Below, piece after piece: positions 1-33,703 of a stretch of 33,703 nt of DNA (position 1 is the stretch's first letter; the number at the start of each line of letters is the position of its first letter). Both the position numbers and the translations under genes were made by a program. The stretch lies in contig JAUWXQ010000003.1 in the NCBI GenBank assembly GCA_030616305.1, positions 1 to 33,703 of the forward strand. The letters run 5' to 3'. The DNA comes from Hadesarchaea archaeon (GTDB taxonomy: Archaea > Hadarchaeota > Hadarchaeia > Hadarchaeales > Hadarchaeaceae). The notes beneath the pieces were generated by a model. That model was not told the DNA's origin. It made no database searches and saw only the letters and a program-made list of their open reading frames with translations.

Positions 1-162
1 ACTTGCGGTGCTTTCGGTATAATAATGCTCTCAGGGATGCCGATGTTAGGGATGTTCGGCGGCATAATGGCATTGGTAATCATATTCTGTATGCTTGCCG
101 CACTATTTGTCCTGCCATCCATACTCGTTGCATATGCAAGACGGGCAGGACGGAAAAGATGA
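1..162 (+). CDS. C-terminus of an RND/MMPL-superfamily membrane exporter (partial)
   Basis: The reading frame is open from base 1 and stops with TGA at 160-162, giving 53 residues of the C-terminus of a gene that starts outside the window. The residues are strongly hydrophobic and Gly/Met-rich (GMPMLGMFGGIMALVIIF), then run into ALFVLPSILVAYARR and a short basic tail. A last transmembrane helix with a Leu/Phe-Pro-Ser/Ala turn and a basic cytoplasmic end is typical of RND-superfamily exporters (MMPL or hydrophobe/amphiphile efflux type). Substrate cannot be judged. Absent from the ORF track because it has no start in the window. The family call is an inference from the terminal helix pattern only. 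Confidence 0.6.
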   Translation, partial: TCGAFGIIMLSGMPMLGMFGGIMALVIIFCMLAALFVLPSILVAYARRAGRKR

Positions 163-265
163 ATGGTAAAGCCGCCTAGATTGAAGCTAACGTTTGACAG
201 TGGCCGCGTTGTTTTCACCGGTAAATTGGTGCTGAAATCCCCTCCCCCGCACCATCAGTTGAAAA

Positions 266-286
266 CCGAGAATCGGGCTCATTTTT
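266..286 (+). terminator. Possible weak terminator downstream of the exporter gene
   Basis: A 4-bp stem CCGA/TCGG with a 3-nt loop (266-276) is followed by GCTCA and five T residues (282-286). The rest of 163-336 holds no ORF that I can support. Archaeal termination relies mainly on T-runs, so the hairpin may be incidental. Confidence 0.3.
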
Positions 287-336
287 GATGGCTGTCGAAA
301 AGAACGATCAATAATGAAAATGATTAGAATGACCAG

Positions 337-2997
337 CTATAGGTATCTCAGTTTTTCCGCCTCTCCGGCTTTGAGTGCGGCGTGAGCCGCGGCCAGCCTC
401 GCCACTGGAATCCTGAATGGTGAACAAGAAACGTAGTTTAGACCCAGCTCATGACAGAACTCGATCGAAGCTGGATCTCCTCCGTGTTCGCCGCAGATGC
501 CGATTTCTAAATCCGGCCTCTTCTTCCGCCCCAGCTCGACTCCGATCTGCATTAGCTTTCCCACCCCTCTTCGGTCGAGTGTCTGGAATGGATCCACTTG
601 CAGTATCCCAAGTCTGATGTAATCAAACATGAATTTTCCCTCTGCATCGTCACGAGAGTATGCAAAGGTCATCTGTGTCAGATCGTTGGTGCCGAAAGAA
701 AAGAACTCCGCATACTCTGCAATCTCGTCGGCGGTGAGCGCCGCACGGGGAACCTCAATCATCGTGCCGAACTTGTAGGAAACTTCGCCATATTTACTCA
801 TCACCTCCCGCGCCACTCGCTCAAGCTGCTCCCTCACCGTTCTGAGCTCGTTAACGTGGCCCACCAGAGGGATCATTATTTCCGGCCGGGGATCCTTTCC
901 TTCCCTTTTCAGTTCACAGGCTGCCTCGAAGATCGCCCTGACCTGCATCTCATTTATATCAGGATTGGTGATTCCCAGCCTGCAGCCCCGGAGCCCCATC
1001 ATGGGGTTCGCTTCCCTCATCGCCTCCACGCGCTTCAGAAGGTCCTCCGCGGCTTTCAATTCCTCAGCTCTTCCACCGCTCATCCTACGCATAATCACTT
1101 CTTGAAGCAGCCCCTCGTATTTCGGCAAGAATTCGTGGAGGGGCGGGTCAAGGAGGCGGATTACTACGGGCAGTCCATCCATCACCTTCAGAATCTCTTT
1201 GAAGTCGCCCTTCTGGATTTCGAGCAGTTTTCCAAGAGGCTCCTTTCGTTCCTCCTCGGTCTCCCCAAGTATCGCTTTGCGGATGAGTGGCAGCCTCTCC
1301 TGTTCAAAGAACATGTGCTCTGTTCTGCAAAGGCCTATCCCCTGGGCTCCAAGCTCCCTCGCCCGCTTAGCATCGCGTGGGTAGTCTGCGTTCGCCCAAT
1401 TTTGCAGCCGCTTGAATTCGTCGCTCCACGAAAGCAGCTTCAATAGCTCCTTTGACATTTTAGGCTCGACAAGCGGGGCCTCACCGGGGATGACCTCACC
1501 AGTGGAGCCATTTATCGTGATCACATCGCCCTCTTTTACTGTGGTTCCATTTGTTTCGAATATGCGCTTTTCTAAATCTATTTTAATCCCTTCACAGCCA
1601 ACAACCGCTGGCTTCCCCAGCCCTCTCGTTACAACGGCCGCATGACTTGTCAAGCCTCCCCTAGAGGTAAGCACGCCCACCGAAGCGATTATTCCTCCCA
1701 CATCGTCGGGATTTGTCTCAGGTCGAACGAGAATCACTGCCTTCCCAGCGTTTTCCAGCTCTTTTGCCCGATCGGAATCAAACACAACTTTTCCGACGGC
1801 TGCGCCTGGGCTGGCATTGAGCCCTTTCGCAATCACCTTGACCTTGGCCTTCGGGTCGATTTGTTTGTGCAAGAGCTGCTCGGCTTGGCCAGGTTCCACG
1901 CGCAGGACGGCTTCCTGCTTTTTAATCAATCCTTCCTCGGCCATGCTCACCGCAATTCTTACTGCCGCCTGCGCAGTCCGCTTCCCGGCCCGCGTCTGGA
2001 GCATGTACAGCTTGCCCTGTTCAACAGTAAATTCAACATCTTGCATCTCGCGGTAGTGGTGCTCGAGCTTATCCGCAATGTCCAAAAGTTGTTTGTAAAT
2101 CTCTGGATATTTTTGCTCAAGCTCCGAGATTTTGAGGGGGGTGCGGATACCAGCGACGACATCCTCCCCCTGGGCGTTGAAAAGAAATTCTCCGTAGAGC
2201 CCTTTAGCACCTGTACTTGGATCTCGGGTGAAAGCGACACCAGTTCCTGAGTCTGGCCCCATGTTTCCAAACACCATGAGTACAACGTTGATTGCCGTGC
2301 CGAGGTCGTGTGGGATTTTGTAGTACTCCCGATACTCCCGAGCCCGTTTGTTGTTCCAAGACCTGAAGACCGCGCTTATCGCAAGCTCGAGCTGTTTGAG
2401 AGGGTCAGAGGGAAATTCCTTTCCGGTTTCAATTTTTACAATTTGCTTGAACTGTTCGACAACCTTTCTCATGTCCTCAACTTTCAAATCTGTGTCGAGC
2501 TTGGTCCCAATTTTTTCTTTTTGTTTTTCAAAAACATCCTCAAACTTTTTAGCATCTATCCCGAGCACGATTTTTCCGAACATCTGGATGAAGCGCCGAT
2601 AAGCGTCTTTGGCAAATCGCTCGTTTTTTGTCAACTTAGTCAGTCCCTCAACGGTCTCGTCATTTAACCCAAGGTTAAGAATAGTGTCCATCATACCTGG
2701 CATCGAGAGCATCGACCCTGAACGGATGGATACGAGAAGCGGCTTCTTGGGGTCGCCGAAGCCTTTGTCCGTGAGTTCTTCAAGCCTGCGCATGGCCGCC
2801 CCAACTTCGTCCATCAGCCCGCCAGGGAGTTTCCCGCCGTCCTCGTAGTAACGCTTACAGACCTCGGTGGTGATCACGAAACCTGGGGGAACCGGCAGTT
2901 CAAGCTGGGTCATCGTGCAGAGGCCGGCACCCTTGCCTCCAAGCAACCTTTTGTTTTTTCCGTCTCCCTCATCGTAGAAATAAAGGTTCTTCTTCAT
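337..2997 (-). CDS. ppdK: Pyruvate, phosphate dikinase
   Basis: Interconverts pyruvate + ATP + Pi with PEP + AMP + PPi in the cytosol, linking glycolysis/gluconeogenesis to pyrophosphate. About 887 residues, the usual length. Visible parts are the N-terminal ATP-grasp domain (GGKGAGLCTM near the start, SIRSGSMLSMPGMMDT), the swivelling phosphohistidine domain with catalytic His in GGLTSHAAVVTRG, and the C-terminal PEP/pyruvate TIM barrel with GLCRTEHMFF and the catalytic Cys in GICGEHGGDP. The ORF track starts 13 codons upstream. I chose the internal ATG (MKKNLYFYDEGDG), because homologues begin there and a GAGGG Shine-Dalgarno lies just upstream, while a TATA-like box at 3035-3042 would exclude the longer start. 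Single-gene transcript, divergent from the agmatinase gene. hppA and enolase in the same window also touch PPi and PEP. Confidence 0.96.
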   Translation of the reverse strand: MKKNLYFYDEGDGKNKRLLGGKGAGLCTMTQLELPVPPGFVITTEVCKRYYEDGGKLPGGLMDEVGAAMRRLEELTDKGFGDPKKPLLVSIRSGSMLSMPGMMDTILNLGLNDETVEGLTKLTKNERFAKDAYRRFIQMFGKIVLGIDAKKFEDVFEKQKEKIGTKLDTDLKVEDMRKVVEQFKQIVKIETGKEFPSDPLKQLELAISAVFRSWNNKRAREYREYYKIPHDLGTAINVVLMVFGNMGPDSGTGVAFTRDPSTGAKGLYGEFLFNAQGEDVVAGIRTPLKISELEQKYPEIYKQLLDIADKLEHHYREMQDVEFTVEQGKLYMLQTRAGKRTAQAAVRIAVSMAEEGLIKKQEAVLRVEPGQAEQLLHKQIDPKAKVKVIAKGLNASPGAAVGKVVFDSDRAKELENAGKAVILVRPETNPDDVGGIIASVGVLTSRGGLTSHAAVVTRGLGKPAVVGCEGIKIDLEKRIFETNGTTVKEGDVITINGSTGEVIPGEAPLVEPKMSKELLKLLSWSDEFKRLQNWANADYPRDAKRARELGAQGIGLCRTEHMFFEQERLPLIRKAILGETEEERKEPLGKLLEIQKGDFKEILKVMDGLPVVIRLLDPPLHEFLPKYEGLLQEVIMRRMSGGRAEELKAAEDLLKRVEAMREANPMMGLRGCRLGITNPDINEMQVRAIFEAACELKREGKDPRPEIMIPLVGHVNELRTVREQLERVAREVMSKYGEVSYKFGTMIEVPRAALTADEIAEYAEFFSFGTNDLTQMTFAYSRDDAEGKFMFDYIRLGILQVDPFQTLDRRGVGKLMQIGVELGRKKRPDLEIGICGEHGGDPASIEFCHELGLNYVSCSPFRIPVARLAAAHAALKAGEAEKLRYL

Positions 2998-3034
2998 GAG
3001 TACTCCCTCACAGCTTTTAGCGAGATACTCAAAC

Positions 3035-3042
3035 ATTTAAAA
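3035..3042 (-). promoter_or_regulatory. TATA-like box of ppdK
   Basis: TTTTAAAT on the minus strand, centred about 41 bp before the chosen ATG at 2997. This predicts a transcript start near 3012 and a leader of about 15 nt that includes the GAGGG ribosome site. Confidence 0.5.
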
Positions 3043-3114
3043 CCTTTGCTCTTCCCCTCAATAAAAGACTATCAAAGATTTGAAAAAGACCTACGGGTAA
3101 GTAATAGGATAGAT

Positions 3115-3996
3115 ATGGAACACGAACATTTGATTCCGATCAGACCCGGCTTCGGCGGCTTCGATGAGCCCTACGAGCGGGCCAATGTGGTGTTCATGGG
3201 GGTTCCGCTAGACGTCACCTCTAGCTACCGCTCCGGATACCGGTTCGCCCCCGCCAAAATTAGGGAGGCGTCAGCGAACCTTGAGACATACCTGACATCT
3301 GCGGGGTTGGACGTCTTCGAGCAGCTCAACATCTCCGACGTTGGCGACATCGTAATCACGCCCACTGACTTAAAGGCGACCGGGGAGCGAATCACCCGAC
3401 TGGTCAAGCGAGTGAGCGGCGAAGGGAAGATGCCGATTCTGCTTGGCGGGGAACACACCCTGACCTACTTCGCTCTACAAGCCTTCGATGATATCTCTGT
3501 GATACAGCTTGACGCCCACCGCGACCTTCGCGACGAGTATATGGGCGACAAGCTCTGTCATGCGACGGTGATGCGCAGAGTACTCGAACATCTACCGCCC
3601 GAGCGCCTTCTACAATTAGGCATCCGCTCGTGCTCCAAGGAGGAAGCAGAGTTCGCGCAGGAGACGGCAGTGACAACCTACACATCGGAGCAGGTGATCG
3701 GCGATGTTCAAGGAGTAGTTGCAGCAGTGAAAAAGCTCGCTGGCGACTCGCGCGTTTACCTAACGATTGATTTGGATGTCCTAGATCCTGCTTTCGCTCC
3801 TGGGGTCGCGACACCCGAGCCTGGCGGCCTCTCCACGGTGGAACTCCTGCGTTTGATTAGGGAACTCGGGAAACTTAACGTGGAGGCTTTTGACGTGGTA
3901 GAGCTTGTTCCGCCCCACGACGATGGAACCGCTGCCTTCGCTGCAGCAAAAATAATCTACGAATTACTTGCAGCAATAGCGAGCTCAGTAAAGTAG
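3115..3996 (+). CDS. speB: Agmatinase / arginase-family ureohydrolase
   Basis: Likely hydrolyses agmatine to putrescine and urea in polyamine synthesis. All binuclear Mn ligand motifs of the ureohydrolase fold are present: GGEHT, DAHRDLRD and DLDVLDPAFAPG. The N-terminus carries the usual GVPLDVTSSYRSGYRFAP motif. The ORF track uses a TTG at 3046; I favour the ATG at 3115, about 293 residues, because conservation begins after it and a TATA-like AATAAAAG lies near 3060. The longer start cannot be excluded. In many euryarchaea this gene sits beside aIF5A, which needs polyamine for hypusine; no aIF5A gene is seen here. It converges on the L10e gene with a gap of 5 bp. Arginase or another ureohydrolase specificity is possible. 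Confidence 0.88.
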   Translation: MEHEHLIPIRPGFGGFDEPYERANVVFMGVPLDVTSSYRSGYRFAPAKIREASANLETYLTSAGLDVFEQLNISDVGDIVITPTDLKATGERITRLVKRVSGEGKMPILLGGEHTLTYFALQAFDDISVIQLDAHRDLRDEYMGDKLCHATVMRRVLEHLPPERLLQLGIRSCSKEEAEFAQETAVTTYTSEQVIGDVQGVVAAVKKLAGDSRVYLTIDLDVLDPAFAPGVATPEPGGLSTVELLRLIRELGKLNVEAFDVVELVPPHDDGTAAFAAAKIIYELLAAIASSVK

Positions 3997-4001
3997 GAGA
4001 A

Positions 4002-4520
4002 TCACTGAAGAAATTCTTGTCCCTTCTCTACGACAATCCTAGCGGGTAGAGAGAGCTTCAGACTTGCTCTTCGAAGCGCTTCCTTTGCGATGAGCGCGAA
4101 TTCCTTTGTAATCCTAACAGTTATCAGCTTCTGTCCGGCACTCACTCGCGCGGCGGTCCCTATCGGCCTGCCGAAAGCCCGTTGCATACCATCGGAGATG
4201 CGGTCTGCCCCGGCCCCTACCGCCATTGGGTTTTCGCGAAGCACCTGGTGAGGGTAGACGCGAAGCTTGAGATGATAGTTGTCCTTCCCTGCATTGACTT
4301 CAAGCAAGCGATTCGCCGCTATGCGCGCGGCCTCAAAGGCGTTGTGCCTTATCTGCCCGGCTTCCTGCGAGATTAGAGACATCTCGACTGGAAAATCGCC
4401 TTTAGGGTTGCCCATATCGAAGAAGGTCACCCGTATGCCGGGCACCCCCTTTATAAATTCCCGCCGGGTGTATGCTGGCCCACTGAAATGCCTGTATGCC
4501 CGAGCTGGTCTCAACGGCAT
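4002..4520 (-). CDS. rpl10e: Large-subunit ribosomal protein L10e (uL16 family)
   Basis: 172 residues, normal for archaeal L10e, which sits at the tRNA/elongation-factor side of the 50S subunit. The N-terminus [20 protein letters not shown] and the internal [18 protein letters not shown] stretch are diagnostic. Starts with ATG, preceded by AAGGGATTTAA. The promoter TATA-like element (4550-4557) lies about 33 bp upstream, so the transcript is almost leaderless. Transcribed alone, divergent from the TrkA gene and convergent with the agmatinase gene. Confidence 0.96.
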
Positions 4521-4549
4521 TTAAATCCCTTGTTAAGCTCTAGCTATCC

Positions 4550-4557
4550 TTTATAAT
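4550..4557. promoter_or_regulatory. Shared TATA element between the L10e and TrkA-type genes
   Basis: TTTATAAT on the plus strand reads ATTATAAA on the minus strand. It is the only A/T-rich box in the 68-bp divergent gap, about 33 bp from the L10e ATG (4520) and about 35 bp from the TrkA ATG (4589), the right distance for both transcripts to be nearly leaderless. Confidence 0.5.
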
Positions 4558-4588
4558 AGTATTGAAGTCATCAAAAGATTGGGTAAAA

Positions 4589-5242
4589 ATGTATGTGGTC
4601 ATCGTAGGCGGAGGGCAGGTCGGCTCCAAGCTGGCGAAGCGACTCACGAATCGCGGACACAACGTCGTGCTCATCGAAAAGGACGAGAAGCGGGCGCACG
4701 AACTGGCGGCTGAACTGGATGTGTTGGTTATCCATGGAAGTGGTGCTGATCTGGATGCTTTGAAGGATGCCGGCATTGATAAAGCTGAGGTTCTAGTCGC
4801 CCTAGCTGAAGCCGACGAGGTCAACCTCATGGCCTGTGAGCTGTCCAAGAAGCTCGGCGTCCGGAAGGTAATCTCAAGGGTCAACGACGAGGAACACGGC
4901 AAGATGTTCGAAGGGATGGGTGTGGATATCGCTGTCAGTTTGCCGAGCGCGGCAGTTATGCTCTTCGAAAAGGCCGTGACGGGAGCGGGAGTTTACGGCC
5001 TCTTGGGTATAGGTGGCGGCAAGGGAGAAGTGGTCGAGGTCACCGTTGGCCCGAACTCGAAAGTAGTGGGGAAGGAAATCAAAAAAATAAACATCCCCAA
5101 GGGCTGCACGCTTGCTATGATCACGCGTGGGGACGAACTCATCCCTCCCAGAGGAGAGACGATAATTCAGGTAGGGGACCTCATCACGGTTGTCGGAAAA
5201 TCGAATGACGTTCTCAAAACAACGAAGTACCTACGCGGCTAG
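4589..5242 (+). CDS. trkA: TrkA-type NAD-binding potassium-transport regulatory protein
   Basis: About 217 residues: an RCK/TrkA-N Rossmann domain (MYVVIVGGGQVGSKLAKRL, then acidic VLIEKDE ending strand 2, and HGSGADLDALKDAGI) followed by a TrkA-C domain in the last 80 residues (VEVTVGPNSKVVGKEI). It would bind NAD(H) or nucleotides on the cytoplasmic side of a Trk/Ktr potassium channel and gate it. No TrkH/KtrB membrane subunit gene is present in the window. The ORF track uses a TTG nine codons upstream; the ATG at 4589 gives the canonical start at the first beta strand and fits the TATA box at 4550-4557. Converges on the GTPase gene with a 5-bp gap. Confidence 0.92.
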   Translation: MYVVIVGGGQVGSKLAKRLTNRGHNVVLIEKDEKRAHELAAELDVLVIHGSGADLDALKDAGIDKAEVLVALAEADEVNLMACELSKKLGVRKVISRVNDEEHGKMFEGMGVDIAVSLPSAAVMLFEKAVTGAGVYGLLGIGGGKGEVVEVTVGPNSKVVGKEIKKINIPKGCTLAMITRGDELIPPRGETIIQVGDLITVVGKSNDVLKTTKYLRG

Positions 5243-5247
5243 TGAAA

Positions 5248-6399
5248 TCAAGCATGCAGCTCTACTATGTCCTTATCGTGAAGCACGTAAGTTCGGGGCA
5301 CCTGCTGTCCTGGAAACCTTCCTGATCCCCAGACCCGTGCGAATTTGAAACTCTTCTCGAAATCCCTGTGCACTGCTCGTGCCACTTGAAGAACCGTGGA
5401 CCCTTTTGGCAGGACGAGCGGGCGTTTGGCGGGCCCTTCATCTGGACGCTTCGTGTACACGCGGATGAGATCAAGATTCTCGTAAATTGATTTTTTGAGT
5501 CCTCCTCCAGTATCCTCTATCGTGATGATTCGGAAAAGAGTCCCGAACTTGCTCTCCAATAGCTTCAGCTTCTCAGTGGCCTCCGGGAGGTTGTACTTGG
5601 TGAGCACGATAAAGGCGCGGCGGTATACAATGGATTCGCCAAGAACTTCCTCGATTTCCTCTCTCGTAACCGGCTCCTCCACGACTACGAAAGCGTTGGG
5701 GACGCGACGATCGTGTAGGATGCGCTTGATTTCCGCCTCGCCGCCCTCCACCATCTCAACCCCCCTAATCTCGATTCCTCCCGTTGGCCGACGCTGGATG
5801 GTGATTTTGGGTGACCGTTGGTTGAGCCTTATGCCTACTGCACCAAGTTCATCGACTAAGGTTTGAACCTGCTGTAACGCGCCGGCGGAGGCGTCGATAA
5901 CAAGGGCAATGGCGTCTGCGTTTCGGGCTGCGCTGAGAGGCTGCGCCCCGAGCCCCTTGCCAAGGCTCGAACCCTCAACAATGGCGGGCACCTCAACGAG
6001 CTGAACCTGCACATCCTCGAACTGCATCATTCCGGGCACAGGCTCCCGGGTGGTGAACGGGTAGTCTGCTACCTCGGGGCAAGCGCTTGAAAGCTTTCGC
6101 AGTAGCCACGACTTTCCTGAGTTGGGCATCCCCACAAGAGCTACTTGCGCTGCACCCTCCTTCTTGACCGCAAAACTTGGACCGCCTCCTCTGCCTACTC
6201 TGCGCTCACGCCTCTCCTGCAACTCACTTCGGAGCTTGGCTAGGCGCCGCTTGAGGGTCTTGAGGAGCTTTTCAGTTCCTTTGTGCTTTGGGGCGACGCG
6301 AATGAGTTCCTCTGTCGCTAGGATTCGCTCTTCCAAAGTGCGCGCCTGATGGTAGCGTTCTTCAGCTTTGAAATACTCTGGTGGTAGATTGGCGGGCAT
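5248..6399 (-). CDS. OBG/DRG-like GTPase with C-terminal TGS domain, divergent G3 and G4 motifs
   Basis: 383 residues. An N-terminal basic helical region (to about 90, ending ERRERRVGRGGG) precedes a GTPase core with P-loop GMPNSGKS and switch I DYPFTTREPVPGMM. The C-terminal TGS domain covers about the last 70 residues (PLVLPKGSTVLQVARAVHRDF ... HDKDIVELHA). The layout matches the DRG branch of OBG GTPases, which associate with ribosomes or RNA. G3 is QLVEVPAIVEG in place of DxPG, and G4 is VLTKYNLPE in place of NKxD, so guanine specificity and hydrolysis may be altered. ATG start with GGTG upstream; a possible TATA-like box lies near 6431-6437. I recognise the family but not a specific cellular role. 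Confidence 0.85.
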   Translation of the reverse strand: MPANLPPEYFKAEERYHQARTLEERILATEELIRVAPKHKGTEKLLKTLKRRLAKLRSELQERRERRVGRGGGPSFAVKKEGAAQVALVGMPNSGKSWLLRKLSSACPEVADYPFTTREPVPGMMQFEDVQVQLVEVPAIVEGSSLGKGLGAQPLSAARNADAIALVIDASAGALQQVQTLVDELGAVGIRLNQRSPKITIQRRPTGGIEIRGVEMVEGGEAEIKRILHDRRVPNAFVVVEEPVTREEIEEVLGESIVYRRAFIVLTKYNLPEATEKLKLLESKFGTLFRIITIEDTGGGLKKSIYENLDLIRVYTKRPDEGPAKRPLVLPKGSTVLQVARAVHRDFEKSFKFARVWGSGRFPGQQVPRTYVLHDKDIVELHA

Positions 6400-6430
6400 C
6401 TTGACACCAAATTCTCATTCACAAGACTGG

Positions 6431-6437
6431 AATATTT
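6431..6437 (-). promoter_or_regulatory. Possible TATA-like box of the TGS GTPase gene
   Basis: CAAATATTCC on the minus strand, centred about 35 bp before the ATG at 6399. The box is weak, and no better candidate is seen between 6400 and 6530. The stretch 6440-6535 holds nothing else I can identify. Confidence 0.35.
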
Positions 6438-6536
6438 GAATATCGAAAGGCTAGAAATCATGAAAGAAAATGAATAATGGGGGAAAGTTGCTTCAGAAGC
6501 TGTCAAAAGCCGGGCTCTGACCGTTTTTGTCTATAG

Positions 6537-6563
6537 CTCCACTTTTGAAATATCTCCACTTTT
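6537..6563 (+). repeat. Two direct repeats CTCCACTTTT upstream of the ncRNA promoter
   Basis: CTCCACTTTT occurs at 6537-6546 and again at 6554-6563, 17 bp apart start to start. The second copy ends 9 bp before the TATA box of the RNA gene. The spacing would place the two copies on nearly opposite or shifted faces of the helix. A regulator or extended promoter element is possible. Confidence 0.55.
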
Positions 6564-6572
6564 AAAAAAATC

Positions 6573-6580
6573 TATAAATA
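6573..6580 (+). promoter_or_regulatory. TATA box of the ncRNA gene
   Basis: TATAAATA preceded by an A-rich tract (TTTAAAAAAATC) that could act as BRE. The expected start, 25-28 bp downstream of the box centre, falls at about 6602-6605, where the 5' strand of the RNA's closing helix begins. It is one of the best TATA matches in the window. Confidence 0.7.
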
Positions 6581-6604
6581 GAGTAACCGTGCCAAGTAGA
6601 GATT

Positions 6605-6842
6605 GGCGGGAACCGAAGCCCGCAGAGGAGGTCGAACCGGAGTCTACGGACAACGGGGAGCCGCGTGAAAACCCGGGCGAAAAACCGGGGAAGAATGCGG
6701 ATAACCTTCGTGGTGGAACGAAGGAAGACACCGACTGTGGGAAAAAGATCCTAACCAGAAAAAGACAACGAGCTAGCGAAGTGGTCGAGATTTGCGAACT
6801 CGTTGAAGGAGTAAGAGAAGGATCGAAGTTCCCGCCTTTTTT
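6605..6842 (+). ncRNA. Candidate structured non-coding RNA, about 235 nt, family not recognised
   Basis: The 5' end GGCGGGAAC (6605-6613) is the exact complement of GTTCCCGCC (6828-6836), a 9-bp closing helix, and six T residues (6837-6842) follow at once. Inside are a 7-bp hairpin CCTTCGT/ACGAAGG (6705-6711/6718-6724), a 5-bp hairpin CCCGG/CCGGG (6672-6676/6685-6689), GATCCT/AGGATC (6747-6752/6819-6824) and, nested in it, CAACGAG/CTCGTTG (6766-6772/6799-6805). Linkers are purine-rich, as in folded RNAs. A TATA box sits about 28 bp upstream. A GTG-started 108-residue plus-strand ORF crosses the region but has odd composition and overruns the convergent reductase gene. I do not see RNase P landmarks (e.g. 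ACAGAA), the SRP RNA GGAAGGGAGCA loop, or a tRNA or 5S fold. The RNA reading is inference from pairing; the function is unknown. Confidence 0.72.
6828..6842 (+). terminator. Terminator-like end of the ncRNA
   Basis: The 3' strand of the closing helix is followed directly by TTTTTT and then ATTT. The T-run overlaps the stop codon of the convergent reductase gene (6841-6843). Confidence 0.6.
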
Positions 6843-8037
6843 ATTTAACGCTAAGCAAACCACGTACGTATTTCATGACCCGTTTCACTCCGAGTTCCTG
6901 GAGAAGCCCAGGTAGCTCAGCCGCGAGAGCGCGAATCAAACTACCATGATGGTCAAAATCGAAGTTCTCAAGCACGAGTTTCTTCACGCTATCCTTTTTC
7001 AGGATCCCGAGGGTGGTGTTCAAGTCCTCATCCGACATCATCTCGAAGACCCTCCGGGCACGGACTCCCAGCTCAAATTCCCGGCCGAACTTCTCCTTGA
7101 CCATTTGATCATAAATCCGAAGCGTCTTCTCATCGGGTTCCGCTTCTAGACCTCGTGTAGCCACTTCAGCCGCAAATTTCGCGCACGAGAGCCCGATGTA
7201 GATTCCCCCGCCTGTGAGTGGTTTGACGTGGGCAGCAGCGTCTCCAACCAACAACACTCTGTTGGTATATGGCTTGCGCGAGAACGGCTCTGGGATGAGG
7301 CCAGTACAGATTTCGAGCGTCCTCACTTTTTCAACCTTTTTGGATATCACGAGGTGTTTTTCGAGGAAGAAACGTAGCATTTGGAGCGGGTTCCCTTCAG
7401 TGGTGCCAAGGCCCACCCTACAGACATCGCCTGCTTGGACGAGCCAGCCGAAGAAGCCGGGAGCAAACGAGCGGCCCAGATAAACTTCAGCTGCGTCCGC
7501 TCGGGCTTCTGCTATGACCTCTACTTGGGCACACTTGAGATACCGCTCGGATTTTAACAGACCGGCCTTCCGAGCGACGATGGAACTCGGACCGTCTGCA
7601 CCTATCACCAAGCGTGCGTTGATCTCTCCCGTATGAGTGCCCCTAATCTTCACAATCGAGTCACGACCGATCTTTACATCGACGCACCTGTTCTTGAGAA
7701 GCAATGTAGCCCCGGCACTCGCGGCCTCCCGCGCGAGGACGCGGTCGAATTCAGCACGATTGATTACAAATGCTTCAACTTTTTCCCTGGTAAGTTCGAT
7801 TGGTTCGTTGGAAGGGGGATAAATTACGGCGCGGCGAAGCTTCCCCAGCACCCAGCTCCCTGGTTTAATCCCCAGCTCCTCGAACCCTCCCACGCCGACT
7901 ATTCCTGCACAACAAGCTGGATTTCCCACTTCACCGTGTTCCTCCACCACTACAACATCAAACCCACGCTTCGCTAGGCTCCCGCCGACGAAGCATCCCG
8001 CGGGGCCGCCACCCACTATCACAACGTCGGCACGCAC
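6841..8037 (-). CDS. Geranylgeranyl reductase family FAD-dependent oxidoreductase
   Basis: About 398 residues. An N-terminal FAD-binding Rossmann motif (VVIVGGGPAGCFVGGSLAKRG), a family motif NPACCAGIVG near residue 45, and the late FAD-binding GDAAAHVKPLTGGGIYIG place it in the digeranylgeranylglycerophospholipid/geranylgeranyl reductase family. These enzymes saturate the isoprenoid chains of archaeal membrane lipids, acting peripherally at the membrane. The window also encodes IPK, Fni and GGPP synthase, so the pathway context fits. Related family members reduce other polyprenyl groups, so the exact substrate is inferred. The ORF track starts at GTG 8052; the GTG at 8037 has a better placed GAGG site. 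Its 3' end abuts the T-run of the convergent RNA gene. Confidence 0.86.
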   Translation of the reverse strand: MRADVVIVGGGPAGCFVGGSLAKRGFDVVVVEEHGEVGNPACCAGIVGVGGFEELGIKPGSWVLGKLRRAVIYPPSNEPIELTREKVEAFVINRAEFDRVLAREAASAGATLLLKNRCVDVKIGRDSIVKIRGTHTGEINARLVIGADGPSSIVARKAGLLKSERYLKCAQVEVIAEARADAAEVYLGRSFAPGFFGWLVQAGDVCRVGLGTTEGNPLQMLRFFLEKHLVISKKVEKVRTLEICTGLIPEPFSRKPYTNRVLLVGDAAAHVKPLTGGGIYIGLSCAKFAAEVATRGLEAEPDEKTLRIYDQMVKEKFGREFELGVRARRVFEMMSDEDLNTTLGILKKDSVKKLVLENFDFDHHGSLIRALAAELPGLLQELGVKRVMKYVRGLLSVK

Positions 8038-8093
8038 TTCCACACCTCGCACCTTTTTTAGGTCACAACCAGATAACGGTAACGAGTGATTGA

Positions 8094-8639
8094 ATGTTAG
8101 ATATTGCCGGATACGTGATACTGGGCCTGTTCCTTTTAATAGCCCCAGGTTTTCTCTTCTCCCTGATCCTCTACCCCAAGCTTGAGAGCCTTGACTTCTG
8201 GGCCCGCATGGGAATGAGTTTGGCCCTAGGGGTGATGCTCGTCATCTACGTGGGATACTTCCTCGCGAGGCCCGAGCTGGCGATGCTCCAGCTGGCACCG
8301 TTCGTGGGGCTCACTGTGGGTGTGTGCGCCGTGCTTGTCGTCATCGCATACTTTAGGGGTGGGTTTGAAGTGATAATCGCGTATACGCGGGTAGTGATGG
8401 GATTCTTCAGAAAGTTTAAACCACCAAAACCTCCCCAGCCACCAATCCCGCCTCCGCCGGAACCGTCTCAAGAGGAGCGGAAGGGAGAGCCAGAAGGACT
8501 ACCCCCAGAGCAGTCTCAAGAACCGCAAAAGGAGCAACCGGAGGAGCGGGCCACGGAGCAGCCTGACGAGCAAACCCAAGAGCAACCTAAAGAGCAAGCC
8601 CCTGAGCAACCTCCTGAACAAAGGGGCGAGGTTAGTTGA
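8094..8639 (+). CDS. DUF1616-like membrane protein with Pro/Glu/Gln-rich cytosolic tail
   Basis: 181 residues. Three hydrophobic segments (about 5-28, 40-60 and 65-87) include APGFLFSLILYP followed by a charged loop and LALGVMLVIYVGYFLA, similar to the N-terminus of archaeal DUF1616 proteins. After residue 105 comes a proline run (PPKPPQPPIPPPPEP), then about 45 residues of low-complexity PEQ/KEQ units (EQPDEQTQEQPKEQ). The tail is probably disordered and faces the cytosol or the outside, depending on topology. ATG start with GAGTGA upstream. Its stop overlaps the TTG start of pth2 (TTGA), so translation is coupled, although no functional tie between a membrane protein and Pth2 is known to me. 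The DUF1616 assignment is tentative. Confidence 0.72.
   Translation: MLDIAGYVILGLFLLIAPGFLFSLILYPKLESLDFWARMGMSLALGVMLVIYVGYFLARPELAMLQLAPFVGLTVGVCAVLVVIAYFRGGFEVIIAYTRVVMGFFRKFKPPKPPQPPIPPPPEPSQEERKGEPEGLPPEQSQEPQKEQPEERATEQPDEQTQEQPKEQAPEQPPEQRGEVS
8507..8625 (+). repeat. In-frame Glu-Gln-Pro repeat tract
   Basis: Degenerate units built on gag-caa/cag-cct encode repeated EQ, EQP and EQA pairs in the tail of the membrane protein. The tract is coding low-complexity sequence, in frame, with synonymous codon variation between units. Confidence 0.6.
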
Positions 8640-8995
8640 TATTCAAATACAAACAGGTCCTCGTGGTAAGGTCAGATTTAAACATGAGCCCCGGGAAGCT
8701 CGCGGTACAGGTCGCCCACGGTTCGGTGGGTTCGGCTGAGAAAGCTAGGCGCGAACACCGGGATTGGTATACGGCGTGGCTTGGCGAGGGACAGAAAAAA
8801 GTCGTGGTGAAGGTTATGGGAGAAGACGAACTGCGCAAAATTCAAGAGCAAGCGACAGAAGCCAAGTTGCCACACGAGCTGATTCAAGACGCTGGCCTGA
8901 CCGAACTTCCCGCTGGTACTTCAACCGTGCTTGCGATAGGCCCGGCCCCAAGCGAGCAGGCGGACAAGCTCACGTGCAATCTTCCTCTGTTATAG
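8636..8995 (+). CDS. pth2: Peptidyl-tRNA hydrolase, archaeal/eukaryotic type (Pth2)
   Basis: 119 residues, typical for Pth2, which frees tRNA from peptidyl-tRNA that drops off the ribosome. Family motifs are FKYKQVLVVRSDLNMSPGKLAVQVAHGSV at the N-terminus, KKVVVKV in the middle, and LIQDAGLTELPAGTSTVLAIGP with the conserved DAG..T..G pattern near the end. The start is TTG, placed in a TTGA overlap with the stop of the upstream membrane-protein gene and preceded by GGCGAGG. No other start codon gives the conserved FKYKQ N-terminus. Downstream thiL begins within 10 bp, so the three genes form one transcript. Confidence 0.95.
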   Translation: MIFKYKQVLVVRSDLNMSPGKLAVQVAHGSVGSAEKARREHRDWYTAWLGEGQKKVVVKVMGEDELRKIQEQATEAKLPHELIQDAGLTELPAGTSTVLAIGPAPSEQADKLTCNLPLL

Positions 8996-9004
8996 GTGAG
9001 TGGG

Positions 9005-9988
9005 ATGAAGCTGAGCGACGCCGGGGAGCGCGCCTTAATAGAAATCACGCGCAGGGTGTGCAGGCGAGGTCCCAATGTCAGGATTGGTATCGGGGACGAT
9101 GCCGCTGCGATCGACATTGATGGTATGTGCTTGGTCGCGACCACGGACATGCTCGTCGCTAGGACCCACTTTCCGCCGAGCACCACGCCGAGACAGATAG
9201 GGCGCAGGGCTGTCGTGGTTAACCTGAGCGACTTGGCAGCAATGGGAGCGGAACCTCTAGGGCTAATTTTTTCGGTTGCTCTCCCGAGGAAACTCGATGT
9301 CGAATTCGTAAAACAACTTGTAAAAGGGATGGACGAGGCAGCACGCGAGTACGGCACATATGTCGTCGGTGGGGATCTGGATGAGAGCGGTGAAATCACG
9401 ATCGTGGGGGCGGCGTTCGGATTGGCCCGCAGACAGGAGCTACTGAAGCGCTCAGGCGCTAAAGACGGTGATATCGTGGCAGTGACTGGAAAGCTGGGCG
9501 CGGCTTCGGCTGGCCTCAAACTCCTGCTGGAAAAACTTCCTCTCAAGGGATATCGGGCGCTCGTCAAAGCCCAGCTCGAGCCGATCGCGCTAGTAAGGGA
9601 AGGCAGAAAGCTTGCGCGGAGCGGGGCGGTGACGGCGGCGATCGATGTGACGGATGGACTGGCGGCTAATCTCTGGCAGCTTGCGAGGGAGAGCAGAATC
9701 AAGATTATCATCGATCGGGCCAAAATCCCTGCGCATCCACTCGTCAGAAAATTTGCGATTCAGCACGGTTTCAATTTAGATGATTTCGTGCTCTTCGGGG
9801 GCGAGGATTTTGAATTGCTCTTCACTGTTAAACCGATGAGATGGGAAAAAGTTCAACTAATGCTCAAACGCATTGGCACAATGGCAACACAGATCGGGCG
9901 CGTGGCGAAAGGAAGAGGTGTTTTTGTTCAAAAGGATGGAAAAACACAAAAACTGCCTGACCGCGGCTACGAGCACTTCACCGGGTGA
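9005..9988 (+). CDS. thiL: Thiamine-monophosphate kinase
   Basis: About 327 residues. Phosphorylates thiamine monophosphate with ATP to the cofactor thiamine diphosphate. Motifs of the ThiL/PurM fold are in order: IGIGDDAAAIDI, ATTDMLVARTHF, VNLSDLAAMGAEPLG, VGGDLDESGEITIVGAAFG, AAIDVTDGLAANL and LFGGEDFELLFTV. The ORF track begins at GTG 8996; the ATG at 9005 has AGGTGA about 5 nt upstream and gives MKLSDAGERALI, a normal N-terminus. Third gene of the operon with the DUF1616-like protein and Pth2; the operon gives no further clue to function. About 90 bp with no gene follow before pheS. Confidence 0.95.
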   Translation: MKLSDAGERALIEITRRVCRRGPNVRIGIGDDAAAIDIDGMCLVATTDMLVARTHFPPSTTPRQIGRRAVVVNLSDLAAMGAEPLGLIFSVALPRKLDVEFVKQLVKGMDEAAREYGTYVVGGDLDESGEITIVGAAFGLARRQELLKRSGAKDGDIVAVTGKLGAASAGLKLLLEKLPLKGYRALVKAQLEPIALVREGRKLARSGAVTAAIDVTDGLAANLWQLARESRIKIIIDRAKIPAHPLVRKFAIQHGFNLDDFVLFGGEDFELLFTVKPMRWEKVQLMLKRIGTMATQIGRVAKGRGVFVQKDGKTQKLPDRGYEHFTG

Positions 9989-10056
9989 ATGTCCTATTTG
10001 AGACAAAGCCCTATTTAGAACGCTAGGAGCTCAGATTCGATCTTTCCTGCAGCGGA

Positions 10057-10064
10057 TTTTATAA
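10057..10064 (+). promoter_or_regulatory. TATA-like box of pheS-pheT
   Basis: TTTTATAA in the 90-bp gap after thiL. It predicts a transcript start near 10085-10090, downstream of the GTG at 10079. The real start of PheS may therefore be TTG at 10091 on an almost leaderless message. Confidence 0.45.
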
Positions 10065-10078
10065 CTCCAATTTACCTT

Positions 10079-11632
10079 GTGTTTCTGGGATTGAAGTTGG
10101 ATCTCCGCGCAATCATCGAGGGGCTGAGCTTCCAAGAGAAGAAAGTCCTCATTACGCTCCAAGAGCTCGGGGGGGGAGCGGGAGCCACAGATCTTGCTAG
10201 ACGGATCAGCCTTAACCAATCAACAGTAATGCGAGCTGCCCTCGGCCTATCAGAACGTGGACTGGTAGAAACGCAGGAGAGAAAGTTTTCAAAAGCTATC
10301 CTTCTTCTTGAGGGCCAAGAGTATGCACGCGATAGATTGCCTGAGCGACGGATGCTCGTGACATTGGCTGGCTGCGGCTCGGAATCCATCGAGGAAATAG
10401 CCGCTCGTGCGACTCTGAATGAAGAACAAAAACGTATAGCCCTCACATGGCTCAAGCGCAGAGGCTGGGCCGAATTTCTCAAGCGGGAGGGGAAGACCTT
10501 CTTGACCTTAACAAGGAGGGGCGATGCTGCCCTATCGCGAAAGACCGCCGATGAGGTGCTGATTGAGTTGCTCGCCGTTGAAGAGCGCAACGTTGACGGG
10601 CTGTCCGTGGACACGAAAGAACCACTCCGCATTTTGGTGGGACGTGGACTGGTGAAAATCGATGAAGAAACCAGACGTGAATTGGAGCTCACCCCGCTCG
10701 GAAAGCAGGTTTTAGAACAAGAGATCGAACTCGTGGAGGAGGTAAGCGAGCTAACCCATGAGCTCCTGACGAGCGGGCGGTGGCACAAGGCCAAATTTAG
10801 ACGCTACGATGTCGTTGCCCCTGGCACGCCGATTTATCCGGGGAAGGTCCACCCGCAGCAACAGGTCATAGATGAGCTTAGGGAAATATTGCTGGAGATG
10901 GGGTTCGTTGAGATAAGGGGAAAAATCGTTGAATCCGAGTTCTGGAATTTCGACGCCCTCTTTCAAGCCCAAAACCACCCCGCCCGCGAAATTCATGACA
11001 GTCTGTCCCTCTCGAGACCGGAGCAGACAAAGTTGCCCTCAACCGCGTTGGTCAGACGAGTAGCCACGGCGCACGAACGGGGCATCCCTGGGTCAACGGG
11101 CTGGGGTTACAAGTTCAACGTTGATATAAGCCGAAGACCTGTGCTGTGCTCACAGACGACTGCAGCGACCGTCCGCTACCTGGCCTCACACCCCGAGCCG
11201 CCAGCGAAGGTCTTCTGCATAGGCCGCACTTATCGTCACGAAAAAATAGACTACAAACACCTCGCCGAGTTCTACCAGGCTGAGGGCATCGTGATGGACC
11301 CGGATCTGACGTTGCGCGACATGCTCGGGTATCTGAAACAAATTGTGATAAAACTCGGCCTCCCCAAAATAAGGTTCAGGCCTGGCTACTTCCCCTACAC
11401 AGAGCCGAGTGTTGAAGCAGACGTATACTTTCCCGAAAAGCGCGAGTGGCTGGAGGTTCTTGGAGCAGGAATGTTTAGGCCGGAACTGTTAAGGCCTCTC
11501 AATATCCACCACCCCGTGCTTGCGTGGGGAATCGGGTTCTCGCGACTAGCCATGATCAGGCTCGGGATTGATGACATCCGAGACCTCTACCGGAACGATG
11601 TAGAGTGGCTCCGTAGCAGGAGGATGGTGTAA
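10079..11632 (+). CDS. pheS: Phenylalanyl-tRNA synthetase alpha subunit, archaeal type
   Basis: 517 residues as annotated. The N-terminal third consists of winged-helix DNA/tRNA-binding-like units typical of archaeal/eukaryotic PheS (LNQSTVMRAALGLSERGLVE; LTRRGDAALSRK). The class II catalytic core has motif 2 (FCIGRTYRHEKIDYKHLAEFYQ) and motif 3 (GIGFSRLAMIRLGIDDIRDL), plus HPAREIHDSLSL and FRPGYFPYTEPSVEAD. It charges tRNA-Phe as an (alpha-beta)2 enzyme with PheT, encoded 2 bp downstream. The GTG start at 10079 is the track call; TTG at 10091 is an alternative because of the TATA position. All core motifs appear intact. Confidence 0.95.
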   Translation: MFLGLKLDLRAIIEGLSFQEKKVLITLQELGGGAGATDLARRISLNQSTVMRAALGLSERGLVETQERKFSKAILLLEGQEYARDRLPERRMLVTLAGCGSESIEEIAARATLNEEQKRIALTWLKRRGWAEFLKREGKTFLTLTRRGDAALSRKTADEVLIELLAVEERNVDGLSVDTKEPLRILVGRGLVKIDEETRRELELTPLGKQVLEQEIELVEEVSELTHELLTSGRWHKAKFRRYDVVAPGTPIYPGKVHPQQQVIDELREILLEMGFVEIRGKIVESEFWNFDALFQAQNHPAREIHDSLSLSRPEQTKLPSTALVRRVATAHERGIPGSTGWGYKFNVDISRRPVLCSQTTAATVRYLASHPEPPAKVFCIGRTYRHEKIDYKHLAEFYQAEGIVMDPDLTLRDMLGYLKQIVIKLGLPKIRFRPGYFPYTEPSVEADVYFPEKREWLEVLGAGMFRPELLRPLNIHHPVLAWGIGFSRLAMIRLGIDDIRDLYRNDVEWLRSRRMV

Positions 11633-11633
11633 C

Positions 11634-13271
11634 ATGCCATCAATCACCGTCAGCTACCACGATCTCTGTAGGCTACTCGGCAAGCGAGTAGAGCAGAAGA
11701 AATTGTGCAACCACTTGTCGATGATGGGAATCGAGGCCGAGGCGGCAGGCGACGAAATCAAGTTGGAGGTCTCACATAACCGCCCGGATTTGCTAAGCCC
11801 AGAGGGAGTCGCTCGCGCGTTGAGGGGTTTCTTAGGGATAGAGGTGGGGTTGCCTAGTTATGGACTTCGTGCATCTGGTGTCACGGTTGAGGCCGATCGT
11901 AGCGTCAAGTCCATCCGCCCCTACATTGCCGCGGGCGTGGTTACCGGTGTCAGGTTAACCAACGATGTGGTCACTGCGCTCATGCAGGTCCAAGAGAAGC
12001 TGCACGCGTCTCTCTGCAGAAACCGCCAGAGGGGATCGATAGGAGTCTACGACCTCGACACCATCACGCCACCCATCCGCTACACCACCACCTTGCCTGA
12101 TGGTATTCGCTTCGTCCCCCTAGATTTCGGTCGTGAGCTGACCTCCGCCCAGATCCTCCACGAGCACCCGAAGGGAATTGAGTACGGTGCGATAATACAA
12201 AATTTACCTCGATATCCTCTGCTCATCGATTCGCGTGGTGTCGTGCTTTCGATGCCGCCGATCGTCAACAGCGAAGATACGCGTGTCACAGAGAACACGA
12301 AGGAATTTTTCATCGACGTCACAGGTCAAGAAGAGCGCGTAGTCAATCAAGTATTAACGATTTTGATGACTGGACTTGCCGAGCGTGGATTCAAACTCAA
12401 GTCGGTCGTGGTTAAATACCCAAGCAAGCGAATTCGTGCACCTGATCTTACCCCTCAGAAATGGCGCTTGAGCGCACACAACGCGAACAAAACTATAGGA
12501 CTCAAACTGATGCCTGGGGAGATCGCCAAAATCGCCAAGAAGATGCGTTACGGGGTGGCCAAAACAAGGGGCGATGTTCTGACGTTGCTTGCCCCGCCGT
12601 ACCGAACCGACATCATGCATGAGGTAGATTTGATTGAGGATATAGCGATAGGCTACGGTTACGACCGCTTGGAGCCCACGCTGCCGAAGGTCTTGACGAC
12701 TGGGAAGCGGGCCCCTATTGAGAAGATTAGCGACAAGACCAGACGGGTTCTGACGGGACTGGGATTCATGGAGGCGATGACTTATACCCTCACGAACCCA
12801 CGCGTGAGCTTCGAGCTAATGCGGAAGAAAGGTGAGGCAGCAGAGATCGCGAATCCTGTGTCGGAGGAGTACACAATAATCAGAAACTCGCTGCTTCCAT
12901 CACTCCTCTCAGCCCTGCGGGAGAACCGACGCAACCCGTTGCCCCACCGGATTTTTGAAGTCGGAGATGTCGTGGTGTTAGACGAAAAGGCGGAGACCGG
13001 GACGAGGAACGTGCGTCGTGCAGCGGCGGCGGTGATAGGTGATAACCTCGGATTTACCTATATCAAGGCCGCAGCGGAAGCCCTGCTACGGGAACTCGGC
13101 GTCGCTTGGGAAGTTCACACGGCACGGCACCCGAGCTTCTTAGATGGCCGTGCCGCCGAGCTGACGGCAGGGGACAAGCGCTTAGGGGTAGTGGGGGAGA
13201 TCCACCCAGAAGTCATCCTCGGGTTTGAACTTGAGCATCCAGTAGCAGTGTTCGAGATTGACTTAGAGTAA
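11634..13271 (+). CDS. pheT: Phenylalanyl-tRNA synthetase beta subunit, archaeal type
   Basis: 545 residues, the length expected for the short archaeal/eukaryotic beta subunit that lacks the bacterial N-terminal tRNA-binding domain. An N-terminal domain (ITVSYHDLCRLLGKRV; LEVSHNRPDLLSPEGVARALRG) is followed by the B3/B4 editing domain around residues 90-250 (SIGVYDLDTITPPIRYTT; INSEDT-type VNSEDTRVTENTKEFFIDVTG), the B5 domain (residues about 270-345, PPYRTDIMHEVDLIEDIAIGYGYD) and the catalytic-like module (residues about 355-545, FMEAMTYTLTNP; NPVSEEYTIIRNSLLPSLL). ATG start 1 bp after the pheS stop. Converges on spt4 with a 24-bp gap and no separate terminator beyond short A/T tracts. Confidence 0.95.
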   Translation: MPSITVSYHDLCRLLGKRVEQKKLCNHLSMMGIEAEAAGDEIKLEVSHNRPDLLSPEGVARALRGFLGIEVGLPSYGLRASGVTVEADRSVKSIRPYIAAGVVTGVRLTNDVVTALMQVQEKLHASLCRNRQRGSIGVYDLDTITPPIRYTTTLPDGIRFVPLDFGRELTSAQILHEHPKGIEYGAIIQNLPRYPLLIDSRGVVLSMPPIVNSEDTRVTENTKEFFIDVTGQEERVVNQVLTILMTGLAERGFKLKSVVVKYPSKRIRAPDLTPQKWRLSAHNANKTIGLKLMPGEIAKIAKKMRYGVAKTRGDVLTLLAPPYRTDIMHEVDLIEDIAIGYGYDRLEPTLPKVLTTGKRAPIEKISDKTRRVLTGLGFMEAMTYTLTNPRVSFELMRKKGEAAEIANPVSEEYTIIRNSLLPSLLSALRENRRNPLPHRIFEVGDVVVLDEKAETGTRNVRRAAAAVIGDNLGFTYIKAAAEALLRELGVAWEVHTARHPSFLDGRAAELTAGDKRLGVVGEIHPEVILGFELEHPVAVFEIDLE

Positions 13272-13295
13272 TGCCACAACACAAAATTTTACACG

Positions 13296-13481
13296 TTACC
13301 TAACTTTCAGCGCATATTTTCCAGGCTTGGTGATATTGAGACGCTTCGCGATTTCGGAGTTATCGGGTTCAAGCACCACAACGTAACCGGTCCAATCATT
13401 TGAGAGGGATGCCCCACCACAGTTCGGGCAAGTGTTTGCTTCGGTGAGGAGGTTACAATTGCGGCATGCTTTTTCCTTCAA
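13296..13481 (-). CDS. spt4: Transcription elongation factor Spt4 (RNA polymerase subunit E'')
   Basis: About 61 residues: KEKACRNCNLLTEANTCPNC at the N-terminus gives a four-Cys zinc site (CxxC...CxxC), followed by the SNDWTGYVVVLEPDNSEIAKRL core strand-helix that pairs with Spt5 NGN. The Spt4/5 complex clamps RNA polymerase for processive elongation. The ORF track starts 11 codons upstream inside rpoE'; TTG at 13481 in a TTGA overlap with the rpoE' stop gives the canonical short N-terminus and has an AAGG site. In many euryarchaea S24e and S27ae genes follow; here the strand ends in a convergent junction with pheT. Confidence 0.95.
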   Translation of the reverse strand: MKEKACRNCNLLTEANTCPNCGGASLSNDWTGYVVVLEPDNSEIAKRLNITKPGKYALKVR

Positions 13482-14032
13482 GCCTTCGCCCCCTTGCGGG
13501 CCTCCTCGATCCACTCCAGTTTACCAAGCCCTGGCTGTCGCATGGTCAAGCCTATCTTCCCGCCTTTCGTGCCGCGCTTCAGGCTCACGCTCACTATGCG
13601 GGCCCTAACCTTGTCTCCCTCCTTGAGCAAGCGCTTTGACTCCTTTCCGTAAAGGGCACCTTTTTTCTTGTCATAACCAACGAAATCGTCCATCACCTGA
13701 GAAACATGCGCGAGCCCGTCGATTGGCCCCAGACGAACGAACCCTCCAAACTCCACAATCTCAACAACTTCGCCAAGCACGACCTCATTGACCTCGGGCT
13801 TGTAGATGAGCGCCTCGAAAGTTACGTCGTGGTAGCTGGCGCCATCACCCATTATCACCCTGCCGACCCCGACCTCTTTGAGCTCAGTAATCGCTAAGAT
13901 TGTCCCAACATCTTTGTCTGTCAACCCCTGGTAATCCTTGCGGATGACGTCGATAATGACCTCGTTTGTTGGTTCGGAAAACCTATTAGGGGGCACGCGG
14001 ACTGTGTCCTCCACGGTCACTATCTTGTACAT
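13478..14032 (-). CDS. rpoE1: DNA-directed RNA polymerase subunit E' (Rpo7)
   Basis: About 184 residues. An N-terminal RNP-like domain (MYKIVTVEDTVRVPPNRF, ending DVGTILAITEL) precedes an S1 RNA-binding domain (about residues 80-165: VLGEVVEIVEFGGFVRLGPIDGLAHVSQV). With Rpo4 it forms the polymerase stalk that binds emerging RNA and helps open the promoter. The track starts at GTG 14035, but ATG at 14032 has GAGG 7 nt upstream. That ATG shares one base with the TGA stop of a short upstream frame, implying translational coupling to a gene in the hppA-rpoE' gap. Overlaps spt4 downstream by 4 nt. Confidence 0.95.
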   Translation of the reverse strand: MYKIVTVEDTVRVPPNRFSEPTNEVIIDVIRKDYQGLTDKDVGTILAITELKEVGVGRVIMGDGASYHDVTFEALIYKPEVNEVVLGEVVEIVEFGGFVRLGPIDGLAHVSQVMDDFVGYDKKKGALYGKESKRLLKEGDKVRARIVSVSLKRGTKGGKIGLTMRQPGLGKLEWIEEARKGAKA

Positions 14033-14251
14033 CACTTCACCTCAATTTTTGTAATTTTCATCATGCGGGCTATCATCTTATGTGTAACCTCCTCGCACGG
14101 CATTGGAATACCTTTCTCCTTTCCCTTCAACTCCTTATAAACACAGAAGAAACGTGCGACTCTTTTACCAGACGGACTACCTCCAAGCCCTTTACCCGGT
14201 AAAATGAGGCGGCCTTTTATCTAGCTTTATGTCTTTCTTAATATCTATCAT
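14032..14251 (-). pseudogene. Small basic ORF split by a single frameshift between hppA and rpoE'
   Basis: An ATG 1 nt after the hppA stop, with GGGGCGG upstream, opens a 19-codon frame (MIDIKKDIKLDKRPPHFTG) that ends in TAA at 14192-14194. A second frame, shifted by +1, is open from before this point to TGA at 14032-14034, which overlaps the rpoE' ATG. It reads GLGGSPSGKRVARFF ... PCEEVTHKMIARMMKI and has no good start of its own. Removing one base near TTTACCGGGTAAA would fuse both into one basic protein of about 72 residues that fills the gap with tight junctions on both sides. Sequencing error, true decay or programmed +1 shifting are all possible. I do not recognise the protein. The frames are seen; the fusion is inferred. 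Confidence 0.45.
14191..14203. repeat. Perfect palindrome TTTACCCGGTAAA
   Basis: Six bases on each side of one central C are exact complements. It coincides with the place where the two frames of the small ORF meet and contains the TAA stop. With a one-base centre it cannot form a hairpin unless it opens further; an operator-like site or chance are the alternatives. Confidence 0.4.
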
Positions 14252-14252
14252 T

Positions 14253-16265
14253 TCATCCGCCCCAGACTTTTAACAGGAGTGGGACGAACAACAGGGCAGC
14301 CATTGACATCAGCTTGATCAAGATGTTGAGAGACGGACCTGAGGTGTCCTTAAACGGATCCCCTACGGTGTCCCCTATCACGGATGCCGCGTGCGTCTCG
14401 CTTCCCTTTCCACCCAAGTGTCCTTCCTCGATGTATTTCTTTGCGTTGTCCCATGCCCCCCCGGCGTTCGCAAGGGTTATCGCTAACAAGAGCCCTGTGA
14501 CTATCGAGCCCACCAGCAGGCCACCCAGAGCCTCCACACCAAGGATGAGACCAACTACAATCGGGCTGAGGATAGCCAACGCGGCCGGGAGAGCCATGTT
14601 TTTAAGGGCAGCGGAGGTGCTGATCCCTATACACCTGTTGTAATCCGGCTTCGCTTTTCCCTTCATCAACCCGGGGATAGTCCGGAACTGCCGTCGTACC
14701 TCTCCCACAATCAGGGACGCTCCCTTGCCCACCGCACGCATGGTGAGCGCGCAGAACAAGAATGGCAACATCCCCCCTATGAATATCCCAACGATAACCT
14801 TTGGGTCCATGATGTTGAGTGTTTGGATATTCACCGCTTGAGTATATGCGAAAAACAACGCTAGCGCAGTAAGGGCAGCTGAACCGATCGCGAACCCTTT
14901 ACCTATCGCAGCGGTGGTGTTCCCGACTGCATCGAGCCGTTCCGCGCGAACCCTCGTGGTCTTTCCCATCTTGGCCATTTCGGCTATCCCTGCCGCATTG
15001 TCGGCCACGGGACCGTATGTGTCTGTGGCAAGCGTTATCCCAAGCGTGCTCAACATGCCGACCGCTGCAATCGCTATTCCGTAAAGCGCTGCGAAGTAAT
15101 ATGCCACAAGGATCGCCACGGATAGCGCTATGATTGGAACCACCGTGCTCAGCATCCCTACAGAAAAACCGCTGATGATATTGGTCGCAGGGCCCGTCTG
15201 CGAGGACACGGCAATAGATTTCACAGGAGAAAATCTGTTTTCAGTGTAATACTCCGCTGAGATACCAATCAAAATCCCAGCGATAAGCCCGGCCAGCAAC
15301 GCGTAAAATATCTCAATTGCGCCAACGAAAAACCAGATAAGGAAAAACGACGCTGCCGCCATCAAGAAAGCGCTCCCGAATACCCCCTTGTTGAGGGCCA
15401 TGTGAAGGACCTTTATTCCTGCACCCTTCCCTGTCCGCACGAAAAATGTTGCCACGATCGAACAAAATATCCCGACCGCAGCAAGTAACATGGGAAGCAC
15501 CACGGCATCTGTCTGGCCCAGCGCGACGCCTCCTACGGTGACCCCCATGAAACCGATTACCATCGCAGCGATAATCGACCCCACGTACGACTCGAAAAGG
15601 TCTGCCCCCATCCCGGCGACATCCCCGACGTTGTCGCCCACGTTGTCTGCGATCACAGCTGGATTTCGCGGGTCATCCTCCGGGATTTTAGCTTCGACCT
15701 TTCCAACCAAGTCTGCACCCATGTCCGCCGATTTTGTGTAGATGCCGCCGCCTACCCGCGCGAAAATAGCTATCGAACTTGCCCCAAAGCCAAAGCCAAC
15801 GATTATCTCAGGGTTCCCAAACAGAAAATAGAAGATGCTCACGCCAAGAAGTCCAAGCCCGACAACGCACATCCCCATCACCGCACCGCTTGAAAAACCA
15901 ACCTTTAACCCCTTCCCGATGCTTTTCCTAGCGGCTTCTGCTGTTCGGGCGTTTGATTTAGTAGCTACCCTCATTCCAACGTTGCCAGCCAGCGCCGAGA
16001 AAAATGCCCCTACCACGAAAGCTATGGCGGTGGGATAGTTCACAACCAGTGCCAAAATCAATGCCACGATGACTGCGTAGACTACCATCACGCGATATTC
16101 TTTGTTGAGAAAAGTCATGGCCCCGCGGTAGATGATGTCCGAAAGTTCCCGCATCCGCGCTGTCCCGGCGGGCTGTCGTAAAATCCTGAAAGCGAGGTAC
16201 CCTGCGAACACGAGGGCTATCGCACCAGCTATCGGAGCTAGCATCGCGGGCTCGAATTCAAACAT
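14253..16265 (-). CDS. hppA: Membrane-bound proton/sodium-translocating pyrophosphatase
   Basis: About 670 residues with some 15-16 hydrophobic segments. Hydrolyses PPi and pumps H+ or Na+ across the membrane. Catalytic signatures are ADMGADLVGKVEAKIPEDDPRNP and ADNVGDNVGDVAGMGADLFES, TDTYGPVADNAAGIAEM, and GDTVGDPFKDTSGPS near the C-terminus. GNTTAAIGKG has Ala and Gly where K+-independent enzymes carry Lys and Thr, so a K+-dependent enzyme is expected; the pumped ion is not settled. ATG at 16265 is preferred over GTG 16268 because GAGGT sits 6-7 nt upstream. It lies inside an aIF2g-PIN...RpoE'-Spt4 operon, an unusual place for an ion pump, perhaps linking PPi disposal to RNA and aminoacyl-tRNA synthesis. 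Confidence 0.96.
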   Translation of the reverse strand: MFEFEPAMLAPIAGAIALVFAGYLAFRILRQPAGTARMRELSDIIYRGAMTFLNKEYRVMVVYAVIVALILALVVNYPTAIAFVVGAFFSALAGNVGMRVATKSNARTAEAARKSIGKGLKVGFSSGAVMGMCVVGLGLLGVSIFYFLFGNPEIIVGFGFGASSIAIFARVGGGIYTKSADMGADLVGKVEAKIPEDDPRNPAVIADNVGDNVGDVAGMGADLFESYVGSIIAAMVIGFMGVTVGGVALGQTDAVVLPMLLAAVGIFCSIVATFFVRTGKGAGIKVLHMALNKGVFGSAFLMAAASFFLIWFFVGAIEIFYALLAGLIAGILIGISAEYYTENRFSPVKSIAVSSQTGPATNIISGFSVGMLSTVVPIIALSVAILVAYYFAALYGIAIAAVGMLSTLGITLATDTYGPVADNAAGIAEMAKMGKTTRVRAERLDAVGNTTAAIGKGFAIGSAALTALALFFAYTQAVNIQTLNIMDPKVIVGIFIGGMLPFLFCALTMRAVGKGASLIVGEVRRQFRTIPGLMKGKAKPDYNRCIGISTSAALKNMALPAALAILSPIVVGLILGVEALGGLLVGSIVTGLLLAITLANAGGAWDNAKKYIEEGHLGGKGSETHAASVIGDTVGDPFKDTSGPSLNILIKLMSMAALLFVPLLLKVWGG

Positions 16266-16290
16266 CACATTACCTCAGAAATTTCAACCT

Positions 16291-16671
16291 CTAAATCCAC
16301 CCGTCTATTGCAAGATGAGACTTTTGCCGTAAATAAATTACTGGGACGCCCTGGCGCCGTAGCTCCTTTCTCAGGAGCGCATCAGTAGTCCCAACCACGC
16401 ATTGCTTATGGGTGGCGAGTTTTAGGATCACCTCATCGGCCCCGCCTTTTGCTTTGATGACCGACCCTCGTTTGATTAATAGCAGGCCAACCCTTGCCGC
16501 TGCCCTCTCCTTTGGTTTGCCATGCTCCGAGATACGCTTGAGCTCCTGCACAACAGGGTTTGGAATCGCTAATTTGTAGGGGCGTTCAAGCAACCTTTCG
16601 AGTTCGCTCAAGATGTCAACACCGAACATACCTGGTATCATTAGAAAGCTAGTGTCCGCGATAACCTGCAA
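16291..16671 (-). CDS. PIN-domain nuclease, Fcf1/Nob1-like archaeal family
   Basis: 126 residues, a single PIN domain. Acidic active-site residues are seen at the start (VIADTSFLM), after helix 2 (PVVQELKRI), in GGADEVILKLA and in GTTDALLRKELR, so the metal-binding set looks complete. Archaeal members in this gene position, next to aIF2-gamma, resemble Fcf1/Utp24 and are thought to act in rRNA processing, though a VapC-like activity is possible; no VapB-type antitoxin gene is next to it. The start is TTG with GGTGA upstream, 13 bp after the aIF2g stop. hppA follows within 25 bp. Confidence 0.88.
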   Translation of the reverse strand: MQVIADTSFLMIPGMFGVDILSELERLLERPYKLAIPNPVVQELKRISEHGKPKERAAARVGLLLIKRGSVIKAKGGADEVILKLATHKQCVVGTTDALLRKELRRQGVPVIYLRQKSHLAIDGWI

Positions 16672-16684
16672 CCAAATTCACCAT

Positions 16685-17899
16685 TCAGCCGATAATACCG
16701 TGTCCGATCAAGCGCCACCTGCCAGCAATGCGGCGACTCAGCGCTGCTCGAGTACCACGTTCGGCGCATACCGGGAGCTTCAGCCTCACGGTGACCTTGC
16801 TCCCCCGGGCGCTCGTGATGGTCCCAACCGTCATAGCTGTTCCCACGTTCAGCATGAGGGGCTCCCCCGTCACAAGAGGCTTCACCTCTAACTCTTCCTG
16901 GAGCCCAACTACCCGCCTCATCAGATGGATCTCCAATTCCAGCGTGTCAAGTACCTCCGGAATGCTTCCTGGAGTTCCTAGGACGGAGCCCACGAGAGAG
17001 TCCCCCTTAGTCATGGACGGATCAAGTAAGGTACCCACGCCAATCAAGCCACCCGGTACTGCTTCCTCCAACGAGCTGTCCATCGCGTGCAGGCTGACTG
17101 CCTTTGAGTTCAAGTGCTGCCATGTCGTTTTACCCTCCCGGCTCACCCTTATTCCCGGGCGAAGCTCTATGTCATCACCCACACTTAGCTTACCTTGAAG
17201 TAGCGAGCCCCCCAAGACTCCTCCCACAAGTTTTTCCGGCCTTGCCCCTGGGCGGTTGACATCGAACGAACGAGCGACGTACATGCGCAGAGGTTTTGTG
17301 AGGTTCCGCTTGGGTGTTGGGATGTGCTCTTCGATCGTCTGAATCAACTTGTCTATATTTGCCCGATGGATGGCCGAGACAGGGATTATCGGGACATCTT
17401 CGGCGAAGGTGCCCGCGAGGAACTCCTTTATCTGGTTATAGTTCTCGAGAGCCTTTTCGCGCGGGACCAGCTCAATCTTGTTCTGTGCCACAACTAGATT
17501 CCGCGTCCCGATTATCTCTAGGGCCATGAGGTGCTCCTTTGTCTGGGGCTGGGGACAGGACTCATTCGCGGCAATCACAAGCATAGCGCCATCCATAATC
17601 GCGGCCCCAGAAATCATCGTGGCCATTAGCATCTCGTGTCCTGGAGCATCGACGAAGGAAACGCGGCGCAGAAACTTGGTGTTCGCCCCACAGTAAGGAC
17701 ATTTCTCCTCCGTGCTGTGACGGCCGCACTCCGAGCAGCGCATGAAAGACGTGTCAGCGTAGCCAAGGCGGATGGTGATGCCGCGGCGTATTTCTTCGCT
17801 ATGTACATCGGTCCAGACGCCAGATAGTGCCTCTGTGAGCGTCGTTTTACCGTGATCTATGTGACCTACAAGGCCTATGTTGACGACAGACTGGGGCAT
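16685..17899 (-). CDS. eif2g: Translation initiation factor aIF2 gamma subunit
   Basis: About 404 residues. GTPase that carries initiator Met-tRNA to the small subunit. G1 is GHIDHGKT, switch [14 protein letters not shown]3 DAPGHE and G4 AQNKIE; a zinc knuckle [18 protein letters not shown] lies in the G domain, as usual in aIF2g. Domains II and III follow ([25 protein letters not shown]). The track starts 6 codons upstream; ATG 17899 follows GAGGTG and starts [13 protein letters not shown], the normal N-terminus. A TATA-like box at 17934-17941 gives a leader of about 12 nt. First gene of the aIF2g-PIN-hppA-orf-rpoE'-spt4 unit. No intein is present. Confidence 0.97.
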
Positions 17900-17933
17900 C
17901 CTAAGCACCTCGTTCAAGTTTTCGGCTCAAATG

Positions 17934-17941
17934 ATATAAAA
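17934..17941 (-). promoter_or_regulatory. TATA-like box of the aIF2g operon
   Basis: TTTATATC on the minus strand, about 38 bp before the ATG at 17899. The 82-bp gap between S6e and aIF2g holds nothing else evident. Confidence 0.5.
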
Positions 17942-17999
17942 CGCGCAGGCTTTCCACAGATACAAATCAAGAAACAAATGTTGGTTTCCGTCATGGTAA

Positions 18000-18401
18000 C
18001 TAGGCCGCTTTTTCCACAGCTTCCTTCGGCGCCAAGATCTCCTCAATAGGTTTCTCCCCGCGCTTCACGATCTTCGCATTCACCTGCACGATCGCCTCGG
18101 AGATCCTAGACCCGCGCACCCGCTTCCGGCGGCGCTCTCCCCGCTTCCGCGGCGAAAAGCCTGATCCACCCGCCAGCAGGACTCTTGTTCGCCCGGTGCC
18201 TGTTATATCTGCACGCATGGGAAAGCCGTCTCGGTCAGTTCCTCCCGTCAACTGGATCTCGTAGCCAGGGAGCCCGACCACCTCTCCACCGAGCTTGTCC
18301 CCTATGCGTAGCCCAACCAACCTGCGGGCTTCCGGGTCGCGCGCCTCGAGCTTGTAGCTCTTGCCCGTCTCCGGATCTGCTACCACCACTTTGAACGGCA
18401 T
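18000..18401 (-). CDS. rps6e: Small-subunit ribosomal protein S6e
   Basis: About 133 residues, normal for archaeal S6e. MPFKVVVADPETGKSYKLEA at the start, then GLPGYEIQLTGGTDRDGFPMR (the S6e signature) and a basic segment GERRRKRVRGSRISEAIVQVN. ATG 18401 shares its first base with the TGA stop of aIF5B and has GGGGTGAT upstream; the track start (GTG 18404) is less likely. Cotranscribed with the aIF5B gene; a separate promoter follows for aIF2g. Confidence 0.96.
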   Translation of the reverse strand: MPFKVVVADPETGKSYKLEARDPEARRLVGLRIGDKLGGEVVGLPGYEIQLTGGTDRDGFPMRADITGTGRTRVLLAGGSGFSPRKRGERRRKRVRGSRISEAIVQVNAKIVKRGEKPIEEILAPKEAVEKAA

Positions 18402-20194
18402 CACATCACCCCATACGTCGAATCTTCACGTTGTTTGATCGCGATTATCTCATCCAGCACCGCGAGCTCATCCCCCGAGAGCAGGTCTCGCAGGTCTCGC
18501 TTCAGAGCGAGCACATGGTCCCTAGGGACGTCCGTGTATAAAACATCACCCTCTTGGATGTGGCGCCCAACCATCGGGCCCTCGATTGAAACTGCCAACT
18601 CATCTCCAAGCTTGGCCTCACGCACTGATTTTTTCTCCTTTTGTAGCTCTCGAACTGTACCGACAGACCTACCATCCTTGCGCATGAGAGGCGCCTTCGG
18701 CTTTAGCACGCCACCCAGCACATCCACCCCGATAATTGCTGGGTCGCTCCGTCTAAACACGTAGCCGGGCTTGAGTGCAAATTTGGCAGGCCTCACGTAG
18801 CCCTCCAAACGCTTTGCCCTCACCTCCTCTCGCTTTAGCTTCGCCCACTCCTCGTACCTCTCTATCAGTCGGTAGATTATTTCCTCTTGTAGGATCGGCA
18901 CCCCCTCGCGCTCTGCCTCCGTCTGCGCGTCAGGAAGGATCTTCGCGTTAAAGGCCAACACCACTCCGAGAAGGGGGTCGCTATTCCTAACACTCACGGC
19001 CTCGACCACGTCACGACGTGAAACATCCCCCACATCCGCACGTCTAATCGATATGTTTTTTGTCTGAAGCTGTCCCTCCAGGGCCTCAAGTGAACCCAGA
19101 GCATCCGCTTTTACAACAACCCCGTTCACGTCCGCGCTTATCCTCACCCGCTCCAGTTCCCGCTGCATCTCCTGCCACAGTTTCTCCGCCTCCCTGATAT
19201 CCCGAACCACTAACAGCGGAGCTCCGGCTACTACCCCCTCGAGGTTGGGAGCGGCTATCTTAACTCCCGCCGCCGCGTAAACCCTATTCACCAAGTCAAA
19301 TTTGTCCTCGGGATCACGAATCTCATCAAGCGGCTTGGGGCGTAAAAGCGCACGAACCTTCGACGTTATCACGTTGTCGAGGCCTCCGACCGCGAAAATA
19401 TCCCCTTTCGCAAGGGTGCCATCGTACACGATTGCATCTATCGTCTTTCCGAGCCCTACCTCCTCCTTTACCTCGAGCACCGTGGCCCGCGCTGGTCCTG
19501 TCACCTCAACCGTCAGCTCACGCTCGAGGAATCGCTGGGCAAGACCGACAAGCACGGTGAGAACCTCAGGCAGGCCCTCTCTGGTCTTGGCACTCGCCGG
19601 AACAATGCTAACCTGTCTGCGGAAATCACTCACGCGGTCGAAGCGCTCCGCCTCAAATCCGAGTTCGTGCAGCTTGCCGACCAGTTCATATATCTTCTCG
19701 TCGAGCGCCTGCTGCACTTTTGGGGGCTGCTTCGCGAAGGAGCCCAAGAAATTTGCCTTCGGTATCGACTGCCAGCCGTGGATGAGGTCGATTTTGTTCG
19801 CCACGAGCATGAAAGGCGTGTGGTAAGATTTCAAGATCGTCAGGGACTCGAGCGTCTGCGGCATGAACCCCTCGTTGATGTCCACCACAAGGGCCGCTAG
19901 GTCAGCTAAGGCCCCCCCACGCCGACGCAGATTTGTGAAAGCCTCGTGTCCCGGGGTGTCGATGAAAAGCAAGCCAGGAAGCGTCACTTCTATTTTGAAC
20001 TTTTCGAGAAGACCGCCACAAATTCTCTTGATGGTGTCCACTGGTACTTCACTTGCCCCAACATGTTGAGTTATCGCGCCAGCTTCGCGTGCGACCACGG
20101 TGGTGCCTCTGATTCCGTCCAGTAGTAAAGTTTTTCCATGGTCTACGTGACCTAGCACAGCGATCAAGGGCTGCCTAACTTTGCGCTCCCGCAT
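18401..20194 (-). CDS. infB: Translation initiation factor aIF5B (IF-2 homologue)
   Basis: About 597 residues, GTPase that promotes subunit joining and initiator tRNA accommodation. G1 is GHVDHGKT, switch I AGAITQHVGA, G3 DTPGHEAF, G4 ANKID. Then come EF-Tu-like domain II (TVLEVKEEVGLGKTIDAIVYDG), domain III (about residues 350-450) and domain IV (FALKPGYVFRRSDPAIIGV). It has the short archaeal form, without the long N-terminal extension of eukaryotic eIF5B and without an intein. The start is ATG at 20194 with GGTGGCG upstream; the track's TTG at 20206 overlaps that site. TATA-like TTAAAC near 20225-20232. S6e overlaps its end. Confidence 0.96.
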   Translation of the reverse strand: MRERKVRQPLIAVLGHVDHGKTLLLDGIRGTTVVAREAGAITQHVGASEVPVDTIKRICGGLLEKFKIEVTLPGLLFIDTPGHEAFTNLRRRGGALADLAALVVDINEGFMPQTLESLTILKSYHTPFMLVANKIDLIHGWQSIPKANFLGSFAKQPPKVQQALDEKIYELVGKLHELGFEAERFDRVSDFRRQVSIVPASAKTREGLPEVLTVLVGLAQRFLERELTVEVTGPARATVLEVKEEVGLGKTIDAIVYDGTLAKGDIFAVGGLDNVITSKVRALLRPKPLDEIRDPEDKFDLVNRVYAAAGVKIAAPNLEGVVAGAPLLVVRDIREAEKLWQEMQRELERVRISADVNGVVVKADALGSLEALEGQLQTKNISIRRADVGDVSRRDVVEAVSVRNSDPLLGVVLAFNAKILPDAQTEAEREGVPILQEEIIYRLIERYEEWAKLKREEVRAKRLEGYVRPAKFALKPGYVFRRSDPAIIGVDVLGGVLKPKAPLMRKDGRSVGTVRELQKEKKSVREAKLGDELAVSIEGPMVGRHIQEGDVLYTDVPRDHVLALKRDLRDLLSGDELAVLDEIIAIKQREDSTYGVM

Positions 20195-20244
20195 TTTCGC
20201 CACCAAGTAATGGTGGGTGCCAAAGTTTAAGTAAGGTATTAGAG

Positions 20245-20667
20245 CTATGCGCTAAATTTTACTAAATCTGAAAAAAATAGCGGCAACTCGCGCTCAGCGC
20301 TTTCAGCTGAATCAGCGGCGTGGATAACATTCTCCGTGATGCTCGTACCAAAGTCCCCCCGGATGGTTCCCTTGGCTGCTTTCGCCGGGTTAGTGGTACC
20401 TATCAACTCGCGCATTCGCGCGATCGCGTTATCTCCCTCCACCAATATCACGACCACATCCCCCAAAAGCACATGCTCGACCAAGCGTTTGAAGAACTCC
20501 TTGCCTCGGTGAATCGCATAAATCTTTTCAGCAGTCGACCTGTCCATCTTAAGCCGCCGCATCGAAACTATTTTCAACCCGGCCCGCTTGATGCGCGCGA
20601 TTATCTCATCAGTAAGTCCCTTCACCACACCGTCGGGCTTTACCATGACGAACGTTTGCTCCCTCAA
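20245..20667 (-). CDS. ndk: Nucleoside diphosphate kinase
   Basis: 140 residues, normal for Ndk. Transfers the gamma-phosphate among NTPs through a phosphohistidine in NVIHAADSAESAEREL. FVMVKPDGVVKGL at the start and GTTNPAKAAKGTIRGDFG before the active His are diagnostic. The start is TTG, within a TTGA overlap with the L24e stop; no ATG is available before FVMVKPDG except one that would truncate it. Last gene of the L7Ae-S28e-L24e-Ndk operon, a gene order conserved in euryarchaea. Confidence 0.97.
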   Translation of the reverse strand: MREQTFVMVKPDGVVKGLTDEIIARIKRAGLKIVSMRRLKMDRSTAEKIYAIHRGKEFFKRLVEHVLLGDVVVILVEGDNAIARMRELIGTTNPAKAAKGTIRGDFGTSITENVIHAADSAESAERELPLFFSDLVKFSA

Positions 20668-20855
20668 GCCTTACCCCTCAGCTTTCGGGAGCGCTCGGTC
20701 CACTTGACGTGGTGCGGCTTCCGCCCAAGCTTCATATTTCGCTCGCACTTGCTGGAGCAGAAAAACAAGACCGTGCCATCCCGCTTGACCACCATCAGGC
20801 CGCTGCCGGGCTCGACTCGCCCGCCACAGAACGAACACTTTCGGGCGATAGGCAT
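20664..20855 (-). CDS. rpl24e: Large-subunit ribosomal protein L24e
   Basis: 63 residues, the standard length. Zinc-ribbon cysteines in RKCSFCGGRV and FFCSSKCERN form the CxxC/CxxxC site; FCSSKCERNMKLGRKPHHVKWTE includes the family signature. ATG follows the S28e stop directly, with AGGGTG upstream. Overlaps ndk by 4 nt. Confidence 0.97.
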   Translation of the reverse strand: MPIARKCSFCGGRVEPGSGLMVVKRDGTVLFFCSSKCERNMKLGRKPHHVKWTERSRKLRGKA

Positions 20856-21074
20856 CTATGGCACCCTGATCTCTCTTGCTTCCCGATCGGTCTCGCGAAG
20901 CATGAGGATATCGCCAACGCGCACCGGTCCCTTTACGTTGCGGGTTATGATCCGCCCCTTGTCCCGCCCCTCGAGTACCCTACACTTAACCTGCATGATC
21001 TCGCCAGTCACCCCGGTACGAGCACGTATCTCAATAACTTCGGCGGGGAAGCCGAATCCCTCTACAGCTGGCAT
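20856..21074 (-). CDS. rps28e: Small-subunit ribosomal protein S28e
   Basis: 72 residues, an OB-fold protein. The core [33 protein letters not shown] and the C-terminal signature [11 protein letters not shown](R) are typical. ATG start 5 bp after the L7Ae stop, with AAGTGA as the ribosome site. Cotranscribed with L7Ae and L24e. Confidence 0.97.
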
Positions 21075-21079
21075 TCAAG

Positions 21080-21451
21080 TCACTTTCTGAGTTCTTTGAT
21101 GCGCTCGACTATCTCCTTGACTGTATCGGTGGCCTGCCCAGCCTCGGCGATAGTTATCGCTGCACATCCAACATCTATGCCAGCCGCTGCCCCGAGCTCG
21201 CGCTTGCTGGGCACATAAGTGTATGGGATGCCCTTCTCATCGCAGAGTGCGGGTAGATGGGCGACGATCTCGGCTGGCTCGACGTCTTCCGCGATCACTA
21301 CCAAAACAGCTTTCTTCCGCTCGATCGCCTTGGTGCTCTCATTTGTTCCTTTCCTGAGCTTTCCGGTATCGCGTGCCTTCTCGACCGCTTCGTATACCTT
21401 ATCTGCTAGATCCTTGGGGACCTCAAACCTGACATAAATTGGTTTAGCCAT
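21080..21451 (-). CDS. rpl7ae: Ribosomal protein L7Ae (kink-turn RNA-binding protein)
   Basis: 123 residues. Binds kink-turns in 23S rRNA, in box C/D and H/ACA guide RNAs and in archaeal RNase P. The RNA-binding motif [38 protein letters not shown] is intact, with the L7Ae signature [20 protein letters not shown] start with a strong GGAGGGGAG site. The leader of about 50 nt, counted from a TATA-like element near 21525-21536, includes a stretch that could form a kink-turn right before the ribosome site, suggesting autoregulation. First gene of a ribosomal operon that also makes Ndk. Confidence 0.97.
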
Positions 21452-21461
21452 TTATCTCCCC

Positions 21462-21492
21462 TCCTTCGGTTTTTCACCTCATCATTCATAGG
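21462..21492 (-). promoter_or_regulatory. Possible kink-turn / L7Ae autoregulatory element in the L7Ae leader
   Basis: On the minus strand the leader reads AATGATGAGG, a short loop TGAAAAA, then CCGAAGGAGG. GG/CC pairs with GA on both strands (UGAUGA opposite CCGA) recall the tandem sheared G-A pairs of a kink-turn, and the ribosome site GGAGGGG follows at once. The closing stem is weak: only the CCT at 21490-21492 and AGG could close it with a larger bulge. L7Ae autoregulation through leader kink-turns is known in other archaea. Confidence 0.3.
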
Positions 21493-21565
21493 CTTTTTGT
21501 GACTAGTTATGGGATACGCAGCTATAGATAAAAATCTGTTGTTGTCGGGAGAGCTTGAAGCTGAA

Positions 21566-23257
21566 TCACCTATGACCATATACCGCAATCAGCTTGGGCC
21601 TCACCGCGTCAATCCTGATAAACCCATACCTCTCAAATTGCACGATGCTGCCGGGTTGGAGCCCTGCCACTGCTGGCTCTGCTAAACCGTGCTCGGTGGT
21701 GTTGTCTGGTTTTATCACCTCAAGCTTGACCGCACCTCCTGAAACCCAGTGGATCTTGGGTCCCTCAGCGACTTCCAAGCTGTGAAATTCGGCTTCGAGA
21801 GCTCTCCCCTTGGCAGTCAGCTTCACGTTCATCAGGTCTTTCAACCTAAACATCTGATCTTCTTCCAATGCAGCAACGTCCTCATTTGACACATGAAACA
21901 CCAACGCGTCACCTTCGCGCTTAAGCGGCAGAATACGTTCACCACTCTCTGGCCGGCTTGGGTGGAGGCGGAGGCACGCTTCCTTAAGGCTTGGGGCCTT
22001 GTGTACCAGCAGCTTCACGGGGTTCGCCACGAAAAAGTACCTGTTTGCTAGTTTGTCCACAAATTTCCGGTTGTACGCGTAAAGGGTCTCCCAGCTGAGC
22101 GAAGAGTCAACAAGTGTCATACCTACATCCAAAATCAGCTGCCTTATCGCTTCGCGGACAAAACCCCGCCTACGAAGGGCGGCGATTGTGGCTAGCCTCA
22201 CATCGTCATGACCAGAGAGCTCTCCGCTCTGGATGGCACGCATGGTCTGGGTCTTGCTCAGCACGACGCCAGGCATTGCCAAGCGTCCATGCTGAACTGC
22301 CGTGGGATAACGCCATCCTAAGTGATCGTAGAGCGTACGCTGGCGTTGTTCGTTCACCTCGTGCTCCTTGCCTCTTATTATGTGGGTTACCTCCATCTCG
22401 TGGTCGTCGATCGCGACGGAAAAATTGTAGAGGGGCCAGACCGAGTAGCGTCCCCCGACTCGCGGGTGGGGTTTCAACACCGCGCGAAGTGCTGGCCAAT
22501 CCCGCACAGCTGGATTCGGATGCTTTATGTCTGTCTTGATGCGCACGACCGCCTCTCCCTTCACAAGATCTCCCGCCAACATCCGCCCCCAGCGACTTAG
22601 ATGCTCCTCCGCCGGAAGCCCGCGACACGGACAAGGTTCTCCGCGATCTCGGAGCTCGCGGAATTGCTCCACTTTACACGTGCACACGTATGCCTTGCCC
22701 TCCTTAATGAGACGCTCTGCGTAGCCGTAGTACAGCTCAAGGCGGTCCGACTGTGCGTACTCTTCATCCCAGCTAAGGCCAATCCACCGCAGGTCGCGCT
22801 TAATCAACTCGTACATCCCGAGCAGCGTGTTCTCTGGGTTGGTATCCTCGAAGCGAAGAATGAACTTGCCTTTGTAGCGGCGGGCATACTCATGACTCAG
22901 GAGTGCGGTCCTAACGTGTCCTAAGTGCAGCGGACCATTAGGGTTCGGGGCAAAGCGAGTGATGACCATAGGGTATTTATCGAAATCAGGCAGATCGGGG
23001 AGACCACGTCGCTCCTCTGGCTTTGGCCGTTCCACGCGCCCAACTTTTCGTAATTGGAAAAGCTGCTCCTCGCGAGGCCAAGCATTGACCTCGGCGACGA
23101 CCTGCTCCACAGTTTCTGAGAGCTCCATTATTTTTGATCGCCATCCTGGCAGCTCCGCCACGAGCTTTCCTAAGACGGCTTTGACGTTGGCCCGCCCCTT
23201 ATGTTCAGCGGCATTGGTGAGAGCCCATCGTAGCGCTTCTCTGCGAACATCCTCCAA
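21566..23257 (-). CDS. gltX: Glutamyl-tRNA synthetase, archaeal type
   Basis: 563 residues. The class I core has the HIGH motif in PNGPLHLGHVRTALLSHEYARRY and a KMSKS-like VLSKTQ motif; the archaeal N-terminal helical extension (about 90 residues) and the C-terminal GlnRS-type beta-barrel anticodon domain (IHWVSGGAVKLEVIKP) are present. FAPNPNGPLHLGHV is typical of archaeal GluRS. Whether it also charges tRNA-Gln (non-discriminating) cannot be read off. The start is TTG with a full AAGGAGG site 7 nt upstream; a TATA-like ATAAAAC at 23297-23304 (minus GTTTTATG) precedes it. Separate transcript from idsA upstream, possibly continuing into L7Ae. Confidence 0.96.
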   Translation of the reverse strand: MEDVRREALRWALTNAAEHKGRANVKAVLGKLVAELPGWRSKIMELSETVEQVVAEVNAWPREEQLFQLRKVGRVERPKPEERRGLPDLPDFDKYPMVITRFAPNPNGPLHLGHVRTALLSHEYARRYKGKFILRFEDTNPENTLLGMYELIKRDLRWIGLSWDEEYAQSDRLELYYGYAERLIKEGKAYVCTCKVEQFRELRDRGEPCPCRGLPAEEHLSRWGRMLAGDLVKGEAVVRIKTDIKHPNPAVRDWPALRAVLKPHPRVGGRYSVWPLYNFSVAIDDHEMEVTHIIRGKEHEVNEQRQRTLYDHLGWRYPTAVQHGRLAMPGVVLSKTQTMRAIQSGELSGHDDVRLATIAALRRRGFVREAIRQLILDVGMTLVDSSLSWETLYAYNRKFVDKLANRYFFVANPVKLLVHKAPSLKEACLRLHPSRPESGERILPLKREGDALVFHVSNEDVAALEEDQMFRLKDLMNVKLTAKGRALEAEFHSLEVAEGPKIHWVSGGAVKLEVIKPDNTTEHGLAEPAVAGLQPGSIVQFERYGFIRIDAVRPKLIAVYGHR

Positions 23258-23340
23258 CCGGTTGCCTCCTTATCATTATCTCTAACAGCACAATAACATA
23301 AAACTTGTTGAAGAATTTTCAGTTCAAGCATTAACATTTC

Positions 23341-24339
23341 CTAAAATTCTCGCTCGACCACGAAATCGGCCAGCGCGAAGAGTATCTCCTTTGCCCTTGA
23401 CTTAGATATGGGAGCTAACTTCGATTTTGCGTCCGCGACAAACTTTCTGGCCTGTTCGGCGACATAGTCAACTGCGCCGGATCTCTTTAGTACCTCAATT
23501 GCGGCCTCTATCTCTTGCTTCGATGCGTCGCGTTTCCCGAGTACGCGGAGGAGAATAGCTCTGTCTCTCTTCGGCGCTGTTGAAAGGGCTTTAATCATGA
23601 CCAATGTTCGTTTGCCTTCCCGAATATCGCTCCCAATCGGCTTGCCAAACTTCTTCTGGTTACCTGCGACACCAAGCACGTCATCCTGCATCTGAAACGC
23701 GACACCAATCAAACGACCGTAGCTAGCGAGCGCCTCAACTTGCTTTGGCTCCCCCTTGCCCAGCAAGGCTCCGACCTTCGCCGATGCCTCTGTCAACGCT
23801 CCGGTCTTCCCGCTCACCATGCCCATGTATTCTTTCTCGCTCACGCTTCTACGATCCTCGAACACCATGTCGAAGGCCTGACCTCGACAGAGCTCAAAAC
23901 TCGCCTTGCTTATTGTGTCGAATAGCTCCACCACGCGCTCACTTTCCAGCTTGAGCCTACGAGCATTCGCCGCAACCGCCTCGAACACTTTGGCGAAGAG
24001 GGCGTCTCCTGCTATTATCGCTACGGGTTCCCCCCACAGCTCGTGTACGGTCTTCACGTTTCGCCTGAATTCGTCCCGATCCATAATATCGTCGTGGATG
24101 AGGGTGAAGTTGTGGAGCAATTCAAGGGCCGCAGCAGATTCTATAGCATCCTCAGGTCTCCCACCCACAGCCTCGCATGCTGTGAGCGCTATGCACGGGC
24201 GAAGTCTCTTCCCTCCTGCCTCGATCAAATGCCGTGTTGCCTTAGCTAGGATCTCTGGCTTGAACTTAGGGGAAACCCAGCGATCTATCTCACGCTCGAC
24301 CAAACGCGCGCGCTCCTCCAGATATCTCAACACGTCCAT
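23341..24339 (-). CDS. idsA: Geranylgeranyl diphosphate synthase
   Basis: About 332 residues. Condenses IPP with allylic diphosphates to the C20 precursor of archaeol lipids. First aspartate-rich motif IHDDIMDRDEFRRN, second FQMDDVLGVAG, and the conserved GGKRLRPCIAL. The fifth residue before the first Asp motif is Phe, matching type I archaeal enzymes that stop at C20. ATG 24339 lies 1 nt after the RNase J stop with GGCGGAT upstream; the track's TTG at 24351 is an alternative. Last gene of the enolase-S2-MEMO-IPK-fni-RNase J-idsA operon. Confidence 0.95.
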   Translation of the reverse strand: MDVLRYLEERARLVEREIDRWVSPKFKPEILAKATRHLIEAGGKRLRPCIALTACEAVGGRPEDAIESAAALELLHNFTLIHDDIMDRDEFRRNVKTVHELWGEPVAIIAGDALFAKVFEAVAANARRLKLESERVVELFDTISKASFELCRGQAFDMVFEDRRSVSEKEYMGMVSGKTGALTEASAKVGALLGKGEPKQVEALASYGRLIGVAFQMQDDVLGVAGNQKKFGKPIGSDIREGKRTLVMIKALSTAPKRDRAILLRVLGKRDASKQEIEAAIEVLKRSGAVDYVAEQARKFVADAKSKLAPISKSRAKEILFALADFVVEREF

Positions 24340-24340
24340 T

Positions 24341-25666
24341 CTATCCGCCAAGCCTCAGGGAGATGCCATTTCGGAGATGGTGGAGATGCCCGCTCGAATA
24401 GCCGAGTTCTTTTCCTAGTTCAAGCATGATCCTGAGCTTGTCCGATGTGCCGTGGCAGGGAATGAGGTGCTCCGGCCGCACGAGCTCGATGAACTCAGCG
24501 GTATCGACTTTTCCAGCGTGGCCAGAAGCATGAACATCTCGATGGATGTGGGCCCCTTGAGCACGGAGTTTTGTCTCCAGAAGCTCCCGGTTTGACTCGT
24601 TGATGGGGTTCGGGATGACACTTGCGGAGAAGATGACCTCATCTCTATTGCTTACTTTCAGTGGGAACTGGCCGTCAGCTATACGGGAGAGCACGGAGTT
24701 TGGTTCACCCTGGTGCCCAGTACATATCAACACAAAATCCTCCTTCGAGCGCTGCATGTCTCGGAGTAGATTGCGCACGGCGTTAGGTCGTCCATGGATG
24801 TACAGTTCTGGCGGGAAGTCCACTAATCCTAGGTCGAGCGCCGCCGTACAGTAGTTGCGGAGTGAGCGCCCAACCAAGACCGGGGTGCGCCCCATCTCAA
24901 ACGACAAATCGACTATAGACTTCAGCCTGACGATATGAGATGAAAATGTGGTTGCGAGGATTAAACCCCCGCCCGAACTTGCCTCTTTCATGACTTCCTC
25001 TAACTGCTTCTTAACATGTGCCTCAGAAGGAGTCGGCCCCGGATTGTCCACCCTTACTGCCCCGACCATGGCCGCAAGCAATCCCTCGTTGGCCAATTGC
25101 TTCAGCCTCACGCGGTCGGTCTTGTACCCGAGCAGGGGCTCTTCGTCAAGCCTGAAATCGCTGGCACAGAGGACCGACGTGCCTCCATTGCCCACCAATG
25201 GCAAGGTCGTGTGCAGAATGCTGTGTGTGGCGCGAATGAACTCGATTTCGATACCATCCACCTTCACGGTGTCACCAGGCGTCACGGTTCTAAATTCGTT
25301 TTTGATCTTGAAACGACGCTCCTCGCGTAAGAGTCTCTTCGTGAGCTCGATGGTGAATGGCGTGCCGTAAATCGGCGCGTCGTAGGCGTGTGCTAACTTG
25401 CCCACCGCGCCTATGTGGTCCAAATGACCGTGGGTGAGCACTATCGCCCTGACCTTTCGGCCGCGGAGAATAGCGTCGTCAGGGATTCCGTTGATGTTTA
25501 TGAGCTCTTCGCGGCCCATGGTCCCTATATTTGCATCTTCAAATGCCATAATGCTGTCGAGCCTTATCCCCATATCCACGAGGATGTACTTGCCGTCGAA
25601 GCCCAGTGCGGTCATGTTTTTGCCCACCTCACCCAAGCCACCAACTGGAAGTATTTCCACCATCAT
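24341..25666 (-). CDS. rnj: Ribonuclease J (archaeal aRNase J, beta-CASP exonuclease)
   Basis: About 441 residues. A metallo-beta-lactamase fold with the HxHxDH motif ([13 protein letters not shown]) and a beta-CASP insert; a later His in [10 protein letters not shown] and a late [10 protein letters not shown] motif complete the metal/RNA site. Archaeal RNase J is a 5'-3' exoribonuclease. The track starts 18 codons upstream within fni; the tandem ATGATG at 25666/25663, overlapping the fni TGA, gives [18 protein letters not shown], the family N-terminus. It sits within the isoprenoid gene cluster as in many euryarchaea. The sequence gives no sign of truncation. Confidence 0.95.
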
Positions 25667-26748
25667 GACTTCCGCGCTCCTTTGAGTTTGTCCGGATTTA
25701 GACCACGAGCAAGCAACCATTCGCGAGTCCTACCTGTGACCACCACTGGCGCCTCTTGTAGGTCTCTAACACGCTTGCATCCCGTCAGGAACATCGCTGC
25801 TTTTAGCTCAGTCATGAAATCATTAAGAAACTCAACAACTGCTTTTTCACCTAACGACGCAGCGCGGAGAGCAGGAAGCGCCACGCCGACAAGGTCTGCT
25901 CCCAGCGCCAATGCTTTCGCCGCGTCGAAACCAGAACGTATCCCCCCACTAGATATGACCGGCACCTTGACAGCTGATGCTACCTCCGCCGTACACACGG
26001 CCGTCGGTATGCCCCAGTCCCAGAAGGTGATTCCTAAACGAGAACGCTTCTTCGCCCTAAACGTTTCGACCCCAGCCCAAGAAGTGCCTCCTGCTCCGCT
26101 GACATCTATCGCGGCCGCGCCCGCCCGAACAAGCCTTCGCGCAACATCTGCGCTCAGCCCGCTGCCGGTTTCCTTTGCTATCACTGGTACACTCAACCCC
26201 CTACAAACTTCTGCAAACTTAGCCAAGCCCCCACGGTACTTCGGCTCCCCTTCAGGCTGCACGAGCTCCTGTAGAGGGTTCATGTGGATTGAGAGCGCAT
26301 CGGCGTCCAGCATCTCAACCGCCTTGCGCGCCTCTGCCACTCCATAACCGTGGGTGAGCTGAGGTACGCCTAAGTTACCGACAAGGAAAACATCTGGGGC
26401 GACGCTTCGGACCTTGTAGGTTCGCGCCAGCTTGGGATTCTCGATTGCTGCCCGCTGACTACCGACGCTGAACGCTAGACCAAGTTTCTGAGCAGCTGAA
26501 GCCAGCGTTAGATTAAGTTTCATCCCACGCTGGTTACCGCCCGTCATCGCAGAAATCATGATAGGTGCCTCAAGTTTAGCTCCCAGAAAGGAGGTCCGCA
26601 GGTCGACTTCTTGGAGATCTAGCTCCGGAAGCGCCATATGGACTAGGTCCACATCTCCAAACCCGGTAGTCTTGAACATGGCCCCGATGTCCTCTTTCAA
26701 ACATATGTTCAAGTGGTCAAGTTTCCTGTCCACGGTTTTCCGGCCCAT
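25663..26748 (-). CDS. fni: Type 2 isopentenyl-diphosphate delta-isomerase
   Basis: About 361 residues, FMN- and NADPH-dependent, converts IPP to [15 protein letters not shown] at the start, the [13 protein letters not shown] motif, [34 protein letters not shown] and the phosphate-binding [22 protein letters not shown] are all in order. ATG 26748 with GGGGAGG upstream, 4 bp after the IPK stop; the track extends 14 codons into ipk with a tryptophan-rich artefact (APWWWGG) that should be dropped. Overlaps the RNase J start. Confidence 0.96.
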
Positions 26749-26752
26749 TTTA

Positions 26753-27547
26753 CTACCTCCCCACCACCACGGTGCCAAGCCCTCGTTCACCTTGAACTGC
26801 TCTTTTTAAAACCCCTGGCTTCGTTGCATTCACGATCTCCGCCTCAACGCCTCGATTGGCAAGCGCCAGCAATTCCCTGACCTTGTTCTCCATCCCACCC
26901 GTGACATCTTTTTCCTCAGCCGCACCGAGCGACGCAATGAGTTCCTCATCTGCAGGAGTTATTTTCCGTATGAGTATGGCACTTTTGTCTTTTTTCGGGT
27001 TTGCCATATGCACACCGTCCACATCCACCCCTAAGATGACTCTAGAGGCTTTGAGTTCTCCCGCGAGGTATGCCACTATTTGGTCTCCAGAAAGTATGCT
27101 CATCCCCCTACTGATATCTGGTACAGCATCCCCATACAGAACTGGGATGAGCCCAAGTTCGAGTAGTTTTTTGACGGGTGCGAGCTCCATCGACTGAATT
27201 CGCCCCCCGCTGACTACCACACAGGCTGAAGGCTGTACCGCAATCGCCGGGAGACCTGCTTTTTGGAGGGCTTCGATTACATTAGCATTTAACCGCTCCA
27301 TGGCACGGTGGGTGAGCGATAAGCCCATCAGTTGGTTCTTGTTTTTGTACCCCTCCGCGATCCCATACTTTGATGCTACCGGATGTCCGAACGAGCCACC
27401 TCCATGCACAATCACTAACGGCCCCTTCGCCGCCGCTAGCTCTCGCGCAAGTCGCCTGAGGGCCGCCCGCTTGACCACAAAAGGTCTGCGCTTGTCGGTG
27501 ATGACACTCCCGCCTAGTTTCACAATCAATGGCCGCACCTTAATCAC
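26753..27547 (-). CDS. ipk: Isopentenyl phosphate kinase
   Basis: 264 residues, amino acid kinase fold. Phosphorylates isopentenyl phosphate to IPP in the archaeal mevalonate pathway variant. [14 protein letters not shown] at the start, [16 protein letters not shown] with the catalytic His that distinguishes IPK from related kinases, [24 protein letters not shown] and [10 protein letters not shown] follow. The GTG start at 27547 overlaps the MEMO stop (GTGA); a second GTG at 27538 with AAGGTGA upstream is equally plausible. No mevalonate kinase gene lies in this cluster, although one commonly does in related operons. Confidence 0.96.
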
Positions 27548-28383
27548 CTTGATACCGCAATTGAACCGTACCCAACAACTTGTGGCATGGGGCCCGCAGT
27601 TTCCCCGCTAGTCGCGTATTTCAGTAGCTCTGCCTTTTTTGCCCCGAGTTTTTTAGCGGCTTGCAACATCGCAGAAACTGGTCCGTAACCACACATGGTG
27701 ATTGACTCCTCCTCGACGGTGCGAATCAACCCCCCTACGTCGAGCGCCAGAATTTTATCTATTGCCCTGTGATCCTTCGTGGTGGCTGAACGTTGGGATT
27801 CATAATGGGTAAAATCAGTTGAAGCGATGATCGCTACATCCTTCCCTACCGCGGCTTTGCCAATCGCGTCCCCGACCTCCTTACTCGTTTTTGCGTCCTG
27901 TAACATCATGCATATCGGCACTATTTTGAATTCATCGCCGAAGAGATGCTGGAGAAACGGGAGCTGGACTTCGAGGGAATGCTCATGTGCGTGAGCAACC
28001 TCATCTACATCTATTATCTCCGACCCCCGCTTAATCGCCTCGCCCAACTGCTTATCCACTTGTACTTCCCCCAGAGGGGTTCTCCACTTACCTGATGTCA
28101 TTATCGACACGCCCGAACCCGCGCCCGTGTGGTTTGGGCCCAAAATTACAATTGAACCGGGCATACCGTCCTGAGCCATCCGAGCAAACCCGTGCGCAGC
28201 TACCGGGCCAGAATACATGTAGCCCGCGTGGGGCGACACCAAGCCCACTAGCCGTCTCGACCCTGGCTGCACTTTAGGCACCTCTCCCGGACCGTGTGAA
28301 TGGGTATAACACCACTCAACCTGCTCGAGAAGGGCCGATCGAGTACCTGCATAGAACTGCCCTGCGACCACCGGAGGCCTCAC
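27544..28383 (-). CDS. MEMO family protein (AmmeMemoRadiSam system protein B)
   Basis: 279 residues. Extradiol-dioxygenase-like fold without known enzymatic activity. Conserved His/Cys positions are visible in GLVSPHAGYMYSGPVAAHGF, ILGPNHTGAG, HEHSLEVQLPFLQHL and TMCGYGPVSAML. In archaea and bacteria these proteins occur with AMMECR1 and a radical-SAM protein; neither partner is in this window. The GTG start follows the S2 stop directly and has GGAGG 8 nt upstream. The gene lies between S2 and IPK, its conserved position in euryarchaea, but no firm function is known. Confidence 0.93.
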   Translation of the reverse strand: MRPPVVAGQFYAGTRSALLEQVEWCYTHSHGPGEVPKVQPGSRRLVGLVSPHAGYMYSGPVAAHGFARMAQDGMPGSIVILGPNHTGAGSGVSIMTSGKWRTPLGEVQVDKQLGEAIKRGSEIIDVDEVAHAHEHSLEVQLPFLQHLFGDEFKIVPICMMLQDAKTSKEVGDAIGKAAVGKDVAIIASTDFTHYESQRSATTKDHRAIDKILALDVGGLIRTVEEESITMCGYGPVSAMLQAAKKLGAKKAELLKYATSGETAGPMPQVVGYGSIAVSR

Positions 28384-29013
28384 CTATTCGCCTCCCGGCT
28401 TGGTCTCAAACTCCTCCACTGGAACCTCGAAAGGTGCATCGGGCGAGAGTTCCCCTCGCTCTCTGAGCACTTGGCGAGCTAGAAGCCAGTACACCAGCGC
28501 GAGAGCCTTGCGCCCCTTGTTGTTCGTGGGGATTATCAATTCCACATCCGCTGTCTCATTGTCCGTGTCACAAAGCCCAACAACCGGAATCCCAACTTGG
28601 GCTGCCTCGCGTAGCGGTTGTTCGTCCGCGAAGGGGTCAGTGACGACGAGCGTGGCTGCTTCGATGTAACCCTTGTAATGGGGGTTGGTAAAGGTCCCCG
28701 GGATAAACCTACCTACAATCGGCCGCGTCCTTGTGACCTCACCAAACCGCTGCGCCGGGCGCTGCCCATATTGCCTAGCTGAAACCACTATCACTCTTTG
28801 GGGATCGAACCGCGCCAAAAATTTGCCCGCTGATGCTATCCGCTCGTCGGTCTTTCGTACGTCGAGTACGTAGAGACCATCTGGGCGGACCCGATAGATA
28901 AAGGGTGCCATCGCGCCAGTCTTCTGCCGGGTCCCTATGTGAACACCGCTCGAGAGGTAGGTGTCGAAATCCACTAGCCCGACCACGCCTTCTCCGAACT
29001 CCGCCGCGCTCAT
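28384..29013 (-). CDS. rps2: Small-subunit ribosomal protein S2 (uS2)
   Basis: 209 residues. The archaeal/eukaryotic-type motifs are [69 protein letters not shown] and the C-terminal [27 protein letters not shown]. The ATG overlaps the enolase stop (ATGA). The N-terminus is short, as in other archaeal S2 proteins. Second gene of the seven-gene operon. Confidence 0.97.
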
Positions 29014-30272
29014 CTAAATCGCCCCATTTTAGCTTTTTCTCCTAACTCCTCCTCGATTCGGATTAATTCATTAAGTTTAGCTACACGCTCGCCCCCGACT
29101 GCACCCGTCTTTATGAGAGGGCACCCCCATGCCACGGCAAGGTGAGCGATCGTCTCGTCAACAGTTTCTCCTGAACGGTGGGAAATCGCTGGAACGTAAT
29201 TGTGTTTTTTCGCCAATTTGACTGCCGCGAGCGTGTCGCTGAGCGTCCCTATCTGGTTAGGTTTTATTAGCACGGCGTTCGCTGCCCCTGCTTTTATACC
29301 TTTCTGAATTCGTGCCACGTTCGTCACGAAGAGATCGTCACCACATATCAGGCAATCCTTTCCCACCTTACGTGTGAGCTCCGCAAATCCCTCGAAATCT
29401 TCCTCGTGCAACGGGTCCTCAACGTAAAAGAGCTTGTGAGTTTTAATTAAATCAATAATAAATTCGATTTGTTCGCCAGCATCGCGTGATTTCCCCTCAC
29501 GCTCGTAAATGTATCTCTTTTGAGTCTCAGCATAGAGGCTGCTCGCCGCAACGTCTAGAGATGGTCTGACTTCAAATCCAACTTCATCGCTGGCCTGTTC
29601 GCATGCCTGTGCCACTACATCCATCGCCTGGAGGCTATCGAGATTGGGTGCCCAAGCTCCCTCGTCGCCCTTCCCACCGGTAAACGTTTTGTCCTTGCTC
29701 TCAATCGCTGCCCTGACCTTTTTGTGAACTCGAGTGTTCGCGAACGCTGCATCAACGAATCTCTTCGCGCCAACCGCTACCGATATGAATTCCTGGATAT
29801 CTGGCGCCATCTTACCTGCGTGCGCTCCACCCCCCAGCACGTTGCCAATCGGGTAAGGAAGATAGAATGCCCCCTCGCCGCCGAAATATTTGTAAAGGGG
29901 CATGCCGAGTGCAGACGCCGCGGCTTTTGCCACGGCCATTGAAGTCGCTACTGCCGCGTTCCCGCCTAACTTGGAAAAATCGGGCGTACCGTCTAGCTCA
30001 TGAAGAAGCGAGTCTACCTCCTCCTGTTTTTCAGCTGAGATATCGACCAATTTTGATGCGACCGTGTTCAATACCTCAATTGATGTATCCGGTCCACCAC
30101 TGGGGAACGCCATGACTTCATGTTTTCCCTTACTCGCTCCACTGGGGGCCGCGGCCCTGCCAGATCCCACTACTTTACCATTTCCAACCGCCACATCCAC
30201 TTCAATGGTTGGATTTCCCCGGCTGTCTAATATCTTCCGTGCGACGATTTTCTTGATTACGAGTTTCTGCAA
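29010..30272 (-). CDS. eno: Enolase
   Basis: About 420 residues. Interconverts 2-phosphoglycerate and [24 protein letters not shown] at the start, the SGASKGKHE loop, [50 protein letters not shown] with the catalytic Lys, and [18 protein letters not shown] are all intact. The track begins 22 codons upstream; I choose TTG at 30272 because an AAAGGTGG site lies 4 nt before it and a TATA-like TTTTAAG at 30304-30310 falls downstream of the longer start. First gene of the operon that continues to idsA; its product feeds PPDK's PEP pool. Confidence 0.96.
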
Positions 30273-30303
30273 ACTGCCACCTTTATCCGATATCACGCTA
30301 GGG

Positions 30304-30310
30304 CTTAAAA
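30304..30310 (-). promoter_or_regulatory. TATA-like box of the enolase-idsA operon
   Basis: TTTTAAG on the minus strand, about 35 bp before the chosen TTG start. It supports dropping the longer enolase start of the ORF track. Confidence 0.4.
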
Positions 30311-30366
30311 TGACTTTCATCCACAGACTGATAACCAAAATGAAATTTCGAATTTTGAAGAGATAA

Positions 30367-31194
30367 CTATTCTATCCACTCATGGGTGATAAACGTCACT
30401 TCTCCATTCTCGTCGAGCGTGGCTGTGCCGTGGCCCCAGAGATCGACAGGATACTCAACATACCCATCGTAATAATTGAAGGTGTACGAGCCATCGGTTT
30501 TGACAATCCCGAATGGAACGATTTTGTTGACGTTAAAGTGGCCAAGATGGTCCTGGGCGTAAGGGGAGGTCACGTCTTTCAAGACGATAGTAGACATCGC
30601 TTGGAGCTCATCGCTCGTAGTCGCGGTGTACTCGTTTTCCACGGTTATCGTGCCCGTTGTCTGGTTGTAGATGAACACTATGGACTTTTGGTCACTCACA
30701 ACAACTCCGGTGGCAAAGTTTTCGTTCTCAACTCGCTCGGACGGGACGCAGAAGTAAACCTCCACATTGTCGGTGGAGACACTCTCTCGTGTGGCAATGA
30801 CGCTTTTGATTGCTGCCAGTGGCATCGCAACCTCTTCGGCCTTTAAGCTAATTTCACTGACTTGTAAGTCTTGAGTTCCCAGCTGAATGGTTGCGTTATA
30901 ACTTTCATAACCTGACTTGCTAACGGACAACGAATAACTCTTGTTGCCCTCCAGACCAGTAAACTCAAAATAACCATCAGAATTAGTTGTGGTCGATTCC
31001 CCGTCCAGCGTTACGGCGGCGCCAGACAGAGCGACGCCATCGGTTTTCACGTAGCCAGATATTTTGTATGTATCTGCAGTGGGCGTAACATACTGCATAC
31101 CCAAGTAAACTGCTACCACGGAAACAATTACAATGACAACAACTGCGCCTGTAACAGCGCCTATTATGCGACCGGCTATAGTTTCAACCTCCAA
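30367..31194 (-). CDS. Single-pass surface protein with carboxypeptidase-regulatory-like domain
   Basis: 275 residues. After about ten residues comes a hydrophobic segment (GAVTGAVVVIVIVSVVAVYLG) that fits an uncleaved signal anchor. A CarboxypepD_reg-like beta-sandwich follows (residues about 42-115: YKISGYVKTDGVALSGAAVTL, SDGYFEFTGLEGNKSYSLSVSKSGYESY). The last 150 residues (CVPSERVENENFATGVVV ... DLWGHGTATLDENGEVTFITHEW) I do not recognise. The start is TTG, on a nearly leaderless message from a TATA-like TTTAAA at 31214-31219. It lies downstream of, and codirectional with, the caspase-like gene, and upstream of enolase. An exposed membrane-anchored protein is inferred; function unknown. 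Confidence 0.75.
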   Translation of the reverse strand: MEVETIAGRIIGAVTGAVVVIVIVSVVAVYLGMQYVTPTADTYKISGYVKTDGVALSGAAVTLDGESTTTNSDGYFEFTGLEGNKSYSLSVSKSGYESYNATIQLGTQDLQVSEISLKAEEVAMPLAAIKSVIATRESVSTDNVEVYFCVPSERVENENFATGVVVSDQKSIVFIYNQTTGTITVENEYTATTSDELQAMSTIVLKDVTSPYAQDHLGHFNVNKIVPFGIVKTDGSYTFNYYDGYVEYPVDLWGHGTATLDENGEVTFITHEWIE

Positions 31195-31213
31195 GAAGCC
31201 TAGGGAGAAATTG

Positions 31214-31219
31214 TTTAAA
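31214..31219 (-). promoter_or_regulatory. TATA-like box of the single-pass surface protein gene
   Basis: TTTAAA within CTATTTAAACAATT, about 22 bp before the TTG codon at 31194, so the message would be essentially leaderless. Confidence 0.4.
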
Positions 31220-31254
31220 TAGTTAGCTAAGGGGCGCTCGATTCATAAAGCACT

Positions 31255-33703
31255 TTACATGTTGAATGAGTTTGCGGCGTCCCCATCGAACTCTTGAGGC
31301 GCATCGTTGCCGCTGTATGGGTAGTTCGCTGAGGCCCAGGTAAATGCCTGCTCCGCGGTGGCGAAGCCTTGGCCCACTAGCCCACGCTCCAGGAACCAAT
31401 ACGTCCAAGCACCGTTTTGATATGCGGACTGATCGTAGCCATAGCCAGCAGGCCCGCATGTAGTGTTCATGTATCGATTCGTCTTATTCGCGCCAGCTTG
31501 ATTCACAGCTGCATCCATCCCACCAGAGTGGCAGGAGTCGAAGAACACGAAGAGCTTGCCGTCGTAGCCCGACACCAAACTCTGCAGTTCCGAACCGGTG
31601 AAGTATCCGGTCCCTGACCAACCAGCATCATATGTGCAGTATGCGTGGGCGTCTCCCGGCGAGGAATCAGTCCCGTGGCCCGAAAAGATGAGGACTAGCG
31701 TGCCATCAGAGCCCGCTTGAGTTGCTGCATTCGTTATCGCCGCCCGGATATTCGCCTCGGTAGCCTGAGAATCCGTGAGGAAGGAGCTTATCGTGTATCC
31801 CTGCCCGACCAAGTAGTTCCTCCAGTCTTGAGCATCGTTCACACAATATCGTAAATCATTAATGTATGCGTAATCGTTTATCCCAAAGATGACCGCGACT
31901 TTGTTAGATGGCGTGACCGGCACCGCTGCCCCAGTCTCCACCTGGTCGACGGTGAATCCGTAATCCGTAACCGAGCCGTCAGTGACCAACCTGATTATTA
32001 CCGTGCTTCCGTCCACCCATGAGGTCCACTGGTCACGGTAGCTTCCAGTGTAGCTCTCTATGAAGTTGTTGTTCTCGTCGTAGATGTACACGTAGTCCCA
32101 GTTGCTTTCCGCATCCAGTTGAGTGAAGTGTGCCCTGATTCGACCTACCCCGGAACGGGTAATGGTCCAAGTCTGGTCGAAGTTGTTCGCGTATGGGTGG
32201 GCAGATTCCGCCAAGGCGCCAGCGGTCGATACCGAGACGTTGAGTGAGTAAGTTCCAGAACCGTTGTAGCGGTGGACACGAATGTAGTGGACGCCCGCGG
32301 AGGTCGTATCGTGGGAAACTGTGTCGGTCTGGCTCCCGCCGAGAATAGAATAATCAACCCGTGATTGGCTCGAATCGTAGAGGTAAAGGTCGAAGTCGGA
32401 GCCAGATGGAGGTACTAAGGTAGCGCTTATTGTAGCACCAACCGACCCAACTTGAACCTTGTAGTAGTCGTCCGTGTCAGTTTCATCCACATAGCCTGTG
32501 CCTGTACCAGTACTGATCATCATGGCATGGGCAAAGCTATCACCTGCGTCTTGGCCGGAGTTCCAGTCGTTCTGGGCAGCTGCTGCAGCGCCGCTGACAG
32601 TGACGGTCATCGAGTAAATCCCAGAGCCGCTCCATTGGTAAACGTAAATGTAGAAGTAGCCCGAGGCGGAGGCTGTTCCTTCAACAGAATCGGTCATGTT
32701 ACCACCATAGGTGGAGGAGTCGACATAGGACTGGTCCGTGTCGTAGAGGGAGAGGTCGAAGTCGGCACCGGAAGGTGGCGTCATGCTCACGGTCACGGTC
32801 TGGCCGCTTGAGACCGCGATCTTATAATAATCGTCTGTGTCTGTCGAGTCGATGTATCCGGTGCCCGAACCTGCTGGGATCGTCGTGGCAATGCTCAGTG
32901 AGTCACCGGCATCCATGCCCGTGCCCATATCGTTTTGAGCCGTTCCACCGGTGACAGTGACGGTCATCGAGTAGATGCCGGAGCCGCTCCACTGCTCGAC
33001 GTAGATGTAGAAGTAACCCGAGGTGGTTGCGGTTCCAGTGACTGAATCGGTCTGGCTTCCGCCGTAGGCTGAGGAGTCAACATAAGATAGACTAGAGTCG
33101 TAAAGGGTTAGATCAAAGTCAGAGCCAGAGGGTGGCGTTAGGTCTGCACTTATCGTCTGCCCTGCACCAACGTTGACTTTGTAGTAGTCTGCAGGGTCTG
33201 TGTCATCGATGTAGCCCACACCCGAACCTGCGGGGATCGTCGTGGCGGCGCTCAGAGAGTCTCCAGCATCAGTTCCCGTGCCCATGTCGTTCTGGGCCGT
33301 TCCTCCTGTGACAGTAATGTTTAGGGCATAAATTCCAGAGCCCGACCACTGCTCGACGTAGATATAGAAATAGCCGGATGAAGTGGCGGTTCCTTCAACA
33401 GAATCGGTCTGGCTTCCGCCATATGAGGACGAGTCGACATACGACTGATCCGTGTCGTAAAGGGTGAGATCGAAGTCAGAACCGTATGGAGGCGTTGAAC
33501 TAACACTAATTGTCTGGCCGCTCGAAACGCTTACCTTGTAATAATCTGCAGTGTCCGTGCTGTCGATATAACCCGTTCCTAAACCAGCGCTTATCTCAGT
33601 CGCCGTACTCAGCGAGTCACCCGCATCAGTGCCCGTGCCCATGTCGTTCTGGGTAGCCCCGCCGCCAGTGACCGTGACGGTCATCGAGTAGATGCCGGAG
33701 CCG
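31255..33703 (-). CDS. Large secreted caspase-like (C14) protease with PPC repeats, 5' end outside window
   Basis: At least 815 residues; the frame stays open to the window edge, so the track's start (33684) is an internal Met. From the N-terminus: the end of one PPC-like domain, four PPC domains of about 119 residues each (NDMGTGTDAGDS ... WSGSGIYSMTVTVTGG; track residues 13-491), a CUB-like beta domain (about 500-585, SNWDYVYIYDENNNF), then a C-terminal peptidase C14/metacaspase-type domain (about 594-809) with the catalytic dyad His in LIFSGHGTD (about 670) and Cys in FFDSCHSGGM (about 718). The Asp two residues before Cys is usual in metacaspase/orthocaspase proteins that cut after basic residues. 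PPC domains mark exported proteases, so a signal peptide is expected beyond the edge. The target is unknown. Confidence 0.85.
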   Translation of the reverse strand, partial: GSGIYSMTVTVTGGGATQNDMGTGTDAGDSLSTATEISAGLGTGYIDSTDTADYYKVSVSSGQTISVSSTPPYGSDFDLTLYDTDQSYVDSSSYGGSQTDSVEGTATSSGYFYIYVEQWSGSGIYALNITVTGGTAQNDMGTGTDAGDSLSAATTIPAGSGVGYIDDTDPADYYKVNVGAGQTISADLTPPSGSDFDLTLYDSSLSYVDSSAYGGSQTDSVTGTATTSGYFYIYVEQWSGSGIYSMTVTVTGGTAQNDMGTGMDAGDSLSIATTIPAGSGTGYIDSTDTDDYYKIAVSSGQTVTVSMTPPSGADFDLSLYDTDQSYVDSSTYGGNMTDSVEGTASASGYFYIYVYQWSGSGIYSMTVTVSGAAAAAQNDWNSGQDAGDSFAHAMMISTGTGTGYVDETDTDDYYKVQVGSVGATISATLVPPSGSDFDLYLYDSSQSRVDYSILGGSQTDTVSHDTTSAGVHYIRVHRYNGSGTYSLNVSVSTAGALAESAHPYANNFDQTWTITRSGVGRIRAHFTQLDAESNWDYVYIYDENNNFIESYTGSYRDQWTSWVDGSTVIIRLVTDGSVTDYGFTVDQVETGAAVPVTPSNKVAVIFGINDYAYINDLRYCVNDAQDWRNYLVGQGYTISSFLTDSQATEANIRAAITNAATQAGSDGTLVLIFSGHGTDSSPGDAHAYCTYDAGWSGTGYFTGSELQSLVSGYDGKLFVFFDSCHSGGMDAAVNQAGANKTNRYMNTTCGPAGYGYDQSAYQNGAWTYWFLERGLVGQGFATAEQAFTWASANYPYSGNDAPQEFDGDAANSFNM
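32212..33648 (-). repeat. Four tandem PPC-domain repeats, first two exactly 357 bp
   Basis: Units at 33648-33292, 33291-32935, 32934-32572 and 32571-32212. The first two are each exactly 119 codons, the third 121; the first three are very alike, while the fourth is diverged. Part of a further unit (GSGIYSMTVTVTGG) lies at the window edge, so the array continues outside. This is in-frame domain duplication. Confidence 0.85.

Follow-up and report, generated by a model that had tools for sequence, protein, structure and literature searches.

Few caspase homologues have been recorded in archaea, and they tend to be treated as death proteases acting inside the cell. The locus described here raises the question of what such a protease does when it is predicted to leave the cell on a long repeat scaffold, and whether another gene works with it. 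The window, that is, the whole stretch of DNA analysed, is a complete contig of 33,703 bp (G000:C51) from a Hadarchaeota MAG of 877 kb in 58 contigs, the archaeon being one of the deep subsurface. The closest named relatives of its C14 domain come from Hadesarchaea and Candidatus Hadarchaeum, and the surrounding genes were identified with Pfam as archaeal housekeeping genes, namely enolase, ribosomal protein S2, Memo and an amino-acid kinase that is probably isopentenyl phosphate kinase. Relatives and neighbours thus agree with the archaeal host assumed in an earlier note on this DNA. Contamination or chimerism was rejected, as close orthologues occur in other Hadarchaeota and the enolase/S2 neighbourhood is also found in genome G013. 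A defence island was also rejected, as no defence genes were seen among the neighbours examined; surface turnover, defence and cell death, which the earlier note had suggested, are thus possible roles beside neighbours of the housekeeping kind. With PADLOC, the caspase model hits the catalytic domain (1.3e-16) and does not match the neighbouring partner protein described below; among the neighbours, no defence-system partner genes of the kind that define an anti-phage caspase system were seen.

The features of the protease gene and of its partner are listed in Table 1. The PPC-CUB-C14 order read in the earlier note is reproduced by Pfam, which finds four full PPC domains (E = 8.9e-18), a CUB domain (2.5e-05, above its cut-off) and a C-terminal Peptidase_C14 domain at residues 601–737 (8.1e-18) of the open frame. 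The PPC repeats start at residues 19, 138, 257 and 378, with a period of 119–121 aa, and residues 1–18 are the tail of at least one additional PPC. The PPC scaffold is poor in basic residues, with Lys and Arg making up 1.4% of it (7 of 490 aa) vs. 7–15% of five other proteins in the window, which would fit a scaffold that resists its own Arg/Lys-cutting protease. Ser/Thr/Asp-rich secreted repeats are often poor in Lys and Arg, and the scaffold of one relative (L028) contains 11.5%.

Table 1. Features of the protease and partner genes in the window; aa positions refer to the open protease frame.
Feature	Position	Strand	Basis or remark
Exported caspase-like (C14) protease gene (export predicted), 5′ end past contig	31255..33702	-	open 815-aa frame; Pfam PPC x4, CUB, Peptidase_C14
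C-terminal end of further PPC repeat, cut by contig end	33649..33703	-	GSGIYSMTVTVTGG... as in the ends of the other repeats
PPC repeat 1	33292..33648	-	119-aa period; 75–80% identity to repeats 2 and 3 (repeats 1–3 mutually so)
PPC repeat 2	32935..33291	-	Pfam and repeat comparison
PPC repeat 3	32572..32934	-	Pfam and repeat comparison
PPC repeat 4, diverged	32218..32571	-	53–59% identity to repeats 1–3
CUB domain	31948..32199	-	PF00431, 25 bits, cut-off 21.4; kept in three orthologues
C14 catalytic domain, extreme C-terminus	31258..31911	-	PF00656; metacaspase sequence matches; caspase fold
S1-pocket Cys-x-x-Asp, aa 620–623	31834..31845	-	matches TbMCA2 Cys92/Asp95 (PMC4357240)
S1 Ser, two residues ahead of catalytic His	31681-31683	-	alignment
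Catalytic His, aa 676, SGHG	31675..31677	-	invariant in alignment of relatives
S1 Asp, two residues ahead of catalytic Cys	31537-31539	-	alignment
Catalytic Cys, aa 724, DSCHSG	31531..31533	-	Cys invariant in alignment of relatives
TTTAAA, TATA-like, ~19 nt ahead of partner TTG start; possible own promoter	31214..31219	-	read from sequence
Partner gene: single-pass membrane protein, CarboxypepD_reg and new ~150-aa domain	30367..31194	-	directly downstream of C14
Partner C-terminal domain, no known family	30370..30834	-	no Pfam/NCBIfam/PDB match; model pLDDT 85, alpha-beta4-alpha-beta4

Sequence searches with the C14 domain return metacaspases, the best match being 9.5e-20 with a profile. A structure model of the CUB-C14 portion has a mean pLDDT of 82.7, with most of the C14 part above 85, and a Foldseek search with this model retrieves GSU0716 (E = 7e-12) and yeast Yca1 (8e-10) as well as MALT1 and caspases, which bears out the proposed caspase fold as one of the metacaspase/paracaspase type. 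The GHG motif and the catalytic Cys are invariant across an alignment of 26 relatives. The S1 pocket of TbMCA2 is formed by Cys92, Asp95, Ser156 and Asp211 (PMC4357240), and these residues align with C23, D26, S77 and D125 of the C14 domain. His and Cys, which the earlier note had described as intact, are in register with those of solved metacaspases along with the S1 Asp residues. Neither of the two results that the earlier note had named as refuting its reading, a fold other than that of caspases or catalytic residues out of line with C14 members, was obtained. This register predicts cleavage after Arg or Lys, and not after Asp. The Pfam C14 match ends at position 140 of the 233 profile positions, so that only the p20 part is matched; past the catalytic Cys the structure model continues with a strand-helix-helix-strand succession, which bears on the question of a p10 part. 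For the protease, dN/dS is about 0.12. Its assignment as a cysteine peptidase of family C14, in the metacaspase-like branch, is well supported, and activity is predicted.

As the frame is open at the contig end, the N-terminus of the protease must be sought elsewhere in the genome. The only other PPC-like site lies at the right end of contig G000:C40, where an open-ended ORF (L006 1012-1698, + strand) encodes a signal peptide, a domain of ~120 aa that lacks a Pfam match, and a PPC that is cut off after its beginning. Exact copies of the terminal 31 bp of C40, and of the 30 bp with which the minus strand of the window opens, occur within the PPC array of the window. Short-read assemblers typically break in such repeated stretches, and in G010 and G013 the orthologous contigs likewise stop inside a PPC repeat. 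The ORF on C40 is very probably the N-terminal piece of the C14 protein, the join itself being inferred. Joined in this way, the complete protein would be ~1,090 aa or longer with at least five PPC repeats, and the signal peptide on this probable N-terminal piece predicts export of the protein, as the earlier note had supposed. Its proposal that the upstream contig be consulted thus yielded a candidate piece with a signal peptide, whereas the repeat number is obtained as a minimum.

The earlier note had also regarded the position of the PPC domains ahead of the protease as unusual. This did not hold up, and we reject the layout as a unique feature. In Thermoplasmata and Methanomassiliicoccales, C-terminal C14 domains are found behind PPC, PKD or Fn3 domains (L029-L036, L123). 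These proteins start with either a signal peptide or a zinc-ribbon segment and a TM helix, and the C14 domain of the Thermoplasmata PPC-C14 proteins is C-terminal and predicted to lie outside the membrane. Matching C14 domains occur in 20 of 400 genomes of the Thermoplasmata class. PPC domains are thus present, in four copies, as in PPC-bearing secreted peptidases, and they precede the peptidase both here and in L029-L036 instead of lying C-terminal to it. Of the PPC-CUB-C14 order that the earlier note had wished to see searched for in archaea, the PPC-before-C14 part recurs and the CUB domain was seen only in the Hadarchaeota orthologues. Archaea thus repeatedly carry exported C14 peptidases of this type, with the catalytic domain at the C-terminus and a beta-sandwich scaffold that varies.

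Two further C14 proteins from the Hadarchaeota genomes differ from this type. The one in G003 (L023 1328-3160) ends in a tail of the CHU_C (type IX-like) kind and looks bacterial although it was binned with Hadarchaeota; its contig is possibly a contaminant, and this protein was left out of the analysis as a different one. In the Hadarchaeota genome G020, a protein of 2643 aa combines a C14 domain with LysM, SH3_3, CARDB, transglutaminase and SNase domains (L021 5385-13313 / L027 4811-12739). LysM and bacterial SH3 domains are unexpected for an archaeon that lacks peptidoglycan.

The more informative feature of the locus, which the earlier note did not mention, is the gene directly downstream of the protease. 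Its product has a single TM helix near the N-terminus, and its C-terminal domain of ~150 aa matches no family in Pfam, NCBIfam or PDB sequences. A Foldseek search with the modelled domain against PDB and viral structures gave no significant match (best E = 0.016). Further down the list come latexin, phytocystatin and YpmB (E = 0.09–0.19), and the alpha-beta4-alpha-beta4 arrangement resembles two cystatin/PepSY-like halves; we do not claim such a composition, as the halves lack mutual sequence similarity. In these searches the partner showed no significant match in sequence or fold to a known inhibitor family, and it was not found on phages, plasmids or viral contigs. It contains conserved basic residues, namely a helix-end Arg/Lys and the Lys of KIVP. 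The partner is under purifying selection (omega ~0.15–0.18) and evolves faster than C14 (dN of 0.21 vs. 0.07, L018/L019).

The partner domain was surveyed in 28 Hadarchaeota genomes and more than 400 genomes of the Thermoplasmata class. It is present in 5/28 Hadarchaeota genomes, where a C14 gene always lies immediately upstream, and in 1/400 genomes of the Thermoplasmata class (L040; partner match 2.7e-16, behind a C14 remnant). All six full-length copies thus directly follow a C14 gene, and a probable truncated seventh does likewise: in L028 a lipoprotein-like ORF that shares the NVIGVIVENRTSLVLYW-type motif lies behind C14 and reaches the contig end, and is probably a truncated partner. The most divergent pair, in G001, has a C14 of only ~45% identity and a Glug/PKD scaffold, and has lost the Asp before the catalytic Cys (GSC). 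In a maximum-likelihood tree the partner-linked C14 domains form one clade of 8 rows from two phyla (support 97/95), whose sole member lacking a partner is the G020 fusion protein. The gaps between the two genes are short in L018, L019, L020 and L040. In the window, the TATA-like box ahead of the partner gene means that co-transcription of the pair may not be assured.

The genes flanking the pair differ between loci: enolase/S2 (window and G013), GluRS (G010), Rpb7/PheRS (G015), thiC (G001) and purH (L040), which gives five or six distinct neighbourhoods. The pair of G015 is flanked by the Rpb7 side and by PheRS. The same block of PheRS and Rpb7/H+-pyrophosphatase is present in the window at 10079-16268 with only ~30 bp at the site of the G015 pair, and the window's own pair lies ~15 kb away beside enolase. 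The two genes thus relocate as a unit.

In two of the loci the protease gene is broken and the partner frame is open. The orthologous C14 gene of G015 (L020 5928-7385; one PPC, CUB and C14) has three in-frame stops, one ahead of the PPC and two at conserved Trp codons. In L040 (6817-7730, Thermoplasmata AUK260) the N-terminal half of the C14 gene is missing and the remainder contains frameshifts, and an intact partner follows a few nucleotides later. The stops and frameshifts could partly be assembly errors in the MAGs; if they are real, the two loci look as expected for an immunity or inhibitor gene that has been retained. The association of protease and partner is well supported. As the partner accompanies the C14 protease from genome to genome, it probably has a dedicated role as regulator, inhibitor or target of the protease, a role suggested by genomic context.

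Taken together, we think it rather probable that the pair is a two-gene module for proteolysis at the cell surface with a membrane-anchored cognate partner. The first gene would encode a protein with a signal peptide, the ~120-aa N-terminal domain, at least five PPC repeats, the CUB domain and the C-terminal catalytic domain. The PPC repeats and CUB may act as a stalk or ligand-binding scaffold, by which the exported protease would be tethered or spread at the surface, and the catalytic domain would cut after Arg or Lys. The second gene product, a single-TM protein (lipoprotein-like in one relative) whose outer domain belongs to an undescribed family, would bind and control the protease on the surface of the producing cell. 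It could be an inhibitor or immunity protein, which we favour, an adaptor or a cognate substrate, and both genes are inherited and relocated together. Domain order, fold, active-site register, co-occurrence, adjacency, relocation and the single clade are computed results, whereas export of this protein, its P1 specificity, physical interaction and inhibition are predictions. The more specific proposal, that the partner is the first member of a new inhibitor family (membrane-anchored, cognate immunity proteins) within a co-mobile surface protease/inhibitor module of Hadarchaeota and Thermoplasmatota, is tentative and, in our estimate, less likely than not.

A different reading is that the protein is a nutritional exoprotease with which a heterotrophic sediment archaeon degrades detrital protein after Arg and Lys, the partner being a surface protein for substrate binding or peptide capture. 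Sediment Thermoplasmata (MBG-D) do carry extracellular clan CD peptidases of families C11 and C25, and C14B transcripts have been reported among the expressed peptidases (PMC6461988); exo-enzymes commonly bear PPC, PKD and Fn3 scaffolds, and the partner has a CarboxypepD_reg domain. We nevertheless regard this reading as rather unlikely, given that the pair is patchy (5/28 genomes) and mostly present in one copy per genome, and that a dedicated partner from a single rare family is kept where the protease is broken. The same open partner frames are less expected if the partner were purely a dedicated substrate or signal, whose cleavage at the surface would free the outer domain or trigger a response, as in site-specific surface proteolysis or a cell-death trigger. 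The membrane anchor, the outer domain, the constant position beside the protease and the conserved basic residues all suit such a substrate, but the partner lacks a visible cytosolic signalling domain, and we consider this explanation unlikely.

Orphan partners next to broken proteases would instead be at home in contact-dependent or diffusible antagonism, in which neighbouring cells would be the target of the exported protease and the partner would confer immunity on the producer. A co-mobile two-gene unit common to two phyla, anchoring on the producer side and the Lys/Arg-poor scaffold point the same way. A repertoire of orphan immunity genes and nearby toxin-delivery genes are both missing, the catalytic domain is well conserved and not polymorphic, and an ordinary secreted enzyme would look alike, which makes antagonism distinctly improbable. 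The pair could finally be neighbours by descent, with a partner that has nothing to do with proteolysis; the independent loci are few, the contigs short, and the partner is known from MAGs only. This we disfavour as very improbable, since the pairing is kept in five or six neighbourhoods in two phyla with every full-length copy beside C14. The surface module with a cognate partner is thus the reading that we retain.

Archaeal caspase homologues have been treated in general (PMC3501461; PMC6426788), including 93 archaeal sequences in a 2019 survey that all had an intact dyad (PMC6426788); a description of the exported C14 branch or of the partner was not found in the open-access literature. With the metacaspases of MEROPS C14B (T. 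brucei MCA2, yeast Yca1, Arabidopsis MCA-II) the protein shares the caspase fold, the His-Cys dyad and the four S1 residues of MCA2, but it is an archaeal protein on a PPC/CUB scaffold, predicted to be exported, lacks a long p20-p10 linker and carries its catalytic domain at the extreme C-terminus. Prokaryotic orthocaspases likewise combine a p20-type C14 domain with extra domains; most of those studied are bacterial, whereas the archaeal protein is predicted to be exported and has a co-encoded membrane-anchored partner. The closest solved structure by Foldseek, Geobacter GSU0716 (PDB 3bij), is small and lacks the PPC/CUB scaffold. The TM-PPC-PKD-C14 proteins of Thermoplasmata and Methanomassiliicoccales (L029, L032-L036) have a 35–43% identical catalytic domain, PPC in front and a predicted location outside the membrane, but differ by a zinc-ribbon-like N-terminal segment with a TM anchor and a PKD domain in place of CUB, and no partner gene was found with them.

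The staphopain/staphostatin and Bacteroides C10 pairs, in which an adjacent gene encodes a dedicated inhibitor of a secreted cysteine protease (PMC3462683), resemble the present pair in that a small dedicated gene lies directly beside an exported cysteine protease, an arrangement seen in 6/6 full-length partners. Those proteases are papain-like in fold and their inhibitors are cytoplasmic and beta-rich, in contrast to the membrane-anchored and sequence-unrelated archaeal partner.

With its co-mobile partner the locus holds more of interest than the earlier note described, and the pair is a directly testable protease/regulator system. Should the partner indeed inhibit the protease, C14 peptidases would have gained a new family of protein inhibitors. 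The intact active site of this exported branch, with its predicted preference for basic residues, and the dedicated partner anchored in the membrane point to a function of these archaeal caspase homologues at the cell surface.
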